A stretch of 64,000 nucleotides of DNA from Methylophilaceae bacterium 11 (GTDB lineage Bacteria > Pseudomonadota > Gammaproteobacteria > Burkholderiales > Methylophilaceae): contig JCKJ01000001.1 of the NCBI GenBank assembly GCA_000525025.1, forward strand, positions 868,001 to 932,000, given 5' to 3'. The number at the start of each line of letters is the position of its first letter. The first letter of the stretch is position 1. Made by a program: the position numbers and the translations under genes. Shown piece by piece: positions 1 through 64,000 of this stretch. The notes below the pieces were generated by a model. The model made no database searches and was not told where the DNA came from. It saw only the letters and a list, made by a program, of their open reading frames with translations.

Positions 1-454
1 TTTCTGAGCACTGCATAGCAGTTGCCGTGTCGCTAATGTCTAAACCTTCCCAAATGCGTAGCAAAAACACTTGCTGCTGGCGCAATGGCAATTCACTTAA
101 TGCGCTATTCAAGTGCCCCATAAACTCTGCATCCTGCAGTTGGATATCGGGAAAGCTTGATATCTCGGCAGGCTGCTGTTCCAGTAAATCTTCGCCGTCC
201 TCTTCGTCTGATGGTCGATCTAACCAACTTCTAAATCGGTTACGGACGCTTTGTCGGCGATGAAAGTCCATAATCCGCGATTCTAAAATACTGTAGAACA
301 GCGGTTTCCAAGACGCCGCTGGCTGGTCGCTGTACTTTTGTACCAGCTTAATCATGGCGTCCTGCACAATGTCCAAGGCATCATCACGATTACCAGTAGC
401 CAATTGTGCAATGCGAAAAGCACGACGTTCAATCTCCGCTAAAAAAGCTTCCAT
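1..454 (-). CDS. RNA polymerase sigma factor, ECF/sigma-70 type (C-terminus cut by window edge)
   Basis: The first 151 residues of a sigma-70 family factor are visible, read from an ATG at 454; the gene runs off the left edge. A region-2 core lies near residues 27-37 (ALDIVQDAMIKL), followed by a basic stretch around FHRRQSVRNRF that fits the -10 recognition part of region 2. A long acidic linker comes next, then the start of region 4 (ELPLRQQQVFLLRIWEGLD, around 120-140), which contacts the -35 element. The family in betaproteobacteria is about 190 residues, so roughly 40 residues should be missing. The gene follows the repeat protein at 515-943 on the same strand after a 60-base gap in which I see no terminator, so co-transcription is possible. 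The target regulon cannot be told from the sequence. Confidence 0.85.
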   Translation of the reverse strand, partial: MEAFLAEIERRAFRIAQLATGNRDDALDIVQDAMIKLVQKYSDQPAASWKPLFYSILESRIMDFHRRQSVRNRFRSWLDRPSDEEDGEDLLEQQPAEISSFPDIQLQDAEFMGHLNSALSELPLRQQQVFLLRIWEGLDISDTATAMQCSE

Positions 455-514
455 TGTTTTATTTATTTATGCACTTGTTTGTCATGCTTTTATTTTAAAT
501 CAGTTTCTCTTCAA

Positions 515-943
515 TTAACGACGGTCTGCACGGCGGTCTAATCGATTATTAATACGCTCACCTTTATTGTCTAGGCGATTGTCAACACGATCGCCACGCG
601 CATCTAAGCGTTGGTCGATACGGTCGCCTTTATTGTCAAGGCGTTGATCAATACGGTCACCTTTGTTTCTTAAATGGTCTGCACGTTTTTCATGACCATT
701 TGCATCGGCTCTATCCGCTTTGTTGTCTAACCGGTGTTCAATACGATCACCGCGGTTATCCAAACGATTTTCAATGCGATCACCCTTGTTATCTAGGTGT
801 TGTTCGCGACGGTCACCACGATTGTCTAAGCGCTGTTCAATTCTATCACCACGTTTGTCCAAATCTACTGATTTAGCATCATCAGCATAAGCTGAAGCAC
901 TGAAGACACAGGCTGTCGCTACAATCATCCAAGTTTTATTCAT
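515..943 (-). CDS. exported, highly charged protein made of 11-residue repeats
   Basis: This 142-residue protein has a Sec signal peptide (MNKTWMIVATACVFSASAYA, cleavage after residue 20). The rest is almost entirely an 11-residue repeat of the form LDN(K/R)GDRI(E/D)xR, with about nine full copies from residue 28 to the C-terminus and one irregular spacer (ADANGHEKRADH). Each unit has one leucine and one isoleucine or valine among many Asp, Arg, Lys, Asn and Gln residues, as in hendecad coiled coils and group-3 LEA-type proteins. It has no cysteines, enzyme motifs or membrane segment after the signal. The location should be periplasmic or extracellular. The function is unknown; a fibrous, protective or RNA/DNA-binding role would be guesswork. 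It precedes the sigma-factor gene and is divergent from the methyltransferase at 1055. Confidence 0.85.
   Translation of the reverse strand: MNKTWMIVATACVFSASAYADDAKSVDLDKRGDRIEQRLDNRGDRREQHLDNKGDRIENRLDNRGDRIEHRLDNKADRADANGHEKRADHLRNKGDRIDQRLDNKGDRIDQRLDARGDRVDNRLDNKGERINNRLDRRADRR
518..862 (-). repeat. in-frame 33-bp tandem repeats coding the 11-residue units
   Basis: The coding sequence repeats with a 33-base period, for example the blocks that read aggcgttgatcaatacggtc on the plus strand near 640. The copies differ at many third positions, so the protein repeat is better kept than the DNA repeat. That points to selection on the protein rather than a recent slippage expansion. Confidence 0.75.
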
Positions 944-1054
944 GTTGTTACTCCCAATGGTTGTTGTTCAATCTGGGGCAGTGTTGTCGCCCTTACTAGT
1001 CAAAACGCGGAACTGCTGGCTAAGACGACAGTCTCCCTCATATTTTTTCAGTGT

Positions 1055-1903
1055 ATGAGGAGAATGCACGATAAAATATCGTCTATGACGATGCCACCCG
1101 AAATTAAACCGCACCAATCTATCGAGCTGCTGAAAGCGTTGCATATCTTAACGCGCGACGGCAAACTGAATCAGGATAGCCGCCGCAAGCTCAAGCAAGT
1201 GTATCACTTGGTCAATTTTATTGAGCCTTTACTCAATGACGTGTTAGCCAAAGTGTCTGACCCTACAGTGGTCGACCATGGTGCAGGTAAGTCTTATTTG
1301 GGCTTTATTTTGTATGATTTACTGCTTAAACAGCAGCCTGCCGGCCAAGTGATTGGCGTGGAGACACGCGCAGATTTGGTAGAAAAATCCAAAACATTGG
1401 CCGAGGTGTGCGCATTCCCTAGAATGGACTTTCATCATTTAAGCGTGGCGGATTCGATGACGTCTACCTTGATTCCGAAACAAGTGCAGATTGTCACTGC
1501 CTTGCATGCGTGTAATACCGCTACAGATGATGCAATTCAGTTTGGCTTGAAGAAACAGGCCCAATATATGGTGCTGGTGCCTTGTTGCCAGGCTGAGGTG
1601 GCGGAAGTGATGCGTCAACATAAGGCAGATAGTTTAAGTAAAACTGAGTTGAGTGAAGTATGGCGGCATCCTATCCATACACGTGAGTTTGGTAGCCATA
1701 TCACCAATGTGTTGCGTTGTTTGCAGTTAGAGGCCCATGGTTACCAAGTCACGGTGACAGAGTTGGTGGGTTGGGAGCATTCCATGAAAAATGAGCTAAT
1801 CATTGCCAAGTACACTGGACATGCGCGTAAAAACGCGCGTGATCGATTGAACAATATTTTAGAAACATTTAACTTATCCTCGCTGAGTGCGCGGTTTATG
1901 TGA
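1055..1903 (+). CDS. SAM-dependent methyltransferase (Methyltransf_32 / METTL25-like)
   Basis: A Rossmann-type methyltransferase of 282 residues. Motif I reads VVDHGAGKSYLGF (around 72-84) and the acidic end of beta-2 reads VIGVETR (around 99-105). The family signature is LHACNTATDDAI followed by LVPCCQAEV (around 150-180), typical of Methyltransf_32 proteins related to METTL25/RRNAD1. The substrate is not known for the bacterial members. The start is uncertain: ATGs at 1055, 1064, 1085 and 1091 are all in frame, and a gaggag stretch at 1057-1062 sits too close to 1064 and too far from 1085. The next gene's longest reading frame overlaps the stop here, but its likely start is downstream at 1927. 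Confidence 0.75.
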   Translation: MRRMHDKISSMTMPPEIKPHQSIELLKALHILTRDGKLNQDSRRKLKQVYHLVNFIEPLLNDVLAKVSDPTVVDHGAGKSYLGFILYDLLLKQQPAGQVIGVETRADLVEKSKTLAEVCAFPRMDFHHLSVADSMTSTLIPKQVQIVTALHACNTATDDAIQFGLKKQAQYMVLVPCCQAEVAEVMRQHKADSLSKTELSEVWRHPIHTREFGSHITNVLRCLQLEAHGYQVTVTELVGWEHSMKNELIIAKYTGHARKNARDRLNNILETFNLSSLSARFM

Positions 1904-1926
1904 GTGAGTTGGTCTGGAGAGTGAAT

Positions 1927-2364
1927 ATGAAATCAATGCTATTAGGGTGCCTGTTGATCAGTACAGTTTTGAGTGCACATGCTGAAAAAAGCTTGCCGCG
2001 GACGGTACAGCCTTACGTAGACTTCAGTGGCGTGTATACCTGTACCGGTGATGATGCGCATGAAGGAAAGTACACAGGCAAAGTCACTATGCAGCTCAAG
2101 CCTGAACACAGCAAGGGTAGCTATGCCAGCTATGACTTTAAGCTAGAGGTGCCAGATTACGGTATTTATTTGGGACATGCCGCCGCTAATGGCAACGTTG
2201 CAGCCATGCATTTTGCATTGACGGATCAACTCACGAAAGATTACGGCACCGGTATTGCGCAATTTAAAGTGAATAAGCAAGGGCAGCTGACTTTTCATAA
2301 ATTTTATTTTGAACCTGAATTTAAAGGCGGCAATACCGGTCTAGAGGATTGTGTCAGACAGTAA
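1927..2364 (+). CDS. small exported protein of unknown function
   Basis: 145 residues from the ATG at 1927. This start is preferred because a ggagag Shine-Dalgarno lies just upstream and translation then opens directly with a signal peptide (MKSMLLGCLLISTVLSAHA). The mature part has two cysteines, one in GVYTCTGDD and one near the C-terminus in LEDCVRQ, which could form a disulfide. The pattern of short beta strands ending in a Phe- and Gly-rich tail suggests a small beta-barrel or lipocalin-like fold, but I do not recognise a family. It lies 23 bases after the methyltransferase and is probably co-transcribed with it. Confidence 0.7.
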   Translation: MKSMLLGCLLISTVLSAHAEKSLPRTVQPYVDFSGVYTCTGDDAHEGKYTGKVTMQLKPEHSKGSYASYDFKLEVPDYGIYLGHAAANGNVAAMHFALTDQLTKDYGTGIAQFKVNKQGQLTFHKFYFEPEFKGGNTGLEDCVRQ

Positions 2365-2432
2365 AAAGCCGTGTTTTGCCATAGTCCTTTTACCTAATCC
2401 ATTTACAACGGGCGTGTTAAAATCACGCTTTT

Positions 2433-5400
2433 ATGAGCCAAATCAACCCCTCTCAGCTAATCTCCCAATTAGAAAAGCAATTGCCGGCATGCATGCTGGT
2501 GCATCGCTTTGTTTTGCGTCGCCGGTTACAGCAAGCCAAGGATTTGCTTAAACAGCAAAAACCAATTGAAAAGTCACTGGTAGATATAGCAAACGCCATA
2601 CAAAGATCAACACAGCAATATCAGCTACGTTTAGCGCAATTGCCTAAACCAGAATATCCGCTTGAACTGCCTGTCAGTAGCAAGAAAGACGAAATTGCTG
2701 CAGCGATTCAACAGCATCAAGTAGTAATTGTGTGTGGAGAAACCGGTTCAGGTAAAACGACCCAGTTGCCCAAAATTTGCTTGGCGTTAGGCCGTGGTGT
2801 GTCCGGCTTGATTGGACACACGCAACCCCGCCGTATTGCAGCACGCTCTGTGGCAAGCCGGATTGCGCAGGAGTTGAATTCGCCACTGGGTCAAGTGGTG
2901 GGCTACAAAGTGCGCTTTAACGATAAGCTGTCGGAATCTAGCTATATCAAGCTGATGACCGATGGTATTTTGTTAGCGGAAACGCAGGGCGATAAGTTTT
3001 TGAATGCCTACGATACGATTATTATCGATGAGGCGCATGAGCGTAGTTTGAATATTGATTTCTTGCTGGGCTATCTCAAGCAGTTGTTGCCTAAACGTCC
3101 TGATTTAAAAGTGATTGTGACCTCGGCCACGATTGATGCCGATCGTTTTTCTAATCATTTCAATGGTGCGCCTGTCATTGAAGTATCTGGCCGTACTTAC
3201 CCTGTTGAAATCCGCTATCGCCCTCTGGGCAAATCCGGTTTTCGCGCTAAGGAAGTAGCCGAGGCTGAAAATACGCAGTTTAATTTAGAAGATGAGACGG
3301 ACTTTCTCTCTACTGAAAATATTACCAATGGCAATATTTTGGGTATCGCCCGCAAAGCCAAAACAGAAGCGCGTTGGCTGGAAGAGGATGACGAAGAGGA
3401 AGCGATTGAAGAAGCCATTTTAGATGCAGCTGATGACTTGCTTAGGCAGGGTGATGGCGATATTTTGGTATTCTTGCCTGGTGAACGTGAGATTCGCGAT
3501 GTCGCAGACCATTTGCGCAAGTATCAGGGTCGTTCAGCCAAGCTCAAGCATATTGAAGTGCTGCCATTGTTTGCGCGCCTCTCTATCGAAGATCAGCAGA
3601 AAATCTTTAAGTCGCACAGCACTCGCCGTATCGTACTAGCGACCAATGTGGCGGAGACCTCGCTTACAGTACCGGGTATTAAGTATGTGATTGATGCAGG
3701 GCTAGCCCGCGTCAATCGCTATAGCCCGCGTGCCAAAGTTGAGCAATTACAAATTGAAAAAATCTCACAGGCTGCAGCGAAGCAACGTGCAGGGCGTTGT
3801 GGCCGTGTTTCTAACGGTATTTGCGTAAGGCTCTACTCGGAAGAGGATTTCAACGGGCGGCCCGCGTTTACCGAGCCTGAAATTCTACGTAGTTCGTTGG
3901 CCTCGGTCATTTTGCGGATGGCTGCATTACGGTTGGGCGATGTGACTGAGTTTCCATTTATTGAAGCGCCGAGTTCGCGCTTGGTTGCAGATGGCTATTT
4001 GCTCTTACAAGAGCTAGGCGCAGTCAACGAGCAACGGCAAATTACAGAAACGGGCTTGCAACTTTCCAAGTTGCCACTGGATCCGCGTGTTGGACGTATG
4101 ATTTTGGCTGCCAAACGTGAGGGATGTTTAAAAGAGATATTGGTCATTGCTAGTGTGCTCAGCATACAAGATCCACGTGAGCGGCCCATGGATAAGCGCG
4201 AAGCAGCGGATAGTGCACATGCCAAATTTGCGGGTGAGGGCTCAGATTTCATGAGCTATCTCAAATTGTGGGATTGGTTTGATCATGCACTCAAACACAA
4301 AAAATCGAATAAAGATTTGCTGAATCAATGCCATCAAAACTTTCTTTCTTTTTTACGCCTCAAAGAATGGCGTGAGTTACATGGGCAACTGTTGGATATT
4401 GTTGACGACATGGCGTTTAAACTCAACGATAAAGATGCAAATTACGAACAAATACATAAATCCTTATTGGCTGGTTTACTGGGAAACATTGGCTTTAAGG
4501 ATGGGGACAGTGATTCTTATGCTGGTGCGCGCGGTATCCGCTTTCATGTGGCACCGGGTTCGTGCTTAAAGAAAACACGCCCCAAGTGGGTGATGGCAGC
4601 AGAGTTGGTCGATACCACCAAATTGTATGCGCGCTGTGTGGCTAAAATAGAACCTGATTGGATAGAGCCACTTGCGCAGGGGTTAACGCAAAGCCACTAC
4701 TCAGACCCGCGCTGGGATAGAAAAATGGCACAGGTTGTGGCATGGGAGCGTGTGAGCTTGTATGGTTTAACGGTGATACCCAAACGTCGCGTGCATTATG
4801 GGGTGATTAACCCAACTGAATCGCGTGAGATTTTTATTCGCGAAGCACTCGCTAATATGGAGTTTGATACCAGAGCGCCATTTTTTGATGCAAATAGACG
4901 CATGATTGCAGAAATTGAAGAGTTAGAGCATAAGGCACGTCGGCAGGATGTGTTGGTGGACGAACACCAGTTATTTGCATTTTATGATGCCATTGTCCCT
5001 GTTGGGATTGTGAATGGTATTGGGTTTGAGAAATGGCGCACGGATGCTGAAAAAGTAGCGCCCAAACTGTTATACCTCACCCGTGATGCACTGATGCGGC
5101 ATGGTGCTGCTGCAATTACCGAGGCACAGTTTCCGGAAACCTTGGTGATGGATGGTACGACACTTACATTGAAGTACCGATTTGAACCGGGGCACTTGCT
5201 TGATGGCGTCACGGCGACGGTGCCTTTGGCCTTATTGAATCAACTGGATGCTACACGTGCTGAATGGCTGGTGCCGGGTATGATTCGTGAAAAAATCACC
5301 GCACTGATTAAAGCGCTGCCTAAAACATTGCGACGCGTGTGCGTGCCAGTGCCAGAGTTTGTGACTGGCTTTTTAGAGCAACACCATACGCAAGGCACAT

Positions 5401-6485
5401 TGTTGCCGACATTAGCTGACTATATTCAGCGTAAAACCTCGTTAAAGTTGTCAGCGTCAGATTTTGAAGTGACTGCGGTGGCAGATCACTTACACATGAA
5501 CTTTAGTGTGGTGGATGAGAAAGGCCGCGAACTTGGTATGGGGCGTGACTGGCATGCGCTCAAAAAACAATTGGGCTCTGCCGCGCAACTCACTTTCCGT
5601 GCAAACTCGCCCAGCATTGAAAAAACCGGGTTAAAACAATGGGATTTTGGGGATTTGCCGGAAACGCTGACGTTTACCAGAGATGGTCACCAGTTGACCG
5701 GATATCCTGCATTGGAAGACCAGGAAGAGAGCGTTGCGGTCAAGCTGTTCGATACTGTTGCTGAGGCGAGCGTAAATCATCGTAAAGGTGTTTGCCGACT
5801 GATGCGCTTTGAGTTAAAAGAGCAAATGAAGCAGCTAGAAAAAAGCTTGCCCAATTTTAATCAATACGCCTTGTTGCTGCGTAATATCATTTCCCCCGAC
5901 GAGTTACGGGAAGATATGCTTACCGCGATAGCAGACCGTGCATTTATCGGTGAAGATGATTTGCCTAGAACAAATGATGCTTTTATGAAGTTAAAACAAC
6001 GTGCGCGTGCGCGCTTACCGGCCGTGACGGAAGCTGTGACGCGACAAGCGCAAGCGATTGCCAATGAGTACCAATCCTTGTTGCAACAACAGGCCAAAAT
6101 GCCTGCAACGGTGAACCGCCTAAAACGCGACTGCGAGCAACAAATCGGTTTGCTGGTGTATCGCGGATGTTTTAGCCAAACACCTTGGGAGTATTTGCAG
6201 CACGTGCCCCGTTATTTAAAAGCATTGCGCCTGCGCATAGAAAAACAACCTAGCAATGCAGACCGGGATGGTAAACATGCCGCCAGTGTTGGGCTAATTT
6301 GGCAGCGTTGGCAAGACAAGATACAGGCACTGCATGCTGCCAATAAAGCGATTCCACCTGCGTTGGCTGATTACCGCTGGTTGATTGAAGAGCTGCGCGT
6401 GTCCTTATTTGCGCAAGAGTTAAGAACGCCATCTCCAGTGTCGACCAAGCGTTTAGATAAAGTGTGGTCGGAATTAGCGAGTTAG
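2433..6485 (+). CDS. hrpA: ATP-dependent RNA helicase HrpA (DEAH-box)
   Basis: 1350 residues, close to the length of E. coli HrpA (about 1300). The Walker A motif GETGSGKTT is at 102-110, the DEAH box (IIIDEAHERS) at about 196-205, and SAT at 231-233. Domain 2 carries TNVAETSLTVPGIKYVIDAG and the QRAGRCGR motif. The winged-helix, helicase-associated (HA2) and OB-fold parts follow, then the long DUF3418-type C-terminal region found only in the HrpA group. It unwinds RNA using NTPs; E. coli HrpA acts in mRNA processing and in resolving stalled ribosomes. An acidic insert (EEDDEEEAIEEAILDAADD) lies between the two helicase lobes. The start fits an ATG 68 bases after the preceding stop. Confidence 0.95.
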   Translation: MSQINPSQLISQLEKQLPACMLVHRFVLRRRLQQAKDLLKQQKPIEKSLVDIANAIQRSTQQYQLRLAQLPKPEYPLELPVSSKKDEIAAAIQQHQVVIVCGETGSGKTTQLPKICLALGRGVSGLIGHTQPRRIAARSVASRIAQELNSPLGQVVGYKVRFNDKLSESSYIKLMTDGILLAETQGDKFLNAYDTIIIDEAHERSLNIDFLLGYLKQLLPKRPDLKVIVTSATIDADRFSNHFNGAPVIEVSGRTYPVEIRYRPLGKSGFRAKEVAEAENTQFNLEDETDFLSTENITNGNILGIARKAKTEARWLEEDDEEEAIEEAILDAADDLLRQGDGDILVFLPGEREIRDVADHLRKYQGRSAKLKHIEVLPLFARLSIEDQQKIFKSHSTRRIVLATNVAETSLTVPGIKYVIDAGLARVNRYSPRAKVEQLQIEKISQAAAKQRAGRCGRVSNGICVRLYSEEDFNGRPAFTEPEILRSSLASVILRMAALRLGDVTEFPFIEAPSSRLVADGYLLLQELGAVNEQRQITETGLQLSKLPLDPRVGRMILAAKREGCLKEILVIASVLSIQDPRERPMDKREAADSAHAKFAGEGSDFMSYLKLWDWFDHALKHKKSNKDLLNQCHQNFLSFLRLKEWRELHGQLLDIVDDMAFKLNDKDANYEQIHKSLLAGLLGNIGFKDGDSDSYAGARGIRFHVAPGSCLKKTRPKWVMAAELVDTTKLYARCVAKIEPDWIEPLAQGLTQSHYSDPRWDRKMAQVVAWERVSLYGLTVIPKRRVHYGVINPTESREIFIREALANMEFDTRAPFFDANRRMIAEIEELEHKARRQDVLVDEHQLFAFYDAIVPVGIVNGIGFEKWRTDAEKVAPKLLYLTRDALMRHGAAAITEAQFPETLVMDGTTLTLKYRFEPGHLLDGVTATVPLALLNQLDATRAEWLVPGMIREKITALIKALPKTLRRVCVPVPEFVTGFLEQHHTQGTLLPTLADYIQRKTSLKLSASDFEVTAVADHLHMNFSVVDEKGRELGMGRDWHALKKQLGSAAQLTFRANSPSIEKTGLKQWDFGDLPETLTFTRDGHQLTGYPALEDQEESVAVKLFDTVAEASVNHRKGVCRLMRFELKEQMKQLEKSLPNFNQYALLLRNIISPDELREDMLTAIADRAFIGEDDLPRTNDAFMKLKQRARARLPAVTEAVTRQAQAIANEYQSLLQQQAKMPATVNRLKRDCEQQIGLLVYRGCFSQTPWEYLQHVPRYLKALRLRIEKQPSNADRDGKHAASVGLIWQRWQDKIQALHAANKAIPPALADYRWLIEELRVSLFAQELRTPSPVSTKRLDKVWSELAS

Positions 6486-6490
6486 TGTGT

Positions 6491-7405
6491 ATGCGGCCAG
6501 ATAAATCACTGATTCATGAAAGCGCGGCAGACCTGTTTTTGGCCAAACCACGCCGTGAGCGTCCCATACAAATTAGTATGAGTCGCAATACGCTAGTGGC
6601 TGTACTGGCCTCGCTGTTGCTACATGCTATTTTGTTTTTCTGGGTGATCCCTAAGCCGGAGATGCATCCGATTCCGGAATCTACGACGATAGAAGTCAAC
6701 TTGGCACCTTTGCCGCAAACCGCACCTGTGATAGCAGAGCCGACGCCCTTGCCCGAGACGCAGCCTGAGCCAGTTAAGCCACCCACGCCTAAGGTGATTG
6801 CGAAAAAACCTGCTGTGAAGCCAAGTAAACCTAAACCACAAGACTTTTCTGTGCCCGAAGTATTAACGCGCCCAACGCCTAGCCCATTGCCGATGCCAGC
6901 ACCTAGCAATAAGCCTCCCGCACCCAACGAAGCTCCAGTGGATATGATGGCGATGGTCAACCAGCGGCGTGCGCAACGCCAGTCTGCCGAATCTTATGCG
7001 GCACAACAGAATGCCGAGGCGGCGGCAAGAGAGCGGGGCCCGAGTGAAGATGAAAAACGCGATCAACGTATCATGCAAAATCTTAAAGTAGGCACCAATG
7101 GTATATTTGAAGTGAAGCGTATGGATAGTAACAGTGCCAGCTTTAGCTTTAAAGGTTGGACCGATAACTACAACAACGCCAAAATGCAGTTCTTTCAGGT
7201 GGAAGCACGCAGTGGGCAAGACATACGTTTGATCATGATTCGCCGCATGATTGATTTGATTCGTGAGCACTATCAGGGTGACTTTGAGTGGGAGTCACAT
7301 CGCTTGGGCCGTTCTGTGATGAAATCGGCCAGAGTAGAAGATAGCGCGGAGTTGGAAGACTTTTTAATGCAAGAGTTTTTTGGGCCGCACTATAAAACGC
7401 AGTAA
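6491..7405 (+). CDS. TonB-like membrane-anchored, proline-rich protein
   Basis: 304 residues from the ATG at 6491, just after the hrpA stop; an earlier in-frame start at 6464 would overlap hrpA and is less likely. A short cytoplasmic N-terminus is followed by one membrane segment (TLVAVLASLLLHAILFFWVI, about residues 33-52). Next comes a long Pro/Lys/Glu linker of the kind that spans the periplasm in TonB and TolA, then a charged helical stretch and a C-terminal globular part (about 200-304). The C-terminal part lacks the usual TonB YP motif and I cannot place it in a named family. Together this suggests a periplasm-spanning protein that couples the inner membrane to something outside, but not a proven TonB. 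Confidence 0.65.
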   Translation: MRPDKSLIHESAADLFLAKPRRERPIQISMSRNTLVAVLASLLLHAILFFWVIPKPEMHPIPESTTIEVNLAPLPQTAPVIAEPTPLPETQPEPVKPPTPKVIAKKPAVKPSKPKPQDFSVPEVLTRPTPSPLPMPAPSNKPPAPNEAPVDMMAMVNQRRAQRQSAESYAAQQNAEAAARERGPSEDEKRDQRIMQNLKVGTNGIFEVKRMDSNSASFSFKGWTDNYNNAKMQFFQVEARSGQDIRLIMIRRMIDLIREHYQGDFEWESHRLGRSVMKSARVEDSAELEDFLMQEFFGPHYKTQ

Positions 7406-7419
7406 CAACACGCAATAAC

Positions 7420-7447
7420 TAGCAGTTGTGATAACACACAACTGCTA
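7420..7447. terminator. 11-bp perfect hairpin in a convergent gap
   Basis: TAGCAGTTGTG and its complement CACAACTGCTA flank a 6-base loop between the TonB-like gene (plus) and the COG0523 gene (minus). There is no T-run on either side, so it is at best a weak or Rho-assisted bidirectional terminator. Confidence 0.45.
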
Positions 7448-7466
7448 ACCTGAGGATGGCATTTAA

Positions 7467-8483
7467 TTACACTTGCATTAACGCCTTTCTAATCTCTAAC
7501 TCATCCAAGCCTTTGCCAATAAGCACGATACGGCTAATGGGCTCGTCCTCATCCCAACCTTCCAGCAAGGTAGGTGGGTAGGGGGTAAAATGCACGGCAT
7601 GAATGGCCAACGGCGCAGGCTGATCTTCGGCATGAATAATGCCTTTTAAGCGCAACAAATGCTCGCCATAGGTTTGGCATAACCACAAAATCCGTGGTTT
7701 TAAATCTTTCCAATTCAATGGTTTGGGCATGGTGACAGTAAAGCTGGTAATGTCGTCATCATGCGCAGCTTGTGGCAACATGCCACGTGGCTTGGCCGAT
7801 TTAACTGGTGCCCGCAGCCAGCGCTGTGGTTCTGCTTGTTTGCCGGTGGGGTCGAACAAGCCAACGTCAATAATAAAATCAGGGTCAATAGCGCCATGCA
7901 AAATCTTATGCTGCGTTGCGCCTGGATTTAATGCAATTAACTTTTCTTTGAGTGTGGCAATTTGTGCTGGGCTGGCCAAATCTGTTTTGGTGATGAGCAA
8001 TACATCGGCCACGGCAGCCTGTTTGCGCGCTTCGGCATGCGTATCTATTTGCTCGGCACCATAAACAGCATCAATCGTTACCACGACAGCATCTAATCGA
8101 TATACAGATTCAATCACCGGCTCATTCATTAAGTTGCCAAGAATGGGGCCGGGGTCTGCCATGCCTGTGGTTTCGATTACCAAGCGATTAAACTGGGGGA
8201 TAGCTTCCATCGCACGTTTAAAAAACAAGTCGCGCATGGTGTCTGCTAATTCATTACTTAATGTACAGCAGAGGCAGCCACTTTGTAATAACACAGTATT
8301 ATCAGCCACATAGCTGCTCTCTACATTTTGAGCCAGAATATGATCCAAGCCAGCCTCGCCCAGTTCATTGATGATGACGGCGGTATCTTTCATGCCTTCA
8401 TGATTGAGCAGTTTGTTCAGTAGTGTGGTTTTGCCTGAGCCTAAAAAACCAGTAAGTAAGGTGACGGGTATGCGTTTATCCAT
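7467..8483 (-). CDS. COG0523 (CobW/YjiA family) GTPase, probable metallochaperone
   Basis: 338 residues. The N-terminal G domain has Walker A GFLGSGKTT near residues 12-20, the GCLCCT metal-binding motif near 69-74, and the guanine-recognition motif TKTD near 166. The CobW C-terminal domain (SFTVTMPKPLNWKDLKPRI onward) follows. Family members bind Zn, Co or Ni through the CxCC motif and deliver metal to client proteins at the cost of GTP. It is the second of two such genes behind zur; the gap to the upstream COG0523 gene is 43 bases, so it probably belongs to the same zinc-regulated operon. It differs enough from its neighbour that the pair is not a recent duplication. Confidence 0.85.
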   Translation of the reverse strand: MDKRIPVTLLTGFLGSGKTTLLNKLLNHEGMKDTAVIINELGEAGLDHILAQNVESSYVADNTVLLQSGCLCCTLSNELADTMRDLFFKRAMEAIPQFNRLVIETTGMADPGPILGNLMNEPVIESVYRLDAVVVTIDAVYGAEQIDTHAEARKQAAVADVLLITKTDLASPAQIATLKEKLIALNPGATQHKILHGAIDPDFIIDVGLFDPTGKQAEPQRWLRAPVKSAKPRGMLPQAAHDDDITSFTVTMPKPLNWKDLKPRILWLCQTYGEHLLRLKGIIHAEDQPAPLAIHAVHFTPYPPTLLEGWDEDEPISRIVLIGKGLDELEIRKALMQV

Positions 8484-8526
8484 GGTGATATTTTAGCATA
8501 GTGATATTTTTTCGAGGTTAAGCACG

Positions 8527-9741
8527 TTAAGCAGCCTCTTGTGTTTCATACGTTGTTTGCCAGCTAGGGAATGGGTCCTCAAATGTTGCCCATTGCGCCA
8601 TACCAAGGGCAATTTCGTCTTCCGTTAATAGGCAAGCATCAAACGCCATCGTGATGGCTTCTTGATGCATCTCGATGCCAATCACGACCAGTTCTTGTTG
8701 TCTGTCCCCATAAGGGTCTTGCCAGCGTGCTTTGATGTTCAAAAATGCAGCTTCGTCTTCAGGCCAATAGGCGTTAGGTGTTGCTGCCCACCAAAAGCCG
8801 GCTGGCTCTACACGTTTAATAGCACCGGCTTGTGACCAGCTTGCACAGACATCTGGACGGCTAGCAATCCAAAAATGCCCTTTGGAGCGAATGACGCCAG
8901 GCCATGTTTGATTGAGCCAGTGCCAAAGACGTACTGGGTGAAAGGGTTTACTGGTGCGATACACGAAACTTGAGATGCCGTACTCTTCAGATTCTGGCAA
9001 ATGCTCACCGCGCAATTCACTTAACCAGCCTGGCGCATCGGCAGCTTCTTCAAAGCTAAAACGTTTAGTATTTATGACGCGCTCAAGCGGCACTTGGCCA
9101 TGCTGACTACGTACGATATCAGCGCGTGGGTTGAGCGTTTTCAATATTGCTTGTAACCGATCAATTTCATTGTGTGACATCAAATCGGTTTTATTCAGCA
9201 CCAATACATCACAAAACTCAATTTGCTCAATCAATAAATCTACCACGGTGCGCTCATCCTCTTCACCTAATGTTTCACCACGTGTCGCCAATAGGTCTTG
9301 AGAGGCGTAGTCTTTTAGAAAGTTATAGCCATCGACTACCGTGACCATCGTGTCTAATTCTGCAACATCAGACAGGCTGGTGCCATCGTCATCTCGAAAA
9401 GTAAACGTTTCAGCAATAGGGAGTGGTTCAGAAATGCCCGTGGATTCAATCAGTAAATAATCAAAACGTTGTTCGCGCGCGAGTCTTGTGATTTCAATCA
9501 ACAGGTCTTCACGTAGTGTGCAACAAATACAGCCATTGCTCATTTCCACTAACTTTTCATCTGCACGCGATAAGTCAGCGCCGCCTTCGCGTACCAGTTG
9601 TGCGTCAATATTCACTTCTGACATGTCGTTGACAATGACGGCAACACGTTTGCCCTCTCTGTTATTGAGGATATGGTTGAGCAGCGTGGTTTTGCCTGCG
9701 CCTAAAAAACCGGAAAGTACTGTGACTGGAAGTTTTTTCAT
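8527..9741 (-). CDS. COG0523 GTPase of the ZigA/YciC type, zinc-responsive metallochaperone
   Basis: 404 residues from the ATG at 9741. An earlier in-frame ATG at 9765 lies inside the palindromic operator and is rejected. The protein has Walker [21 protein letters not shown] as metal-binding motif, [15 protein letters not shown] as switch region, and NKTDL. A long CobW C-terminal domain follows, with [21 protein letters not shown] and [16 protein letters not shown]. This C-terminal architecture is typical of the zinc-repressed subgroup (YciC in Bacillus, ZigA in Acinetobacter), which is made under zinc starvation. The placement directly behind zur and two operator-like palindromes fits that role well. 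Confidence 0.88.
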
Positions 9742-9758
9742 ATGGTTAATCCAATTTA

Positions 9759-9771
9759 GCAACAATGTTGC
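9759..9771 (-). promoter_or_regulatory. candidate Zur operator, proximal copy
   Basis: The 13-bp palindrome GCAACA-A-TGTTGC (plus-strand reading) lies 18 bases upstream of the COG0523 start codon. It is flanked by A/T-rich arms that extend the symmetry partly. The position would let a bound repressor block the promoter or early transcription. The assignment to Zur is inference from the neighbouring zur gene. Confidence 0.6.
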
Positions 9772-9796
9772 ATTTTATGGGTTAACCCTGTTTTTT

Positions 9797-9809
9797 GCAA
9801 CAATGTTGC
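9797..9809 (-). promoter_or_regulatory. candidate Zur operator, distal copy
   Basis: An identical copy of the 13-bp palindrome, centred 38 bases further upstream of the first. It lies in the gap between the zur stop (9828) and the COG0523 start (9741). A separate 10-bp palindrome, GGGTTAACCC, sits between the two copies at 9779-9788. Confidence 0.6.
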
Positions 9810-9827
9810 TAAATTTCGAGGGTGGGA

Positions 9828-10286
9828 TTATTTAAGAGATGCGCAGTCTGCGCAAACACCTTTGATGTTGATATCAATAGACGTGACTTGGTATTGCGCT
9901 AATAGTGGAGCAGGGAAATGCGGTTCTAACTCATGTACACAAGTCACTTTCCCACAGACCTTGCAGTGCAAATGTGCGTGATGGTGATTATTTGATAACA
10001 CTGCGCTAGTTGCTTTGGGTGCAGTTGCTGATGTGAATTTCTGTTGTGATAGCTGAAATTTCCAAGCGCGGTTTTCACCTGAAATTTTATGTACGAGATC
10101 GTGCTCGGTTAGCCAATCCAATACGCGGTAAATCGTGACGCGATCAAACTCTTTTTGCGTGGATAAGCGCTCTAAAATTTCAGGATGACTGAGTGCGCTG
10201 TCTGCATCTGCAATGGTGTTCAGTACTGCCAAACGTGCCTTGGTAGGCCTTAATCCGGCGATAATAATTCGTTCTTGAGCGCTCAT
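9828..10286 (-). CDS. zur: Fur-family transcriptional regulator, probable zinc uptake regulator Zur
   Basis: 152 residues. The N-terminal winged helix is recognisable from LRPTKARLAVLNTI and the recognition segment FDRVTIYRVLDWLTEHDLVHKI. The C-terminal dimerisation domain has HHHAHLHCKVCGKV and a final GVCADC, which gives the two CxxC pairs that hold structural zinc in Fur proteins. The His-rich HHHAH stretch is a usual regulatory-metal ligand. Zur is favoured over Fur or PerR because the genes just downstream are COG0523 metallochaperones with palindromes in front. The start lies 8 bases after the selO stop, so the gene is probably read through from selO. Confidence 0.85.
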   Translation of the reverse strand: MSAQERIIIAGLRPTKARLAVLNTIADADSALSHPEILERLSTQKEFDRVTIYRVLDWLTEHDLVHKISGENRAWKFQLSQQKFTSATAPKATSAVLSNNHHHAHLHCKVCGKVTCVHELEPHFPAPLLAQYQVTSIDINIKGVCADCASLK

Positions 10287-10294
10287 GCTGATAA

Positions 10295-11881
10295 TTATGA
10301 ACTACAGGACAGCATAGAACAACCCGCTTTATGTCGCGCCCAATCCGGTCTTTTTTCTTCAAAGCGTTCCATACCGGCTTGCTCGGTATATGGGTTACGC
10401 AAGACTTGATGTAGTGTTTCTAGCAAGCTGGTGTCATCGTTTTCAGCTAAATCAATGGCTTGTTGTGCTAGGTAATTACGTAACACATAACGTGGATTGT
10501 GCATTTGCATTTGCGCTAGTCTTGCTTCCGCAGATTGCGATGCAGTTTGGATGCGTTGGCAGTAGAGTGACAGCCACTCTGTGAAATCTGCACCAAAATT
10601 GCTGTAGCCTTGTTCAGTATAGAACGCAATGTTGAGTGTTTCTAATTGTGGCGCGGCAATGTCCATTTTTGCTAAATGCGTGAAGAACAAAGTCATGTCC
10701 ACCTCTGCGCGCATCATCAGCTCAAAGCAGCGGTTGACCATTTCACCATCGCCATCTTGCCAATCACCCAAGCCGAATTTACCTGCAAATGCTTGCGTGA
10801 GTTGCGTCACATAAGTGCTATCGTATTGCTCTATGGCGAGCGCTAAACCATTGGTATCAGGCAGTATGGTCGCTAAGGTATCGGCCAACCGCTCTAAATT
10901 CCAGCGGCCAATATCAGGCTGGCGGCCAAAGCAATAACGCTTGCCTTGTGCATCCGTGGTGTTGGGTGTCCAACCTGGGTCAAAGTTATCTACCCAGCCA
11001 TAGGGGCCATAATCGATGGTGAGCCCAAGTATCGACATATTGTCTGTGTTCATAACGCCATGCACAAAGCCTACGCGCATCCAGTGTGCAATCATAGTAG
11101 CCGTGCGTTCACAAATCTCCATAAACCATGCGTTAATGAGTTCAGGCGTGAGTTGATTGTCTGCCAGTTTGTACGGTTGCGTTGTGTACCAATCGCTAAA
11201 GTCACGGTCGATGGTAAACGTAATCAGTTGCTTGAGTAAATCGAGCTCACCACGGCTGGCTAATAGTTCAAAATGGCCAAAACGGGTGAAGGAGGGAGCC
11301 ACGCGGCAAACAATGGCGCCCGTTTCCAATTGTGGGTTGCCATCATAAAACATGTCACGTACCACTTGTTCACCAGTTGTGACTAAGCTGAGTGCGCGCG
11401 TGGTGGGTACACCTAAATGATACATGGCTTCAGAGCATAAATATTCCCGCAAACTGGAACGAAGCACTGCACGTCCATCGGCACGCCTGGAGTAAGGGGT
11501 GGCGCCTGCGCCTTTTAACTGCAACTCATAGCGCTTGCCATCGTTAATTAGTTCGCCCAGTAAAATGGCGCGGCCATCGCCTAATTGACCTGCCCAGTTA
11601 CCAAACTGATGACCGCCATAGCGCGTGGCATACGCTTGCATACCTGGTAATAAATCATTACCGCTGAGTGCATTCAGCAGCGCTGGGTCTTGCATGTCAG
11701 CTACGCTAAGACCAAGCATGCTGGCAACCTCTGGCGAGTAAGCCAGCAACTCAGGGGCACGCACTTGGCTAGGCTTGACCATTGACCACAGTGCGATTGG
11801 CACTTGGCGCGTAAAGTTATCGGTCTCGGGGTCACCTGGTAGTTCACGTAACCAGCGATTGTCAAATTGCAGTGTTTTCAT
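10295..11881 (-). CDS. selO: protein adenylyltransferase SelO (YdiU/UPF0061)
   Basis: 528 residues, in line with the family. SelO is a pseudokinase-fold enzyme that transfers AMP from ATP to Ser, Thr or Tyr of target proteins and affects redox balance. Recognisable motifs are RYGGHQFGNWAGQLGDGRA near 85-105, the PYSRRADGRAVLRSS segment, and the catalytic/metal part GVMNTDNMSILGLTIDYGP and DNFDPGW. The C-terminus ends in SCSS; this cysteine replaces the selenocysteine of the animal enzyme and matches bacterial SelO proteins. It is the first gene of a minus-strand run leading into zur. A link to zinc is not obvious, and the shared transcription could simply be chance order. Confidence 0.93.
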   Translation of the reverse strand: MKTLQFDNRWLRELPGDPETDNFTRQVPIALWSMVKPSQVRAPELLAYSPEVASMLGLSVADMQDPALLNALSGNDLLPGMQAYATRYGGHQFGNWAGQLGDGRAILLGELINDGKRYELQLKGAGATPYSRRADGRAVLRSSLREYLCSEAMYHLGVPTTRALSLVTTGEQVVRDMFYDGNPQLETGAIVCRVAPSFTRFGHFELLASRGELDLLKQLITFTIDRDFSDWYTTQPYKLADNQLTPELINAWFMEICERTATMIAHWMRVGFVHGVMNTDNMSILGLTIDYGPYGWVDNFDPGWTPNTTDAQGKRYCFGRQPDIGRWNLERLADTLATILPDTNGLALAIEQYDSTYVTQLTQAFAGKFGLGDWQDGDGEMVNRCFELMMRAEVDMTLFFTHLAKMDIAAPQLETLNIAFYTEQGYSNFGADFTEWLSLYCQRIQTASQSAEARLAQMQMHNPRYVLRNYLAQQAIDLAENDDTSLLETLHQVLRNPYTEQAGMERFEEKRPDWARHKAGCSMLSCSS

Positions 11882-11984
11882 CCTGCTATTTTAGAGCGTT
11901 TAATCACATTTCAGTTGCAATTTTTGACAGGAATGCAGTCGCGACTCATGTATCATGGCGGCTATATCCAATGAAGTGTTTTGA

Positions 11985-13907
11985 ATGAACGTATTTTATG
12001 AAGAAGATGGTGGCTTTAAAGTCGCCTCCATCATGACAGAAGCTGACAGTTCGCTACAAATAGAGTCCAGCAGCGGTAAGCGCTCTAAAATCAAAGTGGC
12101 GAATGTGTTGATGCGATTTGAACAATCGATCGCTGGATTTATGGACGCCGCAAACGCAGAAGCCGATACGCTAGATACCGATTTTTTGTGGGAATGTTGC
12201 GGCGAAGCCGAGTTTAACTTTTTAGCCCTTGCGCAAGAATATTATGGTGTAAAACCTACCCCAGTGCAGTCCGCAGCTGTCGCCACTAAACTGCATGCAG
12301 CCCCCATGTACTTTTACCGCAAAGGTAAAGGCAACTATAAATCGGCACCAGCGGATACCCTCAAAGCAGCCTTAGCTGGCCAAGAAAAAAAACGTCTGCA
12401 AGCTGAGCACGTTGCACAGATGACTGAAGCCTTGAAACTAGGGCAGTTGCCAGAGAGCTTTGCAAGTAAGCTGGATATGCTGTGCTACGCGCCGGACAAA
12501 AATACCTTGGAATGGAAAGCGCTAGAGCAAGCCACGCATGATTTGCACCTAATGCCGATACAAGTGCTGGCAAATGCGGGGGCGATTCCATCGGTACATG
12601 ATTATCATTTGGGTGCATTTTTGCGGGAATATTTTCCACATGGTGGCGAGTTTGGCACATTTGACATTGCCGAAGCTCCCGGCGATTTAACAGTGTCAGA
12701 GGTTGAAGCATTTAGTATTGACGACAGTACCACCACAGAGATTGATGATGCCTTGTCGGTCACATTGCTTGCAAATGGCAATACCCAAGTGGGCGTACAT
12801 ATTGCAGCGCCTGCTTTGGGCGTGCTACCTAATACGCCACTCGATACAGAAGTGATGAAGCGCTTGTCTACGGTATACATGCCCGGACACAAGATCACGA
12901 TGTTGCCAGAAGCTGCGATCCGTCCGTTTAGTTTAGATGCTGGCGAGATTAAGCCTGTGCTATCGCTCTATATTGAAGTGGCGCCAGATTTTAGTGTGGT
13001 GAAGCGTGAAACTAAGATAGAGCGTATCAAGATTGCTGAAAATTTGCGGCATGACAGTCTTGAGCCTTATTTTAATGAAAGTACATTGGATGCAGATACC
13101 GGTCACCTATTTTGGTCACGGTTGCTTTACCTGTTTCAGTTTGCCGAAAGTTTAGAAAAAGCACGCGGCAAGTATGACCCCACGCGACCACCACAAGTGG
13201 ACTACAATTTTTATGTCGATGACGGCAAAGTCAGTATCGTGAATCGCCAACGCGGTTCACCCATGGATAAATTGGTGGCAGAACTGATGATTGAGGCCAA
13301 TAGCCAATGGGGCGCACTATTGGCCGAACACAAATTACCGGGCATCTATCGCGCGCAAAATGGCGGTAAAGTGTATATGACGACCAAAGCAGAAGGGCAT
13401 CAAGGCTTAGGTGTGGCGCAATATGCGTGGAGCACATCACCATTGCGACGCGCAGTGGATTTGATCAATCAACGCCAATTGATTGCGGCCGTGCAAATGA
13501 CGCCGCCGGTGTACCCTGCCAACAGTGATGTGATTGTGGGACATATGCGTAATTTTGATTTGACCTATAACGCCTACAACGAATTTCAGACACGCATGGA
13601 GCGTTTTTGGTGCTTACAATACTTGATTCAAGAAAATATCACCGAGATTCAAGCAACGGTTTGGCGCGAAAACCTTGTACGTTTAGAAGCATTGCCCTAT
13701 ATGACCAAAGTGCCAAGCTTGCCAGAATTAAAAGCGGGTACGCGTGTGCAGTTGGTAGTACAAAAAGTAGATACCTTATTGATGGAATTGCATTGCCAAT
13801 TCAAAGGAGTGCTAGAAATTCAGCCAGAAGCGGTACAGTCAGAAACAACGCCAGCAGAAGCAAGCACTGAAGCTGAAATGTTTGAAGACACTGAAAGCGC
13901 CGAATAA
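11985..13907 (+). CDS. RNase II/R-like exoribonuclease (RNB domain)
   Basis: 640 residues. The central RNB catalytic domain has SIDDSTTTEIDDALSVT near residues 244-260, where the clustered aspartates bind Mg for 3'-5' hydrolysis. Further RNB parts are MSTV-like STVYMPGHKITMLP, AELMIEANSQWG and YAWSTSPLRRAVDLINQRQL, the last being the conserved RNA-channel block. The N-terminus is not a clear cold-shock domain and differs from E. coli RNase II. A short S1-like region probably precedes the acidic C-terminal tail (EAVQSETTPAEASTEAEMFED). It is the first gene of a plus-strand set; the next gene starts 9 bases later, and the function is likely RNA turnover. Confidence 0.85.
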   Translation: MNVFYEEDGGFKVASIMTEADSSLQIESSSGKRSKIKVANVLMRFEQSIAGFMDAANAEADTLDTDFLWECCGEAEFNFLALAQEYYGVKPTPVQSAAVATKLHAAPMYFYRKGKGNYKSAPADTLKAALAGQEKKRLQAEHVAQMTEALKLGQLPESFASKLDMLCYAPDKNTLEWKALEQATHDLHLMPIQVLANAGAIPSVHDYHLGAFLREYFPHGGEFGTFDIAEAPGDLTVSEVEAFSIDDSTTTEIDDALSVTLLANGNTQVGVHIAAPALGVLPNTPLDTEVMKRLSTVYMPGHKITMLPEAAIRPFSLDAGEIKPVLSLYIEVAPDFSVVKRETKIERIKIAENLRHDSLEPYFNESTLDADTGHLFWSRLLYLFQFAESLEKARGKYDPTRPPQVDYNFYVDDGKVSIVNRQRGSPMDKLVAELMIEANSQWGALLAEHKLPGIYRAQNGGKVYMTTKAEGHQGLGVAQYAWSTSPLRRAVDLINQRQLIAAVQMTPPVYPANSDVIVGHMRNFDLTYNAYNEFQTRMERFWCLQYLIQENITEIQATVWRENLVRLEALPYMTKVPSLPELKAGTRVQLVVQKVDTLLMELHCQFKGVLEIQPEAVQSETTPAEASTEAEMFEDTESAE

Positions 13908-13916
13908 GCACGCGCT

Positions 13917-14732
13917 ATGTTTAGATTTAATCGAAAAATTCATAAAAGTGTCGCGGATACCAGTGTTGTTGAGGTCACTGAGATGGATGGCGTGCGCTCT
14001 ATGCATTTAGGCTCGGTGACCGTGCAAAGCAGCATGCGTGTGAAAGAGCCCTTTGCGCTAGAGTTGCCTTACTCGCGCGGTATGATGGGGTTTTTGTTAT
14101 TTAAGCAAGATACACAGCAGGTGCTCACCATTGGTTTGGGGGGTGGATCTGTGCCTAAGTATATTTGGCAGTATTGCTCAGATATTGCACAGACCGTGGT
14201 CGAAATTAATCCGCAAGTGATTCAGATTGCCCGTAGTCATTTTTATGTGCCAGAGGAAGATGCACGCTTCAATGTATTGCAGACCGATGGCATTGCGTAT
14301 TTACAAGAGCATCTGAATGTTTGTGATGTCTTGATGATTGATGCGTTTGATAGCGTGGGGATTCCCCCAGACTTTTGTACGCAGGCTTTTTTTGACGATT
14401 GCGCCGAGATATTGCGCTACGATGGCATATTCGTCATCAATTTATGGGGTAGCGACAAGAATTTTGATGTTTACTTGCAGCGTATAGAGCAAAGTTTTGA
14501 TGGCCATGTGCTGATGTTGCCAACCGGTAAACCAGGCAATATTGTGGTATTTGGATTTAAACAAGCCAACACACCTGTCATTAAGCTGGCACAGCTACAA
14601 GCGCGTGCGCAACAATTAGCTTTGGAACATCGTATTGATTTTGTCGATCTGGTAGAGCGCTTAATATCCAATAACCCACACAACAAATTACAGTTTAGTT
14701 TCGACCATATGCGTGGACAGCACGTCGATTAG
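13917..14732 (+). CDS. spermidine-synthase-like protein (polyamine aminopropyltransferase fold)
   Basis: 271 residues. The Rossmann methyltransferase-like fold of spermidine synthases is seen in VLTIGLGGGSVPKYIW (about 69-84), VVEINPQVIQIAR (about 97-109) and VCDVLMIDAFDSVGIPPDF (about 138-156). The catalytic segment of true spermidine synthases (YDVIIvDssDP) is present only in altered form (MIDAFDS) and the N-terminal beta domain is shortened, so the aminopropyl transfer activity is uncertain. Such stand-alone proteins are common in betaproteobacteria and usually lack assigned function. It starts 9 bases after the RNB gene and is probably translated from the same mRNA. Confidence 0.78.
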   Translation: MFRFNRKIHKSVADTSVVEVTEMDGVRSMHLGSVTVQSSMRVKEPFALELPYSRGMMGFLLFKQDTQQVLTIGLGGGSVPKYIWQYCSDIAQTVVEINPQVIQIARSHFYVPEEDARFNVLQTDGIAYLQEHLNVCDVLMIDAFDSVGIPPDFCTQAFFDDCAEILRYDGIFVINLWGSDKNFDVYLQRIEQSFDGHVLMLPTGKPGNIVVFGFKQANTPVIKLAQLQARAQQLALEHRIDFVDLVERLISNNPHNKLQFSFDHMRGQHVD

Positions 14733-14781
14733 AAGTCTAGATCATTAGCACTCAGGATTAAACCTAGGATTAGGAACACAC

Positions 14782-15939
14782 ATGAATCAATATTTTGCGA
14801 CTTGCCCCAGAGGGCTGGAAGCGTTACTCGTAAACGAACTACACACGAGCGGTGCCCGTGACATCAAACCCACTGATGGTGGCGTAAGCTTTGTTGGTGA
14901 ACTGGCGGTGTGCTATCACGCCAACTTACATTCGCGCATAGCTACACGTATCTTGATTCAAGTAGGGCGTGGGAAATATGCCACTGAAGATGATTTGTAT
15001 CAAGCCGCCTATAAGCTCAATTGGCCCAATTGGTTTGAGGTGAAGCATGACTTTATGGTGAAAGTGACGGGTGTTAAATGCCCACTCAAAAGCTTAGAGT
15101 TTGCCACATTGAAAATCAAAGATGCCATTTGCGATAAATTCCGCCAAGTCGTCAACTCACGCCCGTACATTGATACCAAAACGCCTGCAGTGCGTGTGCA
15201 CGCATATCTGACAGCCGACAGTTATCAATACTATGTGGATACCTCAGGCAATGCCTTGTATCAGCGCGGTAACCGTAAAGCCAGTATTGAAGCACCGCTG
15301 CGTGAGAACTTGGCGGCAGGCATATTGCAACTGACCGGTTGGAAACCAGGACAGGCTTTACTGGACCCGATGTGTGGCAGTGGTACCTTTTTGTTAGAAG
15401 CCGCCATGATGGCTTTGCAGATTGCTCCGGGATTACACCGTAGTTTTGGGTTTGAAAAACTCAAAAACTTTGAATCCGATACCTGGAAAAAGATCAAAAA
15501 TGCAGCCTTAAAAGCAGTTAAGCCGGCCAACTTCCAAAAACTGTATGGCAGTGATATGGATTTGCGTGCAGTGCGTGTGACCAAGCAAAACCTTACAGAA
15601 GCGGGTTTGCTAGAAGCCGTGCAAGTTGCTCATGTGAACTTTACCGACGCCGTGCCGCCTGCTGATGAAGGTGTGTTGGTGGCAAACCCTCCTTACGGCG
15701 TGCGTATTGGCGAAGATGAAGAATTGGCATTGCTCTACCCAAAAATGGGAGAAACACTTAAACGTAAATTTTCGGGTTGGAACACCTATTTTTTGACCAA
15801 TGACTTACGTTTGCCAAAATTAATGCGCTTAACCCCAAGCAAGCGTACCCCACTTTTCAACGGGCCTTTAGAGTGTCGATTGTTTGAAATTAAAATGGTC
15901 GCTGGCTCTAATCGCAAAGAAGATAAAATTCCGTTGTAA
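14782..15939 (+). CDS. THUMP-domain class I rRNA/tRNA N2-guanine methyltransferase (RlmL N-terminal half-like)
   Basis: 385 residues. The N-terminal ferredoxin-like and THUMP domains (ATCPRGLEALLVNEL at 7-21, RGKYATEDDLYQAAYKLNW) bind RNA. The Rossmann methyltransferase follows with the SAM site ALLDPMCGSGTFLLEAA (around 195-211) and the catalytic NPPYGVRIG (around 303-311), the N-methyltransferase NPPY motif. COG0116 members of this length methylate N2 of guanosine in 23S rRNA. E. coli RlmL is a fusion with a second methyltransferase (RlmK), which is absent here. A short hairpin follows the stop. Confidence 0.88.
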   Translation: MNQYFATCPRGLEALLVNELHTSGARDIKPTDGGVSFVGELAVCYHANLHSRIATRILIQVGRGKYATEDDLYQAAYKLNWPNWFEVKHDFMVKVTGVKCPLKSLEFATLKIKDAICDKFRQVVNSRPYIDTKTPAVRVHAYLTADSYQYYVDTSGNALYQRGNRKASIEAPLRENLAAGILQLTGWKPGQALLDPMCGSGTFLLEAAMMALQIAPGLHRSFGFEKLKNFESDTWKKIKNAALKAVKPANFQKLYGSDMDLRAVRVTKQNLTEAGLLEAVQVAHVNFTDAVPPADEGVLVANPPYGVRIGEDEELALLYPKMGETLKRKFSGWNTYFLTNDLRLPKLMRLTPSKRTPLFNGPLECRLFEIKMVAGSNRKEDKIPL

Positions 15940-15948
15940 TTCAAATCA

Positions 15949-15975
15949 CTTGCAAGGTAATATCTGCCTTGCAAG
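15949..15975. terminator. 9-bp hairpin after the RlmL-like gene
   Basis: CTTGCAAGG and CCTTGCAAG pair exactly around a 9-base loop, starting 10 bases after the stop codon. No T-run follows, so it is a stem-loop with uncertain terminator strength. Its presence argues against a start at 15969 for the next gene. Confidence 0.5.
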
Positions 15976-16142
15976 CTCATAATTATAAAAATAATCACAA
16001 TCACCTCTGGTATCCATATTTTTTTGATACCTCATACTTTGCATTTAGTGCACGATTCACAGTCTTGCTACATGCTCTGCGCGTAACACATGGTTTGTCA
16101 TCCAATCACAAGAACATTAGTTGGGTAAAAAGGGGAGAGTGT

Positions 16143-18419
16143 GTGGAAAGTCTTTTAGGATTATTAATTCCAAGCGAGTTCATGCCACACGGGCATTGTT
16201 ATTTGTGGACGCCAGTGTTGTTGTGGCTATACGTAGTTTCCGATAGTGTGATCGCACTCTCATATTTCACTATTCCGCTTGCACTCTTATATCTGGTCAA
16301 AAGGCGTGCCGATATTGAGTTCAACTGGATTTTTGTGATGTTCTCGGTATTTATCTTTGCCTGCGGCATGACCCATTTAGTGTCGATTGTCACGATCTGG
16401 ATGCCTGCGTATTGGGTAGATGCAAGCATCAAGGGCATTACAGCAATCGCTTCTGCGCTCACTGCTTTCATGTTGTGGCGGTTGATGCCAATCGCACTCA
16501 CCATGACCAGCACCAAACAACTTCAAAAGAACATCGATCAACTGCAATATGAAGTCAAACAGCGTTTGCAGGCAGAGTCTCAATTAGAGGAGCTCAATAA
16601 CAATCTGGAAGCGATCGTGCAACAGCGCACGCAAGCGTTAACCAATGCAAATGCTGAGTTGCAGCATGAAATTGATCGCCGAAAAACGATTGAACACGCT
16701 TTATTTAAAGAGAAAAAGCAAGCACTGGTGACCTTGGAGTCCATTGCAGATGGCGTGATTACGACGGACATGAGCTCTAATGTCACGTATTTGAACCCTG
16801 TTGCAGAATCTATGACTGGATGGACGAAAGAAGATGCCATAGGTAAGCCTGTGCTAGAGGTGTTTAGAATTCTCAATGAAAGTACACGTAAATTGGCAGC
16901 CAACCCGGTTGATGTGGTGCTGGCGCATGGGCAGGTATGTGGGCTAGCCAATCACACCATGCTGATTGCTAAAACAGGCCAGGAGTTTGCCATTGAGGAC
17001 TCAGCCGCGCCGATTAAAAGTGAAGGCGGAGAAATGCTGGGTGTGGTGCTGGTGTTTCATGATGTGAGTAGTGCCAAGCAAATGGCCGAAAAAATGTCCT
17101 ACTTGGCAGAGCATGATTTCCTCACCGATTTGCCTAACCGACTATTGTTGACAGACCGTATTACTCAAGCGCTGGGCGCAGCCAAGCGTAAAAAATCTAG
17201 AGTGGCCATCATTTATTTAGATATTGATCACTTTAAGAAAATTAACGATACCTTGGGGCATGACGTTGGGGATCAATTACTTAAATTTTTAAGCAGAAAA
17301 TTACAAGCTTGTATTCGCACGACAGACACCATTAGCCGCCAGGGTGGTGATGAATTTGTGATTCTGCTTTCTGAAGTCGATAGCCCAATGGCGCCTGCGG
17401 AAATCGCACAAAAACTACTGAATGCAACGAACGATTACTACCAGATTGGTACCCACGAGTTAAAGGTGTCGGCCAGTATAGGTATTTCAATTTATCCTGA
17501 AGATGGCAGTACCGCCGACATGCTGATGCGTAATGCCGATGCAGCCATGTATTATGCAAAAGGCTTGGGCAGAAACAATTATCAATTCTTTACTAAAGAG
17601 CTCAGTACACGTATCGCCGATCAAGTAGCGCTCGAGAATCGTTTGCATAAAGCTGCCAAACAGCATGAGTTTATATTGATGTACCAGCCGAAAGTGTCAC
17701 TCAAAACCGGTAAGATAGTCGGCGCTGAAGCGCTGATTCGTTGGCAGCACCCTGAAAATGGCATCATCGCGCCGAATGTGTTTATCCCAACCGCTGAGGA
17801 TACGGGGTTGATTAAGGTGATTGGGCAGTGGGTGTTGTCAGAGGCTTGTCGTCAAAATAAAGCATGGCAAGCCATGGGGTTGCGGCCGATTCCTATTGCG
17901 ATTAATGTATCGGCAGTCGAACTCAGACATTCAGGTTTTTTAAACGAAGTGTCAAAAGTCTTATTGCAAAGTGGTTTGAACCCGCAATACCTGGAGCTGG
18001 AAGTCACTGAAACAGTTGCGATCCATGGTGATAGCGAAGGTATTCGTGATTTAATCTCGCTTAAAGACATGGGCGTGAGGTTATCGATCGATGATTTTGG
18101 CACTGGTTTCTCAAGCTTGTCTTATTTGAAACGGTTGCCGATTGATACTATTAAAATTGATAAAAGCTTCATTCGTGATATTAAAACGGATGCCAATGAT
18201 GCAGCGATTATTACGGCGATTATTAAAATGTCACACAGTTTAAACTTTAAGGTGATTGCAGAGGGGGTAGAAACTGCTGAGCAATTGGCTTATCTTAAAC
18301 AATATGAATGCGATGAGATTCAAGGGTTTTATTTTAGTCAACCACTCACGGCGGAAGATTTTTCAGCATTATTGCAGTCAGAAAGAATGCTAGAAGCCTT
18401 GCAGCCGGACACTGTTTGA
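16143..18419 (+). CDS. ethylene-receptor-like sensor with PAS, GGDEF and EAL domains (c-di-GMP signalling)
   Basis: 758 residues from the GTG at 16143, chosen because a ggggag Shine-Dalgarno lies 5 bases upstream and family proteins open with this segment; an ATG at 15969 would add a tail that looks random. The N-terminal three-helix membrane domain (about 20-115) matches the ethylene-binding domain of ETR1. Asp34, Tyr41, Ile71, Cys74 and His78 correspond to ETR1 Asp25, Tyr32, Ile62, Cys65 and His69, all offset by nine; Cys and His hold Cu(I) in ETR1. A coiled coil (about 125-190) and a PAS domain (about 195-318) follow. The GGDEF domain is intact at 401-405 and the EAL domain at 529-531, with DDFGTGFSSL and EGVET kept. 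It can therefore make, break or sense c-di-GMP. The ligand is inferred, not shown. Confidence 0.9.
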   Translation: MESLLGLLIPSEFMPHGHCYLWTPVLLWLYVVSDSVIALSYFTIPLALLYLVKRRADIEFNWIFVMFSVFIFACGMTHLVSIVTIWMPAYWVDASIKGITAIASALTAFMLWRLMPIALTMTSTKQLQKNIDQLQYEVKQRLQAESQLEELNNNLEAIVQQRTQALTNANAELQHEIDRRKTIEHALFKEKKQALVTLESIADGVITTDMSSNVTYLNPVAESMTGWTKEDAIGKPVLEVFRILNESTRKLAANPVDVVLAHGQVCGLANHTMLIAKTGQEFAIEDSAAPIKSEGGEMLGVVLVFHDVSSAKQMAEKMSYLAEHDFLTDLPNRLLLTDRITQALGAAKRKKSRVAIIYLDIDHFKKINDTLGHDVGDQLLKFLSRKLQACIRTTDTISRQGGDEFVILLSEVDSPMAPAEIAQKLLNATNDYYQIGTHELKVSASIGISIYPEDGSTADMLMRNADAAMYYAKGLGRNNYQFFTKELSTRIADQVALENRLHKAAKQHEFILMYQPKVSLKTGKIVGAEALIRWQHPENGIIAPNVFIPTAEDTGLIKVIGQWVLSEACRQNKAWQAMGLRPIPIAINVSAVELRHSGFLNEVSKVLLQSGLNPQYLELEVTETVAIHGDSEGIRDLISLKDMGVRLSIDDFGTGFSSLSYLKRLPIDTIKIDKSFIRDIKTDANDAAIITAIIKMSHSLNFKVIAEGVETAEQLAYLKQYECDEIQGFYFSQPLTAEDFSALLQSERMLEALQPDTV

Positions 18420-18427
18420 GAATATGC

Positions 18428-18790
18428 ATGATAGAGACGAATGATAGTTTGCAAGCGTTACGTACACGTGTGAATGCCTTTGTTGCCGAGCGCGATTGGG
18501 CGCAATTTCATACACCTAAAAATTTAGCCATGGCAATGATTGTAGAAGCTGCCGAATTAGTGGAGCAATTTCAGTGGGATACGCCAGCCGATAGCATGGT
18601 GTTAACACCCGAGAAACGCGAAGCCGTGAGTCATGAGCTTGCCGATACCTTTGTCTATTTACTCAGAATTGCAGAGGTTTTGAATATCGATTTGATTGAA
18701 GCGGCTAACCAGAAAATTGAACTGAATGCACAAAAGTACCCGGTAGAAAAAGCCAAGGGGAGTAATGCTAAATATACGGCGTATGAGTAA
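18428..18790 (+). CDS. MazG-like nucleotide pyrophosphohydrolase (dCTPase/RS21-C6 type)
   Basis: 120 residues from the ATG at 18428; a TTG at 18416 overlapping the previous stop is also in frame. The all-alpha MazG fold is shown by LAMAMIVEAAELVEQFQW with its EAAEL metal motif and by AVSHELADTFVYLLRIAEVL, where the ExxxD pair binds Mg. This is the layout of single-domain dCTP pyrophosphatase-like house-cleaning enzymes that remove modified or surplus dNTPs. The gene follows the GGDEF-EAL gene almost without gap and ends before a strong hairpin. Confidence 0.85.
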   Translation: MIETNDSLQALRTRVNAFVAERDWAQFHTPKNLAMAMIVEAAELVEQFQWDTPADSMVLTPEKREAVSHELADTFVYLLRIAEVLNIDLIEAANQKIELNAQKYPVEKAKGSNAKYTAYE

Positions 18791-18827
18791 GCTTATAAGT
18801 GCGTTGTGGAGATAAGCACTCTTAATT

Positions 18828-18855
18828 AAAAAGCCCTGCAATCGCAGGGCTTTTT
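18828..18855. terminator. bidirectional Rho-independent terminator
   Basis: AGCCCTGC and GCAGGGCT pair perfectly around a 4-base loop, flanked by five A on the left and five T on the right. It therefore works on both strands and separates the MazG-like gene (plus) from the thiol peroxidase (minus). Confidence 0.9.
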
Positions 18856-18881
18856 AATATTACGTTTACGGCTTAGTTGGC

Positions 18882-19382
18882 TTATAACACAGCTAAAGCT
18901 GCGTCATAGTTTGGCTCGTTTGCAATTTCGCTCACCAGTTCGCTATGCAGCACTTTATTGTTTTCATCTAATACCACCACTGCACGTGCAGTTAAGCCAG
19001 CCAAGCTACTATCGACAATATTGACACCAAAGTCATTGGCAAACTTTGCAGTGTCACGGAAAGTAGAGAGTGTTACGACGTTCTCAATGCCTTCTGCACC
19101 GCAAAAACGGCTTTGGGCAAAAGGTAGGTCAGCCGAAATGCAGAGCACAACGGTATTGTCTATCTTGCTTGCTTTTTGATTAAAAGTACGTACAGAAGTC
19201 GCACAAGTAGGCGTATCAATACTTGGAAAAATATTGAGCACTTTACGTTTGCCAGCATAAGCGCTTAATGATTGTAATACACGCTTTGCATCTGCTAATT
19301 GAAAGTCTGGTGCGGTTTGACCAACGCTAGGGAAGTTACCACCTACTGTTACTGGGCCGCCTTTAAGAGTGACTGTCGACAT
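18882..19382 (-). CDS. tpx: thiol peroxidase Tpx (atypical 2-Cys peroxiredoxin), copy 1
   Basis: 166 residues from the ATG at 19382, which has an aaggag Shine-Dalgarno five bases upstream; the longer in-frame reading from 19442 is not needed. The peroxidatic Cys60 lies in [10 protein letters not shown] and the resolving Cys94 in SRFCGAEG, the standard Tpx pair. A third cysteine (Cys81, VVLCISAD) is not usual. Tpx reduces hydroperoxides with electrons from thioredoxin. The second copy lies directly upstream on the same strand, so the two are tandem paralogues. The 148-base gap between them suggests a separate promoter. Confidence 0.93.
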
Positions 19383-19530
19383 GAATATTCTCCTTAATAA
19401 TGAATGAAATATGAATTGTTTATTGTTATGGTCAATATCCACATCGTGAATAAATCACTCAATGGATGTTGTGATTAAATCGTAGAAAACAGTAAGGTAT
19501 CACTTAGATAGCATATTGAACATATGCCAA

Positions 19531-20034
19531 TTACTTTAATGCTCTTAACGCTGCTTGATAATTAGGTTCGTTAGCAATTTCCGGAACCAATTCTACGTGT
19601 TTGACTACATTGTGTTCATCCGCAATGATAATCGCACGCGTGGCTAATCCAGCCAGTTTGCTAGTGACGATGAGTACGCCATAATTTTTAAGCATATCGC
19701 GTCCGCGCAGAGTAGATAAATTAATGACTTGGTCTAGGCCTTCAGCCGCACAGAATCTATTTTGGGCAAAAGGTAAATCAGCAGAAATATTGAGCACAAC
19801 TGTATTTTTCATGCCGCTTGCGAGTTGGTTAAAGCGTCTTACAGAGCTGGCACAGGTAGGGGTGTCGAGGCTCGGAAAAATGTTAAGCACTTTACGTTTT
19901 CCGGCAAAATTATCTAAGGTCGCATCGTCAAGATTTTTATCGACCAATGTAAATTCAGGGATGTGCTCTCCCACTTTTGGTAAAACGCCCTCGATGAGAA
20001 CAGGGCTTCCCATCAAAGTTACGGCATTAGGCAT
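19531..20034 (-). CDS. tpx: thiol peroxidase Tpx, copy 2
   Basis: 167 residues. The peroxidatic Cys61 lies in DTPTCASSVR and the resolving Cys95 in QNRFCAAEG. The central part ([28 protein letters not shown]) is nearly the same as in copy 1, while the N-terminal third and the 100-130 region differ strongly. This pattern fits an older duplication with divergence around the active-site rim, perhaps toward different hydroperoxide substrates. It lies between the FIST gene, from which a terminator separates it, and copy 1. Confidence 0.93.
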   Translation of the reverse strand: MPNAVTLMGSPVLIEGVLPKVGEHIPEFTLVDKNLDDATLDNFAGKRKVLNIFPSLDTPTCASSVRRFNQLASGMKNTVVLNISADLPFAQNRFCAAEGLDQVINLSTLRGRDMLKNYGVLIVTSKLAGLATRAIIIADEHNVVKHVELVPEIANEPNYQAALRALK

Positions 20035-20073
20035 CGGTATTCCTTTTTCGACTTACTTAACACTGGATGAATA

Positions 20074-20105
20074 GCAAAAAAAGCATTTGCATGACACAAA
20101 TGCTT
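20074..20105 (-). terminator. Rho-independent terminator of the FIST gene
   Basis: Read on the minus strand, AAGCATTTG pairs with CAAATGCTT around a 7-base loop and is followed by a run of seven T. It stands 41 bases after the FIST stop codon and isolates that gene from tpx copy 2. Confidence 0.85.
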
Positions 20106-20145
20106 TATAACATACTTTAACTGAGGCGCGCTATGTGCCGGCGAT

Positions 20146-21306
20146 TCAGGCGAGTACGTTTTCGCTTAAATAGCCAATCGTCATGGTTTGATTATGTAGC
20201 ACGCTGTCTGAGGTATTGGGGCGTGGCGCAAGCTCGCCATAAGAGTAAAAGCCAGTGATATTGGTTTTGGCCCCCAATATCAGTTGAACCTGTTTGACTT
20301 CATCCACCACCTGCTCAGCCATCACACCTTTGCGGCCTACGCAACTTACACATAAAGCTAAACCGGTTTGATTGGTTTTGTTCTCGCCCAAGCCATCCAT
20401 TACTAGTTCAGCGGCTGCGCCAGCACCCTCCACTAGGCGATCATGGTTGGTTTGACATAAACGTACGGTTTCGCCTTCCTCCACGTTGCCTGCAAAGGTG
20501 AGGCTGTTGTTATCGGCATTCACGGCGAGTAATGTGCGGATTTTCTCTACATCGCGCTTACCTTCTTCGATGATGGCCAATGGGAATTTAAGTCCCGTAC
20601 CCGGCAAGCCTTTGGAAAAGGCTTCACCAATATACATGCGGTACAGCGGTAGGGCAGGTTTGCCGTCCATTTCGTACACAATATTTTTTTCTGATTTGGT
20701 GATTTTTCGTGGGGGACCATACGGTTTCCAGCCACCCAAGGCACCACTGGATACAATCAAAGAGTCACCATATAAGCCCACCGCGATAATCATGCCGTCA
20801 GACACGGTCTCGTTAAATATCTGTAGTGTTTTTACAAAAGCACCGCCATCACCCGCTAAGCCACCAATAATGGGGACTTCACCCAATACGCTTTGGAAAC
20901 CTTTGAGGAGTTCGGATCCGTTTACATTTAAACCATCTGAAATCACCAATAATGCTTTTAACGTGTTGTCTTTTAACTGCTTACCTAATAAAGCAGCTGT
21001 TTCAAATGAGTTTTGCATGCCAGACATTTTGGTTTGCGCTACACGTTGCACTACTTTTTCCCACATAATGGCAGTGATTTGAATGCTGTCATCAAAGACA
21101 CCATTTGCATTAATTTCACCCGATGTGGTACAGCCGATGACTTGTGCAGTTGGGTAGCGCGCTTTTAAGTAGGATTGCAATTTACCTTCCGAAAATCGCT
21201 TCACTGAAGAGAAAGCGAGCACCAGATTGGCGGTTGGAAGTGGTGATGTAGCAGGTAGATCTTTGAGTGCGCCCTTGGCATCTACAGATTCTTGTCTGAT
21301 TAACAT
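20146..21306 (-). CDS. FIST-domain sensory protein (FIST_N + FIST_C)
   Basis: 386 residues. The FIST_N domain (about 25-220) shows LVLAFSSVKRF, AQVIGCTTSGEI and the glycine-rich VPIIGGLAGDGGAF. The FIST_C domain (about 230-370) shows LPLYRMYIGEAF, ALCVSCVGRKGVMAEQ and the tail ITGFYSYGELAP. FIST proteins are thought to sense small ligands such as amino acids and are often linked to chemotaxis or c-di-GMP genes. No output domain is fused here, so it probably acts through a partner. It is divergent from the pil-chp cluster, with 234 bases between the start codons. Confidence 0.9.
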   Translation of the reverse strand: MLIRQESVDAKGALKDLPATSPLPTANLVLAFSSVKRFSEGKLQSYLKARYPTAQVIGCTTSGEINANGVFDDSIQITAIMWEKVVQRVAQTKMSGMQNSFETAALLGKQLKDNTLKALLVISDGLNVNGSELLKGFQSVLGEVPIIGGLAGDGGAFVKTLQIFNETVSDGMIIAVGLYGDSLIVSSGALGGWKPYGPPRKITKSEKNIVYEMDGKPALPLYRMYIGEAFSKGLPGTGLKFPLAIIEEGKRDVEKIRTLLAVNADNNSLTFAGNVEEGETVRLCQTNHDRLVEGAGAAAELVMDGLGENKTNQTGLALCVSCVGRKGVMAEQVVDEVKQVQLILGAKTNITGFYSYGELAPRPNTSDSVLHNQTMTIGYLSENVLA

Positions 21307-21540
21307 TGATTGCAGCCCTTAAAAAAATTAACTTGAGGAATGTATCTAAATTACCCATTTTTAGCATTAAATGTTAAAGTGTTTTATCACAAATGTAAGC
21401 TAAGTGTTGCATTTCTGTTTAGATAATGTAATATTTTTCTACAAATGTAAAGGATTGTTACCGGAATTTAAAGTTAACCTAGATAAAAATGAGACAAGAG
21501 TTGACAGGTAAACAACGTACAACACAGGAGCGTAAATTAA
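21307..21540. promoter_or_regulatory. divergent control region between FIST gene and pilG
   Basis: This A/T-rich 234-base stretch holds no gene. The decamer ACAAATGTAA occurs at 21389-21398 and again at 21441-21450, with related AATGTTAA and AATGTAA near 21370 and 21425. A TTGACA hexamer lies near 21500 but lacks a good -10 partner at the right distance. Promoters for both directions should lie here; I cannot fix them. Confidence 0.4.
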
Positions 21541-21927
21541 TTGTCCAACAGTGATTTAGCAGCAGTAAAAGTCATGGTAATTGACGACAGCAATACTATT
21601 CGACGCAGTGCTGAAATTTTTCTAAAAAATGCAGGGTATGCAGTTATCTTGGCAGAGGATGGTTTTGACGCGCTCTCTAAAATCGCCGATCAGCACCCGC
21701 AAATTATCTTTATTGACATTATGATGCCGCGTTTGGATGGCTATCAGACCTGTAGTTTGATTAAACGTAATGATCGATTTAAATCTACCCCAGTCATTAT
21801 GCTTTCCAGCAAAGACGGTTTGTTTGATCGTGCTCGTGGCCGCATGGCCGGTTCAGATGAGTATCTGACCAAACCGTTTACGCAAGAAACACTGGTGGCA
21901 GCTGTTACTGAGTACGTAAAAATTTAA
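21541..21927 (+). CDS. pilG: type IV pilus response regulator PilG (CheY-like)
   Basis: 128 residues from a TTG start, ten bases after an aggag. It is a single receiver domain: acidic pocket VIDDSN, phospho-acceptor Asp59 in FIDIMMPRLDG, Thr/Ser and Lys in MLSSKDG and TKPFT. In Pseudomonas aeruginosa PilG takes phosphate from ChpA and promotes pilus extension and cAMP signalling. First gene of the pilGHIJ-chpA operon. Confidence 0.9.
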   Translation: MSNSDLAAVKVMVIDDSNTIRRSAEIFLKNAGYAVILAEDGFDALSKIADQHPQIIFIDIMMPRLDGYQTCSLIKRNDRFKSTPVIMLSSKDGLFDRARGRMAGSDEYLTKPFTQETLVAAVTEYVKI

Positions 21928-21956
21928 CCAGAATAATTCAAAAATAAGGATTCATT

Positions 21957-22322
21957 ATGGCAATAGAAAAAATACTGGTAGTAGATGATTCGGCAACGGA
22001 TCGTTTTTACTTAACAGAAATGTTGGAAGCTAATAATTTTGAAGTGCAAGCATTAGAGAGTGGCGAGGCCTGTGTAGAGAAAGCGGCTGGATTAGCCCCA
22101 GATCTAATCGTGATGGATATCATCATGACAGGTATAACAGGGTTTCAAGCGGCAAGAACGCTGACAAAAGATCCGGCCACAGCCAATATTCCTATTGTGC
22201 TCACCTCAGGTAAATTGCAGGTAACAGATTTGGCTTGGGCAGAAAAAATGGGCGCCAAAGGCTGTTTGCAAAAGCCAATTGATAAAGCTGAACTCTTGGC
22301 GATTATTGCTAAACTTGGATAG
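21957..22322 (+). CDS. pilH: type IV pilus response regulator PilH (CheY-like)
   Basis: 121 residues. Receiver domain with VVDDSATDRFYLTEML, phospho-acceptor Asp54 in VMDIIMTG, and Lys in LQKPIDKAEL. PilH is the second receiver of the Chp system and in Pseudomonas opposes PilG, promoting retraction or draining phosphate. It lies 29 bases after pilG and 3 bases before pilI. Confidence 0.92.
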   Translation: MAIEKILVVDDSATDRFYLTEMLEANNFEVQALESGEACVEKAAGLAPDLIVMDIIMTGITGFQAARTLTKDPATANIPIVLTSGKLQVTDLAWAEKMGAKGCLQKPIDKAELLAIIAKLG

Positions 22323-22325
22323 GTC

Positions 22326-22844
22326 ATGGCGGCAAAAAACACACTTAAAAACTACCAAGCCAATATTCTAGAACGGCTGGAAGAAGCTAAAAAAGCGGGC
22401 TCAGCAACACCCGCCGGCTATTTGGGTGTGGTGATTGCCGGTAAAAATGTGCTGGTCAATATGCAGGAAATCAGCGAGACATTACCGATGATGGAAATTT
22501 ACCCGGTGCCCTTGGTGAAAAGCTGGTTTCTAGGGGTGGCCAATGTGCGTGGCGTATTGTATGCCATTAACGATATTGGGCAATTGATGAATGGCGTGGC
22601 CACATTAATCAGCTCAAGTGCGCGCGTGTTGCTCATGAGCGATGAAGTGACTTCGCATGTGGCATTTTTGGTAGAAAAGTTAGTTGGGCTACGCAAGCTT
22701 GAAGGAATGCAGAAGGTGACCGATACACTAGAGCATGCGTTTTGTATGCAACATGATGTATATGAAGATCAGGATGGCAATCAATGGATGGTGCTTGATT
22801 GTGCTAAGTTGGTGCAATCAAAAGAGTTTATTCAGTCATATTAA
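22326..22844 (+). CDS. pilI: CheW-like adaptor PilI
   Basis: 172 residues with a CheW domain (about 35-165): PVPLVKSWFLGVANVRGVLY is the typical adaptor block. The adaptor links the receptor PilJ to the kinase ChpA. The N-terminal helix (residues 1-30) is longer than in E. coli CheW, as usual for PilI. Next gene pilJ starts 45 bases on, behind a gaggga ribosome site. Confidence 0.9.
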   Translation: MAAKNTLKNYQANILERLEEAKKAGSATPAGYLGVVIAGKNVLVNMQEISETLPMMEIYPVPLVKSWFLGVANVRGVLYAINDIGQLMNGVATLISSSARVLLMSDEVTSHVAFLVEKLVGLRKLEGMQKVTDTLEHAFCMQHDVYEDQDGNQWMVLDCAKLVQSKEFIQSY

Positions 22845-22889
22845 TATTCGGTACTCATAAAAAATCGTAGGGAAAACAGAGGGATTCAA

Positions 22890-24626
22890 ATGGCGATTAA
22901 TGTAGGTTTTATAAAAGCAATTCCAGAAAAAGTAAAACAGCTCTTTGCTAAACGAGAGGCTGTATCTGGCGGTAAAACAAGTTACGCCCAGGTGTATTGG
23001 CCGGTGATTGGTTTCGTTGTATTTACTGCGTTGGCGGCGTATACGATTCACCAAGTGCGCGTCAACGGACCCGAATTCAACAAGATACAAAAGAACAATG
23101 ATTTGCGTGCCGATATTTCTCCACCTTCACTCTATGCGGTGGATGCGTTTGCGGCAGCCAATGAAGCTTATGTAGCAACGACCAACGGCGATTATCAGAA
23201 ACGTGATAAAAAACTGGAAGAAGTAAAGCGTTACGAGGTTGTGTTTAAAGAGCGTCTAGCGTACTGGAAAGCCAACGCTGAAGCCGGCAACATGACTGGC
23301 GCATTTGAAGCTGTGGCTAAATCTAACGAGAATTTTTATCGTATCTTTAACAAAGACTTTGATGCGGCGATTAAGTTAGGCGCGATTGCAGCCGCTAAGC
23401 CGCTGGCCGATTTAGCCAGTGCCTATGAGGTAAACAAGCAAACAGCCAACACACTTAAATATGAAGTGGAAAAGCTCTCAAGCAAAACATCAGAAGAGGT
23501 TTCAAGCTTGCTGGTGAGTATTTTGGCGGCCTTGGTCTTATTGGGCCTGGCGATTGTGTTTGCCATGATTTATTTCGGTATTCGTCAAGTAAAAGCCATT
23601 GATACTTCGGTGAAACGTTTGGAAGATGACGGACAGTCCAACCAAATGGCGGTTCTGAATTTGCTAGATGAGATGGGTGACTTGGCGGATGGTGACTTAA
23701 CGGTACGTGCGCAAGTGCGTGAAAATATTACCGGGGCGATTGCTGACTCCATTAACTATACGATTGATAACTTGCGCGATCTGGTAACCGAGATTACGCG
23801 CGCGTCAGAGCAGGTGAACACGGCAACCGCGCAGGCGCAGCAGACTTCAGTATCCTTGCTTTCAGCGACTGAGCAGCAATACAAACAAATTACCGATACA
23901 ACAGATGCGGTGACCACCATGACACGTTCTATCTTGCAAGTATCGAGCAACGCGAGTCAGGCGTCCGAGGTTGCGCAGCGTTCATTGCAAGCGGCGTCAC
24001 AAGGGTCTAAAGCGGTACAAAACACGATTCAAGGTATGAACAGTATTCGTGAGCAAATTCAGGAAACCTCAAAACGGATTAAACGTTTGGGTGAAAGCTC
24101 ACAAGAGATTAGTGAGATCGTGGACTTGATTTCTGACATTACAGAACAAACCAACATTTTGGCGTTGAATGCGGCGATTCAGGCAGCGTCAGCGGGTGAA
24201 GCGGGTCGAGGCTTTACGGTGGTTGCAGAAGAGGTGCAGCGATTGGCGGAACGTTCATCCGAGGCGACCAAGCAGATTGGTGCCATTGTAAAAACGATTC
24301 AGACCGATACTAACTCTGCGGTAGCCGCGATGGAGAAAAGTACCGAGGGTGTGGTAGAGGGTGCGCAACTGTCTGATGCGGCGGGCCGAGCACTGGCCGA
24401 GATTGAAAACGTGACCAACAACTTGGCGCGTTTGATTGAGTCGATTTCATCTGCAACAGAAGCGCAAACGCAAGTAGCGTCTACCGTGACGAAGAACATG
24501 CAGCAAATTCAAGAGATTACGACACAAACGACTGAAGGTACCAAAGTGACTGCTACCTCTGTGGGTCAGTTGACTTCGCTGGCGAAAGAGTTGCGTGAAT
24601 CAGTTGCTGGGTTCAAGCTCGCTTAA
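22890..24626 (+). CDS. pilJ: methyl-accepting chemotaxis-type receptor PilJ
   Basis: 578 residues. One membrane segment lies at about 36-55 and the second at about 207-230. The periplasmic part between them is mostly helical. After a HAMP-like stretch the signalling domain follows, with its hairpin tip [20 protein letters not shown] near 418-437, kept almost unchanged in all such receptors. PilJ feeds the ChpA kinase; in P. aeruginosa it senses surface contact through pilin. The end of the gene is 39 bases before chpA. Confidence 0.93.
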
Positions 24627-24665
24627 GCTGTTGAGATAAATCTATAACTTTTGAGATGAATTTAA

Positions 24666-27600
24666 GTGTCAAATGATTTTGATATCGGCCCATTAACTTG
24701 GGTGAAGGACGAAATTGATAAGTCGCTGCATACTGTTTTAGATAATCTAAACAAGTATGGCGCCAACATCTCGGATACCGCGTTCCTCCGGTACGCGCAA
24801 ACACATGCCTACCAAGCCAGCGGTGCGCTGGATATGGTGGGGTTGGAAGGGTGTAAGTTTTACTGCGCAACACTGGAAAAATGTTTGTCTGCACTTGAAA
24901 AAGGCGAAATTCAAACCACGCCAGAACTCATTGAGCAGTTAATGCATGCAGTCAATGCCTTGTTGGCGTATATAGAAAGCCTGATGAAAGGCGCGCGTGA
25001 CGTGCCATTGCGCTTGTATGATGCGCTTGCTCCAGTAGCTGCCGCGCATGGGGCACCAATTGAAAAAAGTGATTTATTCTTTCCGGATATCAGCTTATCT
25101 GCACCTAAAGATGTCGCTACTCTTGAGATGGACGAAGCGACATACCCTAAATTTATTGCAGAACAACGGCTTGGCTACCAGAAATCGCTATTAAGTTGGC
25201 TAAAAAGTAATGATGCAGATGCGCTCGGGCAGATGGTGAATGCGCTTGCCAATGTGAGCCAAGCACAAACACGTAGCGCGCCTAAGTTGATGTGGTGGTC
25301 TGCAAGTGCATTCGCACAAAGCTTATATGATTCAAAAATTTCCACGCTGGCCGGTGCCAAACGTATCTGCAGAAAAATAGACCAAGAGCTAAAATTATTG
25401 TTGGAGGATGCACCGAAAGCCAATCCTCACATGTTGAAAGAAATGCTCTATTACGTTGCAGAGTCAGACGCTGACTATCCCGCGGTGAGCAAAGCCAAAC
25501 ATCTATTTGATTTGCAAAGTTATATTGAAAGCCCGTTAGATCAGTTTGGTCACGGCGTGATTGAGCAAGCTGAAGTGAATACAGCCTTGCAATTGGCCGA
25601 GGTGGTGGCAAGTATTGGCGATGTCTGGAATGAGCTATCCAATAAAATTAATTTTAATGTGGAAGATCGCCAACATACAACGATTTCTATCGACAATATA
25701 TTGATGACCAAGTGTGCCAATATTTTGGCTGAGCACCAGCCGCTATGTCAGCAATTAAGCCAAGTAGTAGTCATTGATTTGTATCAGGCACTGGCACAAG
25801 TCACTGGTTTTTTGAGAGACGGCTCAGGCCAAACCACGCATCCGATCTTAATTGAAATCGCTGCAGGTATTCATCTGCTCGAAACAGCATTGCAAGAATA
25901 TACAGAGTTGGATGCAGGCAAAATCCAAAAACTACTGTCTGAAATTAAGCGTTTGGAGCATATTGCATCTGGCGCAGCCTATACGCAGCTGGCACAAGAC
26001 AGAACCAATGAGTTGGATGCTGATACGATTAAAGTAGTGGTGTCACAGATCCAAGAGTCATTAAAGCTAGTAGAGCAATCGCTGGATGGTTTCTTTAGGC
26101 AATCGGACGATAAATCTGCGCTTGCGCTCACAGTAAAACCGCTTAAAGAAGTGGCTTCTATCTTCCAAATGTTGGATATGGATACACCAGCCAATATTGC
26201 CAAACTGAGCTTGGACTATATTGAATTTTTCCAATCACCACAGTTTGTAAGCAATCAAGGCGAGTTCGAACTGCTGGCGGAGAGCTTGAGTATGCTGGGC
26301 TTGTATGCTGAAGGCATGCCTAAAGTGCGCCCAGAGTACGAATCAGCCATGGATGCAGCACTGACGAGAATGCGTACTACATTGACGCATGTGGTCAATC
26401 CTCAATCCTCAACCTCGTTGGAAACTGCAGAGGCTACTGTTGAGGCAGTTGTAGCAGATACTCAGCCTGAGCGCTTAAGTGCCGACACAGCCTTAGATGA
26501 TGAGTTGTTGGATATTTATCTAACAGAGGCCGAAGAAGTATTGGCGCATATTGCCAACAATCTACAGTTACTTAAAGTCAGTGCCAGCCATGAAGCGCTG
26601 GTAGAAGTCAGAAGAGGTTTCCATACCTTAAAAGGTAGCGGCCGCACGGTTGGATTAACTAATTTAGGTGAAGTGGCTGGCAAGGTAGAAACGTTTTTAA
26701 ATGGCGTGTTGGACAATAAGGCTTTGTTAACAAGCGCGCAGTTACAAGAGGTTGAGCAGGTGACCGCTGAATTTGCCGATTGGTCTAACACCCTGCGCGA
26801 ACAAAAAACGTTGACGTTTAATCCGGAAAAATGGATAGCACGCATTGAAGGCTGGGACAAACCTACTAAAAAAGCGGCGAAGAAAAAAGCAAGCGATGAT
26901 GTGGTGCTGATAGGGGGCACACGTAAACTGAGTCGCCAGCTATACAATATTTTCTTAAACGAAAGCATGTTGAACATTACTACGCTGGAGCAAGATTTAG
27001 CGAATATCAATGCACATGCGATGGCAGTTGCGCCCTCGGATGCTGCCAGACGTGCAGTACATACATTGGCCAGCAATGCATTGGCTGCAGGCTTTACGCA
27101 CATGGGTGCACTAGGCCGCGCAGCAGAAGCTTGGTTGGATGAGGTTGGCGCGGAATGGTCGCCAGCCAACCACAAGTTGTATACACGTGTGGTGAAATCT
27201 GTTGCCAGAATGTGGCAGCGTATTTCTGAGCTCAATGAGCCTAAGGAAGAAAAAGCGCTGTTAAAAGCACTGCAAAAACCAGCCTCTGTTACCAAACGCA
27301 GTGCTAAGAAATCTGCAACGCCTGTTGAAGATGCGGCTAATCTGCTAACACCAGATGACACAACAGAGACGATCGTAGAGACTGCTGAAATACCTGCTGA
27401 AATATTGCCGAATGAAGTAGAGCCTCTGTCTGTAGCTGAGCCAGAACCTGCAGTGGAAGAAAATGAAATCGTGTTCATCCCGCCAGTGTTGGGAGAAATA
27501 GCAGAAGAGGCAGCGGAAGACGCACCTGCGACAATGCCTTGGGATAATACGGCAGATGTCAGCGATGAGCCTGTCGAAATTTATACAGCTGCCGCTTCGG

Positions 27601-29888
27601 GTAATGATATTTCTGAAGATGGCTCAGATGTACTGGAAGATGTTGAGCACGTCGATGCAGAGATTCTCACTTTGTTCCAAGAAGAGGCAGATGAGTTGCT
27701 GCCAATGATTGGCGTTGAACTTAGAGCATGGCGCGCCAGCCCACCAGATTCTGAACATCCGGATGCACTTCAACGTGCCTTGCATACGCTTAAAGGCAGT
27801 GCCCGCATGGCAGGTAAACATAGCCTAGGCAATGTTGTGCACAATATGGAAGAGCGCGTAGTACAGGCGCTAAAAACCAAACCCAACGCACAAACGTTTG
27901 AGCATTTGTTTACCGATTTAGATGCGATAGGTGTTTATTTTGAAGAAGGCCATTTGCCTGAACACCTCACACAACTGATTCAAGTTGAGAACGAACCTAC
28001 AGAAGATGCACCGTTAGAAGACGTAGCGGCAATTACGCCAGCGCATATTGATGTAGCGGCGCAAACCATTCGCCACAGCAACCGCAAAACACAGTTCTTG
28101 CGTATGCGTGCAGATGTGCTGGACCGCCTGATTAACGAGGCCGGTGAGATTTCGATTATTCGCTCCCGCATTGATAAAGAAGTGATTGGTTTCAAAAATA
28201 CCTCGCATGATCTGACCGAGAGCGTATCGCGCATGCGTAACTATTTACGCGAGTTAGAGATTGAGGCGGATACACAACTGCAATCACGTTTGACCTTATT
28301 GCAAGAAGCCAATGAGAAGTTTGACCCATTGGAATTTGACCGATTCACCCGCTTGCAAGAATTGACGCGCATGATGGCGGAGAGTGTGAACGATATTTCC
28401 ACCATTCAAAATGGCTTGATTGGCAACTTGGGGCAAGCAGAAGCTGCACTGCAACAACAAACACGTATGAATCGTGAATTGCAACAAACGTTGATGAATG
28501 TGCGTATGTTGCCGTTCTCACAACTCTCTGAGCGTATGGATAGAATTGTGCGGCAAACTGCACGTGAGCTGAAAAAACGCGTTGAGTTCACGATTACGGG
28601 TGATAAAACTGAAATTGACCGCAGCGTGCTGGATAAAATTGGTGCGCCATTGGAGCATTTGCTGAGGAATGCGGTAGCACACGGCATTGAGTTGCCGGAC
28701 AGCCGCCAAAAGGCTGGTAAAGCGGCTACTGGTAAATTACGCTTGCATGTGACAGCAGAAAATGACGAGATTCGCATTCAGGTAAGCGATGACGGTGCCG
28801 GCGTCAATTTGAAGAAAGTACGTGAGATTGCAGTCAAAAATAAACTGATTGATGCGAAAGCACAGATTAATGACCAAGCCCTCATGGCAGTAATTTTTGA
28901 GCCAGGGTTCTCAACCTCTGCCGAAGTAACACAAATTGCTGGCCGCGGCGTGGGGTTAGATGTGGTGCGTAGTGAAGTGACTGGCTTGGGTGGTCGTATC
29001 GATATTGATAGCCGTTTGGGCGAAGGGACACAGTTCTTTATTTATCTGCCAGTGACACTCACTGTGGCACAAGTGTTGATGGTGCGCGCTGGTAATACGC
29101 AATATGCGATATCTGTGGCCATGATTGAGCAAGCACAAAAAATCAAACAAGCCGAACTTGCAAAAGCAAATGAGACAGGTGAGATTGTATGGGCGGGTAA
29201 TACTTATCCATTTCACCATATTGCTAAGTTGCTGAATGAGTCAGGCTCAGATGACGCACATACCTATGCATCTGTATTGCTATTAAGAAGCGGTAACTAT
29301 CGTATTGCATTGCATGTGGATGAAATGCTGGGCAACCAAGAGGTGGTGATTAAGCCAATTGGCGTGGAGTTAGCACGCGTGCCCGGTATTATGGGTGCCA
29401 CCGTGACTGGCGATGGTAGTGTGATTCTCATCCTTAACCCATTGCTATTAGCCAACCGTGAAGTGCTTGCAGTGGGTAGCGTAAAAGTAAAAGTGCAAGA
29501 TACGCCTATCACACTCAAGCCAAAAGCGCTGGTCGTAGATGATTCGTTGACCATGCGTAAAGTACTGGGGCGTTTGATGGAGCGTGAAGGCTATGAGGTG
29601 TTGGTGGCCAAAGACGGAATGGATGCCTTGCAGTTATTACAAGGCGTGACACCGGATATTATTCTGACGGATATTGAGATGCCGCGTATGGACGGATTTG
29701 GTTTGGCCCGTAATATTCGTGACGATGCGCGTACAGCCAACACACCGTTAATTATGATTAGCTCACGTACCGCAGATAAGCATCAAAACTTGGCCAAAGA
29801 TATTGGTGTGGATGCGTTCTTTGGTAAGCCGGTGCATGATGATGAGTTGATTGCTAAAGTCAACGAGCTGGTCAGTAGAAAGTCTTAA
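24666..29888 (+). CDS. chpA: hybrid CheA-type histidine kinase ChpA/PilL with several Hpt domains and a receiver
   Basis: 1740 residues from a GTG start. From the N-terminus: a FimL-like helical region (AYQASGALDMVGLEG near 45-60); an Hpt with FHTLKGSGRT (His653); a degenerate Hpt with VHTLASNALAAG (His799, lacking the usual KG); a long acidic Pro/Glu linker; an Hpt with LHTLKGSARMAG (His1040). The CheA dimerisation and ATPase core follows (LEHLLRNAVAHGIE, SDDGAGVNLKK, GRGVGLDVV), then a CheW-like domain and a C-terminal receiver (ALVVDDSLTMRK, Asp1669). P. aeruginosa ChpA is about 2470 residues, so this one has fewer Hpt repeats. It is the kinase of the Pil-Chp twitching system and ends before a terminator. 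Confidence 0.93.
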   Translation: MSNDFDIGPLTWVKDEIDKSLHTVLDNLNKYGANISDTAFLRYAQTHAYQASGALDMVGLEGCKFYCATLEKCLSALEKGEIQTTPELIEQLMHAVNALLAYIESLMKGARDVPLRLYDALAPVAAAHGAPIEKSDLFFPDISLSAPKDVATLEMDEATYPKFIAEQRLGYQKSLLSWLKSNDADALGQMVNALANVSQAQTRSAPKLMWWSASAFAQSLYDSKISTLAGAKRICRKIDQELKLLLEDAPKANPHMLKEMLYYVAESDADYPAVSKAKHLFDLQSYIESPLDQFGHGVIEQAEVNTALQLAEVVASIGDVWNELSNKINFNVEDRQHTTISIDNILMTKCANILAEHQPLCQQLSQVVVIDLYQALAQVTGFLRDGSGQTTHPILIEIAAGIHLLETALQEYTELDAGKIQKLLSEIKRLEHIASGAAYTQLAQDRTNELDADTIKVVVSQIQESLKLVEQSLDGFFRQSDDKSALALTVKPLKEVASIFQMLDMDTPANIAKLSLDYIEFFQSPQFVSNQGEFELLAESLSMLGLYAEGMPKVRPEYESAMDAALTRMRTTLTHVVNPQSSTSLETAEATVEAVVADTQPERLSADTALDDELLDIYLTEAEEVLAHIANNLQLLKVSASHEALVEVRRGFHTLKGSGRTVGLTNLGEVAGKVETFLNGVLDNKALLTSAQLQEVEQVTAEFADWSNTLREQKTLTFNPEKWIARIEGWDKPTKKAAKKKASDDVVLIGGTRKLSRQLYNIFLNESMLNITTLEQDLANINAHAMAVAPSDAARRAVHTLASNALAAGFTHMGALGRAAEAWLDEVGAEWSPANHKLYTRVVKSVARMWQRISELNEPKEEKALLKALQKPASVTKRSAKKSATPVEDAANLLTPDDTTETIVETAEIPAEILPNEVEPLSVAEPEPAVEENEIVFIPPVLGEIAEEAAEDAPATMPWDNTADVSDEPVEIYTAAASGNDISEDGSDVLEDVEHVDAEILTLFQEEADELLPMIGVELRAWRASPPDSEHPDALQRALHTLKGSARMAGKHSLGNVVHNMEERVVQALKTKPNAQTFEHLFTDLDAIGVYFEEGHLPEHLTQLIQVENEPTEDAPLEDVAAITPAHIDVAAQTIRHSNRKTQFLRMRADVLDRLINEAGEISIIRSRIDKEVIGFKNTSHDLTESVSRMRNYLRELEIEADTQLQSRLTLLQEANEKFDPLEFDRFTRLQELTRMMAESVNDISTIQNGLIGNLGQAEAALQQQTRMNRELQQTLMNVRMLPFSQLSERMDRIVRQTARELKKRVEFTITGDKTEIDRSVLDKIGAPLEHLLRNAVAHGIELPDSRQKAGKAATGKLRLHVTAENDEIRIQVSDDGAGVNLKKVREIAVKNKLIDAKAQINDQALMAVIFEPGFSTSAEVTQIAGRGVGLDVVRSEVTGLGGRIDIDSRLGEGTQFFIYLPVTLTVAQVLMVRAGNTQYAISVAMIEQAQKIKQAELAKANETGEIVWAGNTYPFHHIAKLLNESGSDDAHTYASVLLLRSGNYRIALHVDEMLGNQEVVIKPIGVELARVPGIMGATVTGDGSVILILNPLLLANREVLAVGSVKVKVQDTPITLKPKALVVDDSLTMRKVLGRLMEREGYEVLVAKDGMDALQLLQGVTPDIILTDIEMPRMDGFGLARNIRDDARTANTPLIMISSRTADKHQNLAKDIGVDAFFGKPVHDDELIAKVNELVSRKS

Positions 29889-29897
29889 TAATCTATT

Positions 29898-29932
29898 AAA
29901 AACAAGTGGTTGTGTATTAACTGCTTGTTTTT
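29898..29932 (+). terminator. Rho-independent terminator of the pil-chp operon
   Basis: AAAAACAAGTGGTT pairs with AACTGCTTGTTTTT (two G-U pairs) around a 7-base loop, ending in five T followed by C. It starts 10 bases after the chpA stop codon. Confidence 0.8.
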
Positions 29933-30011
29933 CTCCCATGTTATCCAGCAAAAAAACTTTCACTTAATACCTCAATTAATGGGTGTCATTGTGGCCTGAC
30001 AAAGGTAAAAT

Positions 30012-33000
30012 GTGGGCATGCAAGATTCCGCACTCCAACCCATCACACCTGCCTTTGTGCATTTGCGCTGCCATAGCGAATACTCCGTTTTGGATGGCAT
30101 TGTACGCATTGACGATTATGTCAAAGCAGCTAAACAAGACGCCATGCCTGCGCTTGCGTTGACCGATTTATCCAACCTATTTGGCGCGATTAAATTTTAT
30201 AAAGCAGCGCGTAGTGCAGGCATTAAACCTTTGGTAGGCTGTGATGTTTGGATAGAAAATACGACGAATCGCGACCAAGCGCATCGTGTACTTTTTTTGG
30301 TACAAAACTTGGTGGGGTACCGCCATCTCTGTGAGTTGCTGAGCAAAGCATATCTAGAAAATCAGTATCGCGGTCGCGCGGAAATCAAGCAAGAGTGGCT
30401 AACCGAGGCTAACGCAGGCTTAATTGTATTGTCAGGCTTTAAGCATGGTGATATCGGCCATGCATTGAGCCAAGACAATCTGCCCATGGCTAAAAAGTGT
30501 GCGGAACAATGGGTAGCATTATTTCCTAACCGCTTTTATCTAGAAGTGCAGCGTACACATCCGCAAGGGCAACATGGCGCACAAGATAGATTGGTGCAAG
30601 CCACGGTGCATCTGGCGCATACATTGGATTTGCCAGTCGTCGCCACCCATCCGATTCAGTTTATTACGGCCGACGACTTTATGGCGCATGAGGCACGCAC
30701 CTGCATTGCCGAAGGCTATATGTTGGCCGATAGTCGCCGCCCTAAACACTTTACTGAATCACAATATTTTAAAACGCAGGCAGAGATGCAAACGCTGTTT
30801 GCGGATATGCCAGAAGCTTTGACCAATAGTGTGGAAATTGCCAAGCGCTGCAACCTGAGTTTAACGCTAGGCAAAAATTACTTACCAGACTTTCCTACGC
30901 CCAATCAAGAAAGCTTGGACGTCTTTCTGGTGCAGCAATCCGAACTAGGGTTGGAAACGCGCCTGAGTGCTTTGTATCCCGATGAAAATATCCGTGCACA
31001 AAAGCGCGAGAGTTATGAAAAGCGGCTAGGATTTGAGTGTCAAATCATCAACCAGATGGGGTTTGCTGGCTACTTTTTAATTGTGGCGGACTTTATTAAC
31101 TGGGCCAAGCACAATGGCGTACCAGTAGGGCCGGGCCGTGGTTCTGGTGCTGGCTCTCTGGTGGCCTATAGTCTAGGCATTACCGATCTAGACCCGCTAC
31201 GCTATAACTTACTGTTCGAACGGTTCTTGAATCCAGAACGCGTCTCCATGCCCGACTTCGATATCGACTTCTGTCAAGAAGGGCGTGATCGCGTCATTGA
31301 TTATGTCAAACAAAAATACGGGCTGGCGTCTGTATCGCAAATTGCTACCTTCGGGACCATGGCGGCTAAGGCCGTGATTCGTGACGTGGGGCGCGTGTTG
31401 GATTTGCCTTTTAACTTTGTCGATGGCATTGCCAAGTTGATTCCATTAGAGCTTGGCATTACCTTGCAATCTGCGTTAGAAAAAGAGCCGCAACTGCAGG
31501 AACGTCGTGAAAAAGAAGAAGAGGTGGCAGGCCTGCTAGAACTGGCTTTGCGATTAGAGGGTTTGGTCCGTAACGTAGGCATGCACGCAGGTGGCGTGTT
31601 GATTGCGCCGGGTAAAATTTCCGACTATTCCCCAGTCTACTGTCAAGCCGATGGCAGCAGCTTGGTCAGCCAATACGATAAAGATGACGTGGAGGCGGTA
31701 GGCCTCGTCAAGTTTGACTTTTTAGGGCTACGCACACTGACCATTTTGGACATGGCGTTAGAAAATGCCAATGCACAGCGTGCGCAAGAGAATTTACCGC
31801 CATTAAGTTTTGAGACCTTGCCGCTGGATGATAAAAAGAGCTATCAACTGCTCAAGACTTCCAACACAACGGCGGTATTCCAGCTAGAGTCTAAAGGCAT
31901 GAAAGACATGCTCAAACAGGCCAAGCCGGACTGTTTTGAAGACATTATTGCGCTGGTAGCGCTGTATCGACCAGGTCCAATGGATTTGATTCCGGATTTT
32001 TGTCGACGCAAACATGGCTTACAGCGTGTGGAATATCCACACCCGGCGACCGAAGCGATTCTGAAAGAAACTTACGGCATTGCGGTGTATCAAGAGCAGG
32101 TGATGCAGATTGCGCAGGTGGTGGCAGGATATAGTCTAGGCGGTGCGGATTTGCTGCGGCGCGCCATGGGTAAAAAGAAACCAGAAGAAATGGTGGCACA
32201 ACGCGCCATTTTTAACGAAGGCGCACAGAAAAACGGCTTGAACGAAAAGCAAGCCAATGATCTGTTCGACTTGCTGGAGAAATTTGCCGGCTATGGCTTC
32301 AATAAATCCCATGCGGCAGCGTATGCACTAGTGGCGTATCAAACGGCTTATCTAAAAGCACATTATCCGGCCGCATTTATTGCAGCTACGATGTCGGCCG
32401 ATATGAATAATACTGACAATGTGCGCATATTCTTTGATGATTGTGCGCCGAACCAGATTGATGTGCTGCCGCCGGATATTAACCAAAGTGTGTACCAATT
32501 TAAGCCATTAAATGCAAAACAAATGCTCTACGGTTTAGGGGCTGTTAAAGGTACTGGTTTGGCTGCGATTGATTTGATTTTAGCTTCACGCCAACAAGAT
32601 GGACAATTTTCCGATATCTTTGATTTTTGTGCGCGTTTGGACTTGCGTAAAGTCAATCGTCGCGTTATTGAGTCTCTCATTCGCGCCGGTGCGTTTGATA
32701 CGATTGAAGCAAATCGAGCGGCATTGTTGGCAACGGTGAGCACAGCAATCTCGGCCGCAGAGCAAAGCAGCTCGCATGCTGGCCAAAACAGCTTGTTTGG
32801 TGAAGCCTCTGAAACCAAGCATCAATTGCCTGTGGTAGAACCGTGGTTGCCTGAGCAAGCGTTGCTAGAAGAGAAGGCGGCGCTAGGGTTTTATTTAAGT
32901 GGGCACCCGTTCTTGGGCTATAAGGAAGAACTAGCCACGTTTGTGAGGGGCAGTTTGGCCGACTTAGCACCGCAGGAGCAGCCCAAGCTGATTGCCGGCG

Positions 33001-33488
33001 TGGTCATGGGAGTGCGTATTCGCATGACGCAGCGCGGGAAGATGGCGATTGTGACAATAGATGACGCAGTGGCGCGGGTGGATGTGGTGGTGGGTTCTGA
33101 ATTGCTGAACCAACATGCGATGCTGATTAAAGAGGATCAGCTGTTACTAGTAGAAGGGCGCATCAGCAATGATGATTTCTCTGGCGGTATTCGCGTGAGC
33201 GCACGCAAGCTATTTGATTTGACGACGGCCAGAAGCCAGTATGCCAATATGCTTAAAATTTCTTGCAACGGACAGTCGGATGCACAAAAGCTCAGCGCGA
33301 TATTAAACCCATATCGCAACCGCAATGCGGATAAAAGACTCTGTCCGGTCAAGATTGAATATCATAATGCACAAGGTCAAGCTAGCCTGATGTTGGGGGA
33401 TGATTGGCGAGTGGAGCTGCACGATGATTTATTAAAGCATTTACATACATGGCTTTCAAAAGAAAATGTAAAAATCCTTTATAATTAA
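30012..33488 (+). CDS. dnaE: DNA polymerase III alpha subunit DnaE
   Basis: 1158 residues, the normal length for DnaE1. An N-terminal PHP domain (VHLRCHSEYSVLDGIVRIDD) is followed by the palm with catalytic aspartates in MPDFDIDFCQEGRD and GPGRGSGAGSLVAY. The fingers carry YRPGPMDLIPDF and the active-site block YQEQVMQIAQVVAGYSLGGA. A helix-hairpin-helix region, OB fold and tau-binding C-terminus follow. It replicates the chromosome. The GTG at 30012 has an aaagg six bases upstream; the ATG at 30018 is the alternative start. accA follows 27 bases downstream. Confidence 0.95.
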   Translation: MGMQDSALQPITPAFVHLRCHSEYSVLDGIVRIDDYVKAAKQDAMPALALTDLSNLFGAIKFYKAARSAGIKPLVGCDVWIENTTNRDQAHRVLFLVQNLVGYRHLCELLSKAYLENQYRGRAEIKQEWLTEANAGLIVLSGFKHGDIGHALSQDNLPMAKKCAEQWVALFPNRFYLEVQRTHPQGQHGAQDRLVQATVHLAHTLDLPVVATHPIQFITADDFMAHEARTCIAEGYMLADSRRPKHFTESQYFKTQAEMQTLFADMPEALTNSVEIAKRCNLSLTLGKNYLPDFPTPNQESLDVFLVQQSELGLETRLSALYPDENIRAQKRESYEKRLGFECQIINQMGFAGYFLIVADFINWAKHNGVPVGPGRGSGAGSLVAYSLGITDLDPLRYNLLFERFLNPERVSMPDFDIDFCQEGRDRVIDYVKQKYGLASVSQIATFGTMAAKAVIRDVGRVLDLPFNFVDGIAKLIPLELGITLQSALEKEPQLQERREKEEEVAGLLELALRLEGLVRNVGMHAGGVLIAPGKISDYSPVYCQADGSSLVSQYDKDDVEAVGLVKFDFLGLRTLTILDMALENANAQRAQENLPPLSFETLPLDDKKSYQLLKTSNTTAVFQLESKGMKDMLKQAKPDCFEDIIALVALYRPGPMDLIPDFCRRKHGLQRVEYPHPATEAILKETYGIAVYQEQVMQIAQVVAGYSLGGADLLRRAMGKKKPEEMVAQRAIFNEGAQKNGLNEKQANDLFDLLEKFAGYGFNKSHAAAYALVAYQTAYLKAHYPAAFIAATMSADMNNTDNVRIFFDDCAPNQIDVLPPDINQSVYQFKPLNAKQMLYGLGAVKGTGLAAIDLILASRQQDGQFSDIFDFCARLDLRKVNRRVIESLIRAGAFDTIEANRAALLATVSTAISAAEQSSSHAGQNSLFGEASETKHQLPVVEPWLPEQALLEEKAALGFYLSGHPFLGYKEELATFVRGSLADLAPQEQPKLIAGVVMGVRIRMTQRGKMAIVTIDDAVARVDVVVGSELLNQHAMLIKEDQLLLVEGRISNDDFSGGIRVSARKLFDLTTARSQYANMLKISCNGQSDAQKLSAILNPYRNRNADKRLCPVKIEYHNAQGQASLMLGDDWRVELHDDLLKHLHTWLSKENVKILYN

Positions 33489-33515
33489 CCCCATTTGAAT
33501 ACGAACACCGACACA

Positions 33516-34511
33516 ATGAAAAACAGGCGTCTTACCGATCCTAAATTAAGCTACCTTGATTTTGAAGCCTCGATTGCCGAGCTTGAAAAGCGTATTGAGG
33601 CATTGCAAGTTTCACACGATGAGCACGACGCCCTTGATATTTCCAAAGAGCTGGAACAGCTGCAAAAGAAAAATAGTAAGTTGCTGCAAGATACCTATCA
33701 AAATCTGACTGCATGGCAAATTTCACAAGTGGCACGCCATCCACAACGCCCCTATACGCTTGATTATATTGACGAACTCTTTACTGAGTTTGAAGAGTTG
33801 CATGGTGATCGCGCTTATGCGGATGACCCTGCCATTGTGGGCGGCATTGCACGTTTTGAAGGTATCCCTGTCATGGTGATTGGTCACCAAAAGGGGCGTG
33901 ATGTCAAAGAGCGCCAGTACCGCAATTTTGGGATGCCACGTCCTGAAGGCTACCGTAAAGCGCTGCGCTTATTCAAAATGGCCGAGAAATTTGGTCTGCC
34001 GATTATTACACTGATTGATACTCCAGGCGCTTATCCTGGTATTGGTGCCGAAGAGCGTGGTCAGTCCGAAGCGATTGCACGCAATTTATATGTGATGGCT
34101 GAACTCAAAACGCCTATCATCGGCATTGTGATTGGTGAGGGTGGCTCTGGCGGTGCGTTAGCGTTGGGCGTGGTCGATCAATTATTGATGTTGCAATACG
34201 CGACTTATTCAGTGATCTCCCCAGAAGGTTGTGCCTCTATTTTATGGAAGAGTGCGACTAAAGCGCCAGAAGCTGCAGAAACACTGGCGATTACTGCAGA
34301 TCGCCTTAAAGTATTAGGCCTCATCGATGAGATTGTGTCTGAACCTTTGGGTGGTGCACACCGTGAGCCACTGGCGATGATGGAGAAAATGCGTCACGCT
34401 ATTCGGGTGCAGTTAAAAACTCTGCAAGCCAAAAAATTAGATAAATTGCTTGAAACAAGGTATGCCCGCCTCATGAGTTATGGCAAATTCAAAATTACCG
34501 CCAGCAAATAA
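33516..34511 (+). CDS. accA: acetyl-CoA carboxylase carboxyltransferase subunit alpha
   Basis: 331 residues from the ATG at 33516; a TTG at 33495 is also in frame. The N-terminal part ([20 protein letters not shown]) is the coiled coil and the core shows the carboxyltransferase fold with [31 protein letters not shown] and [12 protein letters not shown]. With AccD it moves the carboxyl group from biotin to acetyl-CoA, the first step of fatty acid synthesis. dnaE-accA-tilS is a common order in proteobacteria. The 3' end overlaps tilS by 32 bases in another frame. Confidence 0.95.
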
Positions 34512-35880
34512 AACGCAAATCGCAACGCGTGTAGATACATTTTTTACACGCGTTTTTCAACTCCAGCCACAACCCATCTACCGTGTATTAGTTGCTTTTA
34601 GCGGTGGTATAGACTCCACCGTGCTGCTTCATGCCTTGGTTCATTTACAACGCACATTGCAGGCAGATACGAGCGCACCATTTCAATTACAGTTATCAGC
34701 GATGCATGTGCATCATGGGCTCAGCCCAAATGCCAATCTATGGGCCAGCCATTGCAAAACCGTGTGTGCGCAATTTTCGGTTCCATTCGACTTACGCCGT
34801 GTACATGTAGATGGCCAATCTGGTTTGGGTGTTGAAGCCACCGCTAGAAACGCACGCTATGCAGCATTGTTTGCGGCTGAGGCTGACTTTATTTGCCTAG
34901 CGCATCATCAAAACGACCAAGCAGAAACGCTATTATTACAGTTGGCACGCGGTGCTGGCGCTAAAGGATTGTCAGGTATGGCGGCCATGGACTTTTCTAG
35001 GCGGTTGCTGCGCCCTTTGCTTGAGGTATCTCGTCCAGATGTTGAGCACTATGCCAAACAACATGCGCTGCAATGGGTGGAAGACGAGAGCAATTTAAAC
35101 CTGCAATTTGACCGTAATTTTATACGCCAGTCGGTCATGCCGGTATTGGCGGGCCAGTATTCTGGCATTGAAAAAACACTAGGTAGAACAGCACAGCATC
35201 TAGCAGAAGCCAATACCTTGCTGGCAGAATTGGCAGAGATGGATGTTCGTGATGCGTCACTGGTCAATGCATCTGACAAACAGAGCACGCTGGCGATAGA
35301 TGGCTTACGTGCATTGAGCGCGCCTAGAGCCAAGAATGTGTTGCGCTGGTGGTTAGAGCTACACGCATTGCCTATGCCCAACACGGAGACGCTCACGCAA
35401 CTACTGCAACAATTACTGCATGCCCGTGGCGATGCAGCTGTTTGCGTGAAGGTTGGGCCTCAGCATAGCGTGCGCCGGTACGCCCATCGTGCCTATGTGG
35501 TTATCGAGGAGACGGTTACCGAGCCATTCAGTTACTGGTGGCAGGGAGAGTCCGTTGTGCCATTGACGGCGCATCATCGTTTGGTGTTTGAAACGTGCAC
35601 TGGCAAAGGGATTGCAATGTATCAGCTGGGTGAAACTAAACTGCTGATCAAAACCCGTTTAGGAGGTGAGCGCTTTAAGCCAGAGCTAGGGCGCCCGAGC
35701 CGTACCTTGCAGCATGTGTTGCAAGCGCATGCGATTCCACCATGGCAGCGGGCACATTATCCTTTGGTGTTTGCCGCTGAGACTTTGGTGTGTATTCCTA
35801 ATATTGGTGTGGATGCCAATATGACTGCACAACCCAATGAGCAGGGGCTTTCAATTCGCCTAGAAGCAATTGATTGCTGA
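34480..35880 (+). CDS. tilS: tRNA(Ile)-lysidine synthase TilS
   Basis: 466 residues. The N-terminal PP-loop ATP pyrophosphatase domain has SGGIDS at 41-46, MHVHHGL and [18 protein letters not shown] central TilS substrate-binding domain and the C-terminal domain ([20 protein letters not shown]) follow. It joins lysine to cytidine 34 of tRNA-Ile(CAU), so that AUA codons are read; it is essential. The start codon lies inside accA, which suggests translational coupling. Confidence 0.93.
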
Positions 35881-35892
35881 GGATGGTACTGG

Positions 35893-36525
35893 CTAAGAAG
35901 CTTTAAGTAGCTTTTTAAGTTGTGGCCATATGTTTTCTAGCACGATTGGCTGTGCTTGTGCCGTGGGGTGAATGCCGTCATCCTGATTTAATGCAGGGTT
36001 GCCTGCTACGTTTTCCAGCAAAAAGGGCACTAAGTTGATTTTGAATTGTTGTGCCAAAGCAGAGAATGTTTGCTGAAAGGCTTGGGTGTATTGTGGCCCA
36101 TAATTAGGTGGGATTTTCATGCCTACCAACAAAACGGTCACTTTTTGCTGCTTGGCCAGTGTCAGCATGCTGCTGAGATTTTGCTGCATTGCGTCTACCG
36201 GCAAGCCACGCAAGCCGTCATTTGCACCTAGCGCCAGAATCATGATGGTGGGTTTATGCTGCTGGAGCGCCTGATTTAAGCGTGTCAGCCCGCCAGCCGT
36301 GGTTTCGCCGCTTACGCTGGCATTCACCACTTGATATGGTAGTCGCTCAGTTTTAAGGCGCTGCGCCAATAGCGTAGGCCAGCCTTGCTCAGTCTGTAGC
36401 CCATAAGCCGCAGATAAGCTATCGCCAAATACTAAAATAGTCGAGCTTGCATGGCTGGTTGATGCAACCAATGGCATTAAAACAAGACTAACCCTGAGTA
36501 CCCAAAACAATAAACGAGATTTCAT
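35893..36525 (-). CDS. tesA: multifunctional acyl-CoA thioesterase I / lysophospholipase TesA (GDSL family)
   Basis: 210 residues from the ATG at 36525, which follows an agaggaaag ribosome site; a longer frame upstream is unlikely. The signal peptide is MKSRLLFWVLRVSLVLMPLV plus ASTSHA. SGNH motifs are FGDSLSAAYG (nucleophile Ser), GETTAGGL, LALGANDGLRG and the C-terminal DGIHPT (Asp and His). The enzyme is periplasmic and hydrolyses acyl-CoA, esters and lysophospholipids. It is divergent from ybbA with start codons practically touching, the same layout as in E. coli. Confidence 0.93.
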   Translation of the reverse strand: MKSRLLFWVLRVSLVLMPLVASTSHASSTILVFGDSLSAAYGLQTEQGWPTLLAQRLKTERLPYQVVNASVSGETTAGGLTRLNQALQQHKPTIMILALGANDGLRGLPVDAMQQNLSSMLTLAKQQKVTVLLVGMKIPPNYGPQYTQAFQQTFSALAQQFKINLVPFLLENVAGNPALNQDDGIHPTAQAQPIVLENIWPQLKKLLKAS

Positions 36526-36527
36526 TG

Positions 36528-37280
36528 ATGTTACTTTCCTCTTCTGAGTTTGACCCACAACCGCAAACAAACGTTTCAACACATGCACAACATTCAGTGC
36601 ATGCAACCATCATTCTAGCGACAAACTTGTGCAAAAGTGTAGGGAGTGGTGAACATACCTTGCAGATATTACGCGATTTGCAGCTGAACATTCGGCAAGG
36701 TGAACGCGTAGCGATTGTAGGGAGTTCCGGATCCGGCAAGTCTACCTTGTTAGGTATTCTGGCTGGGCTAGATATGCCTACTTCGGGCGAAGTTAGGGTG
36801 TTGGGCAAAGCCTTTAGCACCTTAGATGAGGATGCGCGCGCGGCCATGCGTGGGCAACACATGGGGTTTGTGTTCCAGTCGTTTCAATTATTGCCCACCA
36901 TGACGGCGTTAGAAAATGTCATGATTCCGTTACAGCTCAATGGTCATGCAGCACCACTGGAAACTGCAAAAGAAAGCCTGACACAAGTGGGTTTGGGTGA
37001 GCGCATGCAACATTACCCCAAACAATTGTCTGGTGGCGAGCAGCAGCGTGTGGCTATTGCCCGTGCCTTTGCCGCGCAACCCGCAGTGCTGTTTGCAGAT
37101 GAGCCTACCGGCAATTTGGATAGCGCAAATGGCGAAAAGATCATTGAGTTGCTATTCAAGCTCAACCAAGCGCATCAAACCACTTTAGTGTTGGTCACGC
37201 ATGATGCACGTTTGGCAGCGCGCTGTGACCGCGTGCTCACGCTAGTGGATGGCAAGCTGACTGAGCGCAACACGGCATGA
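36528..37280 (+). CDS. ybbA: ABC transporter ATP-binding protein (YbbA/LolD-like)
   Basis: 250 residues from the ATG at 36528; a TTG one codon earlier or a GTG at 36597 are other options, and neither start has a clear ribosome site. Walker A is GSSGSGKST, the signature LSGGEQQRVAIARA, Walker B VLFADEPTGNLD and the H-loop VTHD. It belongs to the MacB/LolD group that powers extracytoplasmic-type ABC proteins. The stop overlaps the permease start by four bases (ATGA). Substrate unknown in E. coli too; it may handle lipid-linked or hydrophobic compounds, in line with tesA next door. Confidence 0.9.
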   Translation: MLLSSSEFDPQPQTNVSTHAQHSVHATIILATNLCKSVGSGEHTLQILRDLQLNIRQGERVAIVGSSGSGKSTLLGILAGLDMPTSGEVRVLGKAFSTLDEDARAAMRGQHMGFVFQSFQLLPTMTALENVMIPLQLNGHAAPLETAKESLTQVGLGERMQHYPKQLSGGEQQRVAIARAFAAQPAVLFADEPTGNLDSANGEKIIELLFKLNQAHQTTLVLVTHDARLAARCDRVLTLVDGKLTERNTA

Positions 37281-39805
37281 GTACTGTGAATCCGTCTATC
37301 AATACCATGCCACTGTACCTATTGGCCTGGCAGCAATTACGCGCGAACTGGCGTGCAGGTGATTTGCGCGTATTACTCATTGCCTTAGTACTTGCGGTGG
37401 CTGCTATTACTTCGGTCAATGCGTTCTCGCAGCGGATTGCCATGCACCTGAATAGCCAAGGCGGTATTTTGTTGGGTGGGGATTTGGTCGTGATGAGCGA
37501 TCATGTCATCCCGCAAGACTACGCTTTGCAGGCCAAACAGCTGGGCTTAGCCACCACGCAAACAGCTGAGTTTCCTAGCATGGTGGTACATCAAGCCAAT
37601 AGTCAGATTGCCGAGATAAAAGCATTGGGTGCTTCTTTTCCATTGCGTGGTGATTTTAGTGTGCAACTGGCAACTAACACATCTGCGCGTTTGGTCGCAC
37701 ATCCCCCGCCAGCGGGGGATGTTTGGCTGGAGTCTCGCATCATGGGGGTGTTATCACTCAAACTTGGGGATCGCATCCACTTGGGCGAGCAGTCATTTAA
37801 GGTGTCCGGTGTGTTGGAACGTGAGCCTTCTCGTGGTGGCGATATGTTTAGCTTTGCACCACGTGCCATGATGAATGCACAGGACTTGGCGGCGACTAAA
37901 TTAATCCAGTACGGTAGCCGTGTGAAGTATCAATTGATTGTGGCTGGCGATGCCGCACAACTGAATACATTTTCAGGCTGGCTGAAACCGCGATTACAGC
38001 GTGGCGAGCGCGTGGAAGATGTCAAAACTGCACGCCCGGAAATTAAAAGTGCCTTAGACAAAGCCGAGGTGTTTCTTGGCTTATCCGCCATGGTCAGTGT
38101 GATGTTGGCCATTGTAGCCATGTTATTGGCCAGTGGTCCGTACCTCAATCGTCAGTTAGATACCTTTGCTATGCTACGTTGCTTTGGTGCTACCACGCGC
38201 ATGATACAAACCATTTTGTTATGGCAAACGGTATGGGTAGCTTTGCTGGGCGGTGTTTTGGGGTGTGCGCTTGGTTATGCCTTACAGCAAGGCTTGGCAA
38301 CCTTGGCGGGCCGATTGTTTTTAGAATCGCTAGCCCCTAGCAGTATGTGGCCATTTGTATTAGGCATGGTGGTCAGCTTGTTTGTGATGTTGACTTTAAT
38401 GTGGCCACATCTGCGCGCAATCCGTACCTTGCCGACAGTGCATATCCTTCGCCGAGAAGTCGAAGTGAACTTAAAGCAAGACTGGTTCAATTATTTGCCG
38501 ATGGCCTTAGTCGTGGTATTGCTCATGGTTTGGCAAGCCAAGACCCTACAAATGGCATTGATCGTCAGCGGTGGTTTGGTACTCACTTGTGTGATTGTGG
38601 CCGTATTAGCCTATGCAGCCGTGCATTTGCTGTTTAAGTTGCGCCCCCGTCAAGGTCAGCTGGCGACCAGCATACACATTGGCCTAACTAATCTGAGGCG
38701 ACGTTTGCGGTTATCGATTGCGCAGATGATTGCCTTTAGCCTAGGACTAATGGTGATTGTGTTACTGAGTATCGTCAAAACAGATTTGATGCAGAGCTGG
38801 CAAGACTCCTTGCCTGCAGATGCACCCAATCGTTTTGTAATTAATCTGCAGCCTGATCAGTTGCCCGCGTTTAACACAATGTTCGCGCAACAACATCAAG
38901 TTACACCACAAGTGCATGCCATGGTGCGCGCACGTTTGGTTGCCATTAATCATCAAAAAGTGAATGCAGATAGCTATCAGGATGAGCGCGCAAAACGATT
39001 GGCGTCGCGAGAGTTCAATCTATCTTGGGCCGCGCAGATGCAAGCGGATAATCGTTTAATTTCAGGCCGGTGGTGGACAGATGAGGACGCCGGCAAGCCG
39101 TATATCTCATTGGAGCAAGATCTTGCACAAAGTCTGAATATTCATTTGGGAGACACTTTAACTTATGACGTTGCCGGTACTGCGCTGACACTCAAGGTGA
39201 CCAGTATTCGCAAAGTCGAGTGGGATAGCATGCGCGCCAATTTTTTTGCGGTAACGCCTCCTAAAACCATAGCGCATTTACCAGCCAGTTATATGACAGC
39301 TTTTCATTTGCCGCCCTCGCAAACTGCTTTTGTGCAGCAGTTGGTCAGTCATTTTCCTAACTTAACTGTGATTGATGTGGCCGCACTTATGGAGCAGGTG
39401 CGTGCCATTATGCAAAAAATGAGTGTGGCCGTGAGTTATGTATTTCTGTTTAGCTTGGTGACAGGCTTGGCAGTGCTATATGCTGCATTGATTGCAACAC
39501 AACAGGCACGTATCCGTGAGTCCACATTACTCCGAGTGTTAGGCGCTTCAAGGCGACAAGTTAGCGTTGCCATGCTGGCAGAGTTTTTTGCCATTGCCCT
39601 ATGTGCAGTGGTGGTGGCTGTCCTGCTGGCAAATGGGGTGGCTTGGTATGTCAGCATCTGGCTATTGGAGATCCCTTATCATTTTAATATGACGATGAGT
39701 GCTATCGCTATCGTAAGTGCACTGATTCTGATTCCCGCTGCTGCGTGGCTTGCGCTGCGCAGCTATCTTAACCACTCCCCCAAACAGTTGCTCAACAGCA
39801 TCTAA
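37277..39805 (+). CDS. ybbP: ABC transporter permease (YbbP, FtsX/MacB superfamily)
   Basis: 842 residues. An N-terminal membrane helix (DLRVLLIALVLAVAAITSV), a periplasmic domain, two clusters of three to four helices each (about 260-420 and 700-830) and a second periplasmic domain match YbbP, the double-FtsX permease. The last helices AEFFAIALCAVVVAVLLANGVA and the tail SYLNHSPKQLLNSI are typical. With YbbA it forms an inner-membrane ABC machine. A long palindrome region starts four bases after its stop. Confidence 0.9.
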   Translation: MSTVNPSINTMPLYLLAWQQLRANWRAGDLRVLLIALVLAVAAITSVNAFSQRIAMHLNSQGGILLGGDLVVMSDHVIPQDYALQAKQLGLATTQTAEFPSMVVHQANSQIAEIKALGASFPLRGDFSVQLATNTSARLVAHPPPAGDVWLESRIMGVLSLKLGDRIHLGEQSFKVSGVLEREPSRGGDMFSFAPRAMMNAQDLAATKLIQYGSRVKYQLIVAGDAAQLNTFSGWLKPRLQRGERVEDVKTARPEIKSALDKAEVFLGLSAMVSVMLAIVAMLLASGPYLNRQLDTFAMLRCFGATTRMIQTILLWQTVWVALLGGVLGCALGYALQQGLATLAGRLFLESLAPSSMWPFVLGMVVSLFVMLTLMWPHLRAIRTLPTVHILRREVEVNLKQDWFNYLPMALVVVLLMVWQAKTLQMALIVSGGLVLTCVIVAVLAYAAVHLLFKLRPRQGQLATSIHIGLTNLRRRLRLSIAQMIAFSLGLMVIVLLSIVKTDLMQSWQDSLPADAPNRFVINLQPDQLPAFNTMFAQQHQVTPQVHAMVRARLVAINHQKVNADSYQDERAKRLASREFNLSWAAQMQADNRLISGRWWTDEDAGKPYISLEQDLAQSLNIHLGDTLTYDVAGTALTLKVTSIRKVEWDSMRANFFAVTPPKTIAHLPASYMTAFHLPPSQTAFVQQLVSHFPNLTVIDVAALMEQVRAIMQKMSVAVSYVFLFSLVTGLAVLYAALIATQQARIRESTLLRVLGASRRQVSVAMLAEFFAIALCAVVVAVLLANGVAWYVSIWLLEIPYHFNMTMSAIAIVSALILIPAAAWLALRSYLNHSPKQLLNSI

Positions 39806-39808
39806 ATT

Positions 39809-39854
39809 GGTTGTTTATAACCATTGGAAAAAATTATATTGGCTATAAACAACC
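39809..39854. repeat. inverted repeat GGTTGTTTATA / TATAAACAACC
   Basis: 11-base arms at 39809-39819 and 39844-39854 are exact reverse complements, separated by a 24-base A/T-rich spacer. The left arm also starts the near-palindrome GGTTGTTTATAACC (39809-39822). Its right arm overlaps the next, longer inverted repeat. Confidence 0.8.
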
Positions 39855-39898
39855 ATTAATATGGTTGTAATTGGTTGTATACAACCATATTAATGGTT
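39851..39898. promoter_or_regulatory. 48-bp perfect inverted repeat upstream of the TonB receptor (operator candidate)
   Basis: Arms of 19 bases (39851-39869 and 39880-39898) pair without a mismatch around a 10-base centre. A second palindrome, GGTTGTATACAACC, is fully symmetric at 39873-39886. The motif GGTTGT is present four times on one strand or the other within 90 bases. No T-run follows, which speaks against a simple terminator of ybbP, and the TonB receptor starts 128 bases further on. A dimeric repressor or activator site is the best guess. Confidence 0.65.
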
Positions 39899-40025
39899 TA
39901 GAATCCATTCATGATTGCTATGCCAAATATTGGGTATTGTTTTTAAACAACATTTTTACATGTTGATCTCTAGGAATGATTCTTGCGAATTAATGGGCAC
40001 ATATAATTCAATCCTAGGGAAAAAT

Positions 40026-42422
40026 ATGAAAGTCACTTTTCAACCAAATATCATGATGCTGGCCATTCTAACTGCCTATGCATCCCCACAATTTGCGTTT
40101 GCCGATGAAGCAAATGGCGTCAATATCGATAAAATTGAAGTCATTAGCACAACGCCATTAAAAGGCATCGGCTTGCCTTTGGAGCAGATTCCGGCATCCA
40201 TCCAGACCGTGAAAGAAAAACAACTGATTGAGCAAAAGAGCATCAGTATTTCTGATTACATCAATCAGAACTTGAACGGGGTCAGTGTTAACGATACGCA
40301 AAATAACCCTTATCAACCAGATGTGAGCTTCCGTGGCTATTCTGCTTCTCCTTTACTAGGCACGCCACAAGGCTTGTCAGTTTTTGTGGATGGCGTGCGT
40401 GTGAATGAACCGTTTGGCGATGTAGTGAACTGGGATTTGATTCCAATGAACTCTATTCATTCGATTAACCTGATTCCTGGCTCTAATCCACTATTCGGTT
40501 TAAACACGTTGGGCGGCGCGCTGTCTGTGCAAACCAAAAGTGGTCGTACCAATCCTGGTGGTGCAATTGAGGCCTATATGGGCTCATGGGGACGTAAAGC
40601 AGGTTCCGCAGAGTTTGGTGGTGTAACGGAAGATGGGTCAATTGATTACTTTATTTCCGGCAATGTGTTCTCAGAAGATGGCTGGCGTGATTATTCCCCA
40701 TCCGATGTTGGCCAAGTGTTTGGTAAAGTGGGCTGGCAAAATGAGAAAACCTCGGTAAACCTGAGCTTTACCGGTGCAGATAACAAGTTGATTGGTAACG
40801 GTTTGGCGCCTGCAGACTTTTTAGATCAACTGGGCCGTGATTCGATTTTGACGCGTCCTGACAAAACCGAAAACAAGCTGGCTTTTGTGAATTTAAATTG
40901 GAGTCATTTTTTCAGTGATGACGTGCAGTTGAGCGGCAATACTTATTACCGTAAAGCCAAAACCAAAACCTTGAACGGTGATGGTAATGATGACTTTGAC
41001 GATGATGATGTCGACTTGGATGCAAGCGGTGATATTGATGCAGGTGAATTGGCGACAGCAAACGCCAACTGTCTTGCCGATAACGATGCAGATGAAAACT
41101 GTAGTGGTGCCATCAACCGTACCAATTCACGTCGTACCGGCTACGGCTTTAATGCGCAGCTTACATTTGGGCAAGATTTAGCTGGCCTAAAAAATCAGTT
41201 TGTGACTGGCTTGGGCTATGACTATGGCAGAACCAACTTTACACAAAGCACTGAATATGGCTTGGTCAATACCACCCGTGGTATTGATGGATCAGGCATT
41301 TTTAGTGATGATGCAGAAGTAAACTTGAAAGGTGTGAGCAAAACTTGGAGTGTATTTGCTACCGATACACTTTCACTCAGCCCATTGTGGCATCTGACTG
41401 GCTCATTACGTTATAACCATACCAAAGTGGAAAATGACGACAGACTGGTTGCACTGCCAGATCCAACTTCTTTAAGTGGTAACCATAGTTTTAACCGCAT
41501 TAACCCTGCAGTTGGTGTGAACTTCACGCCAAGCAAAGACTTAACCGCTTTTGCCAGCTACAACGAAGGTAGCCGTGCACCTACTGCTATTGAGTTAGGT
41601 TGTGCCAATCCGGACATTGGCTGCCGTTTGCCAAATGCCTTTGCAGGCGATCCACCATTAAAGCAAGTGGTGGCTAAAACTTTTGAAGGTGGCTTGCGTG
41701 GTAATTTGACAGACAATATTTCATGGACTTTCAGTGCTTATCGTGCAGAGAACCATGATGATATTCAGTTTATTTCTTCTAGCGCAACTGGCTTGGGATA
41801 CTTTGATAACGTAGGCAAAACACGTCGTCAAGGCTTTGATACAGGTATCAGTGGTCGTTTGGAAAAATTTAGCTGGTCTGCTGGCTATAGCTTTGTAAAA
41901 GCCACGTATCAATCTGGTTTGTTGATTGCAAACGAAGTGAACTCATCTGCACAAGACTTCGATGGCAACGGTGAAACCGAAATTCAAGTGAAGCGAGGCG
42001 ACCGCCTTCCAGGCATTCCACAGCATCAAGTTAAATTACGTGCTGCTTATGACGTAACTCCTGCATGGAGTGTAGGCACAAACATCATCGCATTCTCAGA
42101 TCAATACTCACGTGGTAACGAGAACAATGATCACGACGGCGACGGTGCAAAAGTGAGCGGTTATGCGGTTGTGAACCTAGATACACGTTATAACTTTGGC
42201 AATGGCTGGCAGTTTTTTGCTAAATTAAATAACGTGTTTGATCGCGAATATAACAACGCTGGCTTATTGGGCGAACATCGCTTTGATGCAAGCACTGGCC
42301 AGTTTACCGGTAACGAAGTGACCCCTGCATTCTATGCACCGGGTGCACCACGTGCAGGTTGGTTTGGCTTACGTTATGCATTTGGCGGTAATAAATCAGC
42401 CAGCAGTGTAGATTTAGACTAA
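40026..42422 (+). CDS. TonB-dependent outer membrane receptor with an EF-hand-like loop
   Basis: 798 residues from the ATG at 40026, which follows an aggga ribosome site. A signal peptide (about 1-27, ending FAFA) is followed by a plug domain (IPASIQTVKEKQLIEQKS, VDGVRVNEPFGDVVNWD, NPLFGLNTLGGALSVQTKSG). The 22-strand barrel ends in GWFGLRYAFGGNKSASSVDLD with a non-standard tail after the last aromatic. In the barrel, an acidic insert carries a perfect EF-hand loop at 330-341 (D-L-D-A-S-G-D-I-D-A-G-E), followed by C349 and C359. The substrate is unknown; ferric chelates are usual, while the loop hints at a hard divalent or trivalent ion. It is followed by a response regulator 12 bases downstream. 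Confidence 0.88.
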   Translation: MKVTFQPNIMMLAILTAYASPQFAFADEANGVNIDKIEVISTTPLKGIGLPLEQIPASIQTVKEKQLIEQKSISISDYINQNLNGVSVNDTQNNPYQPDVSFRGYSASPLLGTPQGLSVFVDGVRVNEPFGDVVNWDLIPMNSIHSINLIPGSNPLFGLNTLGGALSVQTKSGRTNPGGAIEAYMGSWGRKAGSAEFGGVTEDGSIDYFISGNVFSEDGWRDYSPSDVGQVFGKVGWQNEKTSVNLSFTGADNKLIGNGLAPADFLDQLGRDSILTRPDKTENKLAFVNLNWSHFFSDDVQLSGNTYYRKAKTKTLNGDGNDDFDDDDVDLDASGDIDAGELATANANCLADNDADENCSGAINRTNSRRTGYGFNAQLTFGQDLAGLKNQFVTGLGYDYGRTNFTQSTEYGLVNTTRGIDGSGIFSDDAEVNLKGVSKTWSVFATDTLSLSPLWHLTGSLRYNHTKVENDDRLVALPDPTSLSGNHSFNRINPAVGVNFTPSKDLTAFASYNEGSRAPTAIELGCANPDIGCRLPNAFAGDPPLKQVVAKTFEGGLRGNLTDNISWTFSAYRAENHDDIQFISSSATGLGYFDNVGKTRRQGFDTGISGRLEKFSWSAGYSFVKATYQSGLLIANEVNSSAQDFDGNGETEIQVKRGDRLPGIPQHQVKLRAAYDVTPAWSVGTNIIAFSDQYSRGNENNDHDGDGAKVSGYAVVNLDTRYNFGNGWQFFAKLNNVFDREYNNAGLLGEHRFDASTGQFTGNEVTPAFYAPGAPRAGWFGLRYAFGGNKSASSVDLD

Positions 42423-42434
42423 TGAAGGAACAGC

Positions 42435-43850
42435 GTGCTCGTACAACACATGGCCATTGAATCAAAATTTCGTCCACACCAAATTGTTAAAAAGGTATTG
42501 GTTGTTGAGGATGAAGTGCTATTTGCACGCGCAGTAGTCAAGCGTTTGCAAAAAGATGGCTATGAGTGCGAGCATGCTGAAACAATTGCGGATGGTCGAC
42601 TCATCCACAAGCAATTTCAGCCGGATTTGGTATTGTTGGACATGCGTCTGCCGGATGGTAATGGCTTGGACTTGCTGGCCGAGTTTGTTAGCAAGGGCGC
42701 AGCGACAATTGTCATGACTGCCTTTGGTGATGTCAGTGACGCTGTCAACGCCATGAAATTAGGCGCAGTAGATTACTTGAAAAAGCCAATCGATCTGGAG
42801 GAGCTGTTACTGGTTGTCAAAAAAAATGAGCGTGCTTCCGAGTTACAAACCAGCCTAGACTATTCACGACAACGCAATACACATGCCACGGATGGCGTGC
42901 AGTTGATTGGGGATAGTACGGCGATGCAAAGTGTGCGTCAGCAAATCGGTCGTATCTCGCAATTAAGTGCCATTACCGATGTGGTGCCGCCTACCGTGTT
43001 GATTATTGGTGAGACTGGCACAGGCAAAGATGTGGTTGCCCGTTTTTTACATGCTGAATGTGCAAATAGCGATAAACCGTTTGTGCATGTGGATTGTGCC
43101 TCTTTACCTTCTGAGTTGATTGAAAGTGAGTTGTTTGGTCACGAGAAGGGCGCATACACCAATGCGGTCGGTGCGCGTCCCGGTTTAATCGAATCGGCGG
43201 AAGACGGTACATTGTTTTTAGATGAGATTGGCGAGTTGCCGTTGACCTTGCAAGCTAAACTGCTGAATGTGTTGGAGCGCAGACAGGTGCGTCGCTTAGG
43301 TTCAACCAAAGAGCGTTCAGTCCCTGCGCGTATCATTGCAGCGACCAACCGTGATTTGCACGACATGGTCAATGAAGGGCGCTTCCGCTCAGACTTATAT
43401 TATCGTTTAAATGTGATTACGATGTTCATGCCACCATTGCGTGATCGTGGTGATGATATTATTCAGCTCTCAAATTACTTTAAATCGCTGACCGAAAAGC
43501 GTTATGGTTTAAAAAAGCGCGTCTTCAGCGCCAATGCGTTACAGGCAATTCAAACCTACAGTTGGCCTGGTAATGTGAGGGAGCTCAGACACCAAATTAG
43601 TCGTGCGGTATTGCTGAGTGCGGAAGAGCAAATCATGGTCAGCGATCTGGTATTGCCTAACCATCAGCAAAAACACATGGTGGCTTCAGATACGTCCGAA
43701 ACGCAAATGACGTTAGATGATGCAGAAAAAGCCATTCTGCTCAGTGCCCTAGAGCAAGCACGCAATAATGTCTCGCAGGCGGCTCGTCAGTTGGGCATTA
43801 CACGCATGACCATGCGCTACCGCATGGATAAACACGGTATCTCCGTCTAG
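42435..43850 (+). CDS. NtrC-family response regulator with changed sigma-54 contact loop
   Basis: 471 residues from a GTG start with aagga six bases upstream. Receiver domain with phospho-acceptor Asp69 in LLDMRLPDGNG; AAA+ domain with Walker A GETGTGKD and Walker B DGTLFLDEIGEL; Fis-type HTH at the end (NNVSQAARQLGITRMTMRYRM). The loop that contacts sigma-54, normally GAFTGA, reads GAYTNA (residues 239-244), so contact may be altered. The gene follows the TonB receptor closely, which suggests that both belong to one unit, but no cognate kinase lies beside it; the kinase at 45685 is two genes away. Confidence 0.88.
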   Translation: MLVQHMAIESKFRPHQIVKKVLVVEDEVLFARAVVKRLQKDGYECEHAETIADGRLIHKQFQPDLVLLDMRLPDGNGLDLLAEFVSKGAATIVMTAFGDVSDAVNAMKLGAVDYLKKPIDLEELLLVVKKNERASELQTSLDYSRQRNTHATDGVQLIGDSTAMQSVRQQIGRISQLSAITDVVPPTVLIIGETGTGKDVVARFLHAECANSDKPFVHVDCASLPSELIESELFGHEKGAYTNAVGARPGLIESAEDGTLFLDEIGELPLTLQAKLLNVLERRQVRRLGSTKERSVPARIIAATNRDLHDMVNEGRFRSDLYYRLNVITMFMPPLRDRGDDIIQLSNYFKSLTEKRYGLKKRVFSANALQAIQTYSWPGNVRELRHQISRAVLLSAEEQIMVSDLVLPNHQQKHMVASDTSETQMTLDDAEKAILLSALEQARNNVSQAARQLGITRMTMRYRMDKHGISV

Positions 43851-43884
43851 TCAGCTTTATTCTTCGTGGTTGTACCACCTGCAC

Positions 43885-43900
43885 CATGCTAGTTAGCATG
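43885..43900. repeat. 16-bp palindrome upstream of purT
   Basis: CATGCTA and TAGCATG flank a 2-base centre, 55 bases before the purT start. A smaller symmetric element GTGGT-TGT-ACCAC lies just before it (43866-43878). They may be a weak terminator for the regulator gene or an operator; there is no T-run. Confidence 0.4.
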
Positions 43901-43955
43901 TTTGCACCCCTCACATCATGCTATCATTTCACCCATTATCGTCTGGAGTTTTCTC

Positions 43956-45155
43956 ATGGTTATTGGTTCGCCCCTCACCCCATCTGCAACAAAAGTCATG
44001 CTGCTTGGCAGCGGGGAATTAGGCAAAGAAGTCATCATTGCTTTGCAGCGTTATGGGGTGGAAGTGATTGCCGTAGATCGCTATGAACATGCGCCCGGTC
44101 ACCAAGTGGCCCATCGTGCCTATACCATTGATATGACAGATGCCGCAGCGCTTAAAGCATTGGTACATGCAGAAAAACCGCATCTAATTGTGCCGGAAAT
44201 TGAAGCATTGAATACGGATGCATTGGCCGATATCGAACGCGATGGTACGACAGTGATTCCTACCGTAAAAGCGGTGCAGCTGACCATGAACCGCGAAGGT
44301 ATCCGCAAACTTGCGGCAGAAACACTCCAGTTGCCAACCTCACCCTATGCGTTTGCGCGCAGCGAATCTGAGTTGCAAGCCGCTATTGATGCGGGCATTG
44401 GTTATCCATGCTTTATTAAACCGACCATGTCCTCTTCCGGTAAAGGTCAATCCAGAATCACGCAAGCGTCAGAAGTGAAAACTGCTTGGGATTACGCGGC
44501 CAGTGGTGGGCGCGTGAATCAAGGCGTGGTGATTGTGGAGGGGCAAATTAGTTTTGATTATGAAATTACTTTGCTGACAGTGCGTGCAAAAAATGCACAA
44601 GGCGACATTCAAACTTACTTCTGTGAGCCGATTGGCCATGTACAAGAAAAGGGCGATTATGTTGAAAGCTGGCAACCACAAGCCATGACAGCTGGCGCAC
44701 GCAATGCTGCACAACACATTGCAAAAACCATCACAGATGCGTTGGGTGGTTTGGGCTTATTTGGTGTGGAGTTATTTGTTAAGGGCGATCAGGTGTGGTT
44801 CTCAGAGGTTAGTCCACGCCCGCACGATACTGGCATGGTGACGATGTGCAGTCAGCGTTTAAGTGAATTTGAATTGCATGCTAGAGCCATTTTAGGTTTG
44901 CCAGTCGATGTGGCCATGACTAAGCCTGGTGCCAGTGCAGTGATTTACGGCGGCGTGGAAAGTAAAAATCTCACATTTACTGGCGTGGCCGAGGCTTTAG
45001 CGATTCCCAATAGCGATATTCGTTTGTTTGGAAAACCTGAGTCATTTGTGCGCCGTCGCATGGGCGTTGCGTTGGCAACGGCCGACAGTGCCGATGAAGC
45101 GCGAACACAAGCCAAATTAGCGGCTAGCTTGGTCAAACCCAAACCTGCGGTATAA
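43956..45155 (+). CDS. purT: formate-dependent phosphoribosylglycinamide formyltransferase PurT
   Basis: 399 residues from the ATG at 43956, which has a tggag ribosome site. ATP-grasp fold: N-terminal [19 protein letters not shown], central [13 protein letters not shown] and metal-binding C-terminal [18 protein letters not shown]. PurT makes formyl-GAR from GAR, formate and ATP, a route that spares 10-formyl-tetrahydrofolate. In a methylotroph, formate is an abundant intermediate, so the reaction would draw directly on one-carbon flux. The next gene starts 5 bases later. Confidence 0.95.
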
Positions 45156-45160
45156 GTCTT

Positions 45161-45580
45161 ATGTTGGATAAAATCGAAGAGGCCGGGAGTAGTAAATCCA
45201 CTTTTTATGAGTTATTAGGTGGTGAAGAAGCTGGGCAGCAAGTTGTCCGTCAACTAGTCAATACTTTTTATGATGTGATGGATACAGACCCTAAGGCAGC
45301 GGGTATACGCGCTTTACATCAAGCAGACCTTACCGATGCACGTGAGAAACTATCTATGTTTCTCACTGGTTGGATGGGTGGGCCGCAACTGTATATCGAG
45401 CGCTATGGGCATCCGATGTTGCGCCGTAGGCACATGCCGTTTGCAATTGGTGAATCTGAACGTGATCAATGGATGTATTGCATGATACGTGCGATGCATA
45501 CGCTACAACTTGATGAAGAAATCATGAAAAAGTTAGCCGCCCAGCTGTATGGGGTAGCGGATTTTATGCGTAACAAGTAA
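45161..45580 (+). CDS. group II truncated haemoglobin (trHbO-like)
   Basis: 139 residues. The 2-over-2 globin fold is shown by STFYELLGGEEAGQQVVRQLV, the NTFYDVM B-helix with a Tyr, LSMFLTGWMGGPQLYIERYG, and the proximal His91 in RRRHMPF. Trp104 in DQWMYCM fills the G8 position that marks group II. These proteins bind O2, NO or peroxide. The tight link to purT (5-base gap) suggests co-translation. The roughly 100 bases after it hold no gene. Confidence 0.92.
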   Translation: MLDKIEEAGSSKSTFYELLGGEEAGQQVVRQLVNTFYDVMDTDPKAAGIRALHQADLTDAREKLSMFLTGWMGGPQLYIERYGHPMLRRRHMPFAIGESERDQWMYCMIRAMHTLQLDEEIMKKLAAQLYGVADFMRNK

Positions 45581-45684
45581 TATAGTTTACAAACGTTAAC
45601 AAATTAACGATTTGAAGTAACAAGTAGCACTGCATTAACATCATTAATTGAATACCCTCACAACATAAATAAAAGGTTGCAACC

Positions 45685-47997
45685 TTGGTATTTAAGCAGT
45701 TATTGCGCGTGGCATGTGTTGCCTCACTTAGCGTACTCGCAATTGCGGTTGTGAGCGCATTTCCTTTGTTCGAAGAAATGGCATTGACTGCCAACCGACT
45801 CGCCCATCACCCAACTAGCCTCCCCAGTCAAGCGCACGCACTGTTGGCGTGGGTGCAGGTCTATAAAATGGAACTTACACTCGGCATGTTCCTCACGCTG
45901 GGGGTTTTGACCTTCGCATTGTTTATTTTAGACCGTGAGTTTCGCGCACACTTACAGTATAAGTTATCCACCAGTATCGATCAGCGACGGTTCATGATGA
46001 CAGATCCTGCATTGCTGCAAAAAATCAGGTTGTCTCGTATCGGTTTTATGATTGCCTTGGTCGCAATATTTATCTTAATTACCGTTACTTATCAGTCTTA
46101 CCGTAATCAGTTGATCGTACAGTTCTTCGCGCTGGGGGTGTTTCTATTCAATATTAGCGGAACCTATTTTTTTGGTAGTTTAAAGCGTGCCGGTCAGATG
46201 GAGCGCTTGGTCAATAGGCTGAATCTGTATCATCAAAATAAAGATGAAGCACAAGAAAAACTAGTACAGGCTGACAAACGCTTACAAAGGCAGACAGCCA
46301 GCCTTGCCTATTTGGCCTCTCATTTAAATAAGCAGACTTCTTCACAATTGTTTTATCAGGCGCTGATTAAGCAATCTGCGGAAACCTTAGACGTGGCACG
46401 TGTGAGCGTATGGATGTATTCAGCAGACAAGCAACAACTGGTATGTGAGGCTTTATATGAGCTAAAAACACAAGCCTATACACAAGGCCAGGTGCTGGTG
46501 GCAAACGATTTCCCACATTATTTTGATGCGCTGAAGCAAGCGCGTGTGGTCGTGGCCGATGACGTATATCAACACAGTGCAACGCAAGATTTTGTGGTGG
46601 ATTATTTTCCATCACAGCAAATAGGCGCGCTGTTAGATGCAACGATTTGGCACGATGATGAAATGATTGGCGTGATTTGCCATGAGCATGTCGGCCCAGC
46701 GCGCGAGTGGACATTGGACGAGCAAAATTATGCAGGCTCTCTGGCCGATTTGGCTCGACTGACGGTTGAGTTACACAGGCGTCAAAAAGTAGAGACAGAC
46801 TTGGTGGAGCATCAAGAGAACTTTGAGGACATGCTAAAAACTCGGACGGCATCGATTGAAAGTAATGCCAAGTTGTTCCGTTTCTTGGTCGAGCGCGCAC
46901 CCGTGACGATTCTGTACATGAATGCGGCTAACGAAATTATAGAAATGAACCCTGAAGCCGAACGTATTACTGGCTATAGCCGGGACTACGTCATTGGCAG
47001 AACTTACCAAAGTTTATTTGTGCCAGAAGGTATGACAGGTGAGCACGAAGCATTCTCTAGCGATGTGTTTTTTGGCAATAAAATTCAAGGCCAAGAAATG
47101 CTGATTCGCCGTGCAGATGGCTCCACCACTGAGTTATCTATTTCCAGAAGTATGGAGTTGGACGCAGAGGGTAATCCGGTCATTATTTCAATCGGGCAAG
47201 ACATCAGCCAGCAAAAAGCGCTGGAAGCTTCGCTCATCAAAGCGCGCGAAGCAGCCGAGTCGGCAGACCGCATTAAGTCTATGTTTGTGGCTTCTATGTC
47301 TCACGAGTTACGTACGCCACTTAACTCGATTATTGGTTTCTTGGGCGTGGTGTTGCAGGGCATGTCCGGCGAGTTAAATGTCAAACAAAAAGATCAGCTG
47401 GGACGCGCTTACGCTTCATCTAAACATTTACTGTCCTTGATTTCCGATGTGATTGATATCTCTAAAATCGAGGCAGGCTTTTTAGAAACCCATCAAATGA
47501 CGTTTGATATCAAAGAGGTTATGCATGATGTGTCGCATGCGGTACAGCATCTGGTAATAGAGCGTAAGCTCAATTTACAGATAGAGTGTCCGGAGGGCAT
47601 CACCCTTGATTCCGATCGCAAGCGTTTGTATCAGGTGGTTTTGAATGTGGTTTCCAATGCGCTGAAATATACAGAAAAAGGGCATGTCAGCGTTAAAGTC
47701 ATGCCTTTGCCGGAGCAGTTGGAAATTGTAGTTGCGGACACGGGCATTGGGATTGATGAGGCTGGTTTAGCCAAACTATTCAAGCCATTCGAACGGATTG
47801 ATTCACGACTTAAGATTAAAACCTTGGGCACGGGATTGGGCTTGTATTTAACCCATAAGATTTTGACTTTGCTGTTGGGTGGTAGCATCACGGTCAACAG
47901 TAAAGTAGAGCAGGGAAGTACGTTTACGATGCGTTTGCCTTACCAGATGCCTGAAGTGGAGGCCGGTAAATTAGTCAACATTTTAGAAGGGCAATAA
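45685..47997 (+). CDS. membrane sensor histidine kinase (4 TM, GAF, PAS, HisKA, HATPase)
   Basis: 770 residues from a TTG start behind an aaaagg. Four membrane segments lie at about 8-30, 55-78, 110-130 and 143-165. Coiled coil, GAF domain (about 215-360), PAS domain (about 395-505), and the kinase core follow, with H-box SMSHELRTPLNSIIGF (His540), N-box NVVSNALKYTEKG and DTGIGI/GTGLGLYL boxes. It lacks a fused receiver; the two following genes supply them. Input unknown. The ligand-binding area seems to be in the membrane or cytosol, as the loops between segments are short. Confidence 0.9.
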   Translation: MVFKQLLRVACVASLSVLAIAVVSAFPLFEEMALTANRLAHHPTSLPSQAHALLAWVQVYKMELTLGMFLTLGVLTFALFILDREFRAHLQYKLSTSIDQRRFMMTDPALLQKIRLSRIGFMIALVAIFILITVTYQSYRNQLIVQFFALGVFLFNISGTYFFGSLKRAGQMERLVNRLNLYHQNKDEAQEKLVQADKRLQRQTASLAYLASHLNKQTSSQLFYQALIKQSAETLDVARVSVWMYSADKQQLVCEALYELKTQAYTQGQVLVANDFPHYFDALKQARVVVADDVYQHSATQDFVVDYFPSQQIGALLDATIWHDDEMIGVICHEHVGPAREWTLDEQNYAGSLADLARLTVELHRRQKVETDLVEHQENFEDMLKTRTASIESNAKLFRFLVERAPVTILYMNAANEIIEMNPEAERITGYSRDYVIGRTYQSLFVPEGMTGEHEAFSSDVFFGNKIQGQEMLIRRADGSTTELSISRSMELDAEGNPVIISIGQDISQQKALEASLIKAREAAESADRIKSMFVASMSHELRTPLNSIIGFLGVVLQGMSGELNVKQKDQLGRAYASSKHLLSLISDVIDISKIEAGFLETHQMTFDIKEVMHDVSHAVQHLVIERKLNLQIECPEGITLDSDRKRLYQVVLNVVSNALKYTEKGHVSVKVMPLPEQLEIVVADTGIGIDEAGLAKLFKPFERIDSRLKIKTLGTGLGLYLTHKILTLLLGGSITVNSKVEQGSTFTMRLPYQMPEVEAGKLVNILEGQ

Positions 47998-47999
47998 TA

Positions 48000-48374
48000 A
48001 TGAGAACAGCCTTAATCATCGAAGATAATGACAATAACCTTGAGCTGATCCGGTTTATTCTGCAGCAGGCCGGTTACCGTGTGCGCTTTGCTATGACTGG
48101 CGAAGAAGGCGTGCAGCAGGCATTGACGATTCCGCCGGATTTTATTGTGTTGGATATTCAGTTGCCGGATATCAATGGGCTAGAGGTGCTCAAGCGCATT
48201 CGTGCACATCCGGTAGGGAAAACAGTGCCGATTATTGCCATGACCTCGTATGCCATGTCTGGCGATCGCGAACGCTTACTAGAAGCAGGTTGCACCAGTT
48301 ATATTGAAAAACCCATTGATCCGATGACTGTGATTGCACAGATTCAAGCGGTGATTGGTAAGGAAACTTCTTAA
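48000..48374 (+). CDS. single-domain response regulator (receiver)
   Basis: 124 residues. Receiver with acidic pair IIEDNDNN, phospho-acceptor Asp52 in IVLDIQLPDING, MTSYAMSG and EKPIDPMT. It has no output domain, so it may pass phosphate onward (as CheY/DivK types do) or bind a partner. Starts three bases after the kinase stop, ends overlapping the next gene (TAATG). Confidence 0.92.
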   Translation: MRTALIIEDNDNNLELIRFILQQAGYRVRFAMTGEEGVQQALTIPPDFIVLDIQLPDINGLEVLKRIRAHPVGKTVPIIAMTSYAMSGDRERLLEAGCTSYIEKPIDPMTVIAQIQAVIGKETS

Positions 48375-50521
48375 TGAACATTTTAATTGCGGAAGATGAC
48401 GATAATTCTAGGCAATTGCTGGTGGATTTATTCCAATCTAAAGGTCATGGGGTTTCCAGTTTTGATAATGGGTTAAAAGCGCTTGCCTATTTACATTCCC
48501 ATAGCGTTGATTTGATTGTTTCAGATATTTTGATGCCAGAAATGGATGGCTATGGCTTATGCCGTGCGGTCAAACAAAATATCTCCATGCAAAGTATTCC
48601 GTTTGTGTTCTATACCGCCACCTATACGTCTAGCCAGGATGAGCGCTTTGCCATGTCACTGGGCGCCTCTGCTTTTTTAATTAAGCCAATGGACTTGCAA
48701 GCGTTTCTGGGTGTGATTGCTGAGGTGACTAAATCCGGCGCCAAACAACCCCGAGTGGCTAAAGGACGTGGCTTGTATCGCGTTGCCCCGGTTAAATTTG
48801 ATAAACAGCATACTGACATCGTCCGGGCAAAATTAGATAAAAAAATTATCGAGCTGAACCAAGAGCGTCAAAAACTGATTGAAAGTGAAGCGCGTTTTAG
48901 AGATTTTGCCGAAGCCTCGGCCGATTGGTTTTGGGAGGCAGATAGCGCGCTCAATATCCAAGCATTGAGTGGTGCACCAATGGGTTTGAGCGTATGTAAT
49001 CTGCAAGATATTGCCAAAGCCTGCCAAAGTCACTTAGCTGATGACATGTTGAGCGTATTGCAACAACGGTTGCCATTTTCAGACTTTATTGTGCATTTTA
49101 TCGATGCGCATGAAAAGCATATGTATTTGCGCGTATCAGGCAAACCAATCTTTGATGACCAACTTAAATTTATTGGTTATCGGGGAGTGGGGAAAGATGT
49201 CAGTGAAATGATTGCGCTCAATCGCAAAGTGGAGTTTTTGGCTTCGCACGATGAGCTGACAGGATTGCCTAACCGGAGTGTATTCAAAATTAACTTGGCA
49301 CAAGCGCTCAAAAAGGCAGAGCGTCATCGCCAGCAAGTATTACTTTTATATTTTGATATCGATCATTTCAAACTCGTGAATGACACATTGGGACATGAGG
49401 CGGGTGACCAACTGTTGATGATGTCGACCAAGCGCATTATTGAATGTGCACGTGAGATTGATGTGTTGTACCGCATGGGTGGAGATGAATTTGTGATGGT
49501 GATTGAATCAGCCACGCCACAAGATGCGCATCGCATTGTGCGAGATATCGTCAAAGCGTTTTCCATGCCATTTGAGATTATGGAACAGCGTGTGTATACC
49601 ACCGTGAGCATTGGGGTAAGCGTGTATCCAGATGACGCCACAGATTTGCAGACGCTGCTGACGTATGCAGATTTGGCCATGTACCGTGCAAAGCAAAATG
49701 GGCGTAATAGCTTTGAGTTCTATACCCCCAACATGAATTTCATCCCCAAAGAGTGGATGGACATGGAACATGGAATACGCCTTGCATTGCGTAAACATGA
49801 GTTTCATATGGTGTATCAACCGCAGTTAGATGCTGAGCGTAACGTAGTGGTTGGTATGGAAGCACTGATTCGCTGGACTCACCCGGATCACGGTTTAATT
49901 TCGACCATTGAGCTGATTCGTGTGGCCGAGCAATCTTCGTTGATTAATACGCTGGATGATTGGGTGCTAGAAGAGGTTTGTAGGCAAATGCGTGTTTGGC
50001 GAGAGGCAGGCTATGTATTGCCGCGCATGTCCGTCAATATGTCAGCAAGGCATTTAAGATCAGATAACTTAATGAATTTACTCAATAATATCCCTAAGCA
50101 ATATGGCATTGAGCCAGAGATGTTATGCATAGAAATTACCGAGCATGCAATATTGGAAGAAAGCGCCACTGTTAAAAATAACATGCAGGCGATTAAAAAG
50201 GCCGGATTTGGCATATCGCTGGATGACTTTGGTACCGGGCATTCTTCATTGTTATATCTCAAGCGCTGGGCGGTGGACGAAGTGAAGATTGAGCGTACGT
50301 TTGTAAACGACTTAGTGAGCTCGGATGAAGATCGCGCCATTGTAAGGGCGATGGTGGCATTAGCCGAAGCGTTGGATTTGGATTTGGTAGGTGAAGGCGT
50401 AGAAAACCAGCATCAGGCGGACATTCTACTGGCTAGTGGTTGTAGGGTCATACAAGGCTATTTTTACTCGCCACCTGTGCCACCGGATCAGGTGACACAG
50501 TGGTTCAAAAAAACAGATTAA
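48374..50521 (+). CDS. response regulator with PAS, GGDEF and EAL domains
   Basis: 715 residues. Receiver (Asp51 in LIVSDILMPEMDG), a coiled coil (LDKKIIELNQERQKLIESEA), a PAS-like part (ADWFWEADSALNIQ...), an intact GGDEF domain (YRMGGDEFVMVIES) and an intact EAL domain (GMEALIRWTHPDHG, SLDDFGTGHSSLLYL, GEGVENQ). It should turn the upstream kinase signal into c-di-GMP synthesis or breakdown. The stop overlaps that of the convergent helicase gene (TTAA at 50518-50521), so no terminator separates them. Confidence 0.93.
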   Translation: MNILIAEDDDNSRQLLVDLFQSKGHGVSSFDNGLKALAYLHSHSVDLIVSDILMPEMDGYGLCRAVKQNISMQSIPFVFYTATYTSSQDERFAMSLGASAFLIKPMDLQAFLGVIAEVTKSGAKQPRVAKGRGLYRVAPVKFDKQHTDIVRAKLDKKIIELNQERQKLIESEARFRDFAEASADWFWEADSALNIQALSGAPMGLSVCNLQDIAKACQSHLADDMLSVLQQRLPFSDFIVHFIDAHEKHMYLRVSGKPIFDDQLKFIGYRGVGKDVSEMIALNRKVEFLASHDELTGLPNRSVFKINLAQALKKAERHRQQVLLLYFDIDHFKLVNDTLGHEAGDQLLMMSTKRIIECAREIDVLYRMGGDEFVMVIESATPQDAHRIVRDIVKAFSMPFEIMEQRVYTTVSIGVSVYPDDATDLQTLLTYADLAMYRAKQNGRNSFEFYTPNMNFIPKEWMDMEHGIRLALRKHEFHMVYQPQLDAERNVVVGMEALIRWTHPDHGLISTIELIRVAEQSSLINTLDDWVLEEVCRQMRVWREAGYVLPRMSVNMSARHLRSDNLMNLLNNIPKQYGIEPEMLCIEITEHAILEESATVKNNMQAIKKAGFGISLDDFGTGHSSLLYLKRWAVDEVKIERTFVNDLVSSDEDRAIVRAMVALAEALDLDLVGEGVENQHQADILLASGCRVIQGYFYSPPVPPDQVTQWFKKTD

Positions 50522-51936
50522 GGACGCTTGAGTCCGCCTAATAATGCAGCCACTGGAGCCTTGCGGCTTTGACTAGGGTTCGCTCTTGCCACTGCTTTTG
50601 CCTCGGCAGTATTGGGTTCATACGGTTTATTAAACCAAGCATCCGCAGATGACGCTTTCGATTTTCTGGGGGCGCTGCTTGGTGTGCTGCTATGGCTTGT
50701 GCGTACACGCTTATCGTGTTCTGCAGCACGCGTTTGCGGCTGAACTTGTGCAATTTGACGAGTAATATTTTTCTTAATGAGCTTTTCAATATCAGCAAAA
50801 TACTTCTCTTCATCATCGCAAATCAATGAGATTGCAATCCCGCTGGCACCTGCGCGCCCGGTACGGCCAATTCTATGCACATAGTCTTCTGGTGCACTAG
50901 GGATCTCATAGTTAATGACCATGGGTAAATCACTAATGTCCAAACCACGTGCAGCAACATCGGTAGCTACTAGCGCTTTGACTTTACCAGCCTTGAATGC
51001 ATCCAATGCTTCAATACGTTCTTTTTGCGATTTGTCACCATGAATGGCATCGGCCGAGATGTCTTCTTTTTGTAGCGCGCGCGCTAGCCTGCTGGCTGTG
51101 AGTTTGGTTTTGGTAAACACAATCACTTGGTTGGTTTGCGCTTCTTTTAGCAGTTGTACCAAAAACGCTTGTTTTTGTGGTGCAGCCACTGTGTAGGCTT
51201 GCTGAGTCACATTGTCATTGGTCGCATTACTTCTGGCAACTTCAATCAATGTTGGGTTGGTTAAGAATTCATCTGCTAACTTTTTGATTTCATTAGAGAA
51301 CGTTGCAGAAAACATTAAATTCTGACGTTGTTTTGGCAGTAACGCCAAAATACGTTTTAAGTCTGGCATAAAGCCCATATCGAGCATACGATCCGCTTCG
51401 TCTAGCACTAAAATTTGTACCTGACTAAGTGAAAGCGTTTTTTGTTCGATATGGTCCAATAAACGGCCAGGTGTCGCCACCAATACTTCCACACCTTTTT
51501 TGAGTTGAGGCGTTTGCGATTTAATGTCTACGCCACCGTATACCACCAAGCTAGATAAAGGTGTATGTTTGGCATAGACCTTGACGCTTTCTTCTACCTG
51601 AATCGCCAACTCACGCGTTGGAGTGAGTACCAACGCGCGGATAGGGTGTTTTGCAGGTGATGTGCTGGTACTGGCAAACGGCAATAGTTTTTGTAAAACA
51701 GGTAATGCAAATGCTGCTGTTTTTCCTGTTCCCGTTTGTGCACCAGCCATCAAATCCAACCCCTGCAATGCCAATGGAATTGCCTTGGCTTGAATCGGGG
51801 TAGGCGTGGTATAACCTGTTTCAGTAATGGCTTGCAGCAATGGTGCTGCAAGGCCTAGATTGTCGAAGCTTGGAGTATCTAAGCTTGTATTATCAACATT
51901 TTGTTCAACAAAATTTACATCAGTATTGGTATTCAT
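50518..51936 (-). CDS. rhlE: DEAD-box ATP-dependent RNA helicase RhlE-type, copy 1
   Basis: 472 residues. Q motif (TPTPIQAKAIPLAL), Walker A AQTGTGKT, PTRELA, DEAD box in LVLDEADRMLDMGF, SAT and the HRIGRTGR end motif are all intact. The basic tail from about 400 has KRVRTSHSSTPSSAPRKSK and ends GLKRP. RhlE unwinds short RNA duplexes in ribosome assembly and mRNA decay. It lies 21 bases behind the second helicase gene and is probably transcribed with it. Confidence 0.92.
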   Translation of the reverse strand: MNTNTDVNFVEQNVDNTSLDTPSFDNLGLAAPLLQAITETGYTTPTPIQAKAIPLALQGLDLMAGAQTGTGKTAAFALPVLQKLLPFASTSTSPAKHPIRALVLTPTRELAIQVEESVKVYAKHTPLSSLVVYGGVDIKSQTPQLKKGVEVLVATPGRLLDHIEQKTLSLSQVQILVLDEADRMLDMGFMPDLKRILALLPKQRQNLMFSATFSNEIKKLADEFLTNPTLIEVARSNATNDNVTQQAYTVAAPQKQAFLVQLLKEAQTNQVIVFTKTKLTASRLARALQKEDISADAIHGDKSQKERIEALDAFKAGKVKALVATDVAARGLDISDLPMVINYEIPSAPEDYVHRIGRTGRAGASGIAISLICDDEEKYFADIEKLIKKNITRQIAQVQPQTRAAEHDKRVRTSHSSTPSSAPRKSKASSADAWFNKPYEPNTAEAKAVARANPSQSRKAPVAALLGGLKRP

Positions 51937-51957
51937 GTAAGGTGAGATTGGCCTTAA

Positions 51958-53634
51958 TTAAGCAAAACTACGGTTACGTTTAGGTTTGTTGTCACCACTA
52001 AAGCCGCCGGCATTGGCTCTAGGCGCGCTGGTTCTAGGCGCACTACGCTGTGGGCGTGGATTGCCAAAGTTCTCACCGCTATTGGCTTTATGGCTTGGGC
52101 GACCTTCACGTGGTGCGTCAGTACGCGTATTTCTGTCTTGACGACCGCGACCACCGAACTCTTGGCTTAATGCGCGCGCAAATTGAAAGTCTGTATCTTT
52201 CGTGTAGTTACGGCTGTTACCGTTGACTTCACGTTGACCATCGCGAGGTGCTGCATCTGTATGACGTGGTTGACTGTCACGTTGACGCGAAGCGCCACCG
52301 TCAGCACGAGGTGCACCATCATTAAATGAACGCGTTGCTTGCGGTTTTGCGCCACGCTCGTTCATGACACGGTCACCAAAGCTAGAGCCACGTGTTGCGT
52401 TATCGCGTGATTGGTAGCCACCACGTGCACCTGGTTTGTGTGCACTGCTACGGTCATTGTTACGACCACGTTTGCCAGCAGGCGCGTCAGATTTCATCGC
52501 ACGTTTTGGTTCAAAACCTGCAATGACAGAACCTTCTAATTTTTGGCCAGTATATTGTTCAATTTTGCGTAACAAGTGACGGTCGATATTCGATGCAAAT
52601 GAAATCGCAATACCTGTGTTGTTAGCGCGACCAGTACGACCAATACGGTGTACATAATCTTCTGCAAACTTAGGTAAGTCGTAGTTAATCACGTGGCTAA
52701 TGCCTTGTACGTCAATACCACGCGCCGCTACGTCAGTCGCTACCAATACTTTTACATCACCATGACGCAGTTTAGTTAGTGTACGGTTACGTGCACCTTG
52801 TGTCATATCGCCATGCAATGCTGCCGTTTTATGGCCAGCTGCATATAAGTCTTCTGCCAATAAATCAGCGTGACGTTTTGTGCTGGTGAAAATAATGGCT
52901 TGATTGACATCAGGAGCAATCAATAAATGCTCAAGCAATTTGTTCTTGTGGTTCATGTCATCCACAAAGTGCAAACGTTGCTCAATGTTGGCATGTTTTT
53001 CTTTTTGTCCAGCCACTTGAATTGTCAGCGGATTGTTTTGGAACTGTTTAGCAATATGCATGATGCCATCTAGTGTGGCAGAGAATAATAAAGTTTGACG
53101 CTCTTTAGGTAGTGCTTCGCAGATACGCTCTACATCTGGCATGAAACCCATGTCCAACATGCGGTCCGCTTCATCTAATACCAACATTTGTAAACGGCTT
53201 AGATCAATACGGCCACGTTCCATGTGGTCAATAAAGCGGCCTGGTGTGGCCACTAAGATATCCAATGGTTGTGAAAGTAATTTGTTTTGTAATGGGTAAG
53301 GCATACCACCAACGATACTCACTGTACGGGCACGAATATATTTACCGTATTTACGCGCCGCTTCGTTCACTTGTGCAGCCAACTCACGGGTTGGTGTCAG
53401 CACCAAAATACGTGGGCCACGGCTTTTAGATTCGTGTGGTGTTGCTAATAAATTGAGTGCTGGCAATGTAAATGCAGCAGTCTTGCCTGTCCCTGTTTGT
53501 GCAGAGGCCATGATGTCACGGCCATTCAGTGCTTCAGGAATCGCTTGTGCTTGAATAGCAGTTGGTGTGTCGTAACCAGCTTCGAGTACGGCACGTAAAA
53601 TAGTTGGGTGTAGATTTAATGATTCAAAAGACAA
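51958..53634 (-). CDS. rhlE: DEAD-box ATP-dependent RNA helicase RhlE-type, copy 2
   Basis: 558 residues from a TTG start at 53634, chosen because an aaaggga ribosome site lies just upstream and the N-terminus then reads MSFESLNLHP, as in RhlE proteins. The helicase core has AQTGTGKT, TPTRELAAQ, LVLDEADRMLDMGF, FSATL and HRIGRTGRA. A long disordered tail from about 385 is rich in Arg, Gly, Asn and Ser (RGRNNDRSS, RGRQDRNTRTD), which should bind RNA. It stands at the head of a two-helicase operon behind a long leader. Confidence 0.92.
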   Translation of the reverse strand: MSFESLNLHPTILRAVLEAGYDTPTAIQAQAIPEALNGRDIMASAQTGTGKTAAFTLPALNLLATPHESKSRGPRILVLTPTRELAAQVNEAARKYGKYIRARTVSIVGGMPYPLQNKLLSQPLDILVATPGRFIDHMERGRIDLSRLQMLVLDEADRMLDMGFMPDVERICEALPKERQTLLFSATLDGIMHIAKQFQNNPLTIQVAGQKEKHANIEQRLHFVDDMNHKNKLLEHLLIAPDVNQAIIFTSTKRHADLLAEDLYAAGHKTAALHGDMTQGARNRTLTKLRHGDVKVLVATDVAARGIDVQGISHVINYDLPKFAEDYVHRIGRTGRANNTGIAISFASNIDRHLLRKIEQYTGQKLEGSVIAGFEPKRAMKSDAPAGKRGRNNDRSSAHKPGARGGYQSRDNATRGSSFGDRVMNERGAKPQATRSFNDGAPRADGGASRQRDSQPRHTDAAPRDGQREVNGNSRNYTKDTDFQFARALSQEFGGRGRQDRNTRTDAPREGRPSHKANSGENFGNPRPQRSAPRTSAPRANAGGFSGDNKPKRNRSFA

Positions 53635-53906
53635 AGTATGTCCCTTTCTAAAAACAATAAAAAAGGGCGCGAGCAAAACACAGTTCAGCTGAAAATCAGC
53701 GTAATACGCGAAAGCAGTATGAATAATGGTAAATCAGTTCATGTAAATGCTTTTTACTAGCGCACGGGCATAGCCGCTAACCAGTAAAAGATAGATAAGA
53801 GAGGTCTCATCTAAAAGATTGCTACTTCCATATTTCGCGAGTAGCCGTTGGGTCAGGGCAATGAATCTAAAACTTTTAATTACTGCATAAGTTTTAAGTT
53901 GTGCGC
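53635..53906 (-). ncRNA. long 5' leader of the two-helicase operon
   Basis: From the promoter at 53907-53934 to the helicase start there are about 270 bases without a gene. They hold small inverted repeats (for example GCTGA/TCAGC near 53684). mRNAs of cold-induced helicases and cold-shock proteins often have such leaders that fold differently with temperature. The role here is inference. Confidence 0.45.
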
Positions 53907-53934
53907 AGTATAACCATATCCACCTAAATGTCAA
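53907..53934 (-). promoter_or_regulatory. strong sigma-70 promoter for the helicase operon
   Basis: On the minus strand TTGACA (53934-53929), a 16-base spacer and TATACT (53912-53907). Start of transcription is expected near 53900. Confidence 0.7.
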
Positions 53935-54011
53935 ATTAAAATTCACATTGTCAAATAAGTTTCATGCTAAATGTGTTAAAATCGCGCCCTTCCAAACAAT
54001 CGGCAGCTTTC

Positions 54012-55820
54012 ATGTCTCGTAATCTCAGAAATATCGCAATTATTGCGCACGTTGACCATGGTAAAACAACCATGGTGGACAAACTTTTACAACAAGCAGG
54101 TACGTTTGCATCGCACCAAGCGGTGACAGAACGTGTCATGGACAGTGGCGATATTGAAAAAGAGCGCGGCATTACTATTTTAGCTAAAAATACAGCCGTT
54201 AACTTTGAAGGTACGCACATTAATATTGTGGATACCCCAGGCCACGCGGACTTTGGTGGTGAAGTAGAGCGCGTATTAGGCATGGTGGATGGCGTGGTGT
54301 TGTTGGTAGATGCTGTAGAAGGCCCGATGCCACAAACGCGTTTTGTGACTAAAAAAGCACTGGCACTTGGTTTAAAACCAATTGTGGTGATTAATAAAGT
54401 GGATCGTCCTGGCGCACGGCCTGATTGGGTGATTAACCACACCTTTGATTTGTTTGCCAACTTAGGTGCAACAGATGAGCAATTAGACTTCCCGGTGGTC
54501 TATGCGTCAGCCCTTAACGGCTTTGCAACCTTAGATATGAAAACACCATCTGAGACCATGCGTCCGTTATTTGAAACGATTTTAAGTCATGTTGCACCAC
54601 CAGTAGGCGACAGCGATGCGCCATTGCAATTGCAAATCTCTGCACTGGATTACTCTACTTACACAGGCCGTTTAGGCGTAGGTCGCGTGCGCAATGGCCG
54701 CGTCAAACCTGGTCAAGTGGTGGCAGTGATGCGTGAAGACGAACAAGTTGCGCAAGGCCGTATCAATCAAGTGTTGGGCTTTCAAGGTTTGGAGCGCGTG
54801 CCAGTCGAGGAAGCAGAAGCGGGTGACATTGTCATTATTTCTGGCTTAGATGATATTGGTATTGGTTTTACTATTTGCGATCGCGATAAGCCAGTTGGTT
54901 TGCCACACCTAGGCGTAGATGAGCCAACATTGACCATGGACTTTATGGTGAACACTTCACCATTGGCCGGTACTGAAGGCAAGTTTGTGACCTCACGTCA
55001 AATTAAAGACCGTTTAACCAAAGAGTTATTAGTGAACGTGGCACTACGTGTAGAAGATACACAAGATACAGATGTTTTCCGTGTCTCTGGCCGTGGTGAG
55101 TTACACCTGACTATCTTGCTTGAAAATATGCGTCGAGAAGGCTTTGAGTTAGCGGTAGCTAAGCCACGCGTGGTGTACCGCGAAATTGACGGTGTGAAAT
55201 GTGAGCCATACGAAGTGCTCACCGTGGATTTGGAAGATGATAACCAAGGTGCGGTGATGGAGGAGTTGGGTCGTCGCCGTGGTGAAATGCAAAATATGGA
55301 ATCAGATGGCAATGGCCGCACCCGTTTGGAATATAAAATTCCAGCACGTGGTTTGATTGGTTTCCAAGGTGAGTTTTTAACCATGACGCGTGGTACAGGT
55401 TTAATGGCGCATATTTTTGATGAATATGCACCGGTAAAAGCCGATATGCCAGGCCGTCGTAATGGGGTGCTGATATCAGCCGAGCATGGTGAAGCCGTTG
55501 CTTACGCGCTTTGGAAATTACAAGACCGCGGCAAGATGTTCTCAGTACCAGGCGATAAATTGTACGAAGGCATGGTGATTGGTATTCATAGTCGCGATAA
55601 CGATTTGATTGTGAACCCGATTAAAGGTAAACAACTGACTAACGTGCGTGCATCTGGTACCGATGAAGCAGTACGTTTGATTCCACCTGTTGCATTGTCT
55701 TTGGAGTCTGCGGTTGAGTTTATTGATGATGACGAATTGGTAGAAATCACACCAAAAAACATTCGTATCCGTAAACGTTTCTTGTTAGAGCATGAACGTA
55801 AACGTGCATCTAAAGAGTAA
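54012..55820 (+). CDS. typA: ribosome-associated GTPase TypA/BipA
   Basis: 602 residues from the ATG at 54012, the usual start (MSRNLRNIAIIAHVDHGKTT). G motifs: AHVDHGKTT, DTPGHADF, NKVD. Domain II, domain III and the BipA-specific C-terminal domain (RGLIGFQGEFLTMTRGTGLM) are complete. TypA resembles EF-G and assists 50S assembly, most needed at low temperature. Its neighbour helicases on the other strand act in the same process. Confidence 0.95.
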   Translation: MSRNLRNIAIIAHVDHGKTTMVDKLLQQAGTFASHQAVTERVMDSGDIEKERGITILAKNTAVNFEGTHINIVDTPGHADFGGEVERVLGMVDGVVLLVDAVEGPMPQTRFVTKKALALGLKPIVVINKVDRPGARPDWVINHTFDLFANLGATDEQLDFPVVYASALNGFATLDMKTPSETMRPLFETILSHVAPPVGDSDAPLQLQISALDYSTYTGRLGVGRVRNGRVKPGQVVAVMREDEQVAQGRINQVLGFQGLERVPVEEAEAGDIVIISGLDDIGIGFTICDRDKPVGLPHLGVDEPTLTMDFMVNTSPLAGTEGKFVTSRQIKDRLTKELLVNVALRVEDTQDTDVFRVSGRGELHLTILLENMRREGFELAVAKPRVVYREIDGVKCEPYEVLTVDLEDDNQGAVMEELGRRRGEMQNMESDGNGRTRLEYKIPARGLIGFQGEFLTMTRGTGLMAHIFDEYAPVKADMPGRRNGVLISAEHGEAVAYALWKLQDRGKMFSVPGDKLYEGMVIGIHSRDNDLIVNPIKGKQLTNVRASGTDEAVRLIPPVALSLESAVEFIDDDELVEITPKNIRIRKRFLLEHERKRASKE

Positions 55821-55830
55821 TACATAAAAT

Positions 55831-55857
55831 AAAAAGGCCGCTTTAAGCGGCTTTTTT
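55831..55857. terminator. bidirectional Rho-independent terminator
   Basis: GCCGC and GCGGC pair around TTTAA, with A-run before and T-run after. It lies between the convergent typA and ybiT genes. Confidence 0.88.
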
Positions 55858-55881
55858 ATTATCTAGGAATCAGAGAAAGAT

Positions 55882-57477
55882 TTACTCAATACCCTGGCTG
55901 GCCAAGTAATCCTCATAGTTGCCGGTAAAGTCGACAATACCGTCCGCTTTGATTTCGATAATACGGGTGGCAATCGAGCTGACGAACTCACGGTCATGGC
56001 TGACAAAGAATAAGGTGCCTTTGTATTTATCCAAAGCAGTGTTCAGCGCCTCAATGGATTCCATGTCCATGTGGTTGGTTGGCTCGTCCATGAGTAACAC
56101 ATTGGTTTTTGCCAGCATAAGTTTGCCATACAGCATGCGGCCTTTTTCACCACCTGAGAGCACTTTAACTGACTTTCTGGTCGCTTCGGTCGGGAACAGC
56201 AAACGGCCGAGCATGCTACGCACGGTGTTGTCATCATCACCTTGTTGACGCTGTGCAGTCATCCACTCGAACAGGTCTTCGCCTTTTTCAAATTCGTATT
56301 CATGGTCTTGAGCAAAGTAGCCAAGCTTGGCTTTTTCTGCCCATTTGACTTCCCCATGTTTAGGCGCGAGATCACCTGCCAGACAGCGCAGGAAAGTGGT
56401 TTTGCCGATACCGTTTTCACCAATAATGGCGACTTTTTCACCAGCTTCAAACATCAGTTCTAAATCGTTGAATAAAGTCTTGTCAAAGCCATGGCTGAGC
56501 TTTTTGAGTTCTACTGCGTTACGATGCAGCTTTTCTCTATCGTCAAACTCAAAGCGAATAAACGGATATTGGCGGCTAGAAGGTTTAAATTCCTCCACCT
56601 TGATTTTATCAATCTGTTTGGCGCGGCTAGTTGCTTGTTTGGCTTTAGATGCGTTAGCCGAGAAACGGCGCACAAAGTCCTGCAAGTCGGCAATCTGCTG
56701 TTTGGCTTTGGCGTTGTCTTTGGCTTGCTGATTACGTGCGGCAATGCTGGCCTCCATGTAATCATCATAGTTGCCGGGGTAAGAGGTGATTTTGCCGTAA
56801 TCCATATCGCAGGTATGCGTACATACCTGGTTTAAAAAGTGGCGGTCATGCGAAATGATGACCATGGTGCAGTCACGATTATTGACCACATCTTCTAACC
56901 AGCGGATAGTGTTGATGTCCAAGTTGTTGGTCGGTTCATCCAGCAACAATACGTCTGGGTTGGCAAATAGGGCTTGCACTAGTAATACACGCAGTTTCCA
57001 GCCAGGTGCAACTGCGCTCATCGGGCCGTTGTGCTGCTCAATAGGAATGCCAACGCCTAATAATAACTCACCGGCACGCGCTTCTGCGGTGTACCCATCA
57101 TATTCCGCATAGATGCCTTCTAATTCGGCAGCGCGCATGTAGTCTTCTTCTGTGGCCTCCAGGTTTTCGTAGATGGCATTTTTTTCTGCGTTGGCCTTCC
57201 ACATTTGTTCATGGCCCATCATGACTACATCCAGCACGCGCTGGTCTTCATAAGCAAACTGGTCCTGCCTCAAAAAAGCCATACGCTCATTGGTATCCAG
57301 TGAAATATTGCCGCTAGTCGGCTCTAAGACGCCCGCTAGGATTTTCATAAAGGTGGACTTTCCACAGCCATTGGCGCCAATTAAGCCATAGCGATTACCA
57401 TCGCCGAATTTGACTGAAACGTTTTCAAACAGTGGCTTGGCGCCAAACTGCATGGTGATATTGTTAGCGGTTAACAT
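55882..57477 (-). CDS. ybiT: ABC-F family ATPase YbiT
   Basis: 531 residues. Two ABC domains without membrane parts: Walker [10 protein letters not shown] and GENGIGKTT; Walker [13 protein letters not shown] and [12 protein letters not shown]. The second signature is LSGGEKGR; the first is replaced by VAPGWKLR, as in E. coli YbiT. The linker ([20 protein letters not shown]) is the P-site tRNA interaction motif of ABC-F proteins. They bind the ribosomal E site and relieve stalling. Starts 23 bases after the nitroreductase stop. Confidence 0.93.
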
Positions 57478-57500
57478 AGACTCTCAAAAATAGCGTTAAA

Positions 57501-58103
57501 TTAAAATGTGTTGTAAATGACGACTTCGTCTAAAGGCAACTGACCGGCACGCGCACGCGCAGGTTCTAATGCTTTGCCGATGACGACGAACATGACTGGG
57601 GTATGGTCTTCTGGTAGTTTTAATAATTTGCCTACGGCATCAAAATCAAACCCATCCATTGGGCAAGTGTCATAGCCCATCTCTTTGGCCGCAAGCATCA
57701 ATGTAGTGGCTGCCATGCCGCACGAGCGCATGCCTTCATCACGTTGTACTTGTGCGTTATCGCGGTAATAATTGCCAATAGCCGGCACTAAATAATCTTG
57801 CACTGCCTGTGGTGCATTACGCCAATAGCGTTCAGGCTGTTTTGCCCATGCATTTAAATCTGCTGTGAGCACCACCAATAACGAGGCTTCTTCCACTTGG
57901 GCTTGGTTCCAGCTCACGGCGCGAATTTGTTGGCGCAATACAGGCTCTGTGACGACTACAAAACGCCAGTTTTGAATATTAAAGGCAGTAGGGGAGAGTA
58001 TTGCAAGCGACATCAGCTTGTGGATTTCTTCATCGGTCATTCGATGGTGTGGGTCGAACGATTTAACGGACCGCCGCGCAATAATAGCTTCGGATACTTG
58101 CAT
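57501..58103 (-). CDS. nitroreductase-family FMN oxidoreductase
   Basis: 200 residues. FMN-binding pattern ARRSVKSFDP near 9-18, SPTAFNIQNWRFVVV (about 37-51), and the C-terminal GYDTCPMDGFD block. Family members reduce nitro compounds or quinones with NAD(P)H. Here FMN binding is likely; the true substrate is unknown. It lies six bases after the GreB-like gene, in the run from guaB/guaA down to ybiT. Confidence 0.88.
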   Translation of the reverse strand: MQVSEAIIARRSVKSFDPHHRMTDEEIHKLMSLAILSPTAFNIQNWRFVVVTEPVLRQQIRAVSWNQAQVEEASLLVVLTADLNAWAKQPERYWRNAPQAVQDYLVPAIGNYYRDNAQVQRDEGMRSCGMAATTLMLAAKEMGYDTCPMDGFDFDAVGKLLKLPEDHTPVMFVVIGKALEPARARAGQLPLDEVVIYNTF

Positions 58104-58109
58104 GCTTAA

Positions 58110-58613
58110 TTACTTTCCATAATGAATTTCAATAATATCTATTTGTAAATTGCCGGCTGGCCGTTGCCATATCACACTATCACCGACTTTTCGTCCAATC
58201 AATGCGCGGGCAATGGGAGAAATATAGCTGACTTTATGTTCGGCAATGTTGGCTTCATCCTCGCCAACGATAATAAAGCCACTTACTTCACCCGTTTCAT
58301 CTTCCACTTTGACGTGTGCGCCAAACAATACGGTATGTTGATCTTGTTGTGCTGGGTCGACCAATATTGCATTTTCTAACCGTGCGCTAATATAGCGTAA
58401 ATCACGTTCAATCACCCCAAAGCGCTGATTGGCTGTTGGATCGTCTTTGCGTTTACTCAGTGTCAGACGTTCTTGCGCTAATGCTTGTGCTTGCGACTCC
58501 AATTGCGCCAATCCTGCAGGTGTCACGTAGTTAGGGTGAGCGCTGACTGGCCGTTCAGGTAAATCGGTTCCCGCATGTTCCAAATCATCCTCTTTGACGA
58601 AGCCACGACTCAT
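58110..58613 (-). CDS. greB: transcript-cleavage factor of the GreA/GreB family
   Basis: 167 residues from the ATG at 58613, overlapping the previous stop (ATGA). An N-terminal extension (SRGFVKEDDLEHAGTDLPER) is followed by a coiled coil (LAQLESQAQALAQERLTLSK through FGVIERDLRYISARLENA) and the FKBP-like C-terminal domain (FGAHVKVEDETGEVSGFIIVG and SPIARALIGRKVGD). Gre factors rescue backtracked RNA polymerase. The extension is as seen in betaproteobacterial GreB. Exact GreA or GreB identity is moderately certain. Confidence 0.85.
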   Translation of the reverse strand: MSRGFVKEDDLEHAGTDLPERPVSAHPNYVTPAGLAQLESQAQALAQERLTLSKRKDDPTANQRFGVIERDLRYISARLENAILVDPAQQDQHTVLFGAHVKVEDETGEVSGFIIVGEDEANIAEHKVSYISPIARALIGRKVGDSVIWQRPAGNLQIDIIEIHYGK

Positions 58614-59845
58614 GTTGCGGCCTGCATTTGTGTCATGGCAGAGGACACTTGGCGATGCGGCTCCTCTGGGTGCCAGCCTAATATAGTCAAGATGACGGCA
58701 AATCCAATGATGTAGGCTACAACGACATGCCAGCCTTGACGTAGCCATGCTTGGGTATTACGTGCCTCCGGGTACATATTGCTGATTGCAACGCCTGCAG
58801 AGGAGCCAAACCATAGCATGGAACCACCAAAGCCAACGGCATAAGCAAGCATGCCCCAATCGTAGCCGCCTTGTTTAATCGCGAGTGCGGTCAAAGGAAT
58901 ATTGTCAAAAAATGCGGATATAAATCCCATGGCGAATGTGCTAGTCCAAGTAGCAGCAGGTAATTTTTCTACCGGCATCAGTGATGCGCACATCACTAAG
59001 CATAGTAAAAACAATGACCCTTTAAATGTCTCGGGCAATATCTCCCAATCGTGACGGCGTATCTGCGTCGTGAGTAAAATAGCCACCCATAATGCAGTGC
59101 CTATCCAAGGGAATAAGTCGGCTTGTTCTGGCATCTGCAAATTAATAAAGAAATTGGTCCCTAGCGCAGCAAGCAGCATGCACGCCACAATCATTAGGCG
59201 TTTCCAATCTATATGTGCAGTGGCGGTTGCATCCTTGATGATGGGGGAGTAAGCATGTTGCTGCTTAGCTGCAACCCATCCCACCACGCATAATGCGGCA
59301 ATCGCTGCCACGTAAGCATGCAATACTTGCGAGGGGGCAATCCCGGCAATCCACATCATGGTAGTGGTAGTATCACCCACTACTGAGCCCGCCCCGCCGG
59401 CATTGGAGGCAGCAACAATACCTGCCAAATAGCCAATATGGACTTTGCCTTTAAAGAGTTGATGTGCCATGGCGCCACCGATTAAAGCTGCCGCAATGTT
59501 ATCTAAAAAACTGGATAGCACGAATACCAAGACCAGCAGCATAAAGCCGCCTTTCCAATCATCAGGTAAGTATTTGGGCAATACTTCTGGCATTTGGCTT
59601 TTCTCAAAATGGCGTGCGAGTAAGGCAAAGCCAGTGAGTAAACATAATAAGTTAGCCAGTAATACCCACTCGTGATTGAGGTGGCTAAGGAAGCCTTGCA
59701 GACCGGCTCCGGTTTTAAACCCGGTAAATAACCATTGGTAGAGCAAGATGCTGAGTAGTCCGCTGGCAGACACAGCGAGCGTATGCCTATGCAACGTGGC
59801 GACACCCAGCAGTGTTAACCCAAATAGCATAAACTCAACTGGCAT
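58610..59845 (-). CDS. NhaD-like ion transporter (IT superfamily, citrate/Na+:H+ type)
   Basis: 411 residues from the ATG at 59845; a GTG at 59863 overlapping guaA is also possible. About eleven hydrophobic helices. Two conserved half-repeats, FLDNIAAALIGGAMA (about 113-127) and FFDNIPLTALAIKQGG, carry the DN motif of NhaD/ArsB-type ion exchangers; SNAGGAGSVVGDTTTTMMW is the clustered Gly/Thr ion site. Exports Na+ or exchanges carboxylate. Position between guaA and greB gives no hint. Confidence 0.85.
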   Translation of the reverse strand: MPVEFMLFGLTLLGVATLHRHTLAVSASGLLSILLYQWLFTGFKTGAGLQGFLSHLNHEWVLLANLLCLLTGFALLARHFEKSQMPEVLPKYLPDDWKGGFMLLVLVFVLSSFLDNIAAALIGGAMAHQLFKGKVHIGYLAGIVAASNAGGAGSVVGDTTTTMMWIAGIAPSQVLHAYVAAIAALCVVGWVAAKQQHAYSPIIKDATATAHIDWKRLMIVACMLLAALGTNFFINLQMPEQADLFPWIGTALWVAILLTTQIRRHDWEILPETFKGSLFLLCLVMCASLMPVEKLPAATWTSTFAMGFISAFFDNIPLTALAIKQGGYDWGMLAYAVGFGGSMLWFGSSAGVAISNMYPEARNTQAWLRQGWHVVVAYIIGFAVILTILGWHPEEPHRQVSSAMTQMQAAT

Positions 59846-59853
59846 GTGAATGC

Positions 59854-61437
59854 TTATTCCCACTCGATCGTTGCAGGGGGTTTGCCAGAGATGTCATACA
59901 CCACGCGATTAATGCCACGCACTTCATTGATGATGCGATTGGAGACTTTGCCCAATAAGCTGTAGGGAAGCTCTGCCCAGTGCGCCGTCATAAAATCACT
60001 GGTGACGACTGCGCGCAATGCCACGACATAATCATAAGTACGGCCATCGCCCATCACGCCCACCGATTTGACGGGCAAGAATACGGTAAAGGCTTGGCTG
60101 GTCAGTTCGTACCAAGTTTTGCCGGTTTTTTCGCATTTGGTATTGCGTAACTCTTCAATAAAGATAGCATCGGCACGTTGTAAGAGTAGGGCGTAATCAC
60201 GTTTGACTTCACCCAAAATACGTACACCTAGGCCAGGGCCTGGGAATGGATGGCGGTAGACCATGTCATGTGGTAAACCAAGTGCGACGCCAAGTTCGCG
60301 TACTTCGTCTTTGAATAAATCGCGTAAAGGCTCTAATAGTTTTAGACCCAATTTTTCAGGTAAACCGCCTACATTGTGGTGGCTTTTAATCGTCACCGCT
60401 TTTTTAGATTTTGCGCCGCCGGATTCAATCACATCTGGATAAATAGTGCCTTGGGCCAGCCATTTTGCGTTCGCACATTTTTTGGCTTCTGATTGAAACA
60501 CTTCAACAAATTCACCACCAATAATTTTACGTTTAGCTTCTGGATCGCTCACGCCAGCTAATTTTCCCATAAACTGTTCGGTGGCATCCACGCGAATCAC
60601 TTTGGCATGTAAGCGGCCTGCAAACATCTCCATGACCATGTCGCCTTCATTCAGGCGCAGTAAGCCATGGTCCACAAATACACAAGTGAGTTGGTCGCCA
60701 ATGGCACGGTGAATCAATGCGGCGGCTACGCTGGAATCCACACCACCGGACAAGCCAAGAATCACTTCTTCGTCGCCTACTTGGGTTTTGATTTTGGCTA
60801 CGGCTTCAGTAATGTAGTCACCCATGATCCAATCTGGTTTTGCACTACAAATTTCTAATACAAAGCGCTCCAGCATGGCTTGGCCTTGTTTGGTGTGCGT
60901 GACTTCCGGGTGGAACTGTACTGCGTAGAATTTACGCGACTCATCCGCCATCGCCGCAATCGGTGTGGTGTCATTACTGGCAATCACTTTAAAGCCAGTA
61001 GGTAGCTCGGTGACTTTATCGCCATGGCTCATCCATACGTCGATCAAGCCATGTCCTTCTGTATTGGTCGCATCTTGAATGTCGCGGAATAGTGCAGAGT
61101 GCGCGCGAGCACGCACTTGTGCATAACCAAACTCACGTTTGTGACCTGCTTCTACTTTGCCGCCGAGTTGCTGCGCCATGGTTTGCATACCGTAGCAAAT
61201 ACCTAGCACAGGCTTACCTAACTCAAATACGGCTTGTGGCGCCTTATCAGTTTCTTCTTCATACACGCTGGCATGGCTACCGGAGAGAATGATGCCATCG
61301 GCGCCAAAGTTGCGCACAAACTCATCTGATACATCGCAAGGATGAATTTCACAATAGACATGGGCTTCGCGCACGCGGCGGGCAATCAGTTGTGTGACTT
61401 GAGAGCCAAAATCGAGAATAAGTATTTTGCTATGCAT
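59854..61437 (-). CDS. guaA: GMP synthase (glutamine-hydrolysing) GuaA
   Basis: 527 residues. Glutamine amidotransferase domain with nucleophile Cys in VLGICYGMQ and HPE near 180. ATP pyrophosphatase domain with [10 protein letters not shown]-terminal dimerisation domain ends [10 protein letters not shown]. It turns XMP into GMP. A hairpin lies between it and guaB; both act in sequence. Confidence 0.96.
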
Positions 61438-61460
61438 GGTTGTCGTTTGCTTTAAGACAT

Positions 61461-61502
61461 AAAGGCACAGTAGCTCAGAAAAATTCTGAGTGCTGTGCCT
61501 TT
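61461..61502. terminator. long hairpin between guaB and guaA
   Basis: AAAGGCACAG and CTGTGCCTTT (61461-61470, 61493-61502) with an inner stem GCTCAGAA/TTCTGAGT form a 42-base hairpin. On the minus (coding) strand only TTT follows, on the plus strand TTTTT. It may be a partial terminator or intercistronic processing site. Confidence 0.6.
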
Positions 61503-61521
61503 TTAGAGTTATTAAAAAGGG

Positions 61522-62991
<1,470 letters not shown>

Positions 62992-63008
62992 TTAATCTCC
63001 AAAACGAG

Positions 63009-63036
63009 ATTATACCGATTTGCAACACTTATTCAA
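63009..63036 (-). promoter_or_regulatory. sigma-70 promoter of guaB
   Basis: On the minus strand TTGAAT (63036-63031), 16-base spacer, TATAAT (63014-63009). The transcript should start near 63002, 20 bases before the ATG. Confidence 0.75.
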
Positions 63037-63192
63037 AGTTCAACGTGATAATTCCGCCATGTTGCATTCAACCGATTGGGCTTTGCTGCGTTTTACAGTA
63101 AACTCAATCATAATAATAGAAAGATAATGTGGTTTAGTCTGGCATTCTTTTTTATAAAAATAATAAATAAAATCAACTGGATAGGACATAAT

Positions 63193-63714
63193 ATGAGAGA
63201 TGGTCGTTCAAAATTATTGATCGCTTTGGGTGTGTTACTAGTGACAGCATTGCCGGTGCAAGCAGAGATTTATAAGTGGGTAGATAAAGACGGTACAGTG
63301 AAGTATACCGATACGCCGCCGCCTGCTGGTGCTAAATCGCTTTCCACCATCAAAAAGAAGGCGACTAGCCCTGCAGTGATTCCTGCGCCTGCAGCTGCAA
63401 CTCCTGAGGGTGGTTTAACAAATCCTACTCTTGCACAACCTGCGGGTGGTGATGGAGCTGCATCGGAGCAGGAAATGGCGAAGAAAAAGCGTGAAATAGA
63501 CGAAATCGAAAAGAAAAACAAAGCTGAGAAAGAAGCGCAGGCCAAGCAAAAGCAACTGAATTGTAGTGCCGCCAAAGCCAATTACCAGAGTTACAGTCAG
63601 GGTGGGCGCGTTTACCGTATGAATGAAAAAGGTGAGCGTGAGTACTTAGATGATAAAGGATTATCGGATGGTGCAGCTAAAGCCAAACGCGATATGCAGG
63701 AGTATTGCTCTTAA
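63193..63714 (+). CDS. exported DUF4124-domain protein
   Basis: 173 residues from the ATG at 63193 (aggacataat in front); an in-frame ATG at 63076 is less likely. A signal peptide (about 1-24, ending VQA) is followed by the DUF4124 pattern EIYKWVDKDGTVKYTDTPPP. Next come an Ala/Pro linker and a Lys/Glu helix (EMAKKKREIDEIEKKNKAEK). The final part has two Cys (LNCSAAKAN and QEYCS). It is periplasmic; function unknown. It lies divergent from guaB, with 210 bases between the starts. Apart from the guaB promoter, that gap shows nothing clear. Confidence 0.82.
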   Translation: MRDGRSKLLIALGVLLVTALPVQAEIYKWVDKDGTVKYTDTPPPAGAKSLSTIKKKATSPAVIPAPAAATPEGGLTNPTLAQPAGGDGAASEQEMAKKKREIDEIEKKNKAEKEAQAKQKQLNCSAAKANYQSYSQGGRVYRMNEKGEREYLDDKGLSDGAAKAKRDMQEYCS

Positions 63715-63743
63715 GCTCGGTAGTCGAGGTGGTCGGTAGGGGA

Positions 63744-64000
63744 TTACACTTCATCAGTAGCTAAATCGCCACCACCTTTTTTCATCACTTTTCCGTCCGC
63801 AGCACGTTGTTTTCTCACTGCTTTCGGGTCGGCAATCAGCGGGCGGTAGATTTCCACGCGATCCATTTGGCGCAATGTTGTGTCGTTTTTGGCGAGTTTG
63901 CCGAAAATGCCTAGTTGGAGCGCGTTAGCATCAATGTCGGGGAATTTTTGTAATATGCCCGACAGTTTGACTGCTTCTTCTGCTGTGCATTCTGCATGTA
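63744..64000 (-). CDS. rnfH: RnfH/UPF0125 family protein (N-terminus cut by window edge)
   Basis: The last 85 residues are visible; the stop is at 63744. The beta-grasp (ubiquitin-like) pattern is recognised in LGIFGKLAKNDTTLRQMDRVE and IYRPLIADPKAVRKQR, the conserved end of RnfH. A Lys/Gly tail follows. RnfH is often next to ratA and smpB, sometimes bamE; these should lie to the right. Role unknown. Confidence 0.88.
   Translation of the reverse strand, partial: HAECTAEEAVKLSGILQKFPDIDANALQLGIFGKLAKNDTTLRQMDRVEIYRPLIADPKAVRKQRAADGKVMKKGGGDLATDEV

Follow-up and report, generated by a model that had tools for sequence, protein, structure and literature searches.

An ethylene receptor-type membrane domain joined to GGDEF and EAL domains in one protein of a Methylophilaceae bacterium

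In the plant ETR1 family, the ethylene-binding part comprises three membrane helices with seven binding residues, and passages of PMC13012798 place Cys65 and His69 of ETR1, the Cu(I) ligands, on helix 2. The output part consists of a GAF domain and a kinase-like region, in some members with a receiver, and without c-di-GMP domains as far as the family is described in parts of PMC6586836. Bacterial receptors with an ETR1-type domain are known as well. SynEtr1/UirS (Slr1212) of Synechocystis PCC 6803 has a histidine kinase output and a light-sensing GAF domain (passages of PMC7700396), and ethylene alters phototaxis, motility and biofilm formation (parts of PMC5812497 and PMC6682694). In Azospirillum brasilense, as reported in passages of PMC11819568, residues 1-130 of AzoEtr1 bind ethylene, the D35A and C75A variants did not restore biofilm formation, with a caveat about expression, and cyclic di-GMP (c-di-GMP) is lowered by ethylene by a receptor-to-response pathway that is unknown. 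Varied outputs of bacterial ethylene receptors have already been noted (PMC7700396, in part), and the coupling of the membrane domain to the output is listed as unanswered in passages of PMC13012798. Among the open-access papers listed as matches, judged by title, start of abstract and passages, none describes a fusion of the ETR1_N domain with GGDEF or EAL; Papon and Binder (2019) may show one.

Here we describe such a fusion in a stretch of 64,000 nucleotides of Methylophilaceae bacterium 11, probably a methanol-consuming organism (contig JCKJ01000001.1, positions 868,001 to 932,000; hereafter the window). The gene occupies positions 16143..18419 of the window (plus strand, as do all features of the gene given below) and encodes a protein of 758 residues, arranged as ETR1_N, a long helix, PAS, GGDEF and EAL according to the translation, Pfam and a comparison of orthologue starts. 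The GTG start at 16143 is preceded by a GGGGAG ribosome-binding site (16132..16137). A longer frame beginning with TTG at 15969 was considered and rejected, because the two nearest orthologues, loci L060 and L061, share with the window both the GTG and a similar purine-rich stretch. The ethylene-binding-type membrane domain spans residues 1-126 (16143..16520), and its match to the Pfam profile ETR1_N (PF25487) at residues 26-120 is far beyond chance, with 123.6 bits against a curated cut-off of 27 (E 4e-36). It is followed by a PAS domain (PF00989, 49.5 bits; residues 198-308, 16734..17066), a GGDEF diguanylate cyclase domain (residues 322-479, 17106..17579) and an EAL phosphodiesterase domain (residues 499-734, 17637..18344), and all four matches exceed their curated cut-offs. 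The catalytic residues were assigned as is customary for GGDEF and EAL domains. The GGDEF motif, its RxxD I-site and the EAL catalytic residues are all intact, as the earlier note on this DNA had claimed, which puts the protein in the class of hybrid GGDEF-EAL proteins, with activity as predicted from the residues. Pfam and the sorting of reading frames found no kinase domain in the protein; GGDEF-EAL stands in its place, and the protein is thus not a two-component receptor of the AzoEtr1 and SynEtr1 type. A profile search of the genome (one contig, 2.79 Mb) located ETR1_N at a single place, the gene described here.

All seven residues that the earlier note had matched to the ethylene-binding residues of ETR1, i.e. 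D34, Y41, I44, P45, I71, C74 and H78, are present in the translation from 16143. The full list of the seven in ETR1 reportedly goes back to Wang et al. in 2006; their number and the identity of D25, I35, P36, I62, C65 and H69 are given in published passages, and Y32 is a residue that we take to be one of the seven and the equivalent of Y41. The constant offset of nine from ETR1, also claimed earlier, holds when followed through AzoEtr1: passages of PMC11819568 align ETR1 D25, C65 and H69 with AzoEtr1 D35, C75 and H79, and the window protein is offset from AzoEtr1 by one. The codons of C74 (16362..16364) and H78 (16374..16376) correspond by alignment to those of the Cu(I) ligands C65 and H69, whose role is given in parts of PMC13012798. 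The coupling lysine is present as K97, which aligns with K98 of AzoEtr1 and hence with K91 of ETR1.

An AlphaFold2 model of the membrane domain, built from 23 sequences (mean pLDDT 83.5; residues 10-16 below 50), predicts, in agreement with hydropathy, helix 1 at residues 24-54 (16212..16304), bearing D34, Y41, I44 and P45, and helix 2 at residues 61-86 (16323..16400), bearing I71, C74 and H78. Helix 3, predicted at residues 90-119 (16410..16499), bears K97 by alignment. The predicted fold thus has three membrane helices with both putative Cu(I) ligands on helix 2, one turn apart (a matter of helix position, not of distance), and it is compatible with the proximity of C74 and H78 on which the earlier note had staked its reading. 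In a second model, residues 124-201 (16512..16745) form a single continuous helix of 78 residues from the membrane domain to the PAS domain, with block pLDDT values of 93-97 at residues 131-190, and the PAS part is mostly below 50. Neither a sequence search (no match up to E 1) nor a fold search (85 matches, none with an E of 0.001 or lower) gave a solved structure of the membrane domain, and EPR data on ETR1 agree better with an ab initio model than with the AlphaFold model, according to passages of PMC13012798.

The window protein is clearly akin to AzoEtr1, a bacterial receptor with published ethylene binding. Two plasmid records of A. brasilense encode a 525-residue protein with D35, C75, H79 and K98, which was taken as AzoEtr1 because its length and numbering fit the parts of PMC11819568 that describe it, the strains being different from those of the paper. 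Over 126 aligned positions, the membrane domain of the window protein shares 58 residues (46%) with it. Both proteins carry this domain at the N-terminus with all key residues and a PAS domain next to it, but AzoEtr1 continues as a histidine kinase with an adjacent response-regulator gene, whereas the window protein has GGDEF and EAL in the same chain. SynEtr1/UirS and the plant receptors likewise share the membrane domain with the window protein and differ from it in the output parts mentioned above. From the enzymatic side, the best PAS-GGDEF-EAL model is DibA of NCBIfam, which matches residues 160-740 with 532 bits; the ethylene-type domain falls outside this match. Identity with the DibA equivalog was rejected, as its curated cut-off is 980 bits.

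Site conservation was scored on an alignment of 101 ETR1_N rows, 33 of them with GGDEF (one, the split gene L134, was not scorable). The Cu(I) ligands are the best conserved of the seven residues, with C at the position of C74 in 99 and H at that of H78 in 98 of the 101 rows, and the surrounding D, Y, I, P and I are each kept in 90 to 95 rows. All seven are retained in 25 of 32 scorable GGDEF rows and in 38 of 53 rows labelled as histidine kinases. Within the fusion type of the window, the seven residues together with K97 are kept in every scorable row (14/14, window included, L134 left out), and two other fusion types of the family keep all seven residues in 4/5 and 5/6 rows. The proportion falls to 2/7 in a GGDEF-only group that belongs to a different family of the order (L144, L145, L147, L150, L152, L155 and L157), in which D34 is replaced by N in five rows and K97 by R in six and E in one, none having K. 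According to parts of PMC13012798, a D-to-N change at the D25-type position of ETR1 lowers affinity about 100-fold and leaves a working receptor. These seven proteins form a naturally occurring set whose affinity is likely altered.

Altered sites among the c-di-GMP fusions also include L133 and L157, as well as two class-level GGDEF-EAL fusions outside the 101-row counts: L219, with S in place of P45, and L221, with N in place of D34 and D in place of K97. In the GGDEF-EAL protein of L133 (5899-8538), positions 41 and 74 carry C and Y, respectively, as though the two had been swapped, and the N-terminal PHGxC stretch is gone; judged by these residues, the protein has a rearranged metal site or none. 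In the window protein, the PHGxC stretch followed by W22 lies near the N-terminus (16185-16208), and H16, C19 and W22 are kept in 95, 96 and 98 of 101 rows, respectively. To our knowledge, this stretch is absent from plant ETR1. It could form a second metal site or an entry site.

The earlier note had regarded a direct link of this domain to c-di-GMP as an unusual signal path, and in this respect it needs correction: in the family of the host, the domain usually occurs with a c-di-GMP output, and such outputs have more than one origin. The sampling of ETR1_N genes covered four levels (the family, the rest of the order, the further class and the phylum), and outputs were sorted from the reading frames, the histidine kinase labels being rough, as they rely on phmmer with two kinase stretches. 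ETR1_N occurs in 28 of 150 genomes of the family, the host's own included, as 29 genes (two places in genome G099 belong to a single split gene and are counted once). Twenty-six of these genes carry c-di-GMP domains, namely GGDEF-EAL in 21 (split gene included), GGDEF alone in four and a frame cut by a stop within GGDEF in one, and the remaining three carry kinase domains. In the rest of the order, GGDEF without EAL was found in 7 of 23 fetched loci (two sub-cut-off places stand outside the count), with GAF ahead of GGDEF in both of the two proteins checked with Pfam. The further class gave GGDEF-EAL in 2 of 11 loci, with four sub-cut-off places, and two already in the phylum set, outside the count. 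No c-di-GMP output was found among the 29 members of the phylum sample, outside which were left a 78-base fragment and one sub-cut-off place. Consequently, a c-di-GMP output is the rule in the host's family, recurrent in the class and not seen in the wider phylum sample.

In eight proteins inspected with Pfam, the membrane domain is followed by PAS-GGDEF-EAL, double PAS-GGDEF-EAL, PAS-GGDEF, GAF-GGDEF or PAS-kinase, and two of 22 named loci are GGDEF-EAL. The 15 rows sorted as 'other' appear by eye to be HisKA_2/HWE-type kinases, fragments, unclear cases and one HD-type protein, Pfam having been applied to L066 and L119 of these. L066 (5962-7137), a protein from a metagenome-assembled genome, has the same membrane domain joined to an HD_5 domain, and was read as an HD-GYP phosphodiesterase because of this domain and a GYP motif. 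Nineteen plasmid records, from Azospirillum and cyanobacteria among others, match the domain (the reading frame was checked in two of the 19), and with regard to a phage origin, the phage collection gave no match.

For the number of origins, a tree of the membrane domain was calculated from 132 columns and 98 rows, the small number of columns limiting its resolution; L134, L185 and L186 were dropped from the 101 rows, L060 and L061 were omitted as likely the same contigs as L120 and L123, and L219 and L221 are absent. On this tree, the c-di-GMP label (33 rows, L066 included) changes seven times, and at least four changes are forced by well-supported branches. These results show that c-di-GMP fusions of this domain arose more than once. 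A single clade for all 33 c-di-GMP rows was rejected (p-AU 0.00014), and a single clade for the 14 rows of the window's type was not (p-AU 0.20); in the best tree, this type is not one clade, the kinase L062 falling within it.

From these results, a hypothesis regarding the function may be put forward. We consider it probable, judging from the residues and domains described, that the most likely function of the protein is ethylene-to-c-di-GMP signalling within one membrane-bound chain. Cu(I), presumably loaded onto C74 and H78 of helix 2, would bind ethylene or a close alkene; the binding would alter the three-helix bundle, probably via the D34-K97 pair, and the change would run down the predicted continuous 78-residue helix, the supposed signal path, to the PAS domain. 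The balance between GGDEF, which makes c-di-GMP, and EAL, which breaks it, would then shift and change c-di-GMP turnover, and by analogy with Azospirillum, ethylene would most likely lower the net level. The earlier note had proposed, in hedged form, a sensor of ethylene, another small pi-ligand or copper acting through GGDEF and EAL, which is consistent with family membership, residue conservation, purifying selection, the predicted fold and kinship with AzoEtr1. The altered sites in L133, L157, five of the seven GGDEF-only proteins, L219 and L221 would count against the ethylene-receptor reading.

That the site reports the availability of membrane Cu(I) rather than ethylene, so that c-di-GMP tracks copper status, appears quite unlikely to us. 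Such a sensor would be in line with the near invariance of the two Cu(I) ligands and of the additional N-terminal PHGxC stretch; however, the five further residues that matter for ethylene binding by ETR1 are retained almost as widely, and a copper Kd near 1e-15 M for ETR1, given in parts of PMC6586836, is more in keeping with a fixed cofactor than with a signal that binds reversibly. It is also unlikely, although less strikingly so, that the copper site responds to CO, to redox state or to an alkene other than ethylene, or that sensing is really done by PAS, with the membrane domain serving just to anchor the enzyme. PAS is placed between the membrane domain and the enzyme, and within the fusion type its conservation exceeds that of the membrane domain in 10 of 12 comparisons, for which reason it might be the main or a second sensor, and the Synechocystis receptor doubles as a light sensor (PMC5812497, in part). 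On the other hand, the retention of eight metal-site and coupling residues in all scorable rows of the window's type is more than one would expect of an anchor, and the site is also largely preserved in relatives whose inner part is a kinase, GGDEF alone or of HD type.

The distribution of the gene within the genus bears on whether it might be an inherited relic that is no longer used. It is present in 9 of 22 genus genomes, and no match was found in the other 13, a few of which are incomplete. In all nine loci it lies between rlmL and mazG; rlmL was matched in 11 of the 13 genomes that lack it, and in every one of these mazG follows within about 200 bases. Among the nine copies, L122 and L134 are broken: an in-frame stop interrupts the former, and the latter is divided over two reading frames. 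The patchy presence and the broken copies imply that the function is dispensable, and both would fit decay. The window copy, however, is intact, and compared with the two nearest orthologues, dN/dS is 0.04 or less in nine of ten domain comparisons, the tenth being not computable. The membrane domain is 93% identical to that of L060; against L120 and L123 it shows dN of 0.03-0.04 and dN/dS of about 0.02, an imprecise ratio given dS of 1.6-2.3. We therefore regard a decaying relic as very improbable: the gene comes and goes yet is constrained where intact, and both its sensor domain and its enzyme are genuine, undamaged and subject to selection.

The preferred reading, an ethylene-responsive c-di-GMP enzyme, bears on how a bacterial ethylene receptor brings about a change in biofilm: a sensor and a c-di-GMP enzyme in one protein would remove the intermediate steps. 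By analogy, this suggests that the fusion offers a route for the ethylene-driven drop in c-di-GMP seen in Azospirillum, and it would represent a simple, testable path from a plant gas to bacterial behaviour. The repeated fusions also provide natural variants, such as N for D34 or R for K97, in which the coupling of membrane domain and output can be studied. A wider proposition, which we find conceivable but lean somewhat against, is that a connection to c-di-GMP is the natural wiring of ethylene sensing in Pseudomonadota, made by independent fusions, more than once, of the receptor domain with each of the three classes of catalytic c-di-GMP domain (GGDEF, EAL and HD-GYP), that these fusions are the missing link behind the c-di-GMP drop in Azospirillum, and that ethylene serves the family as a cue for living attached or free near plants or algae.

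Within the cell, the protein would be one input among many, as the genome contains 39 GGDEF places, along with one PilZ place and one copper-ATPase place above the cut-off. A second GGDEF domain of the window itself lies at 49241-49708 (genome 917241-917708), in a 719-residue frame. Downstream of the gene, a pilGHIJ/chpA-like cluster, named by eye, begins at 21541. In stretches from other genera, the rlmL and mazG neighbours were not found, and other matches, to FIST, pilG and pilJ, were weak (25-33% identity); within the genus, pilH and pilI matches were found in 4 of 9 stretches, window included, some of which may end earlier. As synteny is not kept beyond the genus and pilH and pilI are found in four of nine stretches, the proximity of the pil genes is no evidence of a functional link; twitching, an attractive output given the pilGHIJ-type genes, thus gains no support from synteny. 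Between the fusion gene and this cluster, two tandem thiol-peroxidase-like genes (18882-20034, minus strand) adjoin a FIST-like gene (20146-21306), as judged by eye.
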